A stretch of 64,000 nt of DNA, from positions 124,001 through 188,000 of the forward strand of contig NZ_JNUP01000003.1 of assembly GCF_000758165.1 (NCBI RefSeq), given 5' to 3'. Positions within the stretch are counted from its first letter, which is position 1. Each line of letters begins with the position of its first letter. The translations under genes were made by a program, and so were the position numbers. The DNA is from Spirochaeta lutea (lineage in GTDB: Bacteria > Spirochaetota > Spirochaetia > DSM-27196 > Salinispiraceae). Positions 1-64,000 of the stretch are shown here, piece after piece. The notes below the pieces were generated by a model. That model had not been told where the DNA came from, made no database searches, and was given only the letters and a program-made list of their open reading frames with translations.

Positions 1-1811
1 AATCCGGGTTCAAAGATTAGGTTATAGGCCTCAACGTCGCTGAGCACCTTGTTTGGATGGATGATTCCTCGATCAGTGGCCTTTTTCTTAACCATATCCA
101 CATCTATCCCTCTGCCATCATCGTATATCTCAATGAGAATCATATTACCCTCATTGGAAGCACGAAGCAGCAGCAAGCCCTCCTCAGACTTTCCTGCGCG
201 CTTACGATCTGAAGGACTCTCAATCCCATGATCCAGGGAGTTCCTAACACAGTGAATCAGCGGGTCCAGAAGATCTTCGATAACACTCTTATCGAGCTCG
301 GTATCTTCACCCTCAATTTTAAGCTGTATCCGTTTATCAAGAGATTTACTGAGATCACGGACAAGACGGGGGAACCGGGAGAAAATTTGCGAAATCGGAA
401 CCATCCGGATCCGCATAACACCCTCTTGTAATTCGCTCGTGATCCGCCCGAGATTCTGTGCTGTACTTCTAAACTTTGCTATGGAACCCTTGAAACTGGC
501 TTGTATACCATCAAACATGGTGAGTAAGTTCCCATAGTTTTCGAGAATATCTCGTTTTACGTCCTTGATACTCATTCCCTGTTCGATACGCTCCATGTAT
601 TCCGGCAGACTATCAAAGAGTTCTTTTATTAACTGACGATAATCATTTTGAATTGTCTGAAGCTGGGTCATATTATCAGTGAATTGGTTGCTAACCTGGT
701 TGAAGGTGGCCTTGTTAATGACGGTTTCCGAAACAAGATTTAGGAGATCGTCAATTCTCTTACTCTCTACCCGTAGGATACTGCTCGAAGCAGGTCCAGA
801 TTTTCGGACTTCCTGGGACCTTGAACCATCCTCGGAACCATCTCCCGAGGCATCGGAAGTTTCGACCCCCGCCCCATCAAGACTGTCATGCTCAGGAAGG
901 TCATCATTCCGCGATGAATCGGGATCTGCTGCAATAGCCCCGAGCGGTTCCTTAGGAGTGCTAGGTTCAAGGGTATGCCCATCCGGGACTGTCTGTTTTA
1001 CAGCCTCCTTCTTCGGAGCGCTTCCCACTGCTTGTATAGAAGCTCCGAGGGTTACATCGGTAATGGATGCCTTATCTTGAATAGTCTCAAGATCTTCCTT
1101 CGTTGCAAGATAATAAACAACATGGGGGTAAAAAACATCTTCGTACAGCCGTTCAAAATCAGGGTCTGTTTTCAATAAGGTTCCGATGGATTTTAGTGCA
1201 GCAAAAACCTGAATCCCCCCGACGGTATTCATGGGATTATCCTCATCGAAGCTTACGTCTACCTGATAAATTTCCTCATCGTCCCCTGCAGCCTCCTTCA
1301 TTTCTAAAAACTCATATTCACTGAGGCTTTGATTAGGAGCAGCGGTACCGGACGTTTTGGACTCCTGTTTTTTTGGTTCCTTTTTCGCCGGCTTCTTTTT
1401 AGGAGTTTCGCCACCATTTCCTAGCAGACCACGCAATTGATCTTCCACTGAGGAAATATCTTCTTGGTAAACAAGCCCTTGGCTACGCTGGGCAAGCATT
1501 TCTTTTATAATGTCGATGGAGTTTAACAACAGATCAATGGTATCACCATCAACCGTCAGCTTCCCACTCCTAATCTCATCAAGTACGTCCTCTACGATGT
1601 GGGTAAATTCGGCGAGTTCGGCCATTTGAACCGTAGCAGCAGCACCCTTTAAGGTATGTGCAGCTCGAAAAATCTCATCAATGGCATCCTCGTTACTTGA
1701 ATCATTTTCTAGTACAAGGATATTCTGCTCCAGCATTTCCACCTGCATTTCAGCTTCGCTGTAGAAGTCTTTGAGTAGTTCCTCATTGTTGGGGTCTAGG
1801 TAGTCGCTCAT
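1..1811 (-). CDS. cheA: Chemotaxis histidine kinase CheA (C-terminus cut by window edge)
   Basis: Cytoplasmic kinase that takes input from chemoreceptors through CheW and phosphorylates CheY and CheB. About 603 codons are visible, read from an ATG at 1811 with no stop before the window edge. The N-terminal HPt domain carries the phospho-accepting His at about residue 52 in the motif AAHTLKG. A long acidic, Ser/Pro-rich linker follows, then the dimerisation helices (about 1-800 on the map). The start of the HATPase domain shows the N-box HCVRNSLDHGIE and the G1 box DDGRGID. The rest of the ATPase and the CheW-like regulatory domain lie outside. The gene is downstream of flaA but separated from it by a terminator, and it has its own promoter (-10 TATAAT, -35 TTGTTA). 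The predicted leader is only about 10 bases with no Shine-Dalgarno. Identification is firm from the motifs. Confidence 0.95.
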   Translation of the reverse strand, partial: MSDYLDPNNEELLKDFYSEAEMQVEMLEQNILVLENDSSNEDAIDEIFRAAHTLKGAAATVQMAELAEFTHIVEDVLDEIRSGKLTVDGDTIDLLLNSIDIIKEMLAQRSQGLVYQEDISSVEDQLRGLLGNGGETPKKKPAKKEPKKQESKTSGTAAPNQSLSEYEFLEMKEAAGDDEEIYQVDVSFDEDNPMNTVGGIQVFAALKSIGTLLKTDPDFERLYEDVFYPHVVYYLATKEDLETIQDKASITDVTLGASIQAVGSAPKKEAVKQTVPDGHTLEPSTPKEPLGAIAADPDSSRNDDLPEHDSLDGAGVETSDASGDGSEDGSRSQEVRKSGPASSSILRVESKRIDDLLNLVSETVINKATFNQVSNQFTDNMTQLQTIQNDYRQLIKELFDSLPEYMERIEQGMSIKDVKRDILENYGNLLTMFDGIQASFKGSIAKFRSTAQNLGRITSELQEGVMRIRMVPISQIFSRFPRLVRDLSKSLDKRIQLKIEGEDTELDKSVIEDLLDPLIHCVRNSLDHGIESPSDRKRAGKSEEGLLLLRASNEGNMILIEIYDDGRGIDVDMVKKKATDRGIIHPNKVLSDVEAYNLIFEPG

Positions 1812-1828
1812 GCATTAAATGATATACG

Positions 1829-1856
1829 ATTATAGGGGGAAGTCAATACATAACAA
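1829..1856 (-). promoter_or_regulatory. Sigma-70-type promoter of cheA
   Basis: On the minus strand TTGTTA (1851-1856) and a perfect TATAAT (1829-1834) are separated by 16 bases. The -10 ends 17 bases before the cheA ATG, so the predicted leader is about 10 bases. It lies directly after the flaA terminator, which makes cheA an independent transcription unit. The motif is seen in the sequence; activity is inferred. Confidence 0.6.
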
Positions 1857-1892
1857 GATAATAACGAAATCCTATAGAATTATTTTTTTAAT

Positions 1893-1921
1893 AAAAAAGG
1901 GCTGCTAAGCAGCCCTTTTTT
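1893..1921 (-). terminator. Intrinsic terminator after flaA
   Basis: An 8-bp GC-rich inverted repeat (GGGCTGCT at 1899-1906, AGCAGCCC at 1908-1915) is flanked by an A-run and a T-run of six bases each. Read on the minus strand it lies 27 bases past the flaA stop and ends in a U-tract. It is symmetrical, so it could work in both directions. With an abundant protein upstream, a strong terminator makes sense. Confidence 0.85.
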
Positions 1922-1941
1922 GTTTAACCAGTCGTTGTAGC

Positions 1942-2943
1942 TTACTCTGCGCTTGCATCCATCTTCTGGCGCTCAAGGTATCGAAGTACCTGAAGGTTCC
2001 CAAGCCGTTTCAGCTCAGAATTCCTCCGGGATTCTTCCCGATCTTGGAGAATACCCCAAACAGCTTCGTCATCGATATCGCGCTCAAGTGACAGAACAGC
2101 CTTATCATAGACAACACTTACGTCTTTGATGTAGGCAATGAAATCACCACCTTCCATGGCGGCGTCGCGGTAAACCCGGAAGCCCATGAGCTTAACCATC
2201 GGAGCTGAGTTAGGATACAGAGGGAAGGTATTCAGTTCACGGTTACGAACCTCAGCGATGTAGTTGGGATTATTCCAGGTAAGAGTTCTCCAACCATCGA
2301 AGTTGAGGTATCCCATGAAATATTCTTGTTCTACATTATTTTGATCTTTAAAGATGATCGAGAGACCGTGGGGGAAGTTCAGACCGTGTACATTCACAGA
2401 GATCGACTTCAACACGCCTATGTTCTTTACGACCCCGTAGCCATCAAATTTACGTCCACGTCCAACTTCTTCCTGGGGAACCTCCAGAGTCCCGTCGGCT
2501 GCAACCGTTGTTGCATCCATGTACGCAGGAATCTCAAAGGGTGGTTTAACCAGGGCCCAAGAGTTGAAGGGCTCGTCCGGGAAATGAACCCGCACCCCGA
2601 GAATAGTCTCGTTCGGATATTGGGCTGCACCTTCTCGTACCAATGCAGCACGGGTAAATGAATTCGATTGATTTACCACAGACCGTGCAGATGAATTTAA
2701 TACAACTTCCCAGTTCTCAATGAACAGAGAGGTCTTCATCTGAGCTTTTTCTTCCTGGGTATATGAAGACCCAGCCACTACACTAAAATCAATCAGAGTT
2801 GCTTCGTTTTCACTGGGCTCTCCATCATCACTTACGGAAAAGTCTGCGCCCAATTGATTAAAATCGATAAGCACTGACTCTTCAGCAAACAGACCGGTGC
2901 CCGCGATTAGTGCAACTAAAAGAAGAATGAAGAACCTTTTCAT
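1942..2943 (-). CDS. flaA: Periplasmic flagellar filament sheath protein FlaA
   Basis: FlaA is the sheath or outer-layer protein of spirochaete periplasmic flagella, exported through Sec and coating the FlaB core. The 333-residue product starts with a signal peptide (MKRFFILLL...) and probable cleavage after GLFA. The mature part matches the family in the repeated LIDF motif near its N-terminus and in the segment around SLFIENWEVVLNSSARSV. I chose the ATG at 2943 because AAAGGAG precedes it at the right distance. The in-frame ATG at 2985 would fall at the predicted transcription start. The gene has a perfect consensus promoter and a strong terminator, so it is probably highly expressed and monocistronic. 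Paralogues elsewhere in the genome are likely, so numbering (FlaA1/FlaA2) is not attempted. Confidence 0.9.
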   Translation of the reverse strand: MKRFFILLLVALIAGTGLFAEESVLIDFNQLGADFSVSDDGEPSENEATLIDFSVVAGSSYTQEEKAQMKTSLFIENWEVVLNSSARSVVNQSNSFTRAALVREGAAQYPNETILGVRVHFPDEPFNSWALVKPPFEIPAYMDATTVAADGTLEVPQEEVGRGRKFDGYGVVKNIGVLKSISVNVHGLNFPHGLSIIFKDQNNVEQEYFMGYLNFDGWRTLTWNNPNYIAEVRNRELNTFPLYPNSAPMVKLMGFRVYRDAAMEGGDFIAYIKDVSVVYDKAVLSLERDIDDEAVWGILQDREESRRNSELKRLGNLQVLRYLERQKMDASAE

Positions 2944-2990
2944 CCTGTGCTCCTTTGCTCTCAAGCCTTTACGAAGTATTCGCATCTAGA

Positions 2991-3018
2991 ATTATACGAA
3001 TCCCATTTTAATTGTCAA
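2991..3018 (-). promoter_or_regulatory. Perfect consensus sigma-70 promoter of flaA
   Basis: TTGACA (3013-3018) and TATAAT (2991-2996) on the minus strand are separated by 16 bases. Both hexamers match the consensus exactly. The -35 overlaps the last codons region of the preceding GerMN gene (stop 3008-3010). The predicted transcript start near 2984 gives a leader of about 40 bases containing the flaA Shine-Dalgarno. Confidence 0.85.
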
Positions 3019-3535
3019 CGTTTTTTACAGTTTCTTGATTTTCACCACCCTTCTGAAGGGAAAAGACCGGGGCCCCGGGAACATTTCCGCCAATTAGAAG
3101 GGTAACATCATCAATACCTGGAAAATTGGTCTTAATGTTTTTCATTATTAAATCCTCAATTGTTTCCAGGGGTCTTTTTTTATAATCAGCCAGGATTTGC
3201 ACTGTGTCAATACCGAGTGAAACGGTGACTTGTTTTTTTTGTTCATCGAAGAAGAATGCGTCAATGACTGGGGGTGAGGGAAACAGAGGTTCGGAGAGAA
3301 CACGAACCGGACCCAAAAGCAGTGCATCTAAAAATTGTTCTATCTCTTGGGCCTGGCTTGCCTGACGAGGCAGAAGTTGACTTTCTGGAACGAGGGTATT
3401 TGTAGCAGCATCGGGAAAGATCATACGGTATTCCTGCAGGGTTGGCGGGAAAATCACACCTAGGAGAATGCTTACCAAAAAAAGAAAGCTCAGAATTGCA
3501 AGTATAATTTTTTGCGGTAATGAAAGGGGGATCAA
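3008..3535 (-). CDS. GerMN-domain membrane-anchored protein
   Basis: 175 residues. One hydrophobic segment at about residues 8-30 (signal anchor) is followed by a GerMN-type domain: a QEIEQFLDALLLGP helix, then the VSLGIDTVQILADY region and a VTLLIGG strand. The domain occurs in GerM of spore formers and in many non-sporulating bacteria as an envelope protein; its molecular role is poorly known. The start is TTG at 3535, chosen because AGGAG lies six bases upstream. It follows the amidase gene after nine bases, as in other bacteria where GerM-like proteins sit beside Amidase_3 enzymes, so a role in cell-wall turnover is a reasonable inference. A second GerMN protein is encoded at 58688-59557. 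Confidence 0.75.
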   Translation of the reverse strand: MIPLSLPQKIILAILSFLFLVSILLGVIFPPTLQEYRMIFPDAATNTLVPESQLLPRQASQAQEIEQFLDALLLGPVRVLSEPLFPSPPVIDAFFFDEQKKQVTVSLGIDTVQILADYKKRPLETIEDLIMKNIKTNFPGIDDVTLLIGGNVPGAPVFSLQKGGENQETVKNVDN

Positions 3536-3544
3536 ATCACACTC

Positions 3545-4573
3545 CTAATACACCTCCTCAAAGTTGGCTATGAAAGAGGTGACCCCAGTATAGATGCCCT
3601 TAGAAATCTTTTGCAAGTAGTCTGGTTTCATGAGCAGAGCAAATTCGTCTCTATTCGTAACAAACCCGATTTCAATGAGCACCGACGGCATCCGGGCATT
3701 TCGCACCACATACCATTCCTCCTGCATCAATCCTCGATTATTGCTCAGCGTCCCGAGGGTTCCATCTAAACCAGTTAGAATCGATTGAGCCAATAAAATG
3801 CTCTCTACGGTATATTCCTCTTCGAGCAGGGTATTGAGAATGGGAATGACGCTCTTGTCGTATTGGGAATTGGAGTCTTCAGAAATCAGTTCACGACGGT
3901 ATTCGGGAGGGAGATACCACACCTCGTACCCTCGAGCAGCGGAGTTTAGAGATGCGTTTGCATGGATGGAAATATATAAGATATCTTCATTCGGACCTCG
4001 ATGGATGGTGTTTGCCATGTCGGTTCGCTCCTCGAGGGTAAGATATGTATCGTCGCTCCGGCTAAGGACCACCTGTTTTTCCGGATACTGGTTCTGGAGC
4101 AATGCAACGACTTGTTTGGCAACCTCCAGAACTATATCTTTCTCCCGCAGCTCCTGTACTTCATCGTTTATGGTATGCCGCCCGATGGTCCCGGGATCTT
4201 TGCCCCCATGGCCGGGATCTATAAAAATGGTTGAGATCCTTCTTCCCGGACTTTGAATACCCGGGTTCAGCAGATCAAGAACTCGTTGACGGGCTTCTTG
4301 ATTGATCATAATCTCGCCACGATTGCTTTGTGTTATACCTGGTAACGAGATCGGAAGTTGATGGTTGAGAATCCCCATACTTCCGCCGGGATGAATGGTT
4401 AAGGATCTTCCCTGATGCGCAAGGGTGAGTTGATTAGTATAGGCATCCCAATAGTAGGTAAGGTCCAGAGTTTCCCGGAGTGATAAGATGTTGGTATCCT
4501 GAGCACTCAACGGTGCTAAACAGACCAGCGTAAGGATCGCCAGCAGCCAGAATGTTTTAGGTATATGCTTCAC
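3545..4573 (-). CDS. N-acetylmuramoyl-L-alanine amidase (Amidase_3 family)
   Basis: Zinc-dependent hydrolase cutting the bond between N-acetylmuramic acid and L-alanine in peptidoglycan. 342 residues with a signal peptide (cleavage after LSAQ, about residue 25). An N-terminal module of about 80 residues is of unclear type, and the catalytic domain starts at about residue 113. Zinc ligands fit His122 (DPGHGGKDPG), Glu144 (ELREKD) and His204 (ISIHANAS); the catalytic Glu is Glu301 (LIEIGF). All are present, so it should be active in the periplasm. Its start overlaps the end of the ATP-grasp gene by 17 bases and it precedes a GerMN gene. An amiC-type label would be a guess, so no symbol is given. 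Confidence 0.9.
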   Translation of the reverse strand: MKHIPKTFWLLAILTLVCLAPLSAQDTNILSLRETLDLTYYWDAYTNQLTLAHQGRSLTIHPGGSMGILNHQLPISLPGITQSNRGEIMINQEARQRVLDLLNPGIQSPGRRISTIFIDPGHGGKDPGTIGRHTINDEVQELREKDIVLEVAKQVVALLQNQYPEKQVVLSRSDDTYLTLEERTDMANTIHRGPNEDILYISIHANASLNSAARGYEVWYLPPEYRRELISEDSNSQYDKSVIPILNTLLEEEYTVESILLAQSILTGLDGTLGTLSNNRGLMQEEWYVVRNARMPSVLIEIGFVTNRDEFALLMKPDYLQKISKGIYTGVTSFIANFEEVY

Positions 4574-6092
4574 AATATCGCTCTTCCCATCGGTTTAAAA
4601 GTTCCTGTTCGCGGCTATCTCTTCCTATATCGGTAACTATCAACGCCGCCTGGAGTCCATACCGCCTAAGAACCAAGGATGTAAGACGATCAAGTGCTCC
4701 TCCGTACCGGTGAAGCATGGCTTGAGCCTCCTCCAATGTTCGACCGTCCCAGGATACCTCAGATGGATCATGATTGCCATGAAGATTCTCCGGATACGCG
4801 GGTGGAACAGTCTCCAAGGCTGGATTGTCAATGAGATCCCTGCTAACGGGATTATCGGGGTTTAACCGAAGTAGTACCGCTGCCACAGCATTTCGAGCCA
4901 CGGCTTCCGCCTCTAACGGGGTGGCTGAAAAGGCGATAATATTACCGGCCTTTTCTACATTATTCTGAGGAAAGCGGACGAAGTCCCCCTGGGACACCCG
5001 TGGGAACCAGTATTTTACCCCGGGGAATTGGGAGAAATCCGGGATGAATAATTCTTGAATGGTACCTGGAAAACTTATGACTGCCCGTTCTGCCGAGGCC
5101 CCGGAACCACCGTGGTATCCTTCGAGCTCCCAGGGAGTTACCCTCAGTGGTTGGGTGCCAAGACTTATCTGAAGAGCAATTCGGGTTATTGGAATGCCGG
5201 TAGCACCGGGAAGGGTCCAACCTGACATATAGCCCCCGGATAGGCGCGCGGCGATTTCACCAATAACTGGTCCTCGGTCAGTAAAGAAGACATCACCCTT
5301 GGCTGCGCCGTTTTTAATCCCCAGGGCTGCAACCCCACGATGAAATATCTCTAACATATGATGTTCTTGGTCGGCATTGAGGTCGGAAGGAATGGTGTGC
5401 CCGACCTCAATAGAATATGGGGGAAAACAAATATGCCTTCTGGCGATAACAGCGGTAATACATTCTCCCTGGTGGTACAGTGCATCAATACTGTATTCGG
5501 CGCCCTGGATATGATCTTCGATGATGGCAGTTTGGGATCGTGAGTAGCGTTGCGCTTCTTGAATGGCGGGGCCTAAATCGTTGAGGGATGAAACGGTAAT
5601 AACCCCCCGGGCTCCCATGTTGTCCACAGGCTTGACCACCAGAGGAAGGGGCATGCCGGCTGCATCCAAGGCCTTATGGACACTACCAGTCGAGGTATCC
5701 AAGCCCGCTAGGATGAACCGTGGGCTGGGTACCCCGCTCTCTCTGAAAATTTGGCGCATCACAGCCTTGTTACTGGCCGCATGGGCGACCTCCGGGGGTA
5801 TCCCTGGCAACCCAAAGTGTTGGGCGATACGGGCGACGCTGTAGGAGAAATCCGTACCGGCCGTGAATACTCCGTATAGACGTGGAACTAAGCCCTCCGA
5901 TTCAATAGCGGTAATGATAGCATCAAAATCCTTTAGATCGATAGGAAAAAACACATCTGCTTCGGTTCTCATGGGTGCATCAGGATTTCCATCACATACG
6001 ATGGTGGAGAAACCGAGAGAGGCAGCTTCACGGATAGCTGGCCCCTGCATGGTGCCCGCCCCAAGGATGAGAAGGTATTTCGCCTGAATCAT
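4557..6092 (-). CDS. ATP-grasp enzyme, carbamoyl-phosphate-synthase-like
   Basis: 511 residues from the ATG at 6092, which overlaps the upstream stop as ATGA and has AAAGGAA upstream. An N-terminal nucleotide-binding-like pre-ATP-grasp domain (LLILGAGTMQGPAI) leads into an ATP-grasp fold with LVVKPVDNMGARGV (ATP lysine and glycine loop) and the metal-binding stretch GEIAARLSGG. A C-terminal region of about 120 residues is unusual. ATP-grasp enzymes form an acyl phosphate and ligate a carboxylate to an amine or similar nucleophile. Position inside a nucleotide-sugar operon suggests it attaches an amino acid or other acid to a sugar, but the substrate is unknown. An alternative is a D-Ala-D-Ala-ligase-like wall enzyme, given the amidase next door. 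Confidence 0.75.
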   Translation of the reverse strand: MIQAKYLLILGAGTMQGPAIREAASLGFSTIVCDGNPDAPMRTEADVFFPIDLKDFDAIITAIESEGLVPRLYGVFTAGTDFSYSVARIAQHFGLPGIPPEVAHAASNKAVMRQIFRESGVPSPRFILAGLDTSTGSVHKALDAAGMPLPLVVKPVDNMGARGVITVSSLNDLGPAIQEAQRYSRSQTAIIEDHIQGAEYSIDALYHQGECITAVIARRHICFPPYSIEVGHTIPSDLNADQEHHMLEIFHRGVAALGIKNGAAKGDVFFTDRGPVIGEIAARLSGGYMSGWTLPGATGIPITRIALQISLGTQPLRVTPWELEGYHGGSGASAERAVISFPGTIQELFIPDFSQFPGVKYWFPRVSQGDFVRFPQNNVEKAGNIIAFSATPLEAEAVARNAVAAVLLRLNPDNPVSRDLIDNPALETVPPAYPENLHGNHDPSEVSWDGRTLEEAQAMLHRYGGALDRLTSLVLRRYGLQAALIVTDIGRDSREQELLNRWEERYCEAYT

Positions 6093-7873
6093 GAGCGGGG
6101 TTCCTTTACTGCGTAGATTTCCATGGTGTCGCCAAGGTTTCGAAGAGAATTCCATATCCTTCCGAGGGACCGGAACATGAGGGTATTGACCCATGGTGGG
6201 AAGCGTTCTGGATGGTAACTGGCAGGAATGATCGTTTTGACGGTAAACCCGGATCGTTCAAGAAGAACCTTAGCTTGTTTGGGATCCCAGACGGTTACAT
6301 GATCCATGGGACTTTCGTCGAGAAATGCTGCCATGTTTTTCCGGCCTGAGATTCCGCGCCAGGAGGGGGTTGCGAGGGCAAGCACTCCCCCGGGCAGGAG
6401 AAGATCATAGATGGTATTCAGACTATCTTTGAGATCCTGTAGATGTTCAATTACATACCAAAGGCTCACAACGTGGAAACCCTGAGGGTTTAGCTCTGGG
6501 GAAAGAGAATTGATATCGCCGCATTGAGCGGGTATTCCCAGGGTATTGGTAACATATTCAACTGCCTCGGATGAGACATCCAGGCCCATAGGCAGGAACT
6601 GCTGTTCCTTTGCGGCCTGAAGAAACGGTCCGTAGGCACAGCCGATATCTAGAAGTGTCGGTGAGGTTGGGGCCCCGGTTTTTGATAGAAGTTTTTGGAT
6701 TTGGTTCAGGCGCCGCGAGCCCTGTGCTTTTATGGTTTCAAAATCATCGAGATAGGTACGACCGTATTGCTGTTTATATTCTTCCATGAAATACGATTCA
6801 TCGTATTGGGTAACCATGGGCTCGGCCAGTACCTGGTAGAGGGTGTGACAGGTCTGACATTGGATGTAGGTGCGTTTCGCGCTACGGTGCACGATGGAGG
6901 TACTCACGGAGCCACAGCCAGGACACCGGGGATCTGCATGGCTGAGCATGTAGATAAGGGCGGAAATGGATTCGCGGGGAAGTTGTGTACCCTCAGTATG
7001 TAGTAACTCGTGAAATCGTTGGACGCTCTGGGCTGCATCTTCCAAAAATTGAGGGGTATGCAATCTTCTGATCTCTTGCGGTGAGGGAATACTAGGAAGG
7101 CCGAGGGAGGCTGAGAGTTTTTGATGGTACCGGCTAGGATGATCTAACAGCACAGGTGTGCCGGCAGATAAGGCTTCAAAACAGAGAAGTCCGAAACTGG
7201 TGATAACAAGGTCGAAGTTTTGAAGTTGGGTTTCAAGATGCGGCACGTGATGAATGATCTGCCAACCTGAATGGGTGCTCTGGATGAGCAACCGTTCCTT
7301 ATGGCTGAGAGAGAGGCCGGGGATATACACAATCTTTGCCCGGGGGAATAGGCGTTGCAGTACGCCGGAATTAGCCAAGGCAGGACCTAGTTTCCGAGGA
7401 TCCTCAGCACCGAATGACACAAGGACGGACTGAACAGGTATTCGATTCCGGGGATTGTATGGGGGCAAATCAAGGAATGCAAGGCTCTGCCAATTAGCAG
7501 GTCCGGTTTTATCGGGAATCCTTGGCAACATGTCCACCAGGAATGTGCAGAGGTCGCGGCCAGGCGCTCCGCAATCAACGCCCAGGACCGTACCCAAACT
7601 CGAAAGCGTAATAACTTCTTGGGTGGTTGGCCAGGGTTTATCCAGAACGACGAGATCTGCTTTTGAGGGAAGGCTTTCAATACACCGGCTTGCGAGATCG
7701 GGATACAACCCGAGTCCGGGATGCTCGGGAGGTAAGACTATCCGTGTATCCGCATCGGGAAAGGTGGATTGGAGCATCTCCATGGTTTTTAAGGAACGTA
7801 ACACATGGCCTGCCCCAAAACCGGTATTGGTTTCGGGAACAAATACAATGGTTGATGTATTAACGTTGTTCAT
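6089..7873 (-). CDS. Fusion: PseG/SpsG-like glycosyltransferase-fold domain plus SAM methyltransferase
   Basis: 594 residues in two halves. Residues 1-290 resemble PseG/SpsG, the UDP-sugar hydrolase of the pseudaminic acid pathway: TGFGAGHVLRS near the N-terminus for the GHVxR motif, VLVSFGAEDPRKLG in the middle, and the end of the GT-B-like fold around LVITSFGLLCFEALSAGTP. Residues about 310-345 carry a Cys4 motif (CPGCG...CQTC), and from about 400 there is a class I methyltransferase with the SAM loop LLDIGCAYGPFL and a WYVIEHLQDL motif. Start ATG at 7873 overlaps the upstream stop by four bases. Activity of the hydrolase half is inferred only. The fused Cys4-methyltransferase resembles C-methyltransferase-like proteins of sugar clusters. 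Confidence 0.75.
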   Translation of the reverse strand: MNNVNTSTIVFVPETNTGFGAGHVLRSLKTMEMLQSTFPDADTRIVLPPEHPGLGLYPDLASRCIESLPSKADLVVLDKPWPTTQEVITLSSLGTVLGVDCGAPGRDLCTFLVDMLPRIPDKTGPANWQSLAFLDLPPYNPRNRIPVQSVLVSFGAEDPRKLGPALANSGVLQRLFPRAKIVYIPGLSLSHKERLLIQSTHSGWQIIHHVPHLETQLQNFDLVITSFGLLCFEALSAGTPVLLDHPSRYHQKLSASLGLPSIPSPQEIRRLHTPQFLEDAAQSVQRFHELLHTEGTQLPRESISALIYMLSHADPRCPGCGSVSTSIVHRSAKRTYIQCQTCHTLYQVLAEPMVTQYDESYFMEEYKQQYGRTYLDDFETIKAQGSRRLNQIQKLLSKTGAPTSPTLLDIGCAYGPFLQAAKEQQFLPMGLDVSSEAVEYVTNTLGIPAQCGDINSLSPELNPQGFHVVSLWYVIEHLQDLKDSLNTIYDLLLPGGVLALATPSWRGISGRKNMAAFLDESPMDHVTVWDPKQAKVLLERSGFTVKTIIPASYHPERFPPWVNTLMFRSLGRIWNSLRNLGDTMEIYAVKEPRS

Positions 7874-8640
7874 AACACCTCGGATTGTTGGTAGAGTCTC
7901 TGAAAAGCTGAAATGATTTCCCGGCTTGATGGGAGGATGTGGGCGCCCCCCAGGTTCATAGTGTCATTCAGGGACTCCCGGGTTGGAGGAAGGAGTGATT
8001 GATATATCCGCTCGATACGTTGATAGTCTTCCTGGTAATCTACCGTGATGCGCACATCGGGATACCGCGCCCAATCCGGCGGAGAGAGTCGAAGTAGAGA
8101 ATAGTCCTCAGGATGGTTATAGATGTATGGGGTTACATGCTCATAATCATAGGGGGTAAGGGTGTGTTCAGGAAGATTTAGGAGAGCCTGGGCGGTAATA
8201 AACTCTACTCCCCCGCCGTAGGGCAGTGCATTGAAGACAGTATAATCCATCCCTCGGCGGACACCTGAGAGGATTTGCTCGGGAATAAGTTCATGGATTA
8301 CGAAGGGGTTGTCAGCGGTGGCTCGTATGAGAAAATCAAAATGATAATCTCGAGCCGCTTTTTGAAATCGGGAAAGTACGTTTATTGAATCACCCTCCAA
8401 TACTGCAAAATCCTGGGCCTCTGCGATCGGCTGAATGGTGGTGCTGCTTGCTGCATCGGTAAGCACGACCATGGTGAATTCGAATCCGGATTTGAGGTTA
8501 GGATCTACCGATATGGTTTTTAGCCTCTGTAATGCAGAACCGAGGATGGTTGTTGATCCCAGAGGCAGGGTAACCTTGCCCGGGAGCCGCACCGAATTGC
8601 AGCGGGCTTGAATGCAGATCCCTATGTGCTTAGAAGCCAT
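7870..8640 (-). CDS. SpsF-type cytidylyltransferase
   Basis: 256 residues. It belongs to the SpsF/NeuA-like nucleotidyltransferase group, which activates sugars such as nonulosonic acids with CMP. The signature QARCNSVRLPGK at about residues 10-21 matches the family QARxxSxRLPGK motif, and FLIRATADNPF matches the segment that carries the metal-binding Asp. RITVDYQEDY near the C-terminus matches the usual conserved Asp. The ATG at 8640 is preferred to the one at 8667 because AGAGGAGG lies just upstream. It overlaps the upstream gene by 11 bases and the downstream gene by four, so it is in the same operon. The exact sugar cannot be read from sequence. Confidence 0.85.
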   Translation of the reverse strand: MASKHIGICIQARCNSVRLPGKVTLPLGSTTILGSALQRLKTISVDPNLKSGFEFTMVVLTDAASSTTIQPIAEAQDFAVLEGDSINVLSRFQKAARDYHFDFLIRATADNPFVIHELIPEQILSGVRRGMDYTVFNALPYGGGVEFITAQALLNLPEHTLTPYDYEHVTPYIYNHPEDYSLLRLSPPDWARYPDVRITVDYQEDYQRIERIYQSLLPPTRESLNDTMNLGGAHILPSSREIISAFQRLYQQSEVL

Positions 8641-9607
8641 TAAACCCCTCCTCTTCCCAGAGTTCAACGAGACGGCGTGCTTCTCCGGTAAATCGAAAAG
8701 AATGGTGTTTTACCCACGCACGAGCCTTTTGAAACTGTTTTACGGCTTGAATTATACCTGACCCGCTGTTTCGGTAAAATTCCCAGAAGGCATGCAATGG
8801 TACGTGGCCATGGTCTTTATCAAATTCTACGGCGATATTACGAAGGTAAAACGTAAGGTAATCATCATCGGGGGTGGTGTCTTCTGGCTGAAAATCCTCC
8901 TCTGCCTGAACACGGAAACCCTGATGAAGAGATATGGCATTTCCCCAAAGAAAACTCCGCAATCCGAAGTCCATTTTTTGCCAGTACGGGTTAGGTATAT
9001 CTAAGGCAAACCCCCCCAGGGCTTGAAATTCTTTTTTATTATAAATGCCAAGATAATCAAAGGGATAGAGAGAGCAGGTGTTTTCACCGCTGGGGGTAAG
9101 GTACACTGGTTTCATGTGGTTGTTGAAGCTTGCTGGGATGCAGATGGTCGGCAAAACCTCGCCTCGGGTATTTCGGATAACAGGAGCGGTACAGACCGCC
9201 CGACTTTCCCAGATCTCCTGGATGAATCTGCTAGACATTGGCAGTGGCTGGATATAGCTCCACAACACCATGGCATGGGTTGATAGAGACTCACGCATGG
9301 CTATATTGATCTGCTCACCGATGGACTTGGGCTGGTCCTGAAAAACCAGAAATCGTAATCCGGGGTAGCGCTGGGAGAGCTCTTCTAAATCGTATGAGGG
9401 CCGGCAGGATTCGATGGAGATGATTTCCGTCCAACCATATTTCTGTAATCGCTCGAAGGTATCGTTCCGGAGGTACCGGGCTCCCCGATTTAAGAGAATC
9501 AAGCCGAGATTCTTCTGGGAATGGGAGGTGTCAACTGTTGGCTTTCGGCCCAGTACGGTGTAGGGAGTAATTCCTGGATTATTAGAAATTGTATGTGTAG
9601 TACTCAT
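8630..9607 (-). CDS. Glycosyltransferase-like protein (GT-A-like), uncertain
   Basis: 325 residues from ATG 9607 (AGGGA upstream). The pattern of strands and helices (LGLILLNRGARYLRNDTFERL, EIISIESC, PGLRFLVF, followed by SIGEQINIAMRES) looks like the N-terminal half of a family 2 glycosyltransferase, with GEQIN in the place of the usual substrate-handling helix. No clear DxD motif is visible where one would expect it (WSYIQPL), so catalytic activity is doubtful. The C-terminal third has a long helical stretch. It overlaps the neighbouring genes at both ends (26 and 11 bases), arguing for tight co-expression with the radical SAM and cytidylyltransferase genes. It could be a structural or substrate-binding partner rather than an enzyme. 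Confidence 0.6.
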   Translation of the reverse strand: MSTTHTISNNPGITPYTVLGRKPTVDTSHSQKNLGLILLNRGARYLRNDTFERLQKYGWTEIISIESCRPSYDLEELSQRYPGLRFLVFQDQPKSIGEQINIAMRESLSTHAMVLWSYIQPLPMSSRFIQEIWESRAVCTAPVIRNTRGEVLPTICIPASFNNHMKPVYLTPSGENTCSLYPFDYLGIYNKKEFQALGGFALDIPNPYWQKMDFGLRSFLWGNAISLHQGFRVQAEEDFQPEDTTPDDDYLTFYLRNIAVEFDKDHGHVPLHAFWEFYRNSGSGIIQAVKQFQKARAWVKHHSFRFTGEARRLVELWEEEGFNGF

Positions 9608-11174
9608 CACAATCCCTGCATACATCCGGATAATTCTGATCACAATGCTGATGGTATGGGTCGGTTATACGATCCCAGATGTCTTTGGGTTCCTCCTTAA
9701 AAATGTTGCCCATGGGTTTATGGTTCCCCATGCTCTGTTCACAGAGGGGAACGCTTCCGTCAAGCAACACCGTAAAATCACGCATCAAATGCCAACAGGG
9801 AAGACGCTTCAAGGGGCGAAGATCCACTGCCTTTCGATCGGGTAAAAGTCCGCCTTGATTCGCATACTTTTGAATTATGATATTCTCAGTCTTTCCCTTC
9901 CAGTACTGGTAGAAGGCGAGAAGCTGTTCCTCCCGATCCTTGAGCCGTACGGCTTGGACATAGACATCGGCAGGACTGAGTGCTAGCATGGTTTGGGTGA
10001 AACTCATGGCTTCGTGAAATCCCGTACCCCGGAGGGTTTGGTACTCTTCCTCAGAGACCGCATCCAAGCTGATGATCCACTGGGTTTTCTTAAGGGTTGG
10101 GACTAGACGTTTTATTTCCTCAGGATTCCACCCGATTCCTGAGGTCACGATGAGGAGCCTCTGGGGCAGGTGTCGGTCAATATAAGAAATAATGCGGTAA
10201 ATATCTGGATGGGTTGAAGGCTCGCCTAGAGGAGAGAGGGAAATAACTGATTCTGGCGACCATTCTGCAAGACGCTGAAACAGCTCAAGTGCCTTGTCGA
10301 GGGGCATGTAGTTTGTATCATTAAGAAGCCCGGGATTCATACGGGGATAGGGACAGTATGAACATTGTTGGGGACATTGGGCAGAAATCTGAATTGAAAA
10401 ATACGCAGGAAGGGTTCGGTAGTCTTTTTGCCTGCTCCGTATTTGGTTTATGAATTCACGGGGGTCTTCTTTCAACACCTCGGGGGTAAGGCCAGCAGAA
10501 AGCTTTTTGCACAACAGGTAGTTTCTTCTGGTAGAGGTGTTTAGCTCCAAGCGGTAGGGTCTGAAATCAAAATCCGATAACAGGGTCTCGATCTGATAGG
10601 CATTTATATCCTGTTGTATTAACCCAAATAACAAGGTTCGATCAATGGTGCTGGGGTGTTTGTAGGAAAGGGAAAGTAGGGACGGAATAGTATCGGGGTT
10701 TAACAACTCCGGCGCTGTACCCGGGGGGTAACCGTCCGCAAAGGTAAAATCCGCCCGATATGTACTGTGGAGTTCCTGTAAATCCTTGGTTACCTGGATC
10801 TGCAAAAACGGAGAATCACCCCAAAAAACGGAAACAGTTCCTGTAGGTTTAGTAGTTGCTACAACGGTAAGGGCCTCGTGCCAGGAGTCGGAGGATAATT
10901 CGGTGATAGTGTACGGTACCGGACACCAGGACCAATCCAAATCAGCAGCGGCTGGAGGAGGCTTGATGGTCTGACTGCGCTGCTGCTCTGTTTCTGGGGT
11001 TGGTACAAAAAGCAGGCTTATGGTAGAGACATGGGAGACTGAAGCCAAGGACTCTATGGCTCGTTTGAGATAGTCCTTTGCTGACCCATGATGGAGTTCA
11101 AGTTCCCAATACGGCAGGATTGCAGGTAGTAAAATACAAAGGTGGTTCTCCATGGTCGTTCTATCGGTATCCAT
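9582..11174 (-). CDS. Radical SAM/SPASM protein of spiro-SPASM type
   Basis: 530 residues, two parts. Residues 1-200 look like a nucleotidyltransferase-type fold: FWGDSPFLQIQVTKDL with Asp120-Ser-Pro, then FTFADGYPPGTAPELL, comparable to DxP and YPxG elements in IspD/MobA-like enzymes. Residues 255 onward are a radical SAM domain with the cluster motif Cys267-x3-Cys271-x2-Cys274 and the SLSPLGEPSTHPDI segment. A C-terminal SPASM-like region (CWHLMRDFTVLLDG, LCEQ, then CRDCDEYY) should bind one or two more Fe-S clusters. The layout and host match what I recall as the spirochaete-specific spiro-SPASM family; the substrate is unknown. Start ATG 11174 has AGGAG upstream. It is the first gene of the minus-strand sugar operon, divergent from xseA. 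Confidence 0.85.
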   Translation of the reverse strand: MDTDRTTMENHLCILLPAILPYWELELHHGSAKDYLKRAIESLASVSHVSTISLLFVPTPETEQQRSQTIKPPPAAADLDWSWCPVPYTITELSSDSWHEALTVVATTKPTGTVSVFWGDSPFLQIQVTKDLQELHSTYRADFTFADGYPPGTAPELLNPDTIPSLLSLSYKHPSTIDRTLLFGLIQQDINAYQIETLLSDFDFRPYRLELNTSTRRNYLLCKKLSAGLTPEVLKEDPREFINQIRSRQKDYRTLPAYFSIQISAQCPQQCSYCPYPRMNPGLLNDTNYMPLDKALELFQRLAEWSPESVISLSPLGEPSTHPDIYRIISYIDRHLPQRLLIVTSGIGWNPEEIKRLVPTLKKTQWIISLDAVSEEEYQTLRGTGFHEAMSFTQTMLALSPADVYVQAVRLKDREEQLLAFYQYWKGKTENIIIQKYANQGGLLPDRKAVDLRPLKRLPCWHLMRDFTVLLDGSVPLCEQSMGNHKPMGNIFKEEPKDIWDRITDPYHQHCDQNYPDVCRDCDEYYTYNF

Positions 11175-11218
11175 TCCTTACTCCTAAAGGGTAGCTGGAT
11201 TATTTTATCAGTCATCGG

Positions 11219-11224
11219 TATTCT
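11219..11224 (+). promoter_or_regulatory. Candidate -10 of a leaderless xseA transcript
   Basis: TATTCT ends eight bases before the xseA ATG at 11233, and no Shine-Dalgarno sequence is visible. Transcription from this -10 would begin within a base or two of the start codon. No good -35 is seen, so the call is weak and rests partly on the similar arrangement at ptsI, the UPF0164 gene and the hydrolase gene. Confidence 0.3.
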
Positions 11225-11232
11225 AATAAACT

Positions 11233-12474
11233 ATGAACCTAATGGTGAACGAATTTAATCCCGTCTCTGTATCCCAACTCACCTACCATATCAAGGAGAT
11301 ACTGGAACATTCCTTTTCCACCCTGGTGATCGAGGGAGAAATCAGCAATTTCCGGCCCGCTGCGTCCGGGCATTGGTATTTTTCCCTAAAGGACGAGCAT
11401 GCAGTAATTCAGGCTGTGATGTTCCGGGGAAAGAACTCTCAGATTGATTTTATCCCCAAAGACGGTATGCAGGTACTGGTCACCGGAACCCTCAGTGTGT
11501 ATGAGAAGCGGGGCAACTATCAGATTATTTGCACTACCATGAAACAGGCCGGGCTTGGCCAGATCCTCAGGGCGCTGGAGGAGCGCAAGCAACGGCTTTC
11601 TGCAGAAGGCTTGTTTGACCCAGAAAAGAAACGGGGTATTCCCCTCTTCCCAAAACGTATTGTAGCGATTACCAGCCCTACCGGGGCTGCTATCCGGGAT
11701 ATTCTGAATGTGTTGAAACGGAGAAACCTAGGAGCCTCGGTTACGATTCTCCCGGCTGCAGTGCAGGGAAATGAGGCTGCTCCCCAGCTCATCAAGATGT
11801 TACAACTTGCCAATACATTCGCCATGGGGGATGTGATCATCCTCGGCCGGGGCGGCGGCAGCCTGGAGGATTTACTTCCCTTCTCCGATGAGTCTTTGGT
11901 TCGCGCTGTCGCCGAGTCAGAGTTGCCTGTTATCTCTGCAGTGGGTCATGAGATTGATTGGTGCCTCTGTGATTACGCGGCTGATCTCCGGGCGCCGACC
12001 CCCTCCGCTGCGGCTGAGGTTGTAACCGGACACCGCGAGGAGCTGCTGTCACGGGTCCTCTCTGCTGGTCATACGATAGCAGGGGCTATGGTTCAGACGA
12101 AAAAACGGCTTACCCTCGCCCTCCGACCCTTCAAACCAGATTTTATTGAGGAAGCATTCCGGCGAGTCATCCAACCGCGATACCAGCGGCTGGATGATGC
12201 GAAGGAAGAGCTGGTTCAATCCCTGGGTAACCGTATTAAAGATGTACAAAAGCGACTTTCGGTGGCTGTAGCTCAGATTGAAAGCTGTTCTCCCTACGAG
12301 GTTTTGCAGCGGGGGTATAGCATCGTATCGAAGGTGAAAACGAAGGAAATAATTACAAGTGCCGGTCAGGTGGCCCGGGGTGAGGCTGTCCATATTCGCC
12401 TTGCCCAGGGAGCGATTCAGGCTGATGTAACAGAATATGTAGAAACGGCTCAAGGAAAGGAATTACATGAGTAG
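11233..12474 (+). CDS. xseA: Exodeoxyribonuclease VII large subunit
   Basis: 413 residues, normal length for XseA. With XseB it forms the nuclease that degrades single-stranded DNA in both directions and acts in mismatch repair and recombination. The N-terminal OB-fold shows VEGEISNFRPAASGHWYFSLKD-type sequence (VIEGEISNF, SGHWYFSLKD). The catalytic domain shows IVAITSPTGAAIRD, ILGRGGGSLEDLLPF and ISAVGHEIDWCLCDYAADLRAPTPSAAAE. A helical region of about 100 residues follows for XseB binding. There is no Shine-Dalgarno before either ATG (11233 or 11242). The gene is divergent from the sugar operon and overlaps xseB by eight bases. Confidence 0.95.
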   Translation: MNLMVNEFNPVSVSQLTYHIKEILEHSFSTLVIEGEISNFRPAASGHWYFSLKDEHAVIQAVMFRGKNSQIDFIPKDGMQVLVTGTLSVYEKRGNYQIICTTMKQAGLGQILRALEERKQRLSAEGLFDPEKKRGIPLFPKRIVAITSPTGAAIRDILNVLKRRNLGASVTILPAAVQGNEAAPQLIKMLQLANTFAMGDVIILGRGGGSLEDLLPFSDESLVRAVAESELPVISAVGHEIDWCLCDYAADLRAPTPSAAAEVVTGHREELLSRVLSAGHTIAGAMVQTKKRLTLALRPFKPDFIEEAFRRVIQPRYQRLDDAKEELVQSLGNRIKDVQKRLSVAVAQIESCSPYEVLQRGYSIVSKVKTKEIITSAGQVARGEAVHIRLAQGAIQADVTEYVETAQGKELHE

Positions 12475-12709
12475 CTTTGAAACCAGACTCCAGAGGCTGG
12501 AAGAGATCAGTATGTCAATCCGGGGTTCATCTATAGAATTAGAGGAAGCCACAAGCTTATTCGAGGAGGGAATAACCCTTGCTCGTGAACTGGAAAAGGA
12601 GTTGTCCAGGGTTGAACAAAAAATTGAGATCTTGGTTAATTCTCCGAGCAAAGAAGGGGAAAAACCCGTACTCGAGTTATTCCCTGAACTCACCGAAGGC
12701 AACAGCTAA
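12467..12709 (+). CDS. xseB: Exodeoxyribonuclease VII small subunit
   Basis: 80 residues, typical for XseB. The family pattern of a two-helix protein is visible: FETRLQRLEEISMSIRGSSIELEEATSLFEEGITLARELEKEL. Several XseB copies wrap each XseA subunit. The start lies inside the end of xseA (eight-base overlap) with AAAGGAA ahead of the ATG. The stop codon directly abuts the stop codon of the convergent DUF192 gene, so no space is left for a separate terminator. Confidence 0.95.
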   Translation: MSSFETRLQRLEEISMSIRGSSIELEEATSLFEEGITLARELEKELSRVEQKIEILVNSPSKEGEKPVLELFPELTEGNS

Positions 12710-13177
12710 CTAAAACACGGTGATGTCCGTAAAATCGGGTAGGATGACCTCATCACCCATGGTAATTCCCAAGCGATCCAGGACGCCCCGGTTTACCTCT
12801 AATGCGTACTGGACCGGCACTTCGGAGGAGACCGAGGTGGTGCTGTAGGGTTCGAGGTCCCGAATTGTTTGAATAATCCCGTGCTTGTCGATGTAGGCAA
12901 TGGTAAGGGGTAGCGAGGTGTTCTTCATCCAGAAGGAGCGCACCTGTTCATCGGGAAATACGAAGAGCATACCCTGTTGATCCCCCAACTCCTGACGGTA
13001 CATCAGGCCCCGCTGGCGGGAGGCCGGTGTGGCAGCGATCTCGACCTCAAATCGATGCGGACCGATGGAAAGTGTGCCCTGGCTTAGCTTCGGTTCCTGG
13101 CTGCAACCCAATGCTGCCACAAAGAACGCGAATACGATCAGTCCGGAGAATATTTTAAGGGGTATGAACGTTTTCAT
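12710..13177 (-). CDS. DUF192 lipoprotein
   Basis: 155 residues. The N-terminus has a hydrophobic segment ending in AALGC, a lipobox, so the product is probably a lipoprotein with Cys25 lipidated. The DUF192 domain shows ASRQRGLMYRQEL, GMLFVFP, RSFWMKNTSLPLTIAYID and YALEVNRG, all family hallmarks. The function of DUF192 is unknown; the fold is small and beta-rich. Its start overlaps the previous stop by one base (TAATG). It is the last gene of the minus-strand operon starting at 23011 and meets xseB head-on with no gap. Confidence 0.9.
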   Translation of the reverse strand: MKTFIPLKIFSGLIVFAFFVAALGCSQEPKLSQGTLSIGPHRFEVEIAATPASRQRGLMYRQELGDQQGMLFVFPDEQVRSFWMKNTSLPLTIAYIDKHGIIQTIRDLEPYSTTSVSSEVPVQYALEVNRGVLDRLGITMGDEVILPDFTDITVF

Positions 13178-13767
13178 TACCGAAACTCATCCAGAAAAAG
13201 GGTCTTCGAAAACCGCTCTGCCGAATCCTGAATCATGGAATCCTCCTGCATCCTTCGAAATGCTCCCAGGTCGAGAAACTGAACGGTTAACGGTTTCTCG
13301 ATGCTTATCCTGGTTTGTTCATCCTGCCACACTGCCCTTCGGGGATTCAAGTCATGGGGATTGCCGTACCGTTGGTTAAATATACGGTAGAAGGTTCCAT
13401 AGTCAAATTCCTGGGGATCGACTACCAAAGAAATGGAAAATAGGACGCCTTCAGAAAACTGGAGTACCACCTCCTGGAGAAAGGCCTGGCCCGGCGCACT
13501 GATAATGGGATCATCTCCCAGAGGCCTGAGACTTACATCCCGGGGTCCTCGGAAATGGATATAGCTGCTGGTTTCCAAGGCGCTCAATGCATCGTCGTAG
13601 ACCATCCCTAGGCGTATGGAGTCGAATCCTCGCAGGAGTAGGTTCTCGGGGATAGTTTGGTTTGTACCGGCATCCTGTCCCTGGAGAGTCCCCAGGCCCG
13701 GAAGGGTCAACAGTATGACCAAAAGAGTTGTGGTGGCTATACGGTTGAAATCACCCTTGCAATTCAT
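13177..13767 (-). CDS. Exported protein of unknown function
   Basis: 196 residues with an N-terminal signal peptide (hydrophobic core TTLLVILLTLPGLGTL, likely cleavage after LQGQ). The mature part has LRGFDSIRLGMVYDDALSAL, a short helix pattern that in other exported proteins introduces a small repeat module measuring gene-like inputs, and FLQEVVLQFSEGVLFSISLVV followed by FYRIFNQRYGNP, which fits a small alpha-beta lipoprotein-like fold. I do not recognise a named family. It lies between a membrane zinc-ribbon gene and a DUF192 lipoprotein gene in one operon, so an envelope location is probable. Confidence 0.65.
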   Translation of the reverse strand: MNCKGDFNRIATTTLLVILLTLPGLGTLQGQDAGTNQTIPENLLLRGFDSIRLGMVYDDALSALETSSYIHFRGPRDVSLRPLGDDPIISAPGQAFLQEVVLQFSEGVLFSISLVVDPQEFDYGTFYRIFNQRYGNPHDLNPRRAVWQDEQTRISIEKPLTVQFLDLGAFRRMQEDSMIQDSAERFSKTLFLDEFR

Positions 13768-13795
13768 AGAACCTCACTACGAAATTAGGCAACGA

Positions 13796-14197
13796 TTACA
13801 TGGAGACCCATGAAATCAACGCTACGATAAGAAACAACAGGGCAAGCCCCAGAGCGATGGAAACCCCGAATATGCCCCGGCGAATCCTTTTCCTCCGTAG
13901 CCCCTGCTCCGGGGTATCCTGAAAGATGAAGGTATCCGCCGGGCTGTCGATCACCTCTTCCTGGGAGGGGTTGTTGAGCTTATTGACGGGGGTTTCCGGG
14001 GATTTACCCCCCTCGGCGCTAAACCCCATGTAGCCGCACTGAGGGCATCCCATGACAAACCGATCGGCTGTTCCCTGAAAACTGCAGACGGGACATCGCA
14101 CCTTGGAAAAAAACCGCCCACAATGGGGACATATCCTGTCCCGTGCCTTGACCCGTCCCCCGCAGTTTTCGCAGAAAAACTTCACATCACCTGCCAC
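13796..14197 (-). CDS. Double zinc-ribbon protein with C-terminal membrane anchor
   Basis: 133 residues. Two zinc-ribbon-type Cys sets are visible: CENCGG...CPHCG at about residues 9-26 and CPVC...CPQCG at about 35-54. A polar linker leads to a single transmembrane helix at the C-terminus (IFGVSIALGLALLFLIVALIS). With no signal peptide it should be tail-anchored with the zinc ribbons in the cytoplasm. The start overlaps the end of the preceding gene by 11 bases. Such proteins often act as adaptors; here the upstream operon member is a large receptor phosphatase, so a signalling link is possible but unproven. Confidence 0.75.
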   Translation of the reverse strand: MAGDVKFFCENCGGRVKARDRICPHCGRFFSKVRCPVCSFQGTADRFVMGCPQCGYMGFSAEGGKSPETPVNKLNNPSQEEVIDSPADTFIFQDTPEQGLRRKRIRRGIFGVSIALGLALLFLIVALISWVSM

Positions 14198-15317
14198 CTT
14201 GAATAACCTCAGCCAGGGGAATCAAGCCGTAATAAAACTCCTCGAAGATTCCCGCATCACTTACCCCGGTGGAAAGCTCTATGACGCCGTCTTGCGCTTC
14301 AGGGTTAAAGAATCCGAAATCCTCCAGGATGGCTCGGGAGATGGCAGCCTCAACACTGAAATTGGAGGCACCGTACTGCCCCATATAGATAGGATTGTCC
14401 GGATTTCCCGGATCTGCTGCAGACGGGGAGGCCCCGGCACCCGGCCCTGAAGCAGTCTGAGGCAGTCCGGCTTCGGTATCGAGGGCCGATCCCGGCCATA
14501 GATACACCGGTCCACCACGACGGACAACAGGAATTTCGATGGTTACATCGGCGGTTTTTGACTGCTGCTCTTTGGGAGCAGTCTTGTGCAGACGAAGGAT
14601 GATGCTGGTTCCAGGGGTAATCTGCTGGTAGCTGGAGGCCATGAAATATAGATTTTCCTGGGTAAGCAGGGTTTTTACCACGTCCAGCTGCGCACCGCCC
14701 TTACGCCAAAACACTGAATCTCCAGGGGTGATCTGACGTATACCGGTGTTGTTCTGCTGGATGATTACCACCGGCATACTGTCTTGCCGGTAGGACCGCA
14801 GCTCCGGACGGCTCAGCCAGTCTACAAACCTGCCGTCGATGCGGATGGGCTCAGGATGGGGTTTAATCCTGGTGACCGGCAACATACCGATGCTGTCCGG
14901 GGAGGTATCGGATTGATCATCTGGCTGTCCAAGAGCATAGGCCCTACCCGCTGAGCCGCCGGGAATGAGTTTCACGCTAATAGGATACCCTGCTGAGGCC
15001 GACTCTGCCTGGAGGGCGAGAATAAGGGTTTCGCCGGTGAAGCTGGGAAGATTGGGCAGGTAGCTGCCGGGTAAAATGGTTTCCATTTGAGGGAACAGCT
15101 CTTCGGCCAGGGTTGCTGCTTTAGCAGGATTCGTCTGTAGCTCCCGAAACTCCTGGATGGTTACCGGGAGGGTTGTAACATACATCAGGACGTCGCTGAA
15201 ATTTTGTACGGTAATAGTACCGCCTGCCTGACTGAATAGTCCTGGGGCAGCCAGAAGTAACAACCCGAAAAAGCAAAGGCTTTGTAATCTTCGTTTCATG
15301 CCATTACTATCGTCCAT
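14187..15317 (-). CDS. Exported protein with CBM9-like beta-sandwich candidate region
   Basis: 376 residues with a signal peptide (CFFGLLLLAAPGLFSQ). After about 120 residues of unknown type, the region from IRIDGRFVDWLSRPELRSY through LTQENLYFMASSYQ and VTIEIPV to NFSVEAAISRAIL follows the order of strands in CBM9-like domains (an IDGxxxDW opening, a central strand pair, an EAAIPxxxL close). That reading is tentative. The start is three bases past the SpoIIE gene stop; an in-frame ATG at 15299 is a possible alternative. Operon position suggests a periplasmic partner of the receptor phosphatase. Not recognised as a named family. Confidence 0.6.
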   Translation of the reverse strand: MDDSNGMKRRLQSLCFFGLLLLAAPGLFSQAGGTITVQNFSDVLMYVTTLPVTIQEFRELQTNPAKAATLAEELFPQMETILPGSYLPNLPSFTGETLILALQAESASAGYPISVKLIPGGSAGRAYALGQPDDQSDTSPDSIGMLPVTRIKPHPEPIRIDGRFVDWLSRPELRSYRQDSMPVVIIQQNNTGIRQITPGDSVFWRKGGAQLDVVKTLLTQENLYFMASSYQQITPGTSIILRLHKTAPKEQQSKTADVTIEIPVVRRGGPVYLWPGSALDTEAGLPQTASGPGAGASPSAADPGNPDNPIYMGQYGASNFSVEAAISRAILEDFGFFNPEAQDGVIELSTGVSDAGIFEEFYYGLIPLAEVIQGGR

Positions 15318-15320
15318 TTT

Positions 15321-18300
15321 CTACTTCTTTTTAACGGTGAGGATGGTTAAATCGTCGTATTGCTCATCTTCCTTGAGATGGGTATACACTCGGTAAAGAC
15401 TGTTTGGATCCTCTTCCAACTGGTAGGAGAAATACTTCGAGTAGTCCCGGCAGTAAATCCGGAGAAAATCATCCACCTTTTTATCGATACTGACCCTATC
15501 ATCCGGCCCGGCGGAGGGGTCGGGATTGAGTCTGAACATTTTTTCTACTGCTATGATCGAAAGGACGGTGTTTTCTGTCGTATCCTCCAGCTCCCGGAAA
15601 TCAAAAACAATATCACCCGGCTCGTAGGGAGCAAAATACTTGGTAAGGTGGAATACGCCCCCCTGCTTCACCGTATTGATGAGAGCCGTAAGTCTGGTAA
15701 GCCCAAACTCTTCGCTGTTGGTATTGGGAATGATGTCCTCGGGAAGATTGCCCTCATCGATATCTTCCTGGGTAACCTGCTTCAGGGTGCCGTCGTTGTT
15801 TCGAAAATGCCGCTTTGCTTCTTCAAGACCGTCGGTGAACAGCATTAGTTCATCCCCGGGCTCGAGCTGATCGTATTCTTCCTTAAACTGGACGGGAATA
15901 TCCTTGCTATTAAACACCCCTGCCGCAGGAGAGGCAAAAAGCGAGGACTGTACCACCTCACCCTTACTACGTCGGTAAGAGAAGACCTGGTTGTCCCCGG
16001 CATTACAGTAGGTGATGGCGCCGGTGCGCTCATTGAATAGCACGATATTCAAGGCGGCAAAGCGCCCTGTGAATTGCCGTTCTGCCACGAGGTCGTTGAT
16101 ATTGTATACCAGTGTGCTCAAGGGTTCCCGCCTGCCTCCCCTCTTCTTGAGAACCTTCTGCTTCTGCTCCCAGTCGCTGAAATAGTTGAGGAACAGGGTA
16201 GCAACCTCAACCATGATGAGAGCCGCAGAAATACCCTTACCGGAAATATCGCATTTAATTATGGCATAGGTGTCCTGGGTTATTTTTTGATAGTAGAAAT
16301 AGTCCCCCGAAACCCCCTTGGCTCCCTCGTAGTATCCGAAGAAGTCAGAGAAGTCGGATTGGGTATGTCCTGTGGAAAGCTTATTATTGTTCGGCCCCGT
16401 ATCAAGCTGGATAAACATTTTCTGTACGTCTTTTCCGAATAGCAATTCCTTGTTGGTTTCGGCTGCCTTGGCAAGGCCCTGGGCCATCTGCTGGATAACC
16501 ACCGCGAGGGTATTCAATTCGTCCCGGGTATTCATAGAAATACCGAAGTTCTTCAATTCTGATTTATCTTCCGTATCGCGAATGAGCTCAACCCCTGCCA
16601 CCAATTTTTTAATGGGATTGACGGTGATGAAGGAGAGCAAACCCGCTCCCGCTATGCCTACCGCCAGAGCAATGAGACTGAAGATCAGGATGTTCTGTTG
16701 TATGAGCTGTTGGGTTTCAAGAATTCGCTGGTTGATGATCTGGGTCGATACACCCATGCGTACCATGCCCTGGTAGTATTCTGCCTCTGCTCCGCTTTGA
16801 CCGGATACCCGGTACATGACCGGTTTATAGAAGAGGTAGTACTGTTGATCGGGATTGTATGCCCCTGGGCTGAAGGCAGGCGCGCTCTGGACATCCCCCC
16901 CGATGGATTTTAGGGTTTCATCTATTCGCTGGCTTAATCCCCGACGGATGCTGTCGATTTCGGCTCGTCGGCGGGCGGCATCTGTGCTGGTACTGAGCAC
17001 CAGGCTTCGAATTTCATCACCCAATCGGTCCAGCTCTTCCGGCAGCTCGCCAAGTTCATCTCTGGCCTGGGTATTTATCCGGTTCTCGAGATCTTCAATG
17101 CTCTGGGATAATTGATCTTCCACAGGGTGCTGGCCAGGCAGGTACTCATCACCCCGGAGGGTACGCTGGAAGTAAGCGGAATTTTCAATATCCGTGGAAG
17201 CCTCACCGGTCTGAGGCGGGAGGGTCTCACCGGTCAGGTACGGGTCATTGGTGGCCCATACGATTTCATTCTGATCCGTGATGGTAACAAATTGCGCCTC
17301 GTCCATAACCGTACTTTGGAGGATGAGGTTAGCAAGCTCAATGGTGTTAGCCGAGGCGGTTGGCATAAGGTTAGCCGCACCGCTGGCAATACTCTCAATG
17401 AGCACTTGCACCCGCTGTTCTAGACCCTCGGCAAGGGTACGCTGTTGGTTTGTCAGTACAAAACTTCTCAGGGGCAACGCAATAAGCATTACTACAGAGA
17501 ATACCAGGATTATTATTAAGACGGAAAACTTGATCCGCAGGCTAATTCCACGTTTTTTCATTCGTCTGATCCTCTCTCGCTCAGCTGGCAGGGTTCGGGG
17601 TTTTCCAGCAAGAATGGCATGGGCCTCGGCACTCAGAACCCTGGTTTCTACAATGACACCTCTGATACGAATCAATGTAACTCCAAGGACTCCCGTTAAC
17701 AGTACCATAGTCAGCCAAAACAATGCGTCCCGGGAGGTTAAGGTCATGACTCCAGTGACGGGTTCTAGGGAAGAATAGGGTTCATACAGGGTGTAGTTCC
17801 CGAAGAGTATGGTTCCGGCGGCCTTTAACTGGATGGATTGAGAGCCCCGATAGCTCCCCCGTTCTGTGTGGTTTAAAATCATTCTATAGGATCCGGTGAC
17901 AACATCCGAAATCCGTATTCCCGAAATCCGGGTATCCGACTCAATTTGGTACTCGTCCCGGTTTGCGGCGAACTCATAATCCCAGGGTTCCTGGCCGTCC
18001 TGATCCAGAATAATTGTATCGATTACACCGTTGGTATTGAATCCGCGGCCGATTAGCTCCAATTCAAAATGACCCAAAATGTCCTGCTCCAGGGCAGCAT
18101 TCCGCAAAATGGTTACCGGGATATACTTGTTCAGCCGTACAAAGAGGGTTGAAGGCGCCCCCACGTTGCCCACCTGGTCAACGGCGCTCACGGTTAAGGC
18201 CCATAGGCCGTTATCGATATTCTCCCTACTGATGGTGGTGGCACGCTGAATAGATGTTCCGAATCGAGCAGGAACGGCCGGCGCCGATGTAGGTATGGCG

Positions 18301-20027
18301 GTCCGGGCCGGTCCCAGATACCGAAATGCGACCGCGTAACCGGCGAGATCAATCTCGTCATTTTCCTGCCATTTCAGAGTGAAGGTGTTTGAGGATAGGT
18401 ACCCAGACTCATCCAAGGGCGGATATTCGATTACCACCTGCTTCGGGGGAGTCCTGTCTCGGAAATAGGTGATGGTATTCTGATCGGACCAGTTCCCGAT
18501 GCTATCCCGTACCCGAACCCCTAAAACCCACTCACCATCGTCTGTGGCGAGGAGATCGAGGCCGCCATCTTCCAGGGGGATCGCCTCCGCCCTTTCCAGC
18601 TGACTGCGGGCCTCTTCCGGTGTTCTTGCCCAGGCATAGGCAAAATGGGTAATTCCCGAAACATCCGGCCGCGGTTCTACCCGTACCTGTACCCGCTCCC
18701 GGTTTGACCGAACTCCCAGGGTGAAATTCTGGGGGACGAGGCGCGGCAGGGGCGCCGATTGGTCCGGTTCCCGGTAAACGAGGCGGGCAACCCCATCGGC
18801 CTGGGAACGGCGATTCTGCCAGACGAGATAGAGCCGGGAATCCACCTGGGTCGATGCGGCAAAGGTCGAGGTTCCATCCCCCGGACTGAGATTTCTTGCG
18901 ACCCAGGATTGCCGATCCCGGGCCGCCAGGAATATGCGGGAATTGCCCAGGGGATTATCATAATACAGAACACCGGGAACGCCCCCCAGATCCAGGATCT
19001 GGGGATCCGAGGCGCCCTGACTTCGGGTTGTAACCGGTTCGATATCTCCTAATACATCTCCTTGGGCGGAAAGACCGGCTATAGCGACCTGGGGATTTAA
19101 GCCGCTGGTTTTGCGCTCCCATACCATGTACAGTTGGTTCCCCACCTCTGCAAGATCAGGGCGCTGGTTATCGTAGAGATTCGGATCGGTGTCGTCAAAA
19201 ACATCGGGCTGAAGGGTTACCCGGCGGGTCGCGGACCAACTGCGACCGCCGTTATCAGAATACCGGCTAAAGAGCTGGTAGTAGGATGATTCCGAAAGCT
19301 TCAGGCCCTGGAATACCACCAGGATCCGGTCAAGACCTTCATCGTAGTGCAGCACCGGATTGAAGGAGAACAGGATTGACTGGTCCTCGGAAAAGACCTG
19401 GAACGGATTCCAGTCAGTGCCGTCGGTACTTCGGGTGCTGAGCAGGGTTAACCGGCCTGAGACGTTTTGGACGGCAAAGAGGATGTATCCCTGACTATTG
19501 AGGCTGTACAGCCGAGGGCTCACAATGGTTTGCGGAGATTGGATGACTGCAAGACGCTGCCGGCTTTCTACATCGTAGAGAGAAATACTGGTAGCTTGAT
19601 CGGCAATGGCTATTTTCAGGCCGTCCTGCCCGTTATCGGGCACGCTGTAGATGGGCGGAGGATTGGAACCGCTGTACTGCACCGCCTCACCGATACGGCT
19701 GGCAGATGACCAAGTCCGGCCCTGATCCTGACTTTCAATGATTTCAATGGTGATTTGACTGTCCTGACCCCTGGTTTCTAGTCTCTGGTAAAAGAGGAAA
19801 AGCCTGTTCCCCATATGCCGCAATTCAGGAAACCGGACATTCGCATCCACCAGGACACGGGGTTGCTCGAATACCAGATCGGCAAGATTATCACTGCCTC
19901 GGGGGATCTGGGTTTGCCCGAAACCAATTCCGGGAAGCACGAACATGAGAATCACCATACCAAAGAGACAAACAACGCGGGGGTTTACAGGACTTCTCAG
20001 GGTGATCACCCGGTGATAATAGTTCAT
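15321..20027 (-). CDS. Giant receptor-type SpoIIE/PP2C phosphatase
   Basis: 1568 residues. A signal segment is followed by a long exported region with at least three Asp-box motifs (QDQGRTW, STDGTDW, DNGGRSW) in the first 280 residues, as in sialidase-like beta-propellers, then FN3/Ig-like segments (about 440-640). Transmembrane helices lie at about 766-789 and 832-856. A second extracytoplasmic sensor of about 250 residues and a third helix (about 1112-1130) lead to a HAMP-like linker. The C-terminal SpoIIE/PP2C-type serine phosphatase shows VSGDYFYY, KCDISGKGISAAL, FTDGLEEAK and a YDDLTILTV ending; metal-binding Asp residues are present. It should dephosphorylate a cytoplasmic partner (often an anti-sigma antagonist) in response to an outside signal; no such partner is encoded nearby. 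It follows the 990-residue gene by 11 bases. Confidence 0.88.
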   Translation of the reverse strand: MNYYHRVITLRSPVNPRVVCLFGMVILMFVLPGIGFGQTQIPRGSDNLADLVFEQPRVLVDANVRFPELRHMGNRLFLFYQRLETRGQDSQITIEIIESQDQGRTWSSASRIGEAVQYSGSNPPPIYSVPDNGQDGLKIAIADQATSISLYDVESRQRLAVIQSPQTIVSPRLYSLNSQGYILFAVQNVSGRLTLLSTRSTDGTDWNPFQVFSEDQSILFSFNPVLHYDEGLDRILVVFQGLKLSESSYYQLFSRYSDNGGRSWSATRRVTLQPDVFDDTDPNLYDNQRPDLAEVGNQLYMVWERKTSGLNPQVAIAGLSAQGDVLGDIEPVTTRSQGASDPQILDLGGVPGVLYYDNPLGNSRIFLAARDRQSWVARNLSPGDGTSTFAASTQVDSRLYLVWQNRRSQADGVARLVYREPDQSAPLPRLVPQNFTLGVRSNRERVQVRVEPRPDVSGITHFAYAWARTPEEARSQLERAEAIPLEDGGLDLLATDDGEWVLGVRVRDSIGNWSDQNTITYFRDRTPPKQVVIEYPPLDESGYLSSNTFTLKWQENDEIDLAGYAVAFRYLGPARTAIPTSAPAVPARFGTSIQRATTISRENIDNGLWALTVSAVDQVGNVGAPSTLFVRLNKYIPVTILRNAALEQDILGHFELELIGRGFNTNGVIDTIILDQDGQEPWDYEFAANRDEYQIESDTRISGIRISDVVTGSYRMILNHTERGSYRGSQSIQLKAAGTILFGNYTLYEPYSSLEPVTGVMTLTSRDALFWLTMVLLTGVLGVTLIRIRGVIVETRVLSAEAHAILAGKPRTLPAERERIRRMKKRGISLRIKFSVLIIILVFSVVMLIALPLRSFVLTNQQRTLAEGLEQRVQVLIESIASGAANLMPTASANTIELANLILQSTVMDEAQFVTITDQNEIVWATNDPYLTGETLPPQTGEASTDIENSAYFQRTLRGDEYLPGQHPVEDQLSQSIEDLENRINTQARDELGELPEELDRLGDEIRSLVLSTSTDAARRRAEIDSIRRGLSQRIDETLKSIGGDVQSAPAFSPGAYNPDQQYYLFYKPVMYRVSGQSGAEAEYYQGMVRMGVSTQIINQRILETQQLIQQNILIFSLIALAVGIAGAGLLSFITVNPIKKLVAGVELIRDTEDKSELKNFGISMNTRDELNTLAVVIQQMAQGLAKAAETNKELLFGKDVQKMFIQLDTGPNNNKLSTGHTQSDFSDFFGYYEGAKGVSGDYFYYQKITQDTYAIIKCDISGKGISAALIMVEVATLFLNYFSDWEQKQKVLKKRGGRREPLSTLVYNINDLVAERQFTGRFAALNIVLFNERTGAITYCNAGDNQVFSYRRSKGEVVQSSLFASPAAGVFNSKDIPVQFKEEYDQLEPGDELMLFTDGLEEAKRHFRNNDGTLKQVTQEDIDEGNLPEDIIPNTNSEEFGLTRLTALINTVKQGGVFHLTKYFAPYEPGDIVFDFRELEDTTENTVLSIIAVEKMFRLNPDPSAGPDDRVSIDKKVDDFLRIYCRDYSKYFSYQLEEDPNSLYRVYTHLKEDEQYDDLTILTVKKK

Positions 20028-20038
20028 CCCATACTCTC

Positions 20039-23011
20039 TTACAAGCGCCGCTCAATCCTGTCGCGGAGGGACAGGAGAGGTGGGTAGCCCTGGTTCTGCT
20101 GATCCTGAAGCAGCTGCAGTACGATAGCATAGGCTTCGGCAATATTGTTTTGAATGAAGAGGTTCTCAGCCCTGCGGAACCGCTGTTCATCGGCACTGGA
20201 AAGTGCCAAACTTGCCTGACCGCCCAAACGGATCCGAATAGTGTCGGCAAGCAGCTTTGCCTCGGCGTTGTTGGGGTTGACCTGAATGGCTTGCTCCAGG
20301 AGGTCGAGGGCTGCCTGCAATTGTGCCGAGTCTGCTGTGTTTGTGAGACCCTGGGCACGGGTTAGGAGTCGGTTGGATTCGTTTATTGCCTCCCGGGTGA
20401 TGGGGTTTTCCCTGAGGCCGAGCCGAATCTCCAGCTCTCGGATGTTGGCTTGAAGACCGGGGTAATTGGGATTTATTTCCCCAAGAACCTGCAGGTCAGT
20501 GTACACGTCTATGTCCGGAGCAGATCCGATCCGGCTCACCGTTTCACGGTAGCGATTGGCGAAGAGACTTTGAAACTCATCCCCGGCCAATATCTGTGAT
20601 ATTTGGATCTGCATAATCCTGGCTTCAAAATTATAGGGCTTGATGGATAGTACATTCTCAATGTTCTCTTCCGCCCGGGTTATGAGGGTTCTTCCCTGGT
20701 TGTTGTTGCCCTGGTTAACCAGGCGTCTGCCTTCTTCAATATCCACCCGAGCAAGGTTGAGAAAGGGGCTGACCGTTGCATAGAGGGGATCAACCTCGGT
20801 AAGTTCACGCTCCTGGGTAAGACTGGTGGCGGCGGTAATCCTGTTTTTAAGCAGGTTAATCTCCGGGTTGGTGGTGGTATTTGTGAGGGACCAGGTATCT
20901 TCTGCCCTGGAAATGATTTCCAGGGCTTGGCTGAATTCCCCTGCGATGTATTGGGATTGGGCCTGCTCAAGCAATGTCCGGACCTGCCGGACTACAATTT
21001 GATTCTGAGCCTCCCGGATCTGGTCGCCGAGCTGCAGGATGAGTTCATCACTTTCTTGCCTGAACTCCTCGTCGTTTCTCAATTCAAGACTCTGAAAGTA
21101 GCTGATTCTTGCTTCTTCGAAGTAGTCCCGGGCTTGTTCAACATTGAGATTCTGGGCTGCCTGGGTACTTTGGGCGACCAGCTGATCTCCCTCCCGCCGG
21201 TATTCTGCCGCTAGGCGGATATTCTCTTCGGCCTGCTGGGTGAGTTCTTTCAACCGTTGCTGTTGGGAAACGATCCGGGTATTCAGTTCCTCTATGCCCT
21301 GCCTGCGGTTGCCCAAGGAAACCGAAATGCCGGGGAATTGTTCCAGAGTCTGTTCATTCCGAAGTACGAGGCTCCTTGCCTCCGCAAGCAAGGATCTGGA
21401 GAGGCTGTAGCGCTGCAGACCTTGGTCCGGGTACCGCAGTAACAGCTCCTGATCCTCGGCCGGGATCCCCTCCACCAAGGCCTGTCCTTCCTCCTGCAGA
21501 TTCTGGGCCTGCTGAACCAGGGCTTGGGCTTCCTGTTCCAGGTCTAGGGCAATCTGGTTGAGGATTCTCGATTGGGAGGTTCGTATTCGTTCGCTGAGCG
21601 ACGCGACATGGGTGCTAACTCGCTCCTGAAACGAGACTGCCTGGGCCTCAGCGCTTCGGACCGCTTCTACCCGTTGAATGAATGACTGTTCCAGGACAGC
21701 CAGGTTCTGGATCATCTGATCCTGCTCTTCCAGCCCCTGGACCCCCTGGGTCAATCCATAGGGTGAGGCTTGGACTACCTGTGAGAGCTGTACCTCGATT
21801 TCTGCAATGGCTATGCTTGTTTGAATGGTTCTATAGAGTATTGCGTACTGGTCCAGGAGGCGGGTTTCCCAGGGCTGGGTAATCTCTTGAAGGGATTGAA
21901 GGGGCGCTCCCTCAGCAAGGCTGTAGGCATGGGAAGCGGCTGCAATGAATTCCTGGGCCTTCCAACCCTGGTGTACCGCCTGGGTAAACTGACCAGAATC
22001 CAGGAGACTAAAAAATCGTTCCTGTTCCGTCCGGACAACCTCCCCGAGTCCGGTGTAGAGCTGGACCCAAACACTATTCCACAGACCTCTGCTTAGCCCC
22101 GCAATCCCCTCCTGGGTTGAGCCCTGCGGTCCTCTCGTAAAGACTTCCAAAAACACAAGGTAGTCTACGATCCCCGGCGTGGAAGTTTGCAGGGCTTCCA
22201 AGGTTTCCAGTACCTCGTTCCCCTTGGTGATGAAGATGTAGTCCTCCCGGACGATCTCCTGGAGGCGTTCCCGTTGGGATGTCCCGGCTCCCCAAAGCGG
22301 TCCCTGCATTCCGGAAAACCCAACAGCTGAAGCCTGACGAGCCTGGTTTATCACCTCCTGATAATCTCCCACCGCAGCCCTCCAACGATCAATCCTCTGG
22401 GTGGTTTCCTGAGCAATGGTGCTCAGTAGGGTTATAAGCCTCTCAACCTGACTGTACAATTCGGGGTCATAGGAGGCATTCAGGAATTCTTCTCGCTGCA
22501 GCTCAAAACCCTGGATGTATTCGCCGAAGGCACGTTGATATTCTTGTTCGGCAATGAATTCCCGTGCCCGGGCCAAGCGTTGATCCCTGAGGGTTCTGTC
22601 TAGCTGTAATTTTGCGGTGCGGCGCGCCTCCTCCAACTGCATACGGGTCCGTTCATTCGGCGCACTATCCAGGGAATACATCTGGTCAATGAGAGCGACG
22701 GCCTTTTCAAGGTTGTCAGGATCGTTTTCTAATGTATCGATGAGATCTGCAGCGAGCTGATTATAGGATCCGCGAATGGTTCGGATCTCAGCCATCAGGG
22801 CTTCCGCCTCTTCAATCCGATCTGGATTTGTGCGTATTACATCTACCAAAACCTCGATGGCCTGGGAGTATTCCTGGTCTTGGATGAGGGTTTTGGCTAT
22901 TGTGATTGGGTCCTCGGCTGAACCTCCCGGGAATGCCAGCATTCCTGTTAACAACAGATGGTAGAAGAAAATAATGAGACGAATGGCTGTAACATTTCTT
23001 TCGACCACCAT
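20039..23011 (-). CDS. Large exported TPR and coiled-coil protein
   Basis: 990 residues. A hydrophobic N-terminal segment (IIFFYHLLLTGMLAFPGG) acts as signal or anchor. The rest is almost all helical: TPR-like pairs near the start (YSQAIEVLVDVIRTNPD), long Glu/Gln/Arg-rich coiled coil in the middle, and TPR-like units again at the C-terminus (ALDLLEQAIQVNPNNAEAKLLADTI). No enzymatic motif is seen. It begins the operon containing the receptor phosphatase, so it may be a scaffold in the periplasm for that system. A GGGGAGG sequence lies upstream but about 15 bases from the ATG, which is longer than usual. It is divergent from the UPF0164 gene. Confidence 0.75.
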   Translation of the reverse strand: MVVERNVTAIRLIIFFYHLLLTGMLAFPGGSAEDPITIAKTLIQDQEYSQAIEVLVDVIRTNPDRIEEAEALMAEIRTIRGSYNQLAADLIDTLENDPDNLEKAVALIDQMYSLDSAPNERTRMQLEEARRTAKLQLDRTLRDQRLARAREFIAEQEYQRAFGEYIQGFELQREEFLNASYDPELYSQVERLITLLSTIAQETTQRIDRWRAAVGDYQEVINQARQASAVGFSGMQGPLWGAGTSQRERLQEIVREDYIFITKGNEVLETLEALQTSTPGIVDYLVFLEVFTRGPQGSTQEGIAGLSRGLWNSVWVQLYTGLGEVVRTEQERFFSLLDSGQFTQAVHQGWKAQEFIAAASHAYSLAEGAPLQSLQEITQPWETRLLDQYAILYRTIQTSIAIAEIEVQLSQVVQASPYGLTQGVQGLEEQDQMIQNLAVLEQSFIQRVEAVRSAEAQAVSFQERVSTHVASLSERIRTSQSRILNQIALDLEQEAQALVQQAQNLQEEGQALVEGIPAEDQELLLRYPDQGLQRYSLSRSLLAEARSLVLRNEQTLEQFPGISVSLGNRRQGIEELNTRIVSQQQRLKELTQQAEENIRLAAEYRREGDQLVAQSTQAAQNLNVEQARDYFEEARISYFQSLELRNDEEFRQESDELILQLGDQIREAQNQIVVRQVRTLLEQAQSQYIAGEFSQALEIISRAEDTWSLTNTTTNPEINLLKNRITAATSLTQERELTEVDPLYATVSPFLNLARVDIEEGRRLVNQGNNNQGRTLITRAEENIENVLSIKPYNFEARIMQIQISQILAGDEFQSLFANRYRETVSRIGSAPDIDVYTDLQVLGEINPNYPGLQANIRELEIRLGLRENPITREAINESNRLLTRAQGLTNTADSAQLQAALDLLEQAIQVNPNNAEAKLLADTIRIRLGGQASLALSSADEQRFRRAENLFIQNNIAEAYAIVLQLLQDQQNQGYPPLLSLRDRIERRL

Positions 23012-23117
23012 GGTTTTATTTAGCTTCCTCCCCTATAAAACAAACCATACCCCCTATCTGTTTCGGCAGCAACGCGCCTTAGCCTTATGCCAATAGATTA
23101 TCAAAGAGTTTCTGCGT

Positions 23118-23123
23118 TATACT
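23118..23123 (+). promoter_or_regulatory. Candidate -10 of a leaderless transcript (UPF0164 gene)
   Basis: TATACT ends nine bases before the ATG at 23133, and the bases between contain no Shine-Dalgarno. Transcription would start almost at the start codon. No convincing -35 is present, so this is a low-confidence call supported mainly by the parallel at ptsI. Confidence 0.35.
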
Positions 23124-23132
23124 GACAGTAGA

Positions 23133-24455
23133 ATGAAATGGTTTTCCAGGCTCTCCATAGGAATTTTTTTGGTGCTTCTCGCTGTTACACCGCTTTCTGG
23201 ACAAGAATTTCAGGATTTTTATGCAGATTTCTTTGAATATCTTGATCTTCTTGAGTCAAGAAATGTCGGGCTAACCTCCTTTCCGCTATTGAATATACCC
23301 CTCGGAGGTGCCCGGGAGGCCATCGGAACGGCATATACGGCTCTATCTGAAAATAGCGGATTTATTGAGGCGAACCCAGCCGCAAGCAGCTTACTACAAA
23401 ACACCGAATTCAGCGTCTTTCATAACAACCTCATTGCTGATGTAAGCCTTGAGTCCATAGCCTACACCATAAGACTCGATCGGCTTGGACTCGGTATCGC
23501 TGGAAAATTCCTCCACGTTCCCTTCACCCGCTATGATTCCCGAGGTGCCCAGCTTGCATCAAAAACATTCAGTGAGAATATAATCATTCTCAATGCCTCC
23601 TACCTTTTATTCCCGAGCTTTTATTTTTCGGGGTTGGGTATCGGAGCAAATGTAAAACTAGCATACCGATCCATTCCTGAGGAGCTCTATACCACAGTAC
23701 CCTTGGTTGTCAGTGGGTCCCAAGACGGATTGGGAATTATGGCGGATATTGGATTTCAGGGACACTTTAATTTGCTGAAATTCTATTCATCCCGGGAGAA
23801 AAATTTTTCCTTTGGAGCGGTCATTCAAAATCTCGGACCGCCTGTGAACGGCGACCCCCTTCCCACCCAGTTTTCCGGCGGTCTCGCCTATAGACCTCTC
23901 CGTTTCCTGGTATTTTCTGGGGACATAATCCTCCCGATTAATCTACTCTCTCCCCAGGATTCAGAGTCTTTGGGACTGGCCGTGGGTATGGGTATCAGCT
24001 TTACGGACTTTTTAACCCTTCGGGCAGGTCTTCTGCTCCGAGGCGGCAACCCCCGGATCTCCACAGGATTTGAAATCACCCTACCCTGGACATCACTCTT
24101 CGTGAATTATACCCTCGACCGGACCACAACATTGGGAGCGGTAGACCGTTTTTCTATACAGGTAACCCTTGATCTAGGTGACCGGGGACGCAGCCGCATC
24201 CGGGAGCAGGTTGACGCCCTCTACCTTGAGGCTCTGCAAGCCTTTGCTGAAAGCAACTATCCTCGGGTGATTGAACTCTGCGAACAGGCACTCAGCCTAG
24301 ATCCTTCCTTTACACCCGCCCGTAAGACCCTTGAAACCGCCCGGGAAAGTTTTGAACTGGATAAGGCCCTGGAAAAGATCCGTCTCGGTGAGGAGGCAAC
24401 GGGACAGTCCGAGAGTTCGGATCCGCCCGACAGTCGGGAAGAAGAAACCCAGTAG
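23133..24455 (+). CDS. UPF0164/FadL-like outer-membrane beta-barrel with C-terminal TPR
   Basis: 440 residues with signal peptide (IFLVLLAVTPLSGQ). The mature N-terminus includes GGAREAIGTAYTALSE and EANPAASSLL, a pattern shared with UPF0164 proteins of Treponema, which have been modelled as FadL-like long-chain fatty acid transporters. Alternating hydrophobic strands follow to about residue 350 (FSFGAVIQNLGPP, LRAGLLLRGGNPRISTGFEI). The last 90 residues are a TPR-like helical tail (YLEALQAFAESNYPRVIELCEQALSLDPSF), which would lie in the periplasm. The gene is monocistronic and divergent from the 990-residue gene. Barrel prediction is inferred by eye. Confidence 0.75.
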   Translation: MKWFSRLSIGIFLVLLAVTPLSGQEFQDFYADFFEYLDLLESRNVGLTSFPLLNIPLGGAREAIGTAYTALSENSGFIEANPAASSLLQNTEFSVFHNNLIADVSLESIAYTIRLDRLGLGIAGKFLHVPFTRYDSRGAQLASKTFSENIIILNASYLLFPSFYFSGLGIGANVKLAYRSIPEELYTTVPLVVSGSQDGLGIMADIGFQGHFNLLKFYSSREKNFSFGAVIQNLGPPVNGDPLPTQFSGGLAYRPLRFLVFSGDIILPINLLSPQDSESLGLAVGMGISFTDFLTLRAGLLLRGGNPRISTGFEITLPWTSLFVNYTLDRTTTLGAVDRFSIQVTLDLGDRGRSRIREQVDALYLEALQAFAESNYPRVIELCEQALSLDPSFTPARKTLETARESFELDKALEKIRLGEEATGQSESSDPPDSREEETQ

Positions 24456-24615
24456 ACCAAGCCCTCGGCCCTTGGATGGAGCTGCTGTTTCTGGTGCTGT
24501 TCTGGTGCTGTTTACAACCTTTTACCCACAAAGCAGTCTTTAGCAACTACAAAATACTATCCTGTTTTTCGATTATTAGGTATGCCAAGGGTAAATGGCT
24601 TCTGCAAGCGGCTCT
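24456..24615 (+). other. Convergent intergenic spacer with an 11-base tandem repeat
   Basis: This 160-base gap lies between two convergent genes. It holds two tandem copies of TCTGGTGCTGT (24490-24500 and 24501-24511) preceded by a partial copy. A short CCAAG/CTTGG pair just after the UPF0164 stop may form a weak hairpin, but no clean intrinsic terminator is seen for either gene. No open reading frame in it looks real. Confidence 0.6.
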
Positions 24616-25464
24616 CTATTCAAGTTCTTTTTTTTCCGAGATGTTCGACCGAAAGAGCAACAACGCGGTGTACAGTGCCATCGTATAGTCCCCGTAGCTT
24701 CCTCCCGAAGAGGTCAATAAGCGGAGCAGTTTTACCCGACTTCGGGCTTCCAGCAGCTCACCCCTGAGGAGTTGAAAGATTGTAACCTCAAGATCCCGGC
24801 TGAGCCGGGACCCAATCTGGTTTTTAGTGCGTCGAACCATCAAGTGATACATTTCCGGTTCTACGGGCAAGGGAGCTACAGGCACCAGATCAAGCAGCCA
24901 AGCCTCCAGTTCATCATGATCGATGGCCGGCGCTTCATGAACTATGCGGTGCCACACTGTTTCAATGATCTCTATTCCCTCATCACGGGTGAAGTGAACT
25001 GAATCAATAATCTCTTTGCAGATTAATTTCCGATCCACCCCTTCTTTTGTTACCCCCGATCGGCGTTTTAGGGTAAAAAACACCACAATACTAACCCCAC
25101 CGGAGATAAGAATTTCATCCAATAAGGGAAGCGGATCTCGGATGAAAAGAGATAGGCTCAGAAAACCTGCCAAAAAAATCCCCGATGCCACAAGGAATCT
25201 CGGAATAAAGGATCGTTCTAATACCAGCTGGTCAATTTTTTTCTCGATCTCGCCGAACAGCGAATCCCGGAACCACCGGATCGCTTCTACCCTGGGTTCC
25301 TTCCCAAAGAGCCCGAAAACAGGAATCGTATCATCACCCGTGGGATAGGGCACTGATTCTCCGAAGGGATGAAAAAATCGAGAGGTTCCATCGGGGTTCT
25401 TAAGGTGAAGGATCGGGTAGCGCCCGCCTTCTTGAGGAATCCGATTTTGATCTGACTCAGGCAT
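24616..25464 (-). CDS. Membrane protein of unknown function
   Basis: 282 residues. The first 90 are soluble, then two transmembrane helices lie at about 91-110 (FLVASGIFLAGFLSLSLFI) and 118-133 (ILISGGVSIVVFFTL), followed by a helical cytoplasmic tail of about 150 residues. No signal peptide or recognised domain is visible. The ATG overlaps the end of the ankyrin gene by eight bases, so the two are translationally coupled and probably work together. The family is not recognised. Confidence 0.65.
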   Translation of the reverse strand: MPESDQNRIPQEGGRYPILHLKNPDGTSRFFHPFGESVPYPTGDDTIPVFGLFGKEPRVEAIRWFRDSLFGEIEKKIDQLVLERSFIPRFLVASGIFLAGFLSLSLFIRDPLPLLDEILISGGVSIVVFFTLKRRSGVTKEGVDRKLICKEIIDSVHFTRDEGIEIIETVWHRIVHEAPAIDHDELEAWLLDLVPVAPLPVEPEMYHLMVRRTKNQIGSRLSRDLEVTIFQLLRGELLEARSRVKLLRLLTSSGGSYGDYTMALYTALLLFRSNISEKKELE

Positions 25465-26389
25465 TTACTGTCCGCCCCTTTTCATACTGGGAATCGATGG
25501 CCTCAACCACCGCTGTGTGACCGAAGAGTTCGGCGTATTTGCGTGCAGTCATCCCCAGTTGATCTATTAGATTAGTATCAGCACCCGCAGCGATAAGTTG
25601 CAAGGCAATCTCGCTATGTCCCTCACCGATCGCTAACATGAGCGCAGTCTGCCCGCTTTTACTCTGATGATCAAGCTCCACATCTCCGGACAACAGTTCC
25701 TCCAGCACATCCTGGGAACCCCGGATTGCAGCCTCCATGAGAGGCGAATTTCCCCTATCCTCACTGGGCTGATTAAGATCAGCCTGATGCTCCTTCAAGA
25801 GGTGGACAATGTGCTGATGACCGTTCCGTATAGCCAGAACCGAGAGGGGCGTCCCCCGAGGATCTTTGGCATCAGGGCTGAAACCAATCCGTAGATAGTT
25901 TTCTATATTCTTGACATCGCCAAGTACCACTCGTTCCGCAAGGTTTTCCTCATTAAGTCCAAGCCCCTGATCGATCAACGCCTCTCGGGATTTCTCAATC
26001 AGGTGGGTCTGCAGCCAAATATGCTGCTCATCCCGGACGAAGGCAACGAGATCATCCTGATCATACATCACTGGCAAGTGCCGGAATATCATTCCCGGGG
26101 AAAACTGTTGACCGGTAAAAAAGGAACAGGGAATGTCAGCGCCCAGAACGTATCCAAGAACCATATAGATCCAGCCACCCATACGGTCCAGAGATTCATA
26201 GCCATGGGTGATAACCACAAACTGGCTGAAGTGACTAAAATTAAACTGTAATTCCTCTCCGTTGACATTCTGCCAGCCATCATTGAATTGGTACCCGATA
26301 GCGTCAATGGAGTGCTTCCGCTGTAACTCGCGGATAACCTCTTCAGCCTGTTCTTTACCACGTTCTGGAAATACAACTCCGACCCGCAT
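25457..26389 (-). CDS. Ankyrin-repeat protein with an unrecognised alpha-beta N-terminal domain
   Basis: 310 residues, no signal peptide. Residues 1-130 look like an alpha-beta domain (MRVGVVFPERGKEQAEEVI, HFSQFVVITHGYESLDRMG, MVLGYVLGADIPCSFFTG), which resembles nucleotide- or TIR-like sensing folds in layout but lacks a motif I can assign. From about residue 160 there are about four ankyrin repeats (RGTPLSVLAIRNGHQHIVHLL, GNSPLMEAAIRGSQDVLEELL, GQTALMLAIGEGHSEIALQLI, then a last one). A GAGGGGG Shine-Dalgarno precedes the ATG. It is coupled to the membrane protein gene downstream, which suggests a two-protein unit at the inner membrane. Confidence 0.75.
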   Translation of the reverse strand: MRVGVVFPERGKEQAEEVIRELQRKHSIDAIGYQFNDGWQNVNGEELQFNFSHFSQFVVITHGYESLDRMGGWIYMVLGYVLGADIPCSFFTGQQFSPGMIFRHLPVMYDQDDLVAFVRDEQHIWLQTHLIEKSREALIDQGLGLNEENLAERVVLGDVKNIENYLRIGFSPDAKDPRGTPLSVLAIRNGHQHIVHLLKEHQADLNQPSEDRGNSPLMEAAIRGSQDVLEELLSGDVELDHQSKSGQTALMLAIGEGHSEIALQLIAAGADTNLIDQLGMTARKYAELFGHTAVVEAIDSQYEKGRTVNA

Positions 26390-26473
26390 GAGGCCCCCTC
26401 TTCAATTTACATTACAATTCTTTCATTGCTATCGGCAGAATCATATCGCCATTTTACCATTACTCTTGGACAA

Positions 26474-29400
26474 TCAGTACCCCAAGAATGATTCACCCGG
26501 GAAGGTATCAGAACCGCCGGAAATAGACTCCACCTCGGCGATTTCGACCGTGCACACCCCCTGATCCCACCGGACAATCCCCTGCACCAGGTATACGATC
26601 AGCTGGCTGCCCCCCGAGATCTCCCTGAGAACCCCATCGTATCGGTCTGGAAAAACCACCGTTTCTATAAAGCCGAATTGATCCTCAAAGGTCAAAAAGA
26701 TCATAAGCCGCGCATTTTTGGTCGCCACCTGCTTTCCGGTAACCAAATTTGCCACAAAGTGGACCCTGGTCCCCTCGGCACATTCTGAAATCCTCCGGGA
26801 ATCCACAGGCTCCCCGGGACCCCCAAGCCGGAAAAACACCTCGTTGCGCCGTTCCTCTTGAATTAATGCCGGATGGCGGGAAATCATCAACCCCATGGTT
26901 CGGCACTCATCGGATACCCGGGTTTCAAGGGAATACTCAGGAAGGGGAATTCTCGGCAGCGGAGCCGAAGCCGTTTCTTCCAGGGGAAAAAGTTCCCCAC
27001 CCCCGGGTTCCCCCTCACGCTGCATAGCAGCTCTCCCGGCCCGGGACTGGCGCAAGTGTCCCGGTTGGGGCGCCGAATTCGCCGGCGTCCTCTCCCTCTC
27101 TCCGGGGTTGAGCCCTGGACGACGAGATCCGTGGCCGTTCTGATGTTGCATCTCCCGCCCGCCGTAGGTAATCCCTCTGGCATGCTCATCACCGGAATGA
27201 AGGGGTTGATAGGGTGACAGGGTGATTCGACGCTCCTTGGCTCGGTACCCTGGCCTGTTTATATGGAAAGCCTGCCACATCAACCCCGGCCGGGTTTGCC
27301 CTCCCGAAATCGAATCCAGACATCCACTCCGGATGAGGATAGAAATCTCGGTATAATTCATGGGGACCCGGCGAAGCAGTTCCGCTAAGGAGGTGAATAC
27401 ACCCCCTTCCTTCCGGGATTCGAGAATCCGATCAATCACGGAGCTGGAAACAAACCGAAGTTGGGAAAGTCCGACCCGTACCCCCCGGTTTTCCAGGGAA
27501 AACATCCACTCACTTTTATTGATGTTCGGCGGAAGGATGGTGAATCCGAGTCGAGGAAGGGCATTCAGATAAACCTGTTTGGAGTAAAACCCTCCTCCAT
27601 TATTAATGACGCAGGTAAAAAACACCTGGGGATACCGGGCTCGAATATAGGCAAGTTTGTAGGACACTAATGCGTAGGATGCGCTGTGACTCTTACAAAA
27701 CGAGTATCCGTCGAAGGATATGATCATCTGCCATAATTCATCAATGGCGTTCTGCCCTATTCCCTGCCTCTGGGCCCCCTGGACGAACTGTTCCTGGTAC
27801 GCCGACAACCGCAATGCCTTGTCTTTCCGGGAGAGTGTCTTGCGTAGTCCATCGGCCTGTGCGCTGGTAAACCCTGCAGCGGCCATAGCAACCCGGGATA
27901 CATCTTCTTGGTAAACCATAATGCCGTAGGTATCCTTGAGGATGGTAGATACCCTGGGATGAACATCGGTGTATGGCGCCCCATGGAGACGCTCCACATA
28001 TAATTGGATATACCGGTTGGCTGCAGGACGAATAATCGAACTTGCAACAACAAGATGCTCAAAGGAAGCGGTCCGCATCTTTCTGAGCAGCTGCCGCGTC
28101 GCCGGAGATTCAACATAAAAGATCCCCAGGGAATCCCCCGATTCAAGAAGTGCTCTGGTTTGAGAGTCCTCCAGGGGCTGAAAGGTCTGCCAATCGATAG
28201 GGGCTTCACCCCGTTGGACTCTCACCGGATTTATGAGCTCAATGCAATCCCGAAGCACGGCCAGCGATCTATTGCCCAATAGATCAATCTTTACCAGCCC
28301 CATGTCCTCGGTGCCGTCCTTCTCCCAGGCAATAACGGGCCAACCAAGCCCAGAGGTTTGAACATGGGTATAGTCTGATATCAAGCCTGGAGTGATAACC
28401 ACGCCTCCGGGGTGGGTCCCGATGTACCGCGGGGAACCTCGGAGCAACCGGCTATGACGGAGAAGCACCGGCGGAAGCATGTCATCCTTCCCGCTGCTCC
28501 AGAGGGCTACCATGCGGCTTTGTTCATCCCCGTCCAACCCCAGGGCCTTGGCGATCTCCCGTACCGCTGATTTTCCTGCAAAGGTCACATGGTCGGCGAC
28601 CATGGCGGAGTGACCGGGGTATCGTGAGAAGACGTATTCAAGGGTAGCAGCCCGTTCATCCCAGGGAAAATCAATATCGATATCGGGAGGGTCTTTTCGT
28701 CCGGAATTTAGGAACCGTTCAAAAAAAAGATCGTATTTCAGCGGATCAACGTGTGTCAGCCCCAGAAGATAGGAGACAATACTTGCCGCAGCACTACCCC
28801 GGCCGCAGGTCCGGGGGGTCCGGCGCACAATATCATGAACGACCAGAAAATAATTAGAAAAGTTCTTTTCTTTAATAATGCCCAGCTCCCTGTTCAAACG
28901 CTGGCGTATTGCCTGGGTTAGGGATCCGTAGCGTTTTTTCACCCCGTTTCTACAAAGAGATACCAGCCTTCGATGAGCCTGATCCTCTGAAAGCCCCTGG
29001 AAGCTCGGAAAGGTCCAGTGACGGGGGAAGGTCATGGTATTTTCCCATTCCCGGCAAAAAGCCCGGGTTGTCTCCGCTACCCGGGGTACCGGGGCGAAGT
29101 ATCGGGTAACCTCCCCGGGATCTACAATCTGCTGCCAGTCCCGTAATTTCAGTCGAATCGGAAGCTCCTCATACCTGCACTGTAACCTGATGGCCTGGCG
29201 TAGATCTCCCTGAAATCGATCCTCCTCATCAACCCAGACCCCGCGGTTAAGCCCTATCACCGGTATGGACAGATCGGAAGCCCAAGAGAGGATCCGGTGG
29301 TACGGCAAGCCCCAGGTAAGGCCCGCATACAACCCCAGCTTTTCCGGCCCCAGCTGCTCCAGGGCGCGGGTACGCTCATTGGGGCTTATAACAACTGCGA

Positions 29401-29773
29401 GATCAGCCGATGCGTGCTCAACCAGCCACTGAGCACAGAACCGGGCAGGATTATTCTTCAGAGACTCGGTTTCCAGGATAGTGCTAACTAGGGTGTTAAT
29501 ACGCCGGAATCCCGGATCATTACGTGCGTAAATCAGAAAAACCATATCGGGATCGTCTTCATCGGATACATCAATACCTGTAAGAACCGATAGCCCGGCA
29601 TCCCGGGCTCTGGTCCAAATATCCGGCAGGCCGTACCAACTATGCAGATCAGTAATACCAATGTACGACGTCCCCCAGAACCGTGCCATACGGCATAATG
29701 ATTCCGGTGAATGGATTCCTCTCAGTAGCGAATAATGGGACCGTAGTGCTATGGGCGGAAACAACCTCGTCAT
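26474..29773 (-). CDS. Alternative DNA polymerase III alpha subunit (DnaE-type, PHP degenerate)
   Basis: 1099 residues from ATG 29773. C-family polymerase core: CGRGSAAASIVSYLLGLTHVDPL, the catalytic Asp pair in PPDIDIDFPWDER (about residue 362), and the third Asp in LVKIDLLGNRSL (about 495). PHP region at the N-terminus reads LRSHYSLLRG and ITDLHSWYG, so the usual metal-binding His residues are partly replaced and proofreading or phosphatase activity is unlikely. A helix-hairpin region and a C-terminal OB-fold (VHFVANLVTGKQVATK) are present. A low-complexity insert near 27000-27200 is rich in Arg/Gly/Pro. This resembles DnaE2/ImuC-like error-prone polymerases, but no imuA or imuB is nearby, so the replicative role is not excluded. 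Start has no Shine-Dalgarno. Confidence 0.85.
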   Translation of the reverse strand: MTRLFPPIALRSHYSLLRGIHSPESLCRMARFWGTSYIGITDLHSWYGLPDIWTRARDAGLSVLTGIDVSDEDDPDMVFLIYARNDPGFRRINTLVSTILETESLKNNPARFCAQWLVEHASADLAVVISPNERTRALEQLGPEKLGLYAGLTWGLPYHRILSWASDLSIPVIGLNRGVWVDEEDRFQGDLRQAIRLQCRYEELPIRLKLRDWQQIVDPGEVTRYFAPVPRVAETTRAFCREWENTMTFPRHWTFPSFQGLSEDQAHRRLVSLCRNGVKKRYGSLTQAIRQRLNRELGIIKEKNFSNYFLVVHDIVRRTPRTCGRGSAAASIVSYLLGLTHVDPLKYDLFFERFLNSGRKDPPDIDIDFPWDERAATLEYVFSRYPGHSAMVADHVTFAGKSAVREIAKALGLDGDEQSRMVALWSSGKDDMLPPVLLRHSRLLRGSPRYIGTHPGGVVITPGLISDYTHVQTSGLGWPVIAWEKDGTEDMGLVKIDLLGNRSLAVLRDCIELINPVRVQRGEAPIDWQTFQPLEDSQTRALLESGDSLGIFYVESPATRQLLRKMRTASFEHLVVASSIIRPAANRYIQLYVERLHGAPYTDVHPRVSTILKDTYGIMVYQEDVSRVAMAAAGFTSAQADGLRKTLSRKDKALRLSAYQEQFVQGAQRQGIGQNAIDELWQMIISFDGYSFCKSHSASYALVSYKLAYIRARYPQVFFTCVINNGGGFYSKQVYLNALPRLGFTILPPNINKSEWMFSLENRGVRVGLSQLRFVSSSVIDRILESRKEGGVFTSLAELLRRVPMNYTEISILIRSGCLDSISGGQTRPGLMWQAFHINRPGYRAKERRITLSPYQPLHSGDEHARGITYGGREMQHQNGHGSRRPGLNPGERERTPANSAPQPGHLRQSRAGRAAMQREGEPGGGELFPLEETASAPLPRIPLPEYSLETRVSDECRTMGLMISRHPALIQEERRNEVFFRLGGPGEPVDSRRISECAEGTRVHFVANLVTGKQVATKNARLMIFLTFEDQFGFIETVVFPDRYDGVLREISGGSQLIVYLVQGIVRWDQGVCTVEIAEVESISGGSDTFPGESFLGY

Positions 29774-29814
29774 ACTTAACAAATGTATAGTATATTTATC
29801 GCCTCCGCAAGGAT

Positions 29815-29820
29815 TATAGT
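29815..29820 (+). promoter_or_regulatory. Candidate -10 of a leaderless transcript (hydrolase gene)
   Basis: TATAGT ends seven bases before the ATG at 29828 with only T-rich sequence between and no Shine-Dalgarno. The in-frame ATG at 29783 would sit upstream of this -10. No clear -35 is visible. Low confidence alone; it fits the pattern seen at ptsI. Confidence 0.35.
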
Positions 29821-29827
29821 TTTTTGT

Positions 29828-30613
29828 ATGAAACTTACGCGAATCCCTCCTACAACCCGCATCGCCGGACCCTGCTCCCCCCTCTTATACAAGGGAAGAG
29901 AGGACCGACCCGCCATTCTCCTGATTCACGGATTTACCGGCGGGCCCCATGATATGCACTATCTTGCCCAGGGCATTGCTGACCAGGGATTCACCGTGTC
30001 TGTACCCCGATTACCGGGGCATGGAACCAACGGGGATGATTTTATTCAAAGCAGCGCAAAGCAGTGGCTTCGTCACAGCATAGATTCCTATCTTGATTTA
30101 CGGAGAACTAATGAAACGGTGCTGGTGGGAGGATTATCCATGGGGGGAGTACTGGCCTTACTCCTAGCGGCTCAGTTCCCCGTTGAGGGCCTCATGCTGT
30201 TTGCACCCGCTCTAGTTGTAAGCAATCCATTGATCGGCCTCTCAAAACTCATTGGCAGTATGATTCCCCGAACCCGTCACGTTCCTAGAGTAGACGAAGA
30301 AGCTGAACCGGAGCTTCAAGAAATACAGCGTCAATATGGCTCCTTTACGTGGATCCGCCAGGGGGGAGAGCTGTATAGGCTCCAACGGATGTGCCGGAAA
30401 AGCCTAGGTCATATAACCGCGGACACCATGATGGTCTTGTCCCAGCAGGATATAACCGTACCCCTGCGGTCTGGCGAGATAATAAAGCGTAGGATCAATG
30501 CAAAACAACTAGACTATAAAATCTATACCCAAAGCGGTCATGTCATTACCAACGGAATTGAAAAGGAAAAAGCCCTCGCCGATACCCTGGAATGGCTTTC
30601 TAAAAGGGTGTAG
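29828..30613 (+). CDS. Alpha/beta hydrolase, carboxylesterase/lipase-like
   Basis: 261 residues from ATG 29828. The fold is clear: oxyanion region LLIHGFTGGP, nucleophile elbow GLSMGG with Ser104, acid in LSQQDITVP (Asp208) and His in TQSGHVIT (His238). Length and motif order match small carboxylesterases of the Est30/monoacylglycerol lipase type, which act on short acyl esters in the cytoplasm. The longer reading frame from 29783 would overlap the start of the divergent polymerase gene, so the shorter start is preferred. It is followed after 12 bases by a membrane protein gene in the same direction. Confidence 0.85.
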   Translation: MKLTRIPPTTRIAGPCSPLLYKGREDRPAILLIHGFTGGPHDMHYLAQGIADQGFTVSVPRLPGHGTNGDDFIQSSAKQWLRHSIDSYLDLRRTNETVLVGGLSMGGVLALLLAAQFPVEGLMLFAPALVVSNPLIGLSKLIGSMIPRTRHVPRVDEEAEPELQEIQRQYGSFTWIRQGGELYRLQRMCRKSLGHITADTMMVLSQQDITVPLRSGEIIKRRINAKQLDYKIYTQSGHVITNGIEKEKALADTLEWLSKRV

Positions 30614-30625
30614 TATGGAGACACT

Positions 30626-31402
30626 ATGATCTTGTTCACAATAAAAAAATGGTTCTTTGATTTTTGGGATAACTTTTTATCCATCGCCCTGCTTAATCTC
30701 GGGTTCCTAGGATTTTTGGCCCTGCCCCTGCTTGCCCCCGCATCTGTTATGGAGGATTCGCCTGTCCTGGGGATCATCATTATCTCCCTTGGGTTTTTGC
30801 TGCTTCATCTCTACACAGGTATGGCCCAGGTTCTCCTTAAGAAAATCGTCAACTACGAAAAACCAGAATTCCGAGATGTCATACCTGCCCTGAAGGACAG
30901 CTGGAAGATAAGTCTTGGTTTCGGCGCCATCAACCTATTCCTCCTCATGACCCTCTTTTTTGTTGTTCCCTTTTATTGGTCAATGGATAGCATTCTTGCC
31001 CTGGCTGCCCTGGTCTTTCTATTCTGGATGGTCTTGTTGTGGCTCCTATCTTCCCAGTTTTTTTATCCCATCAGGACCCAGCTGGAACGCCGTTTTCCGA
31101 AAATTCTGAAAAAATCCTTCATTATCTTCTTCGATAATGGTGGTTTCTCGTTTTTGTTAGGAATCTTTTCTTTAATCGTCCTTGCCTTGAGTAGCCTGAC
31201 CGCCTTCCTCGCCCCGGGCCCCATTGGCGCCATGCTGGTAGTTCAAGTCGGATTAAAACTTCGATTATATAAATATGACTATCTTGAAGAAAACCCCGAG
31301 GCTGACCGTCGCAAGATTCCCTGGGGAGGCTTGATCTTCGAGGATAAGGAACGGGTTGGAAAGCGCACCTTTAAGGGGATGATTTTCCCTTGGAAGGAAT
31401 AA
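30626..31402 (+). CDS. DUF624-like integral membrane protein
   Basis: 258 residues with five or six hydrophobic segments (FLSIALLNLGFLGFLALPLLA, LGIIIISLGFLLLHLYTGMA, LFLLMTLFFVVPFYW, ILALAALVFLFWMVLLWLL, FSFLLGIFSLIVLALSSL). The opening pattern, an aromatic-rich first helix followed by a second helix ending in TGMA, resembles DUF624 (YesL-type) proteins of unknown function. GGAG lies five bases before the ATG. It probably shares a transcript with the hydrolase. Its last 32 bases overlap the last bases of the convergent tex gene. Confidence 0.7.
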   Translation: MILFTIKKWFFDFWDNFLSIALLNLGFLGFLALPLLAPASVMEDSPVLGIIIISLGFLLLHLYTGMAQVLLKKIVNYEKPEFRDVIPALKDSWKISLGFGAINLFLLMTLFFVVPFYWSMDSILALAALVFLFWMVLLWLLSSQFFYPIRTQLERRFPKILKKSFIIFFDNGGFSFLLGIFSLIVLALSSLTAFLAPGPIGAMLVVQVGLKLRLYKYDYLEENPEADRRKIPWGGLIFEDKERVGKRTFKGMIFPWKE

Positions 31403-33575
31403 GCCGTTCCAGGCTTATTCGTTTTCGTTGAAGGTCAAGGCCTAGAATTCGCACGGTAACCCATTCTCCGGGAGCAACCACTGCAGCTGGATCCCGAACA
31501 AACCCGGTGTCCAGCTTTGAAATATGAATGAGTCCGTCTTGATGAACCCCGAGGTCGACAAATACACCAAAGGAAGTAATATTGGTGACTTTTCCGGGGA
31601 GGATCTGTCCCTCTTCAAGATCTTCTAGGGAATGTACCCGGGGATCAAAATCCTGTATTTCAAACTCCGGCCGCGGATCACGGCCGGGATGAGCGAGTTC
31701 CTGCTCAATGAGGGTGAGGGTCGGAAGACCGAATCCGCTCTGGGAAGAAAACCATTTTTTCTTCCAAGTCTCAAGGGGGTTGTGCGGAAGGCATGAAAAT
31801 CCCCCTTGATCCATAATGTCTGCTACAGAGGTACCGGAAATCTTCTCCAGATCCTCAATAACGCCGTACATTTCCGGATGGATACCCGTTGCGTCTAAGG
31901 GATTGTGCCCCCCTGGAGTCCTGAGGAACCCGGCTGCCTGCTGAAACGCCTTTTCCCCCACACCCGGCACCTTCAACAGTTCTCGACGGTGCGTAAAGGG
32001 GCCCTGGGTAGAACGGTGCTCCACCACCGCCTGGGCAGTTTTCTGCGTAAGACCAGAAATGTACGAAAGAATTTCCGTACCGGCCCGATTTATATCAACT
32101 CCCACGGCGTTCACACAGAGTTCAACCTCCTCGCCCAGACGTTTTTGGAGGAGCGCCTGGTCAACATCATGCTGGTACTGTCCAACACCCATTGCCCAGG
32201 GATGAATTTTTACTAATTCATTGAGAGGATCCTGAAGTCGTCTTCCTATGGAAACAGCACCCCGATAGGTTACATCTAAATCAGGAAACTCCCGTCTCGC
32301 GGATTCGCTGGCGGAATAGACACTAGCACCCCGCTCATCCACCAGGAGCACTGGGATGGAATTCTGCAGGACATCCCGAATGATCTGCTCCGTTTCCCGG
32401 CCTGCGGTTCCGTTTCCCACGGCAACACAGCCAATACCATGTTCTTCTACGACCGTTTCTATAAACTCCCGGGTTCCCCTCAGATCATTCTTTGGCTCCG
32501 TAGGAAAGATGGTCTGCCAATGGAGCAACCTTCCATCCGCATCTAATACAACAGCCTTGCAGCCTGTACGAAACCCGGGGTCGACGGCTAACACCGGCGT
32601 GCGCCGGAAGGGTGGAGCCAGCAGCATAGATCGGATATTTCCTGCAAATAGCTCCACCGACTGGGCGTCCGCCTTCTGCTTAAGCTGCTGGAAGATTTCG
32701 TTTTGCAGGCTAGGAAAGAGAAGGCGTTTATAACTATCGAGGTAGATCTGCTCCCAGAATTGTCGATCCTCACCCCTTGATTTTTTCCACCCCATGGGCA
32801 AGCCAGAGGCTTCCATCAAGTTAAAAACCTCGTCTTCCGGGGGCTCCACCTTCACCCGGAGGATACCCAGGCTCATCCCTCGAAACACCGCGTGGATCCG
32901 ATGACCGGGAACAGCGGTAATACCCTCTTTCCAGTCATAGTAATCCTTAAATTTCTGGTACTCCGAGAGAAGAGCTGGGCTCCCGGGTTTCTCCAACCGC
33001 GCTTTGATACAGGTAGAGGTAAGATGGGATTTTTTATTGAATACCTCCCGGAGAGCTGATCTAAGCAGGTGATTCTGTGCACAGCCCTCAGCGAGAATAT
33101 CCTGCACACCCCCAACCGTCTCCTGAACCTCTTGTAGGCCATGCATCTTCGCCCACCCCCGGATGGCCCCTAGGGGAGATTCCGGATTACCCCAGGCAGC
33201 CTCGGCGGCAGGTCCCAGGCCCTTCTCCCTGGCCCTATCGGCCCTGGTCTGCCTGCCCTTCTTAAATGGCAGGTACAGATCCTCCAGATCCATAAGGGTT
33301 TGCGCCTGCTGAATGGCCTGCTTCAGCGCAGGGGAAAGCTTCCCCTGAGCCTCGATGGTTTTAATGATATAGTCTCTTCGGTGATGTAGGGCCTTCAGTT
33401 CCTCTGCGGTATCCCGGATTTTCATTATCTGGGTTTCATCCAATCCCCCGGTAAGCTCCTTGCGGTACCGGGCAATGAACGGAATGGTGGCACCCTCGCT
33501 AAGAAGGGTTAAAACCGCATCTGCGGTTTTACTGGAGACGCCCGCAGCCTCCCCAGTCTGTTTGGATAAAACCAT
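31371..33575 (-). CDS. tex: Tex family S1 RNA-binding transcription accessory protein
   Basis: 734 residues, within the usual Tex length. Domain order: helical N-terminal region (DETQIMKIRDTAEELKALHHRRDYI), YqgF-like RNase H fold (PVLAVDPGFRTGCKAVVLD), helix-hairpin-helix pair (LLKVPGVGEKAFQQAAGFLR) and C-terminal S1 domain (GKVTNITSFGVFVDLGVHQDGLIHIS). Tex binds nucleic acid and affects transcription and stress responses. ATG has GAGGAG six bases upstream. It follows the queuosine-precursor transporter gene by 13 bases. The end overlaps the convergent DUF624-like gene by 32 bases. Confidence 0.95.
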   Translation of the reverse strand: MVLSKQTGEAAGVSSKTADAVLTLLSEGATIPFIARYRKELTGGLDETQIMKIRDTAEELKALHHRRDYIIKTIEAQGKLSPALKQAIQQAQTLMDLEDLYLPFKKGRQTRADRAREKGLGPAAEAAWGNPESPLGAIRGWAKMHGLQEVQETVGGVQDILAEGCAQNHLLRSALREVFNKKSHLTSTCIKARLEKPGSPALLSEYQKFKDYYDWKEGITAVPGHRIHAVFRGMSLGILRVKVEPPEDEVFNLMEASGLPMGWKKSRGEDRQFWEQIYLDSYKRLLFPSLQNEIFQQLKQKADAQSVELFAGNIRSMLLAPPFRRTPVLAVDPGFRTGCKAVVLDADGRLLHWQTIFPTEPKNDLRGTREFIETVVEEHGIGCVAVGNGTAGRETEQIIRDVLQNSIPVLLVDERGASVYSASESARREFPDLDVTYRGAVSIGRRLQDPLNELVKIHPWAMGVGQYQHDVDQALLQKRLGEEVELCVNAVGVDINRAGTEILSYISGLTQKTAQAVVEHRSTQGPFTHRRELLKVPGVGEKAFQQAAGFLRTPGGHNPLDATGIHPEMYGVIEDLEKISGTSVADIMDQGGFSCLPHNPLETWKKKWFSSQSGFGLPTLTLIEQELAHPGRDPRPEFEIQDFDPRVHSLEDLEEGQILPGKVTNITSFGVFVDLGVHQDGLIHISKLDTGFVRDPAAVVAPGEWVTVRILGLDLQRKRISLERLIPSKGKSSP

Positions 33576-33588
33576 TGATCGCTCCTCG

Positions 33589-34296
33589 TTAATCCAGCCT
33601 TGTTTCTAGCTCCCGGATCTTTCCCCGGGAAAACCACCGTGCGGCAATATATACCAGTGGGGTGTCGAGGCCAGCAACCAACCACTTTAACAGGTAGGTA
33701 GTAAGATTAATTTCCCACCATATATCCCATGGGAACACCCCGGCAAAGGCGATGGTATTAAAGATGAGGGTATCGATGAGCTGACTGACCATGGTACTCG
33801 CATTATTGCGCACCCAAATATACCGAGAGGCGGGCAGCTTTTGCCGCCAGAACTGGTAGGCCCAAATATCATGTATCTGACTTATTCCGTAGGCTGCTAG
33901 ACTCGCCAGGGTAATCCGGGGAAGGATACTGAACAGGGTAACCAGACTCTCCTGGGCGAAATCCTCCGGTGAAGGTAGGAACCCGAGGGCGATATTCATA
34001 ACGACGGTAGCAGTGATGAGAGAGAAAAAGCCAATCAGCACGGCCGAGCGGGCGCTCTTTTTTCCATAGTTTTCTGAGAGGATATCCGTAACCAGAAAGC
34101 TTGTAGCGTATACGATGTTACCCAGGGTCGCAGTCACTCCGAAAAGCTCGATGGTTTTTAACACCTGGATGTTGGCGATGATGGTCGCAATGGGAATCCA
34201 AATGAGAATTCCAATCCGGCCCATAAACCGATAGATGAATAGGATGGCGGCAAAGTTTGTAACCAATAAAAGCAGCCACCAGAGTTCATTAGCCAT
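33589..34296 (-). CDS. Queuosine precursor transporter (YhhQ/QPTR family)
   Basis: 235 residues, six or so transmembrane segments. The family pattern is visible in IEIFGVTATLGNIVYATSFLVTDILSENYGKK-type sequence (here LFGVTATLGNIVYATSFL) and in the later HDIWAYQFWRQ and RYIWVRNNASTMVSQLIDT. Members import preQ0 or preQ1 for the queuosine modification of tRNA. AGGA lies six bases before the ATG. A perfect 7-bp hairpin stands just upstream in the leader. Other queuosine genes are not in the window. It is probably co-transcribed with tex. Confidence 0.85.
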   Translation of the reverse strand: MANELWWLLLLVTNFAAILFIYRFMGRIGILIWIPIATIIANIQVLKTIELFGVTATLGNIVYATSFLVTDILSENYGKKSARSAVLIGFFSLITATVVMNIALGFLPSPEDFAQESLVTLFSILPRITLASLAAYGISQIHDIWAYQFWRQKLPASRYIWVRNNASTMVSQLIDTLIFNTIAFAGVFPWDIWWEINLTTYLLKWLVAGLDTPLVYIAARWFSRGKIRELETRLD

Positions 34297-34478
34297 AGTC
34301 TGTCCTAGTATCTCGGAACTTTTCCGAGTTTGTTTTGGTAAGGCGGGATTCTACTTCGACCGCCGCTGGTCAGGGTATCCAACGGATAGTAACCGGCATC
34401 GGGATGGTACCGAATTTAGCTGCCCTCTGTCCAGGAAATCATTGCGATCATTGGGCGAATATGGGAATTTTGGGCCGC
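34297..34478 (-). other. Intergenic leader with 7-bp hairpin ahead of the transporter gene
   Basis: In this 182-base gap CTCGGAA (34312-34318) and TTCCGAG (34322-34328) form a perfect 7-bp stem with a three-base loop. On the minus strand it ends 15 bases before the start codon, just in front of the Shine-Dalgarno, where it could influence initiation. I looked for preQ1 riboswitch consensus elements and did not find them. Nothing else is recognised. Confidence 0.5.
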
Positions 34479-36464
34479 CTATACCCGGACGAGGCAGACC
34501 ACCACCGGATCATCCCGTTCCAAGGGAGATGAGGAGAAGCCTGAAAACCATTGAATATCTTGATAACCAGCGTTTCTTAGGGCCTTGCCGAGGGTGGGAG
34601 GATCAATGCTGTAGATTCTCTCTCGGTTCGTATGGACTCCCCCCTGTTCATCTATCAACTTTGTATGGAACAGAATATCACCGGTATTGGGATATTCGTA
34701 CCGGCGTAGAAAGGTAAGGTTTCCGGCATGAATGGGAGGAAAATCCTCTCCTCGGGTACGACGGAGCATATCATAATTAAGCAGTTGTATGAGCAGGTAT
34801 CCCTCGGGAGCAAGCATACTTCTCCAGGTTCTTAGCACCTCACCTAGGGTCTCTTTATTCCGGGAATGGATGAGGGTATTTCCTAGACAGGTGATGAGGG
34901 CGTACCGGCCCTGTTGCCTAGCAATACTGTAGGATGCAGAAGCAGTGAAATCACCTCGATACACTCGCACCCGGGATAGTGGTAATCCCAAATCAGAAAC
35001 CGCCGATTCGGCCTGCTGAACCATCTTTGGATCGTAATCGAAACCGACACAAAATCTATCGGGTCGATTCTTGGCCACGGTACGCAGAAGTTCACCAGTG
35101 GCACATCCGATATCAAGGAAGCCCAAGGGAGCACCATCCTCTCCCACCCCCGGACTCTCATCCAATATCCCCTGGACAAACGAGAGGGTGTCCCTGCCAA
35201 GGCTGAAAATCGTCTCATAGTGGGGTGCCAATGTAGAAAAGAAGCTGCTCTGACCGTCCGGAAGCTCCTGGGGCTCACGTCGCTGTTGTTTAAGCTTCTT
35301 CGCCGCAAAGGTATACCCCCCGTCCGTAGCATCAAGGAAGTGTATATCATGTCCTGAATCGAGACTCGCTAGGCACGTCATGTGGGCGGAGTGAGTTGTA
35401 TGAATTCCGTAATAACAGTTTCCATTCCGGTATTCAGCCTCAAGAACTCGTTCCAGGGCATCTAACTCCTGCCGGTCTGCTGAAAGGATTATCTTAAGGG
35501 AACCATCAAGCTTCTGAAAATCGCTGGCCTCTCTGTTCTGCTGGGCAACATTATGTACCTCATACAATCCCACCCGCAGGGGAATTCTCAGAACACGGAC
35601 CATTCCAACAAAGGCCATTAACAAGCGGGTACGGAATAGTCCCAAGAGATATCCCAATCCCCGGCGGAATCTGCCGGTCAGCCTTGCCTCCAGCTTCCAG
35701 CTGCTTTTTGGTCCGCCCATCTTCATTTCATCCGGCGCTTGAATGGGATGGTACCCTTCAGCTCCGCCGAAGATGTCCCATATCGCCTGGAGAATCATCT
35801 CTCCGGAATAGAACCCTCGGGGTTCAACAATAATCGCACAGGTAAAATCCTTCTTACTGGGAATATCCTGCCAACGACAGCTGAATCCCTGGTAATCACC
35901 GGGTTCTGTTCCCGTGTCCGGCGAAATGTTCCAACCGGATTCCTCCAGGCCAGGTGATTTTAATAGCTGGTCTGCCACAACCAATCCCCGCCCATGAAAC
36001 ACCGCCTGGGTATAGGTTGGAGATACACGATACTTGCTTACCCCCAAGGATACCCCCCTGGCATACAGCGCTTCGACCGGGATGAGGGCCCCTCTCAAAT
36101 CTAAACCGAAGAATTCGTCCACATCCCGGACCAGTTTTCCCAAGGCCTCTTTAACCGCTGAAACCCTTTCGCGATCAACGAGGCAGAACATACCATCACC
36201 GCCAAAACTGAAGGGTAGATCCAGGGTTTGATAGACCCGTGCGATAGCCATAATGCCCAGTGCGCCGGCTACATTTACATGTTTATAATGCCCCTCTTCC
36301 AAGGCCTCAGTCGAGTTACGTACATCGGTACAGGCCACAAAAAACTCCCCGGGTACGGTCCACCCCGGTGTTTTGGCAGCCGCAACTATATCCTTCAGGA
36401 TTGGTAGTTGGGAATACTCATTCATTGATGTGATAGGGGAATCCCTGCTGTCTTCTTGTTTCAT
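34479..36464 (-). CDS. DUF3095 domain fused to SAM-dependent methyltransferase
   Basis: 661 residues in two parts. Residues about 1-390 match DUF3095, a domain related to class III nucleotidyl cyclases: the segment around ACTDVRNSTEALEEGHYKHV and the FSFGGDG turn provide Asp47 and Asp90 in the position of metal-binding residues. From about residue 440 a class I methyltransferase follows (LGFLDIGCATGELL, FDYDPKMVQQAE, and YALITCLGNTLIHS where the acceptor strand usually is). The start is either 36464 or an in-frame ATG at 36425; neither has a strong Shine-Dalgarno and both overlap the rlmB end. Function is unknown: whether the cyclase-like half makes a nucleotide or only senses one is open. 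Confidence 0.8.
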   Translation of the reverse strand: MKQEDSRDSPITSMNEYSQLPILKDIVAAAKTPGWTVPGEFFVACTDVRNSTEALEEGHYKHVNVAGALGIMAIARVYQTLDLPFSFGGDGMFCLVDRERVSAVKEALGKLVRDVDEFFGLDLRGALIPVEALYARGVSLGVSKYRVSPTYTQAVFHGRGLVVADQLLKSPGLEESGWNISPDTGTEPGDYQGFSCRWQDIPSKKDFTCAIIVEPRGFYSGEMILQAIWDIFGGAEGYHPIQAPDEMKMGGPKSSWKLEARLTGRFRRGLGYLLGLFRTRLLMAFVGMVRVLRIPLRVGLYEVHNVAQQNREASDFQKLDGSLKIILSADRQELDALERVLEAEYRNGNCYYGIHTTHSAHMTCLASLDSGHDIHFLDATDGGYTFAAKKLKQQRREPQELPDGQSSFFSTLAPHYETIFSLGRDTLSFVQGILDESPGVGEDGAPLGFLDIGCATGELLRTVAKNRPDRFCVGFDYDPKMVQQAESAVSDLGLPLSRVRVYRGDFTASASYSIARQQGRYALITCLGNTLIHSRNKETLGEVLRTWRSMLAPEGYLLIQLLNYDMLRRTRGEDFPPIHAGNLTFLRRYEYPNTGDILFHTKLIDEQGGVHTNRERIYSIDPPTLGKALRNAGYQDIQWFSGFSSSPLERDDPVVVCLVRV

Positions 36465-37272
36465 AACTTAGTATACCTGCTGCGACACTGACATTGAGAG
36501 AATCAATGTTTCCCTGGGTGGGAATCGAAATAATCTGGTCGCATCGTTTCGCCGCGAGGGTACTGATACCTCTTCCCTCGCTTCCTAGGACCAGGGCGAC
36601 ATTTCGTGCTAGGTCCACCTGGGGAATCGCTGCTCCTCCCATATCGGCGCCGTAGATCCAGAATCCTGCATCCTTTAAACGCTCTATGGTCCTAACCAAG
36701 TTGGTCACCTCAATACAGGTAACGTGCTGATCGGCACCGGAAGAAACCCGAGAAACGGTTTGGTTTACCTTCACCGAGCGTTTTTCCGGTATAAAAACGC
36801 CATCAATTTGAAATTGATCTGCTATTCGTAATACCGCGCCGAGATTATGGGGATCGGTAACCCCGTCAAGAAGTATAACCACAGCACAATCCTCAGGAAT
36901 ACGGCTGCAGGTATGTAAAAAATCTTCCAAGGTTTTCGGGGGATTCTTATGCTTCCCCACCCCGTTCTGAGTCCCTGATGATGAACCGGAGGTTCCTGTT
37001 TTAACCCTCTCAGTATCCTTCTTCGCGCCTTTTGACCCAGAGATGAGCAGGCATCCCTGGTTATCTGGACTTCCGGTTTTTTCACGTACCAGGCTATCAA
37101 GCTCAACACGGCTCAGCCGTGTTATTTCGAGGGCAGAACCCTCAGCCCCATGGATCATCCGTGCAATACGTCTCGGTACATCCCTGCGAATATAGAGCAT
37201 CCCCGGTTTCCCTGTTTTGAGGTACTCTTCTATGGCATGCAAGCCTGTAGTGATGTAGTTTTTATTGCTCAC
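36418..37272 (-). CDS. rlmB: TrmH-family 23S rRNA 2'-O-methyltransferase (RlmB-like)
   Basis: 284 residues. SpoU/TrmH fold: LLDGVTDPHNLGAVLRIADQF (motif 1, with the conserved Asn and Arg), LVLGSEGRGIS (motif 2) and IPTQGNIDSLNVSVAAGILSYE (motif 3). The N-terminal substrate-binding domain is short, with a Ser/Gly/Lys-rich linker at about residues 80-112 that is longer than usual. RlmB methylates G2251 of 23S rRNA; specificity here is inferred. The start is GTG at 37272, supported by GAGGG six bases upstream, and overlaps the exported protein gene by 11 bases. Confidence 0.88.
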   Translation of the reverse strand: MSNKNYITTGLHAIEEYLKTGKPGMLYIRRDVPRRIARMIHGAEGSALEITRLSRVELDSLVREKTGSPDNQGCLLISGSKGAKKDTERVKTGTSGSSSGTQNGVGKHKNPPKTLEDFLHTCSRIPEDCAVVILLDGVTDPHNLGAVLRIADQFQIDGVFIPEKRSVKVNQTVSRVSSGADQHVTCIEVTNLVRTIERLKDAGFWIYGADMGGAAIPQVDLARNVALVLGSEGRGISTLAAKRCDQIISIPTQGNIDSLNVSVAAGILSYETRRQQGFPYHINE

Positions 37273-37702
37273 CGAATACCCTCACCTGGTCAATTAGTCC
37301 GTCTCCGGATTGATCACGGTAATATTTTTCAACATAAACCCCTTGGGAAATGAATACGACCAGATCTATTACGCCGTTAAAATCCTGGTCTATTTCTCGG
37401 CGGATAAGTACATCGTTGGAATAGATATAAAAATCGTCCATCTTCCCGTCATTATTGGAGTCTATAGCCTCAAAATTCCGCATCAGGGATTCATCATCCA
37501 CCAACATGGCATAATCAACCCTCGAATCGCCTGAAGCATCGGTGGTCACCCACGTATCATCATACTGTCCGATCTCAAAAAAAAGCCCCTCACTGAGTAG
37601 CAGGGGTTGCCCAAGAAGCTCACTAGCCTTGGTATCCTGAGAATATCCCGGTCCAACGACCAAGGCCAGTAAACAAAGAAAAAGGGGCAGGGTCTTTTTC
37701 AT
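37262..37702 (-). CDS. Exported protein with four EF-hand-like calcium loops
   Basis: 146 residues with a signal peptide (PLFLCLLALVVGPGYSQ). The mature part has four loops of the DxDxDG-like kind: DASGDSRVDYAM, DSNNDGKMDDFY, DQDFNGVIDLV and DQSGDGLIDQV, spaced about 20-25 residues apart. They match the dockerin/thrombospondin-3 type of calcium loop rather than helical EF hands. It should bind calcium in the periplasm. No enzymatic motif is seen. The ATG has GGAGG five bases upstream. It sits between dnaJ and rlmB with no clear terminator on either side, so it may be co-transcribed with the Hsp70 genes. Confidence 0.7.
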   Translation of the reverse strand: MKKTLPLFLCLLALVVGPGYSQDTKASELLGQPLLLSEGLFFEIGQYDDTWVTTDASGDSRVDYAMLVDDESLMRNFEAIDSNNDGKMDDFYIYSNDVLIRREIDQDFNGVIDLVVFISQGVYVEKYYRDQSGDGLIDQVRVFGEQ

Positions 37703-37732
37703 AATTCCTCCTGCCCCTATATCGTCTGAGAT

Positions 37733-38866
37733 CTAGAGTTCCTTGAGAGGTACAGGCTGAGGTGAATTCACCTGGCCTTCAATTCTTGCAAACTCCTCCA
37801 GAAGCTCTTTGGACTTGCTCGAGATCTTCTTTGGAACATCAACCTGGACTTTTATGTATAGATCACCCCGGCGACTTGGGTTATTGAGGTACGGAATACC
37901 CTCATTCTTTAACCTCATCATCTTCCCGTTCTGGGTTCCCGGAGCGATTTTAACCTTCACCTTTTTATCCTCAAGGGTAGGAACTAAAATCTCCGCACCC
38001 AGGGTTGCCTGAACAATATCGATAGGAATGACGCAGTAGAGATCTGCACCGTCCCGCTCGTAAAACTGGTGGGGTTGAACGTGTATAAACACGTACAGAT
38101 CACCCTCTTTGCCGCCCTGAGGCCCAGCTTCGCCTTGTCCAGGGATGCTAATTCTCTTGCCATCCTCAATTCCCGGAGGGATTGTAACCTTAATGCGCTG
38201 GTGCTTCTTTTGGAGCCCGTTGCCGCCGCAGGATTTACACGGTCGTTCAACCACGGTTCCCTGTCCCTGACAGGTTGGGCAAACGGAGGCGATGGAGAAG
38301 AACCCCGAGGCCTGGCGCACCTGACCGTTTCCCCCGCAGGTAGGACAGGTTTTCCGTCCTGATCCGCTCTCTTCGCCGCTTCCCTTACAACCTTCGCAGT
38401 GAACCGATCGGGTATAGCTAACTTCTACCTTGGTTCCGAATGCAGCGTCTTTAAAGGGGATTTCCAGATCGTACCGGAGGTCTGCTCCTCGTTTTGGCTG
38501 GGACCGACCTCCAGACCGGCCCCGGGATCCTCCGCCGCCGCCGAAGAAAGAGCCGAAGATGCTAGAAAAATCCCCGAACAGATCATCAAAATCACGGAAA
38601 ACAGAGCTGTAATCATGTCCAGATTGGCCGCCGGCCATTCCCTCTAATCCGGCGAAGCCGAATTGATCGTAGGCTTGGCGTTTTTGGTCGTTGGACAGAA
38701 CCTCATACGCCTCGGTAGCCTCTTTAAACCGGTCTTCAGCCTGCTTATCACCCGGATTTTTATCCGGGTGATATTTAACAGCGAGCTTTCGGTAGGCTTT
38801 CTTTATCTCATCCTTGGGAGCACCTTTGGTGATTCCAAGGACCTCATAGTAATCTCGTTTAGCCAA
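37733..38866 (-). CDS. dnaJ: Chaperone DnaJ (Hsp40)
   Basis: 377 residues, full length. J domain with the HPD motif ([11 protein letters not shown]), a Gly/Phe-rich stretch ([17 protein letters not shown]) and four zinc-finger repeats [32 protein letters not shown], then the C-terminal substrate-binding region. It delivers clients to DnaK and stimulates its ATPase. The start is TTG at 38866 ([12 protein letters not shown]-type beginning as [11 protein letters not shown]), with AGAGGA eight bases upstream. It lies 17 bases after dnaK. Confidence 0.97.
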
Positions 38867-38883
38867 GTGCCTGTTCCTCTCGC

Positions 38884-40833
38884 TTATTTATCGTCTTCGT
38901 CAACTACCTCGTAGTCCACATCCTCGACATTGCCTTGCTTCGTCGCATTTGAGGCTGTGTCCTGGGATGCTGTGCCGGAGTCATTAGAATTTCCATCGCT
39001 GGAAGGTTGAGCACCATCTCCCTGGGCCTGTTGTTCCTTATAAATCTCCTCGGCCAACTTGTAGGATGCCTGTTTGAGCTCCTCAATCTTACCCTTGATG
39101 GCATCAAGATCGCCGGCTTCGAGGGCTGATTTTAGTCCCTGAATTGCGGAGTTGATACTCTCTTTATCAGCGGCCGTAACCTTCTCGCCGTAATCCTTCA
39201 GAGACTTCTCGGTGGCGTAAATCAGGCTGTCGGCTTCATTTCTCGCCTCAGCAAGATCCTTGGCCTTTCGGTCTTCCTCTGCGTGGCTCTCTGCATCATT
39301 AACCATTCGTTGAATCTCTTCTTCGGACAGCCCGGAGCTGGATTCAATCCGTATTTTCTGTTCCTTACCGGTTCCCATGTCCTTAGCTGATACATGCACA
39401 ATACCGTTGGCATCGATGTCGAAGGTAACCTCGATCTGAGGAACACCACGAGGGGCGGGGGGAATACCTACCAGGTCAAACCGGCCGAGGGTTCTGTTGT
39501 CCCGGGCCATCTCCCGCTCACCCTGAAGCACATGGATGGAAACCGCAGTCTGATTATCTGCAGCAGTAGAGAAGTTCTGACTCTTCTTTGTGGGGATTGT
39601 GGTGTTCCGCTCAATCAGTTTGGTGAACACACCCCCGAGGGTCTCGATACCGAGGGAAAGCGGGGTAACATCCAGGAGCAGAACATCCTTAACATCACCA
39701 CCAAGAATCCCTCCCTGAATTGCGGCCCCGAGGGCGACAACTTCATCGGGATTCACACCCTTGTGAGGATCACGACCAAAGAGTTCCTTCACCAGTTTCT
39801 GAACCGCGGGAATCCGGGTTGATCCACCGACAAGGATAACCTCGTCGACATCCGAGGCACTGAGGCCCGCATCCTTCAGGGCGCTGAGACAGGGTTGCTT
39901 TGTTTTTTGAATGAGATCGTCAACCAGTTGCTCAAATTTCGCCCTTGTAAGGTTGTACTGCATATGCTTCGGACCGGATTGATCGGCAGTGATAAAGGGC
40001 AGGTTGATTTCGGTGGTTTGGGTGGAGGAGAGCTCTTTTTTGGCCTTTTCAGCAGCTTCTTTTAGCCGTTGTAATGCCATACGGTCCTTGGAGAGATCGA
40101 TTCCATTATCATTTTTAAAGCTCTCTATGAGCCACTCGATAATCCTCTGATCGAAGTTGTCACCCCCAAGGTGGGTATCACCATTGGTCGATTTTACTTC
40201 AAATACGCCGTCACCCAGCTCAAGGATGGAGATATCGAAGGTACCACCCCCAAGGTCGTACACAGCAATCTTTTCATCCTTCTCCTTCTTGCCGAAACCA
40301 TACGCAAGAGCCGCTGCGGTGGGCTCATTCACGATTCGTTTAACCTCAAGTCCGGCGATTCTCCCTGCATCCTTTGTTGCCTGGCGCTGGGCGTCGTTAA
40401 AGTAGGCCGGTACCGTGATGACAGCCTCGGTAATGGTCTCACCAAGATAATCTTCAGCAGTCTCCTTCATCTTTTGGAGGGTTGCAGCGGAGATCTCGGG
40501 AGGCGTGAATTTCTTATCGTTCACAACAACCTTCACCGGTGCATTGGCATCGCTGAAGTCGATATGGTAGGGAACCATAGATGTTTCTTCTTTAACCTCG
40601 TTGCTTCTCCGCCCCATGAAACGTTTGATGGAGTAAATGGTATTTTCCGGGTTGGTAACCATCTGATTCTTTGCAGGCTGTCCAACCAACCGTTCACCCT
40701 TGTTGGTATAGGCTACAATAGAAGGAGTGGTGCGCTGTCCCTCAGCATTCGAGATAACCACCGCTTCTCCGCCCTCCATGACGGCCACACAAGAGTTTGT
40801 TGTTCCAAGGTCAATTCCAATGATTCGTCCCAT
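38884..40833 (-). CDS. dnaK: Chaperone DnaK (Hsp70)
   Basis: 649 residues, full length. The ATPase domain begins [18 protein letters not shown] and includes [38 protein letters not shown] and [14 protein letters not shown]; the linker [16 protein letters not shown] and the C-terminal EEVVDEDDK-like acidic tail are present. It refolds and protects proteins with DnaJ and GrpE. AAGGAG lies 11 bases before the ATG. Order grpE-dnaK-dnaJ is the usual one. Confidence 0.98.
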
Positions 40834-40839
40834 ATTGTT

Positions 40840-41463
40840 TTATTCTCCTTTTCCTGGTATCGATACTTTTACTTTTGATGTCCGCAGTACACGGTCGTTT
40901 AACATGTACCCCCTCTGAAAATCTTCCAACACCATCTGTGTTTCATGATCCTCCCGAGGTTCCGCTGTCACTGCCTCATGGACATTCGGGTCAAATTCCA
41001 TCCCCTCTGCTTCAATCCTCTTTAAACCCCATTTTCGTTCCAGCATGGACGTGAACTGCCGTTCAATCAGGGCAATCCCGTCATGAAAGGCATCAAAATC
41101 CCTGCTTTCTTCGGAAGAACGAATAGCTCTTTCAAAATCATCAATGATGGCAACCAGGTCCTCAAGAATCTGATGATTTGCGTAGGCAATCCCTTCTTCC
41201 TTTTCCCGACGAAGGCGTTTACGCATATTATCAAAATCTGCCTGCTGGCGAAGATACTGATCCTTGAGTTCTGATAGCTGAGTCTTCAGATCTTCATTTT
41301 CAAGCCTTAGCTGGCTTTCAAGGCCCTCGCCTTTATCCTCGCCAGTACTGCCCTGCTGATCCTCGGCTCCCGGCTTCTGCTCATCCACGGTCTGATTTTG
41401 CTCAAGGTCAGTAGCCGTACCAACCTCTTGAGGATTATCTTCCCGTTCCAATTCTTCGGACAC
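40840..41463 (-). CDS. grpE: Nucleotide exchange factor GrpE (GTG start)
   Basis: 207 residues from a GTG at 41463. A Glu-rich N-terminus leads into the long helix (KDQYLRQQADFDNMRKRLRRE) and the C-terminal beta domain with the FDPNVHEAV and VLEDFQRGYMLNDRVLRTSKVKV signatures. The GTG is preferred over an ATG at 41553 because GGGAGGA precedes it at the right distance, and the promoter (-35 at 41536-41541, -10 at 41512-41517) places the transcript start downstream of that ATG. GrpE releases ADP from DnaK. It is the first gene of the grpE-dnaK-dnaJ unit. Confidence 0.92.
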   Translation of the reverse strand: MSEELEREDNPQEVGTATDLEQNQTVDEQKPGAEDQQGSTGEDKGEGLESQLRLENEDLKTQLSELKDQYLRQQADFDNMRKRLRREKEEGIAYANHQILEDLVAIIDDFERAIRSSEESRDFDAFHDGIALIERQFTSMLERKWGLKRIEAEGMEFDPNVHEAVTAEPREDHETQMVLEDFQRGYMLNDRVLRTSKVKVSIPGKGE

Positions 41464-41511
41464 GCTTTCCTCCCTCGCGATGCAAGTTATTTCTATTTCT
41501 TCGTTTGCGAT

Positions 41512-41541
41512 AAAATACACATTCCAGTACAGGGCCGTCAA
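41512..41541 (-). promoter_or_regulatory. Sigma-70-type promoter of grpE-dnaK-dnaJ
   Basis: On the minus strand TTGACG (41536-41541) and TATTTT (41512-41517) are 18 bases apart. No CIRCE inverted repeat was found around it, so if heat control exists it does not follow the HrcA pattern here. The predicted leader of about 40 bases contains the GrpE Shine-Dalgarno. Confidence 0.6.
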
Positions 41542-41641
41542 GCAAATCCCCATAATCGAGGACGGCTCCGGACGTGGTCAACCATCCTGAAAACGGGCGG
41601 CTCTTGGTCCCCTACCGGGGATGGGGGTGATCTGTCGCCTA

Positions 41642-44600
41642 TTAGCGTTGAGTCATTTCAAGGATGAGCTCAACCTCTCCCCGGGATAGTTTGGTTGTTC
41701 TGGCTATCTCCTCAACCTTCCAGCCCTGGTGTGCAAGTTTTATCACAATATCCCGGGAGCTCTTCGGTATGCTGTCTGAGGGCTTGTCGGGTTTTCCTCC
41801 CCGTTCATCCTGTTTTAGAACGGCTCCCAGCACTTGGACCTGTTCCTGGGCTTGCCGGCCAACCTCTTCCAGTCGAGTTTCCGTTCTTGCAAGCCACTCC
41901 CTGGCTACCGAGAGTTCCTTCATCCGGTTTTCGATGTCCTGGAGCAGACCATTCAGCTGATTAACATTTTTTAACGCTACATCGGCTTCCTTCTTCTTCA
42001 GTACAAGCTGGGTAATCTGGGATTCTACCAGACTAATCTTCTCAGGAAGTTCTTCATTAATGCTTTTTTGAATATCCCCAACCCGTTGTTCCACTTCAGT
42101 GAGTTGGTGGAAGTTTCTGTCCACGCCTTCAATGGTGGTCTCGACTACACCCCGGCGTTTCTCCAAGCGTTCGAACCGCTGTTCGACCTGGGTCTCGAGC
42201 TGATCAAGCTCTCTGAGGGCCTGTTGTATCTCAATGATTGAATCATGCTGGTTCTGCACCTGGGCCAGCTGGGTCTCGATTTGTTGACTGGTCGCTATGA
42301 GCCGACTAAAATTTGCCTCCATCTCTTCGATGCGGCGTTTTTCTGAGGCAATCCCTTCGTAGCGCTGGCTCACTTCCTCTTCGATACGTTTCAATTTTCC
42401 GACCTGGTCTTCGATCCCGGTGAATTCCCTTTTTTCAGTTTTAATCTGATTTATTTGTTCTTTTAACTGTTCAATGCTGCCGGTGAGTTCCTGTTTGAGG
42501 GCATCGGCGCGTTCGAATAGTTTGGTCTGACTGAGGAATTGCTTTTGACGTTTATCAATTTCCGCAAGGGTATCCGAAAGCACGCTGACCTCAGACTCCA
42601 ACCCGCCAACGAGGCGCTTCTGGGTAGCTTCAAAGTCTTCCCGGGTTTGGGAGACAAACTGCCTGAAGTCTCGCATCTTTGTATCAATGGAGGATTGCAG
42701 CAGCCGGTTTTGCTCGCTGAAGCTCTCTTCAAATTCCCCATACTGGGTTTTGAATCCCTCCATAGATTCCGCAATGAATCCAGATATATCCCTGACACCC
42801 TTCTGAACCTTTGCAACGCCATCCTCGACTTCCTGACGTATTTCCCTCCGCTGCTCCTCGGTACTGCTCCTCAGTTCTTCATTGCTCCTGGTTACATCTT
42901 CAGTCACCTCAGTAATAACAGTATTCATTTTGGTTCTGAAATTTGAAAGATTTTCATCTACTTTGCCCTCGGTGCTTTTCATCTGTTGAAGGACTTGATT
43001 CTGCCAGAGGGTTACATCGGACCGGATTGTATCCATAATACCGTGAAGCTGCGCGTTTCGAACCTCTAAATCGTTTTCGACAGAGTGTATTCTCGATTCG
43101 ACCCCGCTTTCGAAGGTCTCAAATCGTTCATCGTTTTTCTCCTGATAGGAAGAATAGTACGATCGAATATCCTGCAAAGCCCGTTCGTGCAACGTGGATA
43201 ACTCTTCTTGAAGGGTCAGCTGCTGGCTTTCAATCTTAGCATCCTGAAGCGCTACCGCTTCATCGAGATTCTTTTGATGGAGCAGGATTCGCTGTTCAAT
43301 CTGTTGACTGAAGGTATCCACTTCCTCCCTGAGGGCACCCAGACGGCTATCCAAATCTCGAGAGTACTGCTGCTCGACATCAGTCCTGGTTGCCTCGAAA
43401 TTTGTCTGGATGGCTTCCAGAGATGATGCTACGGACTGCTTCCACTGATCCAGGCGCTGTTCCATATTTTCGCTACGCCGCTTCAAATCGGAAAAAAACT
43501 CTTCTTCAAAGGACTGCAGTTTTTCTGATACATTGTCATGGGCGCGAGCCTTCAGCTCATTCAAATCACCCTCCAAAACCCCCATCTCCTCCCGGAGAAG
43601 ATTCATTTCATTCTTCGCCCAGTCGATGTCGGATTTTCGTTGATCCTTCATAACAGCGCCAAGGGCATCGAGTTCCTCGGAAATTTCTTGACTAACCTGA
43701 TGTATGGATTTTCTGATCTGGGTATCAAGCTGTTCTACATCCTCCGAGAGATTTTCTAATCCCTGGATCCTGTAGGCAAAACTGGTTTCATACTCCTGTA
43801 GGCGCTGCTCAATCCGTGAAAATACGGTTTGCTCCATGGCTTCTGTGGCCCCGGATAGCTCTGTTTTCAGGTTTTGGATCTGAGTCTCAATTTCCTTCCC
43901 AAAGGTATCAGCCTGCTCCCGGGTCTGTACCTCTAACTCCGAGCTGCGCTCCGCACTATGAGCAAGGATATCTTCCACCCTTGAAAGTTCCTGACCGGCC
44001 TTTGAGAGGGAAGAATCTATGAAATCTTGAATTCTTTTAAACCCTTCTCCTGCCGATCGATGAACCTCCTGGAGTTGTACCTCCCGCTGTTGCTGTAATT
44101 CTGTCAATAGACCACTGAACTCCTCCAGCTGCTGCTTTTCCCGGAGGGTAGCAGCATCGGTAGCCTCAGCGATGGATCGTTGAACCTCCTGGAGAACCTC
44201 CTTATACCGTCCTTCCTCCTGGGTGATTCGGTTTTCTAACACACCCCGGGCATCCTCTACCGCGGCTTCGACGGTTCGGAGTATTCCGGAAAGTTCGGAT
44301 AGCTGATCATCCCGAGAGGTTTGTATTTTTTCTTCAATCTGCTGGGTGATTTGATTGACCCTTTCAGATAGGGTTTGCTTCAAATCGTCTAACTCCCCCT
44401 GACTATCGGTCCGCATGCGTGATATCAGGCTCCCCAGGGCCTCCAATTGCCCGTGGAGATCCTCCTCGCTGGCTTGGAGTTTGTTCTTGGTACGTTCAAG
44501 ATATTCAGACACCCTACTCTCGTATTCTTCCTGGGTAAGGGCTACTTGCCGGTCGACCTCGGCCATCCTGGATTCAAGCCCTGCAATAAACTGCTCAGTG

Positions 44601-46162
44601 TCCCCAATCCAAGATTCCAGACGTTCCTGGAGGGTGGTAAATTTGCTATCGATATCGGTGTAGCTCTTCTCTGCTCGGACATCCATATCTTTTAACCGGA
44701 TACCGATACTCTCTTGTAGACTTTCTGCCTTGGTTTCGATGTCATGGGAAATTCTCGTCAACGTCTGATCAGCGAGGGCGGTTCCCTTCTGACGAATCTC
44801 CTCTAGTTCGGAACGGAGGGTCTCCTCAATCTGGTAGAAACTCTTGCGGACGTCCTCGGCTTGGTTCTGAGCCTCGGTTCTGAGCTGTTCTAACTCCGTA
44901 GATTGATTGACACCTTGATCCTGAATGCGTTGTTCCAGTAATTCTAATTGCTCATCGGAACGCGCGATCCGGCTCTGGATTGTCTCTGTTTTTTCCCGTA
45001 GCTGCAGCTCCAGGGAGTTTGTTTTTTGCTCAATGTCCGCGGTTACCTCTTCTAGTAGAGAAGCGGTCTTCTCCTGAACCTGTAGTGTTACCCTAGTGAG
45101 GTCCTGGGCGAGGACTGTTTCGATACCGGATAGGTTCTGTCGCAGCTCCTCGGCTTTAACATCCCCCTCGGCTCTAATGCCATCCATCTTCTCAAAAAGC
45201 AGGTGTATCTGATCATCAACCCGCTGCTGTTCAGCTTCCAACTGCTGATCCGTCGATGCCTGAAGCTGGGAATACCGTTGTTGGACCTGATCCTGGAAGG
45301 ATTTCTCATGTTCTTCAAATTCCTGGGTAAAAATGTCCATTCTCTGGTCTAAATCCCGTTTCCAATCCTCCATCTCATTGTGATGGTTCTGGATGGAGTT
45401 CTTCAGGTCCTCAAAGACAGACAGCTCCAGATCCTGGGCTTTTTGGGCAGTATCGGCCATCTTCGTTAGATGCTGTTGCTCCAACTGCTCCAATGATTCC
45501 CGGTACCCTGACATCTTTTGAGCGAGTTCAACCTGCTGATCCTGCACCTCTTGTCGCATCGCCTGTACCGTGGTCTGGAGATTCGCCTGGGCCTGGGTAA
45601 CACGCTCTTCACTATCCGTTGCTTTTTGAAGTAAGGAGGCGACGATGGCCGCACCCCTTTCCTCAAACACCTTGGTGTTTTTCTGATCGAAATCAGAGAT
45701 AATGCTTGGGATTCTCTTCTCGAGGTCCTGTATCCTGGATGAAGCCTCACGAATCCGTTTACCGACACCATCAATAAACCGCGATTCATCCTTCACCCGT
45801 TGCAGGTTGGATTGAGCCACCTCGGTTTTTTGGACCAAGGCTTCGATAGATCGGTCGTATTCATCAATTCTATGTTTTATCTCTTCAATATTCTGGGCAC
45901 GCTCTGAAAAATCTTGCTCCGCCTCTTTTAACCGTTGGAAGACAGCCCGTACAGCCTGCTGGTGAACATCCACTTCAATGGCAATATCCTTAAGATGGGT
46001 TGTTTGCTGTTCGGTAACCTCGGCGAGTTGATTCTGAGCCTGATCGGCAAATCGTTTCACACGCTCTAATGACCGGTTATTTTTGTCCAACTGTCGATAT
46101 ACAAATAAGATTATCACTACAATCGACAGGACAATCACATCGCCACCGTTAAATGTAAACAT
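41642..46162 (-). CDS. Giant membrane-anchored coiled-coil protein (SpiroCoCo-like)
   Basis: 1506 residues. One transmembrane helix at the very N-terminus (GGDVIVLSIVVIILFVYR), then about 1400 residues of nearly continuous coiled coil rich in Gln, Glu and Arg. The last 35 residues form a helix-turn-helix-like unit (VIKLAHQGWKVEEIARTTKLSRGEVELIL), as in small DUF6115-type tails of Gram-positive proteins. It seems to be the spirochaete coiled-coil family I recall as SpiroCoCo; I cannot verify that name here. A cytoplasmic rod tethered to the inner membrane, perhaps part of cytoskeleton or cell shape, is an inference. GAGAGGGTGA precedes the ATG. It has its own promoter and is monocistronic. Confidence 0.8.
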   Translation of the reverse strand: MFTFNGGDVIVLSIVVIILFVYRQLDKNNRSLERVKRFADQAQNQLAEVTEQQTTHLKDIAIEVDVHQQAVRAVFQRLKEAEQDFSERAQNIEEIKHRIDEYDRSIEALVQKTEVAQSNLQRVKDESRFIDGVGKRIREASSRIQDLEKRIPSIISDFDQKNTKVFEERGAAIVASLLQKATDSEERVTQAQANLQTTVQAMRQEVQDQQVELAQKMSGYRESLEQLEQQHLTKMADTAQKAQDLELSVFEDLKNSIQNHHNEMEDWKRDLDQRMDIFTQEFEEHEKSFQDQVQQRYSQLQASTDQQLEAEQQRVDDQIHLLFEKMDGIRAEGDVKAEELRQNLSGIETVLAQDLTRVTLQVQEKTASLLEEVTADIEQKTNSLELQLREKTETIQSRIARSDEQLELLEQRIQDQGVNQSTELEQLRTEAQNQAEDVRKSFYQIEETLRSELEEIRQKGTALADQTLTRISHDIETKAESLQESIGIRLKDMDVRAEKSYTDIDSKFTTLQERLESWIGDTEQFIAGLESRMAEVDRQVALTQEEYESRVSEYLERTKNKLQASEEDLHGQLEALGSLISRMRTDSQGELDDLKQTLSERVNQITQQIEEKIQTSRDDQLSELSGILRTVEAAVEDARGVLENRITQEEGRYKEVLQEVQRSIAEATDAATLREKQQLEEFSGLLTELQQQREVQLQEVHRSAGEGFKRIQDFIDSSLSKAGQELSRVEDILAHSAERSSELEVQTREQADTFGKEIETQIQNLKTELSGATEAMEQTVFSRIEQRLQEYETSFAYRIQGLENLSEDVEQLDTQIRKSIHQVSQEISEELDALGAVMKDQRKSDIDWAKNEMNLLREEMGVLEGDLNELKARAHDNVSEKLQSFEEEFFSDLKRRSENMEQRLDQWKQSVASSLEAIQTNFEATRTDVEQQYSRDLDSRLGALREEVDTFSQQIEQRILLHQKNLDEAVALQDAKIESQQLTLQEELSTLHERALQDIRSYYSSYQEKNDERFETFESGVESRIHSVENDLEVRNAQLHGIMDTIRSDVTLWQNQVLQQMKSTEGKVDENLSNFRTKMNTVITEVTEDVTRSNEELRSSTEEQRREIRQEVEDGVAKVQKGVRDISGFIAESMEGFKTQYGEFEESFSEQNRLLQSSIDTKMRDFRQFVSQTREDFEATQKRLVGGLESEVSVLSDTLAEIDKRQKQFLSQTKLFERADALKQELTGSIEQLKEQINQIKTEKREFTGIEDQVGKLKRIEEEVSQRYEGIASEKRRIEEMEANFSRLIATSQQIETQLAQVQNQHDSIIEIQQALRELDQLETQVEQRFERLEKRRGVVETTIEGVDRNFHQLTEVEQRVGDIQKSINEELPEKISLVESQITQLVLKKKEADVALKNVNQLNGLLQDIENRMKELSVAREWLARTETRLEEVGRQAQEQVQVLGAVLKQDERGGKPDKPSDSIPKSSRDIVIKLAHQGWKVEEIARTTKLSRGEVELILEMTQR

Positions 46163-46190
46163 TCACCCTCTCCCAGTAAATTTATAGGTC

Positions 46191-46219
46191 ATTATACCTG
46201 AGGTCCGTATAAAAAACAA
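46191..46219 (-). promoter_or_regulatory. Sigma-70-type promoter of the giant coiled-coil gene
   Basis: On the minus strand TTGTTT (46214-46219) and a perfect TATAAT (46191-46196) are 17 bases apart. The predicted transcript start near 46185 leaves a leader of about 20 bases that includes the Shine-Dalgarno. Confidence 0.65.
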
Positions 46220-46412
46220 TTTTCCCTCACCCGCCGCCGCCGAATCCCCGAATGCACATATACAGGCACCCTAAGACTGGATAAGGATTTACGGGGTTCC
46301 AAGGATGCACATCACTGCAGCGTTGATACCGGAAACCCCAACCCAGGGGCCATTCACGGGTAGGATTCTTATCCGAGGTCACGTTACACGGTTTTGCACG
46401 ATAGGAAAAGGT
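46220..46412. other. Intergenic stretch, no feature recognised
   Basis: About 190 bases between the HAD gene and the coiled-coil promoter. It includes a GGATAAG/CTTATCC pair about 100 bases apart but no strong hairpin with a T-tract, no tRNA-like fold and no plausible reading frame. It presumably holds the end of the long TonB/HAD transcript. Confidence 0.5.
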
Positions 46413-47078
46413 TTATCCCCGTTTCTCCGGTGACAACAGGAATTGCGACAACTGCTGGTAATGCTGGAAAGAAAAGTCCGCAGGACTCTGGCTATCCCGG
46501 TGCCGTGTAAGGTGGGCGGCGTGCATACCTACGCTCTTGGCTCCCAGGACATCGTAGTGGAGGCTGTTTCCAACGTAAAGGATGTCTTGGGGTGGTATTC
46601 CCAGGTTCGCGGATATTTCCAGGAACGGCTCGGGATTAGGCTTCAGATAATTGGTATCCTCAGTGGAGAGAGAAAAATCCCACATATCCGAAAGACCCAG
46701 AATTTCTAGTTTCCGCTCCACGGGAAAATCACTTGCCACCGCCAAACGATAGCCGCTATCCCGGAGATTAGTTAATAGTTCTAAAACCCCGGGGTACAGG
46801 GGAACCTTCTTTAAAACCAGTTCCCATTCCCGGTACAGGTGGGTATCAATCAATCTCCGTGCTTCCCCTGCGGAAATTCCCATTTCGTTTCCCACCATTT
46901 CTGCCTGGAGCAGTAAAAAATTGGTGATAGGTCGAATGGAACGCAGTTCCTTGCGCACCCTGGCGAAGGCCTTGATGAGGGAAATATGCGTTAATGCGAA
47001 GGGAAGACTTCGAAGATACATACGCCAGTTGGGGTAGAGTGTCCCGTCGATGTCAAAGGCTATGGCCTTGTATTTCAT
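46413..47078 (-). CDS. HAD-family hydrolase
   Basis: 221 residues from ATG 47078; GAGGTGG lies just upstream, and the longer GTG start at 47087 falls inside that sequence. HAD motif I is FDIDGTLYP (nucleophile Asp9), motif II LAVASDFP, motif III in the Lys of NYLKPNPEPF and motif IV ILYVGNSLHYDVLGAKSVGM. The helical cap of about 70 residues fits subfamily I phosphatases such as phosphoglycolate phosphatase-like enzymes. The substrate is not predictable. It is the last gene of the TonB/ExbBD operon (10 bases after the TonB-like gene). Confidence 0.88.
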   Translation of the reverse strand: MKYKAIAFDIDGTLYPNWRMYLRSLPFALTHISLIKAFARVRKELRSIRPITNFLLLQAEMVGNEMGISAGEARRLIDTHLYREWELVLKKVPLYPGVLELLTNLRDSGYRLAVASDFPVERKLEILGLSDMWDFSLSTEDTNYLKPNPEPFLEISANLGIPPQDILYVGNSLHYDVLGAKSVGMHAAHLTRHRDSQSPADFSFQHYQQLSQFLLSPEKRG

Positions 47079-47088
47079 GAAAACCACC

Positions 47089-48147
47089 TCAGCGCAGCTC
47101 GTAGGTTATAGAACCTTCTTGCCGAGGGCTCTGGGGTGCAGGCACGAAAACCGGACCTTCATTGAATAACCGTAACACTGCTTGATAGATGGTATCATAA
47201 CGGGAAAGTTCGTCTCCATTCAATAGATTCACCATCCCATTTTTATTTACCTCAAATTTTACGGTAATGGTCGCCGGCCAGGAAGCCTCCCGGGTATCTC
47301 CCAGGTAGCGTTTGAGATTTAAACGATCCTGACTAACCAGGGAACGGCGGACCCCGCTTACCGGCCCCTGCAACCGTGGATCTGTAATGATCTGCCCTGG
47401 ATTTTCGGGCACCGCCGAGCTCGAGCTGTTCTGAGATTCTCGATACTGTTGTTGCAGCTCTGCCTGCAATCTCGCAATATCTGCCTTTATATCCGTGGTA
47501 GGAACCGTGGGCTGACGATCCTGCTGGCTTGCAGGGCTTTCGGTGGACTGCTCAGGCCGTTGCTGCACCTGATTGTCCCGCTGCCACTCCTGGGCTTCAC
47601 TGTTTTGCAGCACAGAATTGCTGTTCTCTTGAGACGACGGGGTGGTGAGGAACCGCTCTTGTAATCCCGTCCGGTTCAATTCTTCCTGTTGGGATGGGGG
47701 TGTGGCCGAATCCGGGTTTCGGGATTGGAGCAGATCGGCTACATCTCCCAGAATCTCTTCTCTACTGGGTTGCCGAGGGGAGCTATTCGGCGGTGTTGGG
47801 ACCATTGGTGGGGCTTGTTCCCCCTGCTGAGGGCTACTATCCGGGTCCTGAACCTGCATCGCAGCCTCGGGCTCATCCTGAAAGGTGATAGACTCAGGCT
47901 CCGATGGTTCGGGTATTTCCGGGATTTCAGGTTCTTCAACAATCTCTCGTTCAGGTTCCTGCAACTCCTCATTACTTTCGGGTTCGATAGGATCTTCAGG
48001 GATAGGATCGTCTTCAAATACCACCCTTATTTCTGTATATTCCGGAGAGGCATCGGGTGGGAGAAAAAAAAACCACAGAAAAAGCACGGCTGCGTGAAAT
48101 ACTAAGGCAATTAGTAGACTTGGAAGAACCCGGTTGTTTACACTCAT
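47089..48147 (-). CDS. TonB-like energy transducer protein
   Basis: 352 residues. N-terminal signal anchor (SLLIALVFHAAVLFLWFFFL, with a His inside the helix as in TonB), then a 230-residue periplasmic spacer rich in Pro, Glu, Gln and Ser, and a C-terminal domain (ASWPATITVKFEVNKNGMV, YDTIYQAVLRLFNEG) that has the TonB_C type fold. Together with ExbB and ExbD directly upstream it should transmit proton-motive force to an outer-membrane partner. The C-terminal end is short compared with classical TonB, and a Tol-type function (TolA-like) is the main alternative. Confidence 0.8.
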   Translation of the reverse strand: MSVNNRVLPSLLIALVFHAAVLFLWFFFLPPDASPEYTEIRVVFEDDPIPEDPIEPESNEELQEPEREIVEEPEIPEIPEPSEPESITFQDEPEAAMQVQDPDSSPQQGEQAPPMVPTPPNSSPRQPSREEILGDVADLLQSRNPDSATPPSQQEELNRTGLQERFLTTPSSQENSNSVLQNSEAQEWQRDNQVQQRPEQSTESPASQQDRQPTVPTTDIKADIARLQAELQQQYRESQNSSSSAVPENPGQIITDPRLQGPVSGVRRSLVSQDRLNLKRYLGDTREASWPATITVKFEVNKNGMVNLLNGDELSRYDTIYQAVLRLFNEGPVFVPAPQSPRQEGSITYELR

Positions 48148-48149
48148 TA

Positions 48150-48560
48150 TTAATCCGAACTGGTTTCCGCCCGAAGGGATGCAGCCTTCATTCCATTTTT
48201 TCTGAGTATATCGAGCACTGAGATTATTCTCTGATATGGCACACCCGATTCACCCTCGATGATGACCGAAGTACTGGCGGGTACGGCTCCAGATGAAAAG
48301 TACTCAGCCAAGCCATCCATACTGTATTCCTGGTCTGCGATAAAAAGCCGGCCGTCTTCAAAGAGAAACACCGTAATTCCTTCATTCTGAATACTCTCCG
48401 TGGTGGAAGACTGGGGCAAATCTAGGGTAATGCCCGGAGCCACAATAAATGTGCTAGACATCAGAAAAAAAACCACCAACTGAAATACTACGTCGATCAT
48501 AGGGATGAGGTCTGTAGAGGCATTCGGGTTTAGACGCCTGGTAAATTTCACCTTACTCAT
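48150..48560 (-). CDS. exbD: ExbD/TolR proton channel subunit
   Basis: 136 residues. One transmembrane helix with the essential Asp (LIPMIDVVFQLVVFFLM, about residue 23), followed by a periplasmic domain (ITVFLFEDGRLFIAD, SVIIEGESGVPYQRIISVLDIL). Its ATG overlaps the end of exbB by eight bases with GGGAGG just upstream. It pairs with the ExbB subunit for proton flow. TolR is equally possible by sequence alone; the adjacent TonB-like gene favours ExbD. Confidence 0.88.
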   Translation of the reverse strand: MSKVKFTRRLNPNASTDLIPMIDVVFQLVVFFLMSSTFIVAPGITLDLPQSSTTESIQNEGITVFLFEDGRLFIADQEYSMDGLAEYFSSGAVPASTSVIIEGESGVPYQRIISVLDILRKNGMKAASLRAETSSD

Positions 48561-49167
48561 GCCTCCCTTTAAGGGCTAAAACCAGGTCTCCAACCCGGGT
48601 TTCTAACAGAATTATCATGTGATTTACCCGGCTTACCAGGTAGTTATAGAAAACCACGGCGGGAATGGAAACGATAATACCCGCGGCGGTGGTAATCAAG
48701 GCCTCCGCAATCCCGCTGGCTAACAGACCGGGATCCGCGCCCACACCGAAATTGCCAAGTACACTGAAGGCTTGAATATTACCCGTTACCGTTCCCAACA
48801 GTCCCAAAAGGGGTGAAATATGGGCGATGGTTCCCAGAGCTGAGATATTACGTTCCAGCTCAGGAATCTGGAGGTTTGCAGCGTCTGTGATCCTGTCTTT
48901 AATGACCTGGGGAGAATAATTTCTATGCTCTATCCCAATTTTCATGAGATTACTGATCAAAGAAGGACTACTTTCACAGATCGCCAGGGCCTCATCGTAG
49001 TACCCCTTTTCTAGACTAGACTTCAAGCGGGAAAGAATTTTCTTTTCATCCGCCCTGTTCTTCCTGAAGAACCATAGCCGTTCCAGGATTATTGTAAAAG
49101 CGATAACAGATAGAAGCCCAATCAAGGCCAGGATAATTGTTCCTGTATTAAATCCAAATTCCGTCAT
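48553..49167 (-). CDS. exbB: MotA/TolQ/ExbB proton channel subunit
   Basis: 204 residues with three transmembrane helices (residues about 10-29, 108-130 and 150-172). The region LGTIAHISPLLGLLGTVTGNIQAF and the following GIAEALITTAAGIIVSIPAVVFYN match the conserved channel helices of ExbB/TolQ. It forms the pentameric channel with ExbD. It follows the beta-barrel gene by 19 bases. Confidence 0.92.
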   Translation of the reverse strand: MTEFGFNTGTIILALIGLLSVIAFTIILERLWFFRKNRADEKKILSRLKSSLEKGYYDEALAICESSPSLISNLMKIGIEHRNYSPQVIKDRITDAANLQIPELERNISALGTIAHISPLLGLLGTVTGNIQAFSVLGNFGVGADPGLLASGIAEALITTAAGIIVSIPAVVFYNYLVSRVNHMIILLETRVGDLVLALKGRHE

Positions 49168-49186
49168 AGTTACTCCAAGTAGTGTA

Positions 49187-50866
49187 TTAGAGATTAATGC
49201 TGCTGGTTAATTCGATCCGGAAGCCGGTGTCGATGAAATCACTCAATCCGGGTCGTTCCAATCGCCCCTCGGGTATGGCCAAGGATAGGGGATCATGAAT
49301 CCGCAGCTCCAGATCCACGGTACCACCGAGAGCAACCCAGCCGCTTAATCCGAGAATGGGGATCTGGGGCTCTTCAAAGATAGGAAAAACCGTTTCGAAG
49401 GCCGCACCGAAGGCTGAGGAACTGTGTTGGAAATCCGTAACAAAATCAAATCTGTGAATGGGTGTTTCGGGATCAGAGCTGATCAACTGACCTTGGTACC
49501 CCAGGGTAAAGGAAAGCTCTTCCAACGGCCGTAGCAAAAGCGTAAGGTCCGGCTCTAACCGGTATCCAGAAAAAGCCTGCAGGGGATAAATCGGATTCGT
49601 AAAAGCCTGGGTCTGGAGCTCCCGCTCAATCCCGGAAAACGTCAACCCGACCTCAATGCTCATCTCATCCATGGGGAGAATTATAGACCCTACCTGGGCA
49701 ACCCATCTACGCTCAAACAAATCGTTATCAGGCACCTGAGTATCAACGAGATGGTTTTCATTGAGAACCTCCCTGAACCGGTAGGGCTGTACTTCGTACC
49801 CCCCTGATACTTGAAGCTGGAAGCCGGGCGACAATCCTATATCGGTGCCAAGCTTAAAAGGAACATAGGTCTTTCTCCCAAGATCAAATACACCGGCCAC
49901 CGTCGCTGATGCGCCAATCTGGGGAGTGATCTGCCAATAACCCTTTAGACCGGGTCGGAGAAAATTCATCCAATACGCGTCCGATACCTGTCCAACATCG
50001 TACCGTATGTTCCCCGAGAATTGATAATCAGGCTGCTCAAGGAACAGTCCCAAATCGGCATTCACAGCCCACACCGAGTTATCATATTCATCAAACTGTG
50101 CCACATCGGATCCAGAGAAAAAGCGCCGAGTTAACGAATACTCCATTCCGGCTTGCATTGAAAGAAAATCCTCGAAGTAGAGTTCTATCTGCGGGGCAAG
50201 CCCGAGAGTCTGCAAGGATGTGGCATAACCATCCTCGACTAGGCCTTGCAGACCATCTTGTTGCCCTCCGATGAAACCATCCACCCCCAAATCAAACCTC
50301 GGAAGGGTGATCCCCACACCAGCACCAAACCGGGTATCTTGAGAGAGAAATCCTGATCCTGCACCCAGGGGTGTTGTCCCCCGAAACCCCCCATCCCGGG
50401 ATGAGTGGGTAAAATCAATGGTCAAATCCGGATTATTTCCGAGCTTAATGATCGACACGTCCCCGTTTAGATACTGATGAAGCCCGGTACCCACCTCGCC
50501 CCTAATGAAAATGGTATTTTCACTCTCGGCAGTCTGCTTGACCTGTCCTTCCCCTCCAGCCGTAATTGAGGTAGAAAGCAGGGTGGAAATGCTTTCACTG
50601 GTAAGGGTGTATTCTCCGAATTCAGGTAATACGCCCCGTGAGGTTTGCAATCGCAACCCTGAAGTCTCTGGGAGAAAATCCGTGAGGGTTGTGAGTTCTG
50701 GATCCTCAAGATCCAGCACAATATCCGGGAGAATGATTTCTGTTTCTTCGGGAGCCCTCGGGCCGATTTCCGGAGTATCCTCGATCCCTGTCTGGGACTG
50801 AGAATACCCTAGGGCAATTCCCACAAAGGACATAAAAAATAGTAATGGTATTTGATTCTTGCTCAT
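49187..50866 (-). CDS. Exported protein, probable outer-membrane beta-barrel
   Basis: 559 residues with a signal peptide (LLFFMSFVGIALGYSQ). After an acidic N-terminal region there is a long series of alternating strands with Gly/aromatic turns (FGAGVGITLPRFDLGVDGF, LQAGMEYSLTRRFF, FQLQVSGGYEVQPYRF, LSFTLGYQGQLI). It should form an outer-membrane barrel. No TonB box or plug domain is evident, so a classical TonB-dependent receptor is unlikely. It starts in a one-base overlap with the stop of the TPR gene (TAATG), and directly precedes exbB, so it may be the partner of the TonB-like system. Barrel assignment is by eye. Confidence 0.7.
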   Translation of the reverse strand: MSKNQIPLLFFMSFVGIALGYSQSQTGIEDTPEIGPRAPEETEIILPDIVLDLEDPELTTLTDFLPETSGLRLQTSRGVLPEFGEYTLTSESISTLLSTSITAGGEGQVKQTAESENTIFIRGEVGTGLHQYLNGDVSIIKLGNNPDLTIDFTHSSRDGGFRGTTPLGAGSGFLSQDTRFGAGVGITLPRFDLGVDGFIGGQQDGLQGLVEDGYATSLQTLGLAPQIELYFEDFLSMQAGMEYSLTRRFFSGSDVAQFDEYDNSVWAVNADLGLFLEQPDYQFSGNIRYDVGQVSDAYWMNFLRPGLKGYWQITPQIGASATVAGVFDLGRKTYVPFKLGTDIGLSPGFQLQVSGGYEVQPYRFREVLNENHLVDTQVPDNDLFERRWVAQVGSIILPMDEMSIEVGLTFSGIERELQTQAFTNPIYPLQAFSGYRLEPDLTLLLRPLEELSFTLGYQGQLISSDPETPIHRFDFVTDFQHSSSAFGAAFETVFPIFEEPQIPILGLSGWVALGGTVDLELRIHDPLSLAIPEGRLERPGLSDFIDTGFRIELTSSINL

Positions 50867-53862
50867 TAGTTTTGCCCCTCGTTTAACAAGGCCTCTGCTC
50901 GTGCGGTTAATTCGTGGTCAGGATACAGGGCTTGCATATCTTCAAGGATGGTGTTTGCATCGGATCGACGGTTCAGCCTGCGTAAGACCTCGATTGCTCG
51001 GTAGTAATACACGGGCTGTTGGTCACCACTCCCCGCCAATTCAGCCGCATTGACAAAATACACGGCTGCCTGCCCAAAATTCTCGATCATAATATTGTAT
51101 TCGGCCAATAGGTACGAGGCTTCGCTGGCTTCAGCGGGATTTGAATCTGAAGAAGCAACTACCTTCTCCAGTAAGGGAACAATCCCTGCGCGATTCACTC
51201 CCCTTCCGGTCTGTTCGAGCACCAAAAGCCTGCCGAGCTCCAGTATTGCAGCTCTCCCCGCCGACTGGTCGACCCCTCCCGAGTTTTCTATGGTAACCCA
51301 CAAGGAGGCTTCTCGCTCACTTAATCCAGCGATAACCAAGGATAGCTCTTCCAGAAGGGTTTGTATTCCCTCAGCCTCAGATTCCCTGGGGTACCGGGTA
51401 ACCATCTCGTTGTAAAGCGACAGGGCCCGCCGTCCTTCGCCCTGTTCCCTGAGGATTTCCGCCGATATCCTCATCGCCTCAAATCGAAAGCTACTCTGCC
51501 GATACTCCTGGATTAGCCGTTGCCAATATAACAGGGCAGCACCGTTCTGTGATAACCGGTAGGAAGCCTCACCCTGGTAGAATAATGCCCCATCAATCCA
51601 GGAATGACCTGGAAACATCTCACGAAAGTCCTGAAATGCCGATCTGCTCTCTTCGAAGGACCCGGCATCAAAGAAATTTTTTCCCCTATTGAACATACCC
51701 AGTGCAGCCAGGGGACTGGCTGGCATAGTGACCGCCAGGGTTTTGTATGCCTGAGCTGATTCAGAAATTCTCCCGATTTCCGAAAGCACCCCAGCCTTCT
51801 CGAACATTGCATCATCGCGGAACGAGTTCCCTCCCTGATCACTCCAAATCTGATCAAGCACTGCCAGGGCAGCTGCTGAATCGCCTCGGGCCCTCAGAGC
51901 CTTTGCGTGGAGGAATTGAGCCTCCTGGGCATAACCCCTGTCGGGTTCCCAGAGCGCCGTTCCTTCAAAAAAACCCGCTGCACTATTCCAATCCCCCAGC
52001 CGGTAGGCAGCCCACCCGCTCAGATATGCAGCCTCCTGAGCTTGGGGATGGTTGGTATCAACCTCCAGCATCGCTTGGAATAATCGTATTGCTTTTGCAT
52101 CATCGGCTTTTTGGTAGGCTATCCACCCCCGATAGTAGAGAACGGACGGCAGGAGACGCCGGTACCACTGGGGAAGCACCTCGATCTCCCCTTGGTCCGG
52201 TAGGCGAGAAAGAATTACATCGGCAGCATCAAACTCATGGAGATGAATCCCAGCTAAACCGGTCTGGTACTGCACCTCAATCATCCCACGGTCGTAGTCC
52301 TGAAGCCTCTTTGTGACCTCCGGTACCCCGGCCAAGAAGGCCCTACCGGTATCAAACACCTGTTCCATCCGCCCCAGTTCTAGCAAGGACCGGAGCATAG
52401 CGCTTTCTACCTGTGCATCCTGGGGACGCATCAGCAGGTACTGCCGAAAACTCGAAACAGCACCCTCAAGGTCGCCACGATTACGCTGGATTCGTCCCCG
52501 TATCTCTAATAGTTCAGGCCCGTAGTCACCTTCAATACCCTGAGAAAGTACTGCTGCAATCCGGTTAAAAGCGACATCAAGTTCTCCCTGAAGATACAAT
52601 CCTGTTATCACCAGATAATGCGCCTTCGAAACCCAAGAGCCGGAGTTGTCCGTCCTGCCCGCCCCCTCTTGCAGCGCTCGCTGGGCAAGATTGAGAGACC
52701 GTACAACATCTCCCTTCTGCAGATAGAGTTCACTTCCCCGAACCAATACCAGAGGTGACGGTGGTTCTTGTGCAGCGAGATAGGTCTCGATATACGCCAG
52801 AGCCCTCTCCATGGAACCCGAGGAGAGTTCAATTTCAATGAGATACAGTAGGGCTTCAGGAGGAGTGGAAACTACTTCCCGGGCCTCCCATACCTTCAGC
52901 AGATAGAGTTCTGCTACCGAGCTGCGATTATTTCGGTACTCCTCCGAACCGACCTTTGTCCAGAAGGGTACGAGTATCTCGGGTTTTCCTGCCAAGTCCG
53001 CTTCTGCTAAGCGGATTATTCGTTGGTCGTCTTCGGTACTAGGGGATTGTACTGCCAGTTGAAAAAGCCGCTGATACGCTAAGGATGAAATTCCATCGCT
53101 TCCCGACCGTAGTCCCTCATACATCGTTCTGGCCCGCTCGGTCTCCCCCGCCGTCTGTACCGCCTCAGCCTGGATAAAATGCGCAGACCGTATCTGGAGT
53201 GGACTCAAATCCCCCCTGGACTGTTGCTCCAAGAGTTTTTCCGCAATGATGCCAGCCTGCGGAACAGCGTCGGCCTCATACAGCAGGTTCATAAGACGGA
53301 AGGCTGCTTGGGGGTACTCTCCAACTCTTCCGGGAATAACGGCTCCCTCGGCGGTCAAAAAGACTGGCCTCAACACCCCAGCACTTTCTTCCATGTTCCC
53401 CAGGGCGGAATGGCTATACGAGGCAGTAAGCAGCCCCTGAACCACCAGTTCATTCAGGTCAAGATTACCAAGGGTTTCTAGAATCTGCACAGCTTCTTCA
53501 TAGTCCCCCATTCGATAGAGGGTTGATCCGATCCAAAAAGGCATTTGATTCCTGTACGCCGAGGACCGGTATCGGTCCTGCACCAACCGAAACGCCTTGA
53601 GCGCTTCCGGAAAGTTGCCCAGGTAATACTGCCCCATACCCAGGCGAGCATAGGCATCGGGAGTAAAGGAGCTGGATGGGTATTCATCCACAAGTCGCTG
53701 GTAGCTTTGCACGGCTACTGCAAAATCCTGAGCCTGAAGCCGCTGTTCTGCAATCCGAAATAGTACACGGTCAGATTGGGTTGATCGTGATTGGGCCTGA
53801 CCATAGAGAGCCCCCCCCAATCCGATAATTAAAAACAAAACCACAAAACGCTTCATAGTCAT
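50866..53862 (-). CDS. Large exported TPR protein
   Basis: 998 residues with a signal peptide (FVVLFLIIGLGGALYGQ). Almost entirely TPR-like helical pairs of 34-38 residues (AVQSYQRLVDEYPSSSFTPDAYARLG, YEEAVQILETLG, AIRLFQAMLEVDTNHPQAQEAAYLSGWAAYRLG, FGQAAVYFVNAAEL). The number of repeats is high and the layout resembles periplasmic scaffold proteins like YbgF/CpoB. It starts 20 bases after the 461-residue gene and overlaps the barrel gene by one base. It may link the TonB-type complex to the envelope. Confidence 0.75.
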   Translation of the reverse strand: MTMKRFVVLFLIIGLGGALYGQAQSRSTQSDRVLFRIAEQRLQAQDFAVAVQSYQRLVDEYPSSSFTPDAYARLGMGQYYLGNFPEALKAFRLVQDRYRSSAYRNQMPFWIGSTLYRMGDYEEAVQILETLGNLDLNELVVQGLLTASYSHSALGNMEESAGVLRPVFLTAEGAVIPGRVGEYPQAAFRLMNLLYEADAVPQAGIIAEKLLEQQSRGDLSPLQIRSAHFIQAEAVQTAGETERARTMYEGLRSGSDGISSLAYQRLFQLAVQSPSTEDDQRIIRLAEADLAGKPEILVPFWTKVGSEEYRNNRSSVAELYLLKVWEAREVVSTPPEALLYLIEIELSSGSMERALAYIETYLAAQEPPSPLVLVRGSELYLQKGDVVRSLNLAQRALQEGAGRTDNSGSWVSKAHYLVITGLYLQGELDVAFNRIAAVLSQGIEGDYGPELLEIRGRIQRNRGDLEGAVSSFRQYLLMRPQDAQVESAMLRSLLELGRMEQVFDTGRAFLAGVPEVTKRLQDYDRGMIEVQYQTGLAGIHLHEFDAADVILSRLPDQGEIEVLPQWYRRLLPSVLYYRGWIAYQKADDAKAIRLFQAMLEVDTNHPQAQEAAYLSGWAAYRLGDWNSAAGFFEGTALWEPDRGYAQEAQFLHAKALRARGDSAAALAVLDQIWSDQGGNSFRDDAMFEKAGVLSEIGRISESAQAYKTLAVTMPASPLAALGMFNRGKNFFDAGSFEESRSAFQDFREMFPGHSWIDGALFYQGEASYRLSQNGAALLYWQRLIQEYRQSSFRFEAMRISAEILREQGEGRRALSLYNEMVTRYPRESEAEGIQTLLEELSLVIAGLSEREASLWVTIENSGGVDQSAGRAAILELGRLLVLEQTGRGVNRAGIVPLLEKVVASSDSNPAEASEASYLLAEYNIMIENFGQAAVYFVNAAELAGSGDQQPVYYYRAIEVLRRLNRRSDANTILEDMQALYPDHELTARAEALLNEGQN

Positions 53863-53882
53863 ACACCATACTCCAGCTTCAT

Positions 53883-55268
53883 TTAATATTCAATTTTGGG
53901 CGGCTCAAATCCTGAATCAACGGAGATGCTCGGCAATTGCACCAGATGCATATATTCCTGAGGATACCGGCGAATAAGGTTATCAATCCCGGTTTCAAGG
54001 TTCCGCTCCATAACAACCACTCGGAAGTTCCCCTGATCGTCAATGTAAGGGAAAAATACAACAACATGGTAATGTTGCCATAGAACAGGGTCTTGTCCGA
54101 ATTCCCCATTCACCGATCCTAAATACCAACTCCCGGGATTATCTAATGCTAAAAAATACATGATTTGCCATAGATCCCGAACCGGATAGCCCAGGTCTTC
54201 CACGTATTCAAAAAACGGAACAGTCCGTACATCACTGTCTTCCGGTTCAAGCTGTACCCCGTAATGACGGGTATTGATGGCTGTAGCGATATTCCGAGTC
54301 CAATCCAGACCAAAATAGGGATCCCGGAGGTCTTCCAATTCCAGGGCCAGGGCTGAACCGCGGAGATCCAGGTGCTTCTGTTTGAGGCTTGGAATTCCCA
54401 AGTAGGAACCGGTGAGTTCGTGGTACACACCGTCGGCCACCCACTTCGCAAACCCCGAACAGTTAAAACCGGGCAAACCGGTGGAAAGCATGGATTCAAT
54501 TTTTACGAGGCGACCCTGATCATCCATAGCACCGTCCTCAGCATCCGGCAAATGAGGCAGCTCCTCTCGAAGTTTCTGAACCATTTCCTGGATAAACTCG
54601 TAGTCGTAGCTGTTTCCCCGGGGAATCAGTGAAGCCCACTGAATCGATCCCTCCAAAAGGAAGAGCAGGTCACGGGTAGGAAGTCCTAAAACGCGCTCTA
54701 TCGAAACCGGAAGGGGCAGGTTGTTAAAGAGGGCTTCCTGATCATTATAAGCGTAAAAACTGGCGGTACTCTTAACCTTCTGAGGAGACAAACGAAGATA
54801 CACGTGGGGCCCCTGCCCGAGAAATACCTTTATTTGATCAATCTTGCCATCCTCATGGTTCCGCCGGATCACGAAATTCCCAGCACCTACCAAGGGAAAG
54901 ATTCCCAGACTTCTATCCGGCTCTCGAACTTCGTTTTCAAAGATAATATAGGTGAAACCCCGGGCTTCTTGTACCTCTACCCGCATTCTCACCCTGAATC
55001 CCGTCATGGGATCATCTATGATCCGGGAATTCGGTGTCAACTCGTATAGGGGAGCTGTTATATAATCCAAGTTTTCAACCCGTGCCCTACCGTTGTCAGG
55101 GATCTGACTAAAAACCGTTGAGTTCTGTTGTCCACCAAAGGCCCAGAGAGGCAGGGATAGGCCAATGCCCATCCATATCAGTGCGATCTTTCTGAATCTG
55201 CCCAGTGAGTTCCGAAGGTTGGTAACGGTGTGTCCTTGCATATTCGAAAATTCGGTTTTTTCTTCCAC
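53883..55268 (-). CDS. Exported protein with a possible NlpC/P60-like cysteine
   Basis: 461 residues. N-terminal segment FRKIALIWMGIGLSLPLWAFGG is a signal or anchor. An N-terminal part of about 230 residues is beta-rich. The C-terminal half has GFNCSGFAKWV at about residue 272, similar to the DCSGF nucleophile motif of NlpC/P60 peptidases, and a His in WQHYHVVVFFPY at about 398. The spacing is longer than in typical NlpC/P60, so activity is uncertain. A peptidoglycan hydrolase role is a hypothesis. The start is GTG at 55268 without a strong Shine-Dalgarno; the ATG at 55241 is an alternative. Confidence 0.6.
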   Translation of the reverse strand: MEEKTEFSNMQGHTVTNLRNSLGRFRKIALIWMGIGLSLPLWAFGGQQNSTVFSQIPDNGRARVENLDYITAPLYELTPNSRIIDDPMTGFRVRMRVEVQEARGFTYIIFENEVREPDRSLGIFPLVGAGNFVIRRNHEDGKIDQIKVFLGQGPHVYLRLSPQKVKSTASFYAYNDQEALFNNLPLPVSIERVLGLPTRDLLFLLEGSIQWASLIPRGNSYDYEFIQEMVQKLREELPHLPDAEDGAMDDQGRLVKIESMLSTGLPGFNCSGFAKWVADGVYHELTGSYLGIPSLKQKHLDLRGSALALELEDLRDPYFGLDWTRNIATAINTRHYGVQLEPEDSDVRTVPFFEYVEDLGYPVRDLWQIMYFLALDNPGSWYLGSVNGEFGQDPVLWQHYHVVVFFPYIDDQGNFRVVVMERNLETGIDNLIRRYPQEYMHLVQLPSISVDSGFEPPKIEY

Positions 55269-55308
55269 TTTCTTAACAACACCACAGGCTAAGCATGTGT
55301 AACAGCCA

Positions 55309-56721
55309 TTATCTTCGATCGCGTAGTTCGACGGAGATGGGAATGTTGGTAAATCCGAATTCCCTACGGATGCTGTTTCGGATATACCCGAGGTAGCTTT
55401 CCGGAAATCCCTTCGTTTTATTAACGAAAAGGATGAACTGTACAGGATGTTTTGAAACCTGGGTTATGTATCGGAGTTTCCAGCGATGCTTCTTGTTCTG
55501 GGGGGGCGGGGTGCGTTCTATCCATCGGGCGAGAGCATTGTTCAAGGTACCCGTATCAATACGTTTTTCGAGTTGAGTCCGTAATTGGATCACGGTATTT
55601 AGTAGCTTCGGAATCCCTTGGCCTTCCAGAGCACTTAGGGGCAGAATGGGCGCGAACTCAAGAACCGGAAACAGAAACCGTATTCGGTCGGTTACCGCAC
55701 GGAGGGTGTTAGGGGTATCCTCCAAGGTATCCCATTTGTTGGCTGCCAGAACCACGCCCCTTCCCTTTTTTACAATCTGAGCAGCGATTTTTTTATCCTG
55801 CTCCACCAAGCCCTTATCTACATCGATCATGAGTATCACCACATCTGCATCCTCAATGGATTTAAATGCCCGGTTCACTGAGTAGTATTCTAAGTCTTCC
55901 TCCACCCTGCTTTTCCTGCGTATACCGGCGGTATCAAGAATTCGGAAGGTCCGTTGTTTGTACTCAAAGGAGCCTTGGACAACATCCCGGGTGGTTCCGG
56001 CTACGGGACTCACAATGGAGGTATCCGCCCCGGTAAGCCGGTTAATGAGGGTTGACTTCCCGGTGTTTGGTTGGCCAAGCAGGGCGATACTGATATCGAA
56101 ACCATCCGACTCAGACTCTTTATCGGCGGTAACACGGTTTATTTGGGATTCCTGATCGTTCCCATCTTCACTGATCCGTTCCGGTACCGGGAGCTGGGGG
56201 ATTCTCCTGAGAATCTCCTCTACCAACTCTTCGACCCCGGCACCATGGGCAGCCGACAGGGGAAAGACCGAATCAAAACCCAAGGAGAGGAAATTATAGG
56301 CCTCTAGTTCCCTGGTAGGATTATCAACCTTGTTTACCGCCAGTATCAACCGGTCGCGGAATTGCCGCAGACGGTTTATAAACTCCTCATCCTCGGGGGT
56401 TAGCTCGGTTACGTCCAGAACAAACACCAAAACATCAGCCTGTTCCATAGCAGAAAAACTACGCTGGGTAATTAACCTATCCAAAAACTCCCTGCTCTCG
56501 GTTAGACCGCCGGTGTCAATCACCTCTAGCTTCCTGTTCCCCAGGATGGTGGTTTCAGATACAGGATCCCGGGTCACACCGGGTGTTGGGTCCGTTATAG
56601 ATTTCCGTTTTCGTATTAGTCGATTAAATAGAGTGGACTTTCCCACATTCGGTCGGCCAACTATGGCCACCCGGGGAAGGCGCTGGACTAATCTTTCAGC
56701 GTCTGAAGTCGGTAATATCAA
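55309..56721 (-). CDS. der: Ribosome-associated GTPase Der (EngA)
   Basis: 470 residues with two tandem GTPase domains and a KH-like tail, as in Der. First P-loop GRPNVGKS (about residue 22) with DTGGLTES and NKVD; second P-loop GQPNTGKS (about 217) with DTAGIRRK and NKWD. The C-terminus has RWIERTPPPQNKKHR and YLGYIRNSIRREFGF. Der is needed for 50S ribosome assembly. The start is TTG at 56721 with GGAGG seven bases upstream inside the end of ptsI, so the genes overlap by 26 bases and are translationally coupled. Confidence 0.96.
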   Translation of the reverse strand: MILPTSDAERLVQRLPRVAIVGRPNVGKSTLFNRLIRKRKSITDPTPGVTRDPVSETTILGNRKLEVIDTGGLTESREFLDRLITQRSFSAMEQADVLVFVLDVTELTPEDEEFINRLRQFRDRLILAVNKVDNPTRELEAYNFLSLGFDSVFPLSAAHGAGVEELVEEILRRIPQLPVPERISEDGNDQESQINRVTADKESESDGFDISIALLGQPNTGKSTLINRLTGADTSIVSPVAGTTRDVVQGSFEYKQRTFRILDTAGIRRKSRVEEDLEYYSVNRAFKSIEDADVVILMIDVDKGLVEQDKKIAAQIVKKGRGVVLAANKWDTLEDTPNTLRAVTDRIRFLFPVLEFAPILPLSALEGQGIPKLLNTVIQLRTQLEKRIDTGTLNNALARWIERTPPPQNKKHRWKLRYITQVSKHPVQFILFVNKTKGFPESYLGYIRNSIRREFGFTNIPISVELRDRR

Positions 56722-58450
56722 ATTTTTCCTCCATGGTTGTTCGCAGGAGGTGTTCTATATCGTTACAATCATCCATCTCCATGAGTCGGCCTACGAATTC
56801 CTCGGCCTCCACAATGGAAGTGGAACGAATAATCTGTTTCACCTGGGGGATACCGAAGGAGCTCATACTAAACTCATCCAATCCCAGACCAAGGAGAACC
56901 ATGGTATACAGCGGATCCCCGGCCATTTCACCGCACATTCCTGCAACGATACCGGCCTTATGGGCGTTTTCAATAACCATTTTCAGGAATCTGAGTACAC
57001 CGGGATGCATCGGATCGTATAGGTACGCTATATTTTCATTCCCGCGATCAACCGCCACAGTATACTGGATCAAGTCATTCGTTCCAATAGAAAAAAAGTG
57101 GCTTCTTTTCGCAAGAATGTCGCTGATCATTGCGGCTGAGGGAACCTCTATCATAATGCCTGCAGGAATGTGATCCGCCACACTATGCCCCTTGCTACGC
57201 AATTCTTGACGCACATCCCCGAGAATCTGCAGCGACTGCTCCAGTTCACCTAAGCCGGATATGAGAGGGAACATTATCCTTAGATTTCCGAAGGCACTGG
57301 CACGCAACAGAGCGCGCAATTGGGTGCGGAAAATCTCGGGATGCGCCAAACAAAACCGGATTGCCCGCCACCCCAGGATGGGATTCTTCTCTCCCGAACT
57401 GAATTCCTTCATATTATGTTTCAGCTTATCCCCCCCCAGATCGAGGGTCCGGATAGTAACCGGCTTATTGCCCATGGCCTGAATGACATGCTTATAGGCC
57501 AGAAACTGTTCCTCTTCATCGGGCAAACCGCCGGGGCGAATAAACAAGAACTCAGAACGGTATAGACCAATTCCATCAGCTCCATGTCCGATGGCAGCAT
57601 CAACCTCTTCGGGTATCTCAATATTGGCTTTGAGACGAATCAGCTTACCATCCTTCGTTTCTGCCGGCAGCTCGTTCAGTTTCATTAACTGAACATCACG
57701 CTTCTGAATGGATCGTTGGCGTTGTTGGTATTCCTTCTTGGTTTTGAGGTCGGGGTTGAGTATCACCTTCCCGCTGGTACCGTCGATAATGATGGTTGCT
57801 TGGTCCTCTGCGGATTGGGTGATCTGACCCAAGCCCAGTACAGCGGGTATCTCAAATGCCCGGGCGAGAATGGCGGTATGACTCGTCTTCCCCCCTGCAT
57901 CCATGGCAATTCCTTTGATCCGGAGTTTGTCCATAGCTATGGCATCCGAGGGCATTAACTCATGGCAAACCAAGATGACATCCTCATCCAGATGGGCCAG
58001 ATTACGGGATCCCCGGTAGAGGAGTTGATTCATTATCCGCTTGCTCACATCATGAAAATCACTCGCCCGCTCACGTAAATAATCATCCTGAGCCTGGCTA
58101 AGTTTGCGAATCAACCCCTGCATGATGGTGCTGAGAATATACTCTACATTTTGTAATTCTTCGGTAAGACTTGAATACACCTGATCGTTCAGGTCGGGAT
58201 CATTAAGCATCAACAGATGAGTATCAAGCATGTTCAGCTCATCTTGGCTTAAATCCCTCTCGGCGGTCTTTTTTAGACTGGTAATATCCTCAATCGCTCG
58301 TTCCACAGCCTGCAGAAATCTCTGATACTCGGTTTCAATCTGGTGAACCGCGATACCGTACTGGGGAACGCTCTGATGTTCGTCCCTCACGAGCATTACC
58401 GTGCCAATGGCAATACCCGGAGAGGCTGATATACCTGTCATCTCTTTCAT
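56696..58450 (-). CDS. ptsI: Phosphoenolpyruvate-protein phosphotransferase (PTS enzyme I)
   Basis: 584 residues. Enzyme I takes phosphate from PEP and passes it to HPr. Active His191 lies in GGKTSHTAILARAFEIPAVLG. The C-terminal PEP-binding half shows LYRSEFLF, LGWRAIRFCLAHPE, IMIEVPSAA, FFSIGTNDLIQYT and AGMCGEMAGDP with the conserved Cys. A near-ideal promoter ends nine bases before the ATG and there is no Shine-Dalgarno, so the transcript appears leaderless. HPr and sugar-specific components are not in the window. It is followed by der with coupled overlap. Confidence 0.96.
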   Translation of the reverse strand: MKEMTGISASPGIAIGTVMLVRDEHQSVPQYGIAVHQIETEYQRFLQAVERAIEDITSLKKTAERDLSQDELNMLDTHLLMLNDPDLNDQVYSSLTEELQNVEYILSTIMQGLIRKLSQAQDDYLRERASDFHDVSKRIMNQLLYRGSRNLAHLDEDVILVCHELMPSDAIAMDKLRIKGIAMDAGGKTSHTAILARAFEIPAVLGLGQITQSAEDQATIIIDGTSGKVILNPDLKTKKEYQQRQRSIQKRDVQLMKLNELPAETKDGKLIRLKANIEIPEEVDAAIGHGADGIGLYRSEFLFIRPGGLPDEEEQFLAYKHVIQAMGNKPVTIRTLDLGGDKLKHNMKEFSSGEKNPILGWRAIRFCLAHPEIFRTQLRALLRASAFGNLRIMFPLISGLGELEQSLQILGDVRQELRSKGHSVADHIPAGIMIEVPSAAMISDILAKRSHFFSIGTNDLIQYTVAVDRGNENIAYLYDPMHPGVLRFLKMVIENAHKAGIVAGMCGEMAGDPLYTMVLLGLGLDEFSMSSFGIPQVKQIIRSTSIVEAEEFVGRLMEMDDCNDIEHLLRTTMEEKFDITDFRR

Positions 58451-58458
58451 GCAGATAG

Positions 58459-58487
58459 AACTATATGGTAAGAAATATTATCTGTCA
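58459..58487 (-). promoter_or_regulatory. Strong promoter of ptsI with apparent leaderless start
   Basis: On the minus strand TTGACA (58482-58487) and TATAGT (58459-58464) are separated by exactly 17 bases. The -10 ends eight or nine bases before the ptsI ATG (start codon at 58448-58450), so transcription would begin within about two bases of it. The region between has no Shine-Dalgarno. Confidence 0.75.
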
Positions 58488-58687
58488 AACTGATCTCCCG
58501 GGTACCATCCCCCGTCCTGCATTGGTGCCAGCGCCTACTCGCCCGGAGGGGTTCCTGGGCGCAAGGGGTTGCAGCATTGCCTACCGGTTGGGCTCACCAA
58601 GGGGGCCCTCGGTTTACCATGTTCTAACCGGCGGGACGTCCGGTGGAGGGTCCGGTGGAGGGTAAACCGCCTACCCACAAGAAAGGA
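58488..58687. repeat. GC-rich spacer with a 12-base tandem repeat inside an inverted repeat
   Basis: The 200-base spacer carries two tandem copies of GTCCGGTGGAGG (58638-58649, 58650-58661). They are enclosed by the inverted pair GGTTTACC (58611-58618) and GGTAAACC (58661-58668). No reading frame looks coding. The structure follows the stop of the GerMN gene and could be a long terminator or an unrecognised RNA element. Confidence 0.5.
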
Positions 58688-59557
58688 TTAGAAGGAGCCT
58701 CGCCGCAGAGGAGCGCCTACATATATACCATCGCCGCTGATATACTCAACGTAATCACCCTCGATTAGAATCTGAACCTGATCCACCGTTGGAAATTCGG
58801 TTGCGGTAAAAATGATCTGCTGCAACTGGGCTTTGTTACCCTCCAACCCGTAGGGATTAAACCGGAAGCTATCATTGAAGTTCAGGAATGCGGTACCTTC
58901 CCGTACCCATGCGGAAATAAGCTGACTCTGTTCAGGAATCAGACTGGTATACCCGGCGTTCCTGTCTTCGGTTACGGGTCCGGCGATGAGCGCCTGGATG
59001 GTGGCAGTCAAGGGACTATCGATAAAACGGATTCCCCGTTGTCGTGCTTCTACGGCAATGGTGCCATCCTCCCTAGGCTTCACAAAAAATAGTTGAAAGG
59101 TCCTCACCTTACTCGGTGGGGATTCCTGAGTCTGACTGCTCTGTTCCGTTGCGGTGGTGCTATCAGCCCCCTGATCTTCCTCCTGCAGGTTTTGAGTCTC
59201 GGATGGTTGGATGGGCTCCGGATTTGATACGGTATCGGCCGGCATCGAGTCATCGCCCGTATCTTGGTTCACCCTCCCGGATGAACCGGACACCTCTTCA
59301 TTCTGGTTTTGGAGGATGGGCTCCGTCTGGTTCTCCGCATCAGGACTCGTGGGAGTGGATTCTTCTCCAGTATCGTCGTTTGCAGCACCCTCTCCACGCA
59401 ACTCGGTATTTACAACCTCAATGAGCTTCGTCTCCTCTAGAACCCGTTGGATATTGCTCCTGCTAAAGAGAAAAACCACAAGTACTAAAAGAATACAAGC
59501 GATCCAAAATAGGATACCCAGGGATAAGCCCCGTTTCTTTTCGTTTTGCCGTGCCAT
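58688..59557 (-). CDS. Membrane-anchored GerMN-domain protein
   Basis: 289 residues. A signal anchor (GILFWIACILLVLVVFLF) is followed by a 110-residue Ser/Glu/Gln-rich linker and a C-terminal GerMN domain: TATIQALIAGPVTEDRNAGYTSLIPEQ, TAFLNFNDSF and LQQIIFTATEFPTVDQVQILIEG. It is the second GerMN protein in the window. AGAGGG lies six bases ahead of the ATG. It is the last gene of the ymdB-tlyA unit, 33 bases after tlyA. A periplasmic envelope role is inferred. Confidence 0.8.
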   Translation of the reverse strand: MARQNEKKRGLSLGILFWIACILLVLVVFLFSRSNIQRVLEETKLIEVVNTELRGEGAANDDTGEESTPTSPDAENQTEPILQNQNEEVSGSSGRVNQDTGDDSMPADTVSNPEPIQPSETQNLQEEDQGADSTTATEQSSQTQESPPSKVRTFQLFFVKPREDGTIAVEARQRGIRFIDSPLTATIQALIAGPVTEDRNAGYTSLIPEQSQLISAWVREGTAFLNFNDSFRFNPYGLEGNKAQLQQIIFTATEFPTVDQVQILIEGDYVEYISGDGIYVGAPLRRGSF

Positions 59558-59590
59558 ATCGCCCTCTTATCGGCATGGTAGATTCAAGCC

Positions 59591-60397
59591 TTAATTGCCA
59601 GATTTCATGGTCATCAGAAAAAAATACTCCTGATTGCCCTTCGCCCCCGGAACCCCCGATGGCAGAACCTCAAGAATCTGAACCCCTTCACGGCTGAGTC
59701 TACTCCTGACATCCTCGAGAATATCCGGGATTTCATCCTCGGAAACAATACCTTCAAAGTCGTCCGACCATCCACCGCCGGTTCTTCCTCGATGTTTCGA
59801 CGCATACCGCCGCTCGAATTGCGGTTTAATGAGGGCCAGGAGCAAACCCTTTGTACTACTAGCGAGTAATGCTGAAGCGGCTCCCTGGATGCTTCGGAAG
59901 CTTAAATCTGCTGTACAAAACCATGGAGCAGGATCAATCCTTCCCTGACGGATGAGCTCCTCTACGTCCAGAACATTACAGCGCTCTAGCACCGTGACCC
60001 GGGGATCCGTCCGCAGCCGGTAATCTAGTTGGTTATACCCCACATCCAGGCAGTACACCCGGGAGGCCCCCGCCTGAAGAAGAAAATCGCTGAACCCTCC
60101 CGTGGATGCTCCGGCATCCAGCACGTATGCCCCTGAAGGATCCAAGGGAGGATACCGCTCCAGGAGGTAGGGAAAAACTGAAGCAATCTTGTCACCACCT
60201 CGGGATACATAGCCCCCGCCCCGGTGTTCCAGAAAACTATCCTCCGACACCACCTGTTTGGGATCTTTCACCCCGGTGCCGTTCACCCGGATCTCTCCGC
60301 ATAGGATCCAGGCATAGAGGGTCTTCTTCTCTTCCTCAGGGTACCGCCTCATCAGAAGGGTTAACAGGGGAACCCTAGGGGGTCTCGTACTAGCCAT
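59591..60397 (-). CDS. tlyA: TlyA-type 16S/23S rRNA 2'-O-methyltransferase
   Basis: 268 residues. N-terminal S4 RNA-binding domain (LYAWILCGEIRVNGTGV), a short linker with GGGYVSRGGDKIA carrying the first catalytic Lys, then an FtsJ/RrmJ-type methyltransferase: LDAGASTGGFSDFLL, VYCLDVGYNQLDYRLR, CTADLSFRSI, LALIKPQFE and a Glu near GNQEYFF. The K-D-K-E tetrad is visible. TlyA methylates cytidines in rRNA; the name haemolysin A is historical. Twelve bases separate it from ymdB. Confidence 0.92.
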   Translation of the reverse strand: MASTRPPRVPLLTLLMRRYPEEEKKTLYAWILCGEIRVNGTGVKDPKQVVSEDSFLEHRGGGYVSRGGDKIASVFPYLLERYPPLDPSGAYVLDAGASTGGFSDFLLQAGASRVYCLDVGYNQLDYRLRTDPRVTVLERCNVLDVEELIRQGRIDPAPWFCTADLSFRSIQGAASALLASSTKGLLLALIKPQFERRYASKHRGRTGGGWSDDFEGIVSEDEIPDILEDVRSRLSREGVQILEVLPSGVPGAKGNQEYFFLMTMKSGN

Positions 60398-60409
60398 AGA
60401 GTATTCCGA

Positions 60410-61204
60410 TCAGACGAGGGATTGCTCTTTGATACGTCGTATCCACCGTGCCCTTCTTGTTTCTCCATCCAGCCCCAGCACGACCCCGTGCACCACCGCA
60501 GGCGTTTGAGCCACCTCGCTCTTCAGGGGAAGCTGGGTTAGACTGCGCCGAATGCCTGTTTCCGGATCGAACCCGATAATGCTGTTTCGCGGCCCGGTCG
60601 CCCCGAGATCTGAGATATATGCGGTACCCCGGGGTAGAATACGTTCATCAGCGGTTTGTATGTGGGTATGAGTTCCTACCAAAGCAGAAATCCTTCCATC
60701 CAAATCGAAGGCCAGGGCTTCCTTTTCTTCCGGCGCCTCGGCATGCATATCAATGAGCACGATATCCGCCTTGCCTTCTATTTTTTTTATCAGGTCCCGA
60801 GCCTTACGGAAGGGGCAATCAATGGGCCACATACGCATACGTCCCTGGAGATTCAGAACTGCAAACCGAACCCCATGCTTCTCTACGATGACAGCCCCGG
60901 TTCCCGGTGCCCCGGGGGGATAGTTCGCCGGCCTCAGCAGGGTGGGATGATCCTTCATATAGGGGATTATCTCACGTTGCTGCCACACATGGTTTCCTGT
61001 TGTGATGATATCCGCCCCGGCAGCAAATAAGCTGTCTGCTATTTCCGGGGTGATTCCAAAGCCGTCGGCAGCGTTTTCGCCGTTGATCACAATTAAATCC
61101 GGGTTATACCCTCTCTTCAAATTAGGAAGCATCGAAACAATTGCCCGTATTCCTGGCTGTCCAATTATATCCCCAATAAACAATACTGTTAGTTCTTTAT
61201 CCAC
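60410..61204 (-). CDS. ymdB: YmdB-family metallophosphoesterase
   Basis: 264 residues, full length for the family. Motifs VLFIGDIIGQPG, VINGENAADGFGIT, TTGNHVW and LVGTHTHIQTADERILP provide the dinuclear metal site of this cyclic-nucleotide phosphodiesterase family (TIGR00282 type). In Bacillus YmdB cleaves 2',3'-cyclic nucleotides and affects sporulation, biofilm and motility; the role in spirochaetes is unknown. The start is GTG at 61204 with AAAGGA upstream. In many bacteria ymdB follows rny directly; here an MFS gene on the other strand separates them. Confidence 0.92.
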   Translation of the reverse strand: MDKELTVLFIGDIIGQPGIRAIVSMLPNLKRGYNPDLIVINGENAADGFGITPEIADSLFAAGADIITTGNHVWQQREIIPYMKDHPTLLRPANYPPGAPGTGAVIVEKHGVRFAVLNLQGRMRMWPIDCPFRKARDLIKKIEGKADIVLIDMHAEAPEEKEALAFDLDGRISALVGTHTHIQTADERILPRGTAYISDLGATGPRNSIIGFDPETGIRRSLTQLPLKSEVAQTPAVVHGVVLGLDGETRRARWIRRIKEQSLV

Positions 61205-61287
61205 ACCGCGTCCTTTCAGGAGTATCGAGACAAATCATCATACCCTAACAAAAAGATTGTACACAACCAGGAACGGAGGCATATACT

Positions 61288-62634
61288 ATGACCATGAAAG
61301 GCTACTACAAAATAACCATCCTAATCGGATTAGGATTCTTCACCATGGGATTAATGGATCCCCTCTACGATGCGTACGTACCTGCATTTCTGGATGATTA
61401 TCTGGATTCAAAATTCCTCATCGGCCTGATTATGACCCTGGATAATGTATTTGCCCTCTTCTTAATCCCCCTGGTTGCATCATTATCTGACCGAACCAAC
61501 ACCCCCATCGGCCGACGGATGCCCTATATTCTGGTCACCGTACCATTGTCCGGGATTTTCTTCAGCCTTCTTCCCTACGGCGCGACGCCCTACGGAACCA
61601 TCACCGTCCTCATCCTGATTATCTTCTTATTAAATCTAGCGAAACAAGCAGCCAGGGGGCCGGTTGTAGCCCTCATGCCCGACCTTGTACCCGCCAACCT
61701 GAGAAGTGAGGCGAACGGCGTTATTAACACCATGGGGGGGATCGCAGCCATCGTGGGTACGGTGGTCCTCGCTCCTATGATGGATATTTCCATTGATCTA
61801 CCATTGATTGGTAATACCCTGAGGAAGCTCCCCTTCCTCATCTCCGGGGTATTGGTAATCCTCGCTACCATCTTGCTCTTCATATTTGTGAAGGAAAAGA
61901 AACATGCTCAAAAGAATTCCTCTGAGAGTCCGGAAGAACCGGTAAAAACAGCCGATTCTCTGCGAAAGGTATTCGGTATTAACGGTGATCCGAGCGCTGC
62001 CTTAATACTCCTTTCCCTGTTTTTCTGGTTTCTTGCCTACCAGGGCATCCTTCCCTTTGTAACCATATACAGCAAAGATATACTAGGGGTTTCCGAGGGG
62101 CTTGCAGGACTCAGCCCGGGTTCGGTGGCAATCGCCTATGCACTCTTCGCCATACCCTCGGGGATCCTGGCCCACCGTATCGGAAGACGTCGGGTTATAA
62201 CCATAAGCTTGAGAGGGATCATCGTTGTCCTTGGCCTTGTTTTCATCCATGATCCGCTGACCTCGTTCTTCGGACTTTCAAGCCAAGTCAGCTGGATAAC
62301 CTTTCTTGTCCTGTTCTTCTGTTTCGGGATCTTCTGGGGAAGTATAGTCACCAACTCATTTCCAATGTTATGGCAAATGGCGAGCTTTACTACCATGGGC
62401 ATTTATACGGGGCTCTATTATTTTTTCAGTCAGGGCGCCGCCATTCTCAGCCCCTTACTTTCCGGGGGCTTAATCGACGTATCCACCCGGGTGTTCGGGC
62501 CCGAGGTGGGACTGCGGAGCATTTTTCTCTACGGAATCATATGTATGGCCGTGGCAATGCTCCTCATGGCTCGGGTAAAAGCCGGGGAAGCAACGGATCT
62601 CCCAGCAGAGCCCCAGACGCCCCAGGCAGACTAG
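61288..62634 (+). CDS. MFS transporter, SLC45/GPH-like sugar transporter
   Basis: 448 residues with about 12 transmembrane segments. The motif VASLSDRTNTPIGRRMPYILV between helices 2 and 3 matches the SDRTRTxxGRRRP motif of sucrose/maltose-type SLC45 and GPH transporters. A charged cytoplasmic loop of about 45 residues splits the two halves. GGAGG lies eight bases before the ATG. It is a single-gene unit on the plus strand between ymdB and rny. Sugar specificity is inferred only. Its transcript may end at the hairpin at 62817. Confidence 0.85.
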   Translation: MTMKGYYKITILIGLGFFTMGLMDPLYDAYVPAFLDDYLDSKFLIGLIMTLDNVFALFLIPLVASLSDRTNTPIGRRMPYILVTVPLSGIFFSLLPYGATPYGTITVLILIIFLLNLAKQAARGPVVALMPDLVPANLRSEANGVINTMGGIAAIVGTVVLAPMMDISIDLPLIGNTLRKLPFLISGVLVILATILLFIFVKEKKHAQKNSSESPEEPVKTADSLRKVFGINGDPSAALILLSLFFWFLAYQGILPFVTIYSKDILGVSEGLAGLSPGSVAIAYALFAIPSGILAHRIGRRRVITISLRGIIVVLGLVFIHDPLTSFFGLSSQVSWITFLVLFFCFGIFWGSIVTNSFPMLWQMASFTTMGIYTGLYYFFSQGAAILSPLLSGGLIDVSTRVFGPEVGLRSIFLYGIICMAVAMLLMARVKAGEATDLPAEPQTPQAD

Positions 62635-62816
62635 ACCTCCGCGGCAGGCGACTCTTCTTGGTTGATGCAGAGTCTCACCTATGGTCTGCACCCGGGCTGA
62701 TACCAGGGTGACACCCGGGCATCCCGCACCGCCGAGGACGGCAGCCCAGGCTGTCGTCCCAGTGCTACCCCTAGGGCGAAGCAACACTATCCTCGGATCA
62801 ACTCATGACATACAAA
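62635..62816. repeat. Structured intergenic region downstream of the MFS gene
   Basis: This region holds an 11-bp hairpin (GGACGGCAGCC at 62736-62746, GGCTGTCGTCC at 62749-62759, one G-T pair) and an outer inverted pair CCGAGGA (62732-62738)/TCCTCGG (62790-62796). Two CCCGGG palindromes lie about 25 bases upstream. There is no T-tract, tRNA fold or convincing reading frame. Function not recognised. Confidence 0.45.
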
Positions 62817-62842
62817 GGGCTGCCCGATTAATCAGGCAGCCC
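62817..62842. terminator. Possible bidirectional terminator between rny and the MFS gene
   Basis: GGGCTGCC (62817-62824) and GGCAGCCC (62835-62842) form a perfect 8-bp stem with a ten-base loop that itself contains GATTAATC. The flanks have weak T-runs on both sides (TTTG on the minus strand, ATTCTTTTC on the plus strand). It lies 45 bases after the rny stop. Terminator activity is likely but weaker than at flaA. Confidence 0.65.
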
Positions 62843-62887
62843 CGTATTCTTTTCGCTCGATTCTATCTCTGTCTTCCCAGGACCAGA

Positions 62888-64000
62888 TTACCGTGCGTAT
62901 TCCACAATCCGAGTTTCCCGGATCATAGTTACCTTGATCCGCCCAGGGTACCGCAACTCATTCTCGATACGTTTCGCGATAGCACGGGCTATGTCTCTGG
63001 CCTCCAGGTCACTCACCTTCTCATGGTCAACCATGATCCGCAGCTCCCTGCCGGCTTGAATGGCATAGGCCTTATCGACACCATCAAAATCCTCGGCGAT
63101 TTTCTCCAGGTTTTCCAACCGCTTGATGTAGTTATCCAGGGTCTCACGACGAGCCCCGGGACGACTGGCGCTGATCGCATCGGCAATCTGAACGATAACC
63201 GACTCGACACAGCTATGGGGAACATCCCCATGGTGGGCTGCGATAGCATTGATCACCTTGGGATCTTCACCCATTCGTTTGACCAATTCCACCCCCAACT
63301 CTACATGGTTGGAATCTCCGTCGGACTCGATTCCCTTTCCGATATCGTGGAGCAATCCCGCCCGCTTAGCGATCTCGGTATCAGCACCAATCTCAGCGGC
63401 AATCATGCCGGCAAAGATAGCGACTTCCTTACAGTGGGCTAGGACATTCTGTCCGTAACTTGTACGGAATACCAGCCGCCCAAGGCCGCGAATCCCCTCG
63501 GGTTTCATGTGATGAATCCCAAGGTCAAAGAGAACCTTTTCGCCCTCTTCGTAGATAAACTGACTGATTTCCTGGGTTACCTTCTGAACAACCTCTTCTA
63601 TACGGGTAGGATGAATCCTTCCATCAGATATCAGCCGCTCTAAGGACCGCCGGGCAATCTCCTTACGCACCGGGTCAAAACACGATACCACCACCGCTTC
63701 CGGGGTGTCATCAATGATTACATCCACACCGGTAAGTGTTTCCAGGGTTCGGATATTCCGCCCCTCGCGCCCGATAATCCGGCCCTTCATCTCATCGTTG
63801 GGCAAGGATACTGACGCCACCGTAACCTCAGCATTGACCTCACTGGTCATCCGCTGAATGGTACTGATGAGGATTTCCCGGCCCTTTCGCTCCGACGTCA
63901 ACTGAGCTTCCTGCTCAATCTTGTTAATAAGACCCTGGGCATCATGCCGAGCCTCATCTTCCATGGAGGCAATGATGAGCTTTTTCGCTTCATCGGTGGT
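62888..64000 (-). CDS. rny: Ribonuclease Y, N-terminus cut by window edge
   Basis: About 370 codons of the C-terminal part are visible; the reading frame continues to the window edge (TTDEAKKLIIASMEDEARHD), so the ATG at 63964 is internal. The KH domain shows MKGRIIGREGRNIRTLE and the following GVDVIIDDTPEAVVVSCFDPVRKEIA. The HD domain has the metal site AGLLHDIGKGIE and AHHGDVPHS. RNase Y is the membrane-anchored endonuclease that starts mRNA decay; its anchor helix and most of the coiled coil lie outside the window. Confidence 0.96.
   Translation of the reverse strand, partial: TTDEAKKLIIASMEDEARHDAQGLINKIEQEAQLTSERKGREILISTIQRMTSEVNAEVTVASVSLPNDEMKGRIIGREGRNIRTLETLTGVDVIIDDTPEAVVVSCFDPVRKEIARRSLERLISDGRIHPTRIEEVVQKVTQEISQFIYEEGEKVLFDLGIHHMKPEGIRGLGRLVFRTSYGQNVLAHCKEVAIFAGMIAAEIGADTEIAKRAGLLHDIGKGIESDGDSNHVELGVELVKRMGEDPKVINAIAAHHGDVPHSCVESVIVQIADAISASRPGARRETLDNYIKRLENLEKIAEDFDGVDKAYAIQAGRELRIMVDHEKVSDLEARDIARAIAKRIENELRYPGRIKVTMIRETRIVEYAR

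Follow-up and report, generated by a model that had tools for sequence, protein, structure and literature searches.

The operon described here belongs to an ancient pathway shared across the spirochaetes, which most likely builds the unusual acid sugar of flagellar filaments, the spirochaetes of syphilis and gum disease included. It probably joins two conserved modules: module 1 (spiro-SPASM, SpsF, PseG-MT, and ATP-grasp) would produce the CMP-activated nonulosonic acid (CMP-NulO) that Maf attaches to the flagellin FlaB, and module 2 (a GT-like gene, an amidase, a small gene, and flaA) would serve the cell wall and the filament sheath. The sequences show which genes are present, how they are linked and co-inherited, the losses of cysteines, and the SpsF-like domain; the reactions, the link to the flagellin glycan, and the partner role of spiro-SPASM are what we infer.

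The window, i.e., the whole stretch of 64,000 nucleotides that was analyzed, carries both modules on the minus strand. Five coupled sugar genes with overlaps of 4 to 26 bases had been predicted originally, and all were found on this strand as placed: the spiro-SPASM gene (9582 to 11174; radical SAM/SPASM), a GT-A-fold glycosyltransferase-like (GT-like) gene (8630 to 9607; ATG start, with a GTG at 9643), an SpsF-type cytidylyltransferase gene (7870 to 8640; ATG start, with a TTG at 8667; PF02348 [CTP_transf_3], 1e-20), a gene for a fusion of a PseG/SpsG-like UDP-sugar hydrolase with a class I methyltransferase (PseG-MT; 6089 to 7873), and an ATP-grasp ligase gene (4557 to 6092; ATP-grasp_4, 4e-17, plus a LAL_C2 domain). 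Their successive overlaps are 26, 11, 4, and 4 bases, and the next gene, which encodes an N-acetylmuramoyl-L-alanine amidase (3545 to 4573; Amidase_3, 7e-48), overlaps the ATP-grasp gene by 17 bases. Further along the same strand lie a small conserved gene (3008 to 3535; working label GerM) with no match in Pfam or NCBIfam, flaA for the flagellar filament sheath protein (1942 to 2985; FlaA, PF04620, 4e-83), and cheA (3 to 1811), an open frame cut by the window edge whose name is that of the original prediction. The plus-strand ORF upstream of the operon (11233 to 12474; working label XseA) is probably not a member; it also neighbors the operon in several relatives. Several families of the class share the order radical SAM-GT-SpsF-PseG/MT-ATP-grasp-amidase-small gene-flaA, and the order radical SAM-SpsF-PseG/MT-amidase-flaA was found also outside it, so the arrangement is far beyond chance. 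Spiro-SPASM and PseG-MT lie no more than 7 kb apart in 62 of 64 genomes, with the ATP-grasp gene linked to them within 9 kb in 55 of the 64.

Co-inheritance was surveyed in 198 genomes of the class, which are related, so that the counts are not independent. All 127 genomes with spiro-SPASM carry Maf, and most have NeuB (123; E<1e-40), PseG-MT (about 121; E<1e-48), and ATP-grasp (about 122; E≤1e-75). Among 60 genomes from seven groups without spiro-SPASM, Maf occurred in 1 and NeuB in 4, and neither PseG-MT nor ATP-grasp was detected. Joint loss of the module was also traced inside a single family, f59 (genera g133 and g102), and inside a single genus, f57 g100 (G315 versus G156 and G208). This joint retention or loss of spiro-SPASM, PseG-MT, ATP-grasp, NeuB, and Maf supports a pathway for the nonulosonic acid of flagellin. 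Against it stand a further 11 genomes in which Maf was present with spiro-SPASM not over the cut-off; most of these genomes are incomplete, although completeness reaches 94% in G201 and 93% in G212. Also against it, NeuB was found in four flagella-less f56 genomes.

Spirochaetes without flagella were then the place to look for evidence against a flagellar role. Spiro-SPASM was over the cut-off in none of the 25 well-assembled FlhA-negative genomes and in 84 of the 114 well-assembled FlhA-positive ones (an earlier phylum-wide draw of 149 genomes was uninformative on this point, all being FlhA positive). The proposal of a NulO sugar operon tied to flagella thus withstood the test set for it, the operon being co-inherited with NeuB and Maf and missing from flagella-less lineages. 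A simple rule that flagella entail spiro-SPASM was rejected, since the module is missing from three flagellated groups (the Borrelia-like genomes, one other genus, and part of a third). Its absence from the Borrelia-like genomes fits only if flagellin there is without this glycan.

The GT-like gene behaves differently from the rest of the sugar genes with which it had been grouped. Paired with the amidase gene, it is kept in loci L079-L082 and L107-L110, and the pair persists in Borrelia-like and even flagella-less spirochaetes, where PseG-MT and ATP-grasp vanish. The GT-like gene is thus the partner of the amidase and stands outside the NulO module. The best Foldseek matches of its product were polypeptide GalNAc-transferases (TM about 0.5 to 0.6), and it shares the fold of these and GT2-like enzymes but differs from them in its pairing with an amidase and in its degenerate DxD (DxD/DxH) and catalytic ED/EN motifs; in an alignment judged by eye, no intact GT2/GT27 motif was seen. 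Two other assignments were discarded. A role as the flagellin NulO transferase is contradicted by the co-occurrence of Maf-type genes with the module and by the survival of the GT-like gene beside the amidase in Borrelia-like and flagella-less genomes; an assignment as another SpsF relative got no support from hhalign. The persistence of this pair without flagella, the amidase as next gene in the operon, and the occurrence of NulO in Leptospira (PMC3438082) would all suit an operon sugar destined for a surface or cell-wall polysaccharide, with a flagellar link of gene neighborhood only. We consider this improbable given the distribution of spiro-SPASM over flagella-less genomes, the presence of Maf in every spiro-SPASM genome, and the disappearance of PseG-MT and ATP-grasp where the GT-amidase pair remains.

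The original prediction had taken the lack of PseB, PseC, and PseI as a sign that the pathway was new or the set incomplete. The rest of the genome does not support this reading: adjacent genes for a PseB-like dehydratase and a PseC-like aminotransferase (locus L101; below equivalog cut-offs), a NeuB-type synthase (G000, C42; E 3.9e-57, scoring under the equivalog cut-offs of both NeuB and PseI), and four genes for flagellin glycosyltransferases of the Maf type (PF01973) all lie outside the operon. No PseH/SpsD acetyltransferase was found in the operon. The operon SpsF matches 6oew (E 7e-52) and is a predicted CMP-NulO synthetase. The PseG-like part is a weak match to TIGR03590 (29 bits; cut-off, 154) with a GH-x2-R loop invariant in ten relatives; its fusion partner matches Methyltransf_23 at 3e-19. 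The ATP-grasp protein, with its LAL_C2 domain, is predicted to be an amide-forming acyl ligase. In the proposed pathway, the PseB-like 4,6-dehydratase and the PseC-like aminotransferase would yield a UDP-amino-sugar, and the ATP-grasp ligase would take over the step of the acetyltransferase PseH by loading a polyhydroxy-acyl group onto the new amine, with the fused methyltransferase O-methylating that group. The PseG-like domain would then remove UDP, NeuB would add phosphoenolpyruvate, SpsF would form the CMP sugar, and Maf would transfer it to flagellin. Some operon relatives outside the class (e.g., L058) have PseG without the methyltransferase, which means that not every such operon can carry out the acyl-methyl chemistry. 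The dehydratase, aminotransferase, PseG/SpsG-type hydrolase, NeuB-type synthase, and SpsF are common to the CMP-pseudaminic and CMP-legionaminic pathways (pse and leg, and sps of Bacillus subtilis, where SpsM followed by SpsC-SpsD-SpsG-SpsE-SpsF is the proposed route [PMC7439481]). In contrast to these, the spirochaete operon has the ATP-grasp ligase and the PseG-methyltransferase fusion, with no identified PseH/SpsD, and the pathway adds spiro-SPASM as an accessory protein and is spread over at least three loci.

The radical SAM gene had been described originally without its named family, its SpsF-like N-terminal domain, or the missing cysteines in most sampled relatives. The product is a clear member of NCBIfam TIGR04321, spiro-SPASM (458 bits; curated cut-off, 250), a family whose name carries no function and on which our literature search found no paper. 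It comprises an SpsF-like N-terminal domain (residues ∼6 to 245; 10440 to 11159, minus strand) followed by Radical_SAM (6e-11) and SPASM (1.5e-6) domains, with an AlphaFold model of pLDDT 89.7. A profile search of the PDB matched BtrN and 6oew. Because iterated profiles mixed spiro-SPASM with SpsF, non-iterated profiles and hhalign were used for the two. The N-terminal domain aligned with the operon SpsF (hhalign E 2.7e-15) and with 6oew (E 5.6e-9); judged by its sequence, it is a degenerate SpsF-like domain, as the R-x2-S-x-R-x3-K nucleotide loop of cytidylyltransferases is present in 0/55 family members versus 15/15 SpsF proteins. In sequence and fold, the central and C-terminal parts resemble SPASM/twitch radical SAM enzymes such as BtrN; the extra N-terminal domain and the absence of CxxxCxxC from most sampled relatives set spiro-SPASM apart. 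This motif (C267, C271, and C274; 10353 to 10376, minus strand) is intact in 50 of 116 relatives, the window copy included, and gone in 66, with 21 changes on the tree. The four SPASM cysteines (C460, C478, C519, and C522; 9609 to 9797, minus strand) are all kept in 115 of the 116. Repeated loss of CxxxCxxC alongside a retained SPASM site argues that spiro-SPASM probably has a conserved job other than radical chemistry. What this analysis adds to TIGR04321 is its SpsF-like domain, the recurrent loss of the cysteines, and its co-inheritance with NeuB, Maf, and ATP-grasp.

Two accounts of this protein are each given a little under an even chance. Spiro-SPASM may be a pseudo-enzyme partner, with a dead SpsF-like domain, an often inactivated radical SAM barrel, and a structural or redox SPASM cluster, obligate for SpsF or for the NulO transfer step; its radical SAM cluster would have been dropped about 20 times in spirochaetes that retained the pathway. 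The preferred explanation of the operon as a whole likewise treats spiro-SPASM as an accessory protein that would need its SpsF-like domain and SPASM cluster, the radical SAM site being optional. Alternatively, members with the cysteines, that of the window among them, could be active radical SAM dehydrogenases or epimerases acting on a sugar or acyl precursor, making a glycan variant that motif-less lineages do not make. Such activity would fit the nearly all-or-none loss (all three cysteines are missing in 62 of the 66 relatives without the motif) and the closest solved relative by sequence, BtrN, an aminocyclitol dehydrogenase. The mostly kept G-E-P motif could be added, but it is also retained where the cysteines are gone and is hence no reporter of activity, and the roughly 20 state changes in genomes that keep the remaining module show the module to be independent of radical chemistry.

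FlaB is a likelier target of the glycan than FlaA. The flagellin glycan of Treponema denticola is reportedly (Kurniyati, 2017) pseudaminic acid with acetyl and 2-methoxy-4,5,6-trihydroxyhexanoyl groups. This structure has a calculated mass of 450.185 versus the reported 450.2 Da. The methyltransferase and the ATP-grasp amide ligase could make its methoxy-acyl sugar, and the genome taken as that of T. denticola (G311) has all the module genes searched for. The 450.2-Da glycan of T. denticola FlaB is essential for filament assembly (PMC9481697); our literature search found no gene assignment for it, and its link to the operon genes is a proposal made here. Transfer to FlaA instead, as the neighboring flaA gene might suggest, is very unlikely. 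According to the title of Wyss 1998, cited in PMC13144727, treponeme flagellins are glycosylated and sheath proteins are not, and PMC13144727 itself describes glycan-like densities on FlaB1 of Leptospira. Moreover, flaA remains in Borrelia-like genomes that lack the module.

If the preferred reading of a FlaB nonulosonic-acid pathway is right, most genes for the treponeme flagellin sugar would now be named, including those in the reduced genome of the syphilis spirochaete, and the question of which genes build the essential 450-Da glycan would become approachable by single deletions. Spiro-SPASM would likewise offer a natural series in which the radical SAM cluster was repeatedly lost and the auxiliary cluster kept, and thus a test of what SPASM clusters do alone.

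The five operon genes lie on the minus strand of the window with successive overlaps of 26, 11, 4, and 4 bases, and are followed downstream by an amidase gene, a small unnamed gene, flaA, and cheA, which bears out the arrangement and position in the original prediction. At 458 bits versus a cutoff of 250, the radical SAM/SPASM gene clearly belongs to the NCBIfam family TIGR04321 ("spiro-SPASM"). A Pfam search with the glycosyltransferase (GT)-like protein returned no match, and domain searches identified the remaining products as an SpsF-type cytidylyltransferase, a PseG-like/methyltransferase fusion (PseG-MT), and an ATP-grasp ligase whose C-terminal domain is of the L-amino-acid-ligase type. 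Two ATP-grasp relatives outside the class (L065:15874-18171 and L068:16979-19210) carry a long C-terminal extension resembling an FMN-dependent dehydrogenase. Locus comparison showed that several families of the class share this gene order and that the order radical SAM-SpsF-PseG/MT-amidase-flaA also occurs outside the class. SpsF, PseG, and MT form a single protein in the genomes taken as Treponema denticola and Treponema pallidum; the latter assignment fits the T. pallidum literature, where TP0284-0289 were re-annotated and where TPASS_0285 is labeled "SPASM" and TPASS_0289 "methyltransferase".

The N-terminal 240 residues of spiro-SPASM are SpsF-like, as indicated by hhalign against the operon's own SpsF (E = 2.7e-15) and by profile and fold matches to a Leptospira cytidylyltransferase (PDB 6oew). 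The R-x2-S-x-R-x3-K loop was found in 0/55 spiro-SPASM family members checked versus 15/15 SpsF proteins; therefore, the SpsF-like domain probably lacks catalytic activity. In the window copy CxxxCxxC is intact, but 66 of 116 relatives have lost it (all three cysteines in 62 of the 66). The losers include the proteins of the genomes taken as T. pallidum and T. denticola, the latter judged via its close relatives L004, L005, and L036. All four SPASM cysteines are retained in 115/116. When the motif columns were left out of tree building, the motif state changed at least 21 times (35 to 44 in the first ten label shuffles), a rough figure because many branches are weakly supported; an earlier 53-member tree gave ten changes. 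Since other radical SAM families possess CxxxCxxC, we infer that these changes are losses.

The operon had been taken for a new pathway or a partial set, a reading at odds with the gene content of the same genome: a NeuB synthase (contig C42, E = 3.9e-57), a 4,6-dehydratase and an adjoining aminotransferase with PseB and PseC as best NCBIfam matches, both below the equivalog cutoffs, and four Maf-type (PF01973) genes. Because all these genes sit elsewhere, the pathway is dispersed over the genome; no PseH acetyltransferase was identified among the operon genes. The single true NeuB gene (L074:10056-12602) lies directly 3′ of an ORF reading as seryl-tRNA synthetase. A NusG-like gene is immediately upstream of the dehydratase and aminotransferase genes (L101:4895-8176, contig C63), and the dehydratase gene at the T. 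denticola-like locus L103 likewise comes after an ORF with a comparable start and length. The Maf-type genes, at C21:61364 and three other places, are four in number, as is usual across the class.

Co-inheritance was assessed on a single draw of 198 genomes of the class, 166 with FlhA. Spiro-SPASM exceeded the cutoff in 127, which also carried Maf (127/127), NeuB at E < 1e-40 (123/127, the four exceptions being 71 to 83% complete), PseG-MT (∼121/127), and the ATP-grasp gene (∼122/127). At the same thresholds, 60 genomes from seven groups without spiro-SPASM yielded 1, 4, 0, and 0, respectively; counts were tallied by hand, and Fisher tests on them ignore relatedness and are a rough guide only. 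The module formed by spiro-SPASM, SpsF, PseG-MT, and ATP-grasp is present in genus g133 and absent from g102 within family f59, and in genus g100 (f57) occurs in G315 and is missing from G156 and G208. NeuB and Maf are also missing from the flagellated groups without spiro-SPASM, i.e., the tentatively Borrelia-like f6, f59 g102, and part of f57. Retention of the operon in flagella-less spirochetes had been named as one observation that would contradict a flagellar role. Among well-assembled genomes, spiro-SPASM exceeded the cutoff in 84/114 with FlhA versus 0/25 without it, and the flagellar link is thus not refuted.

The GT-like gene departs from this pattern. Borrelia-like genomes (L079 and L080) retain GT-amidase-small gene-flaA, f59 g102 (L081 and L082) retains GT-amidase-small gene, and four flagella-less genomes (L107 to L110) have a more distant GT relative directly adjoining an amidase. 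The two genes are adjacent in all of L079, L080, and L107 to L110, even without flagella and sugar module. The nearest folds to that predicted for the GT-like protein are polypeptide GalNAc-transferases, and its metal and catalytic motifs look degenerate by alignment. As the gene stays with the amidase in these genomes, its assignment to the sugar module is not supported; in our reading, its product partners the amidase at the cell wall and is not a sugar-pathway step.

The T. denticola FlaB glycan reportedly consists of pseudaminic acid bearing two groups, an acetyl and a 2-methoxy-4,5,6-trihydroxyhexanoyl, a structure with a calculated mass of 450.185. The latter group would call for a methyltransferase and for an ATP-grasp ligase that forms amides, a fit that we propose on this reported structure. 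Campylobacter PseH acetylates the very amine that in T. denticola is said to bear the methoxy-acyl group instead. The measured glycan is of 450.2 Da and is required for filament assembly (PMC9481697), and Leptospira FlaB1 displays glycan-like densities where core and sheath meet (PMC13144727). Collectively, this is a real, ancient, flagellum-linked module, probably for a nonulosonic acid, with an unusual accessory protein, and the GT-amidase module beside it is separate. Pathways of this kind are already known; what appears to be new is the set of enzymes and the repeated loss of the radical SAM cluster.
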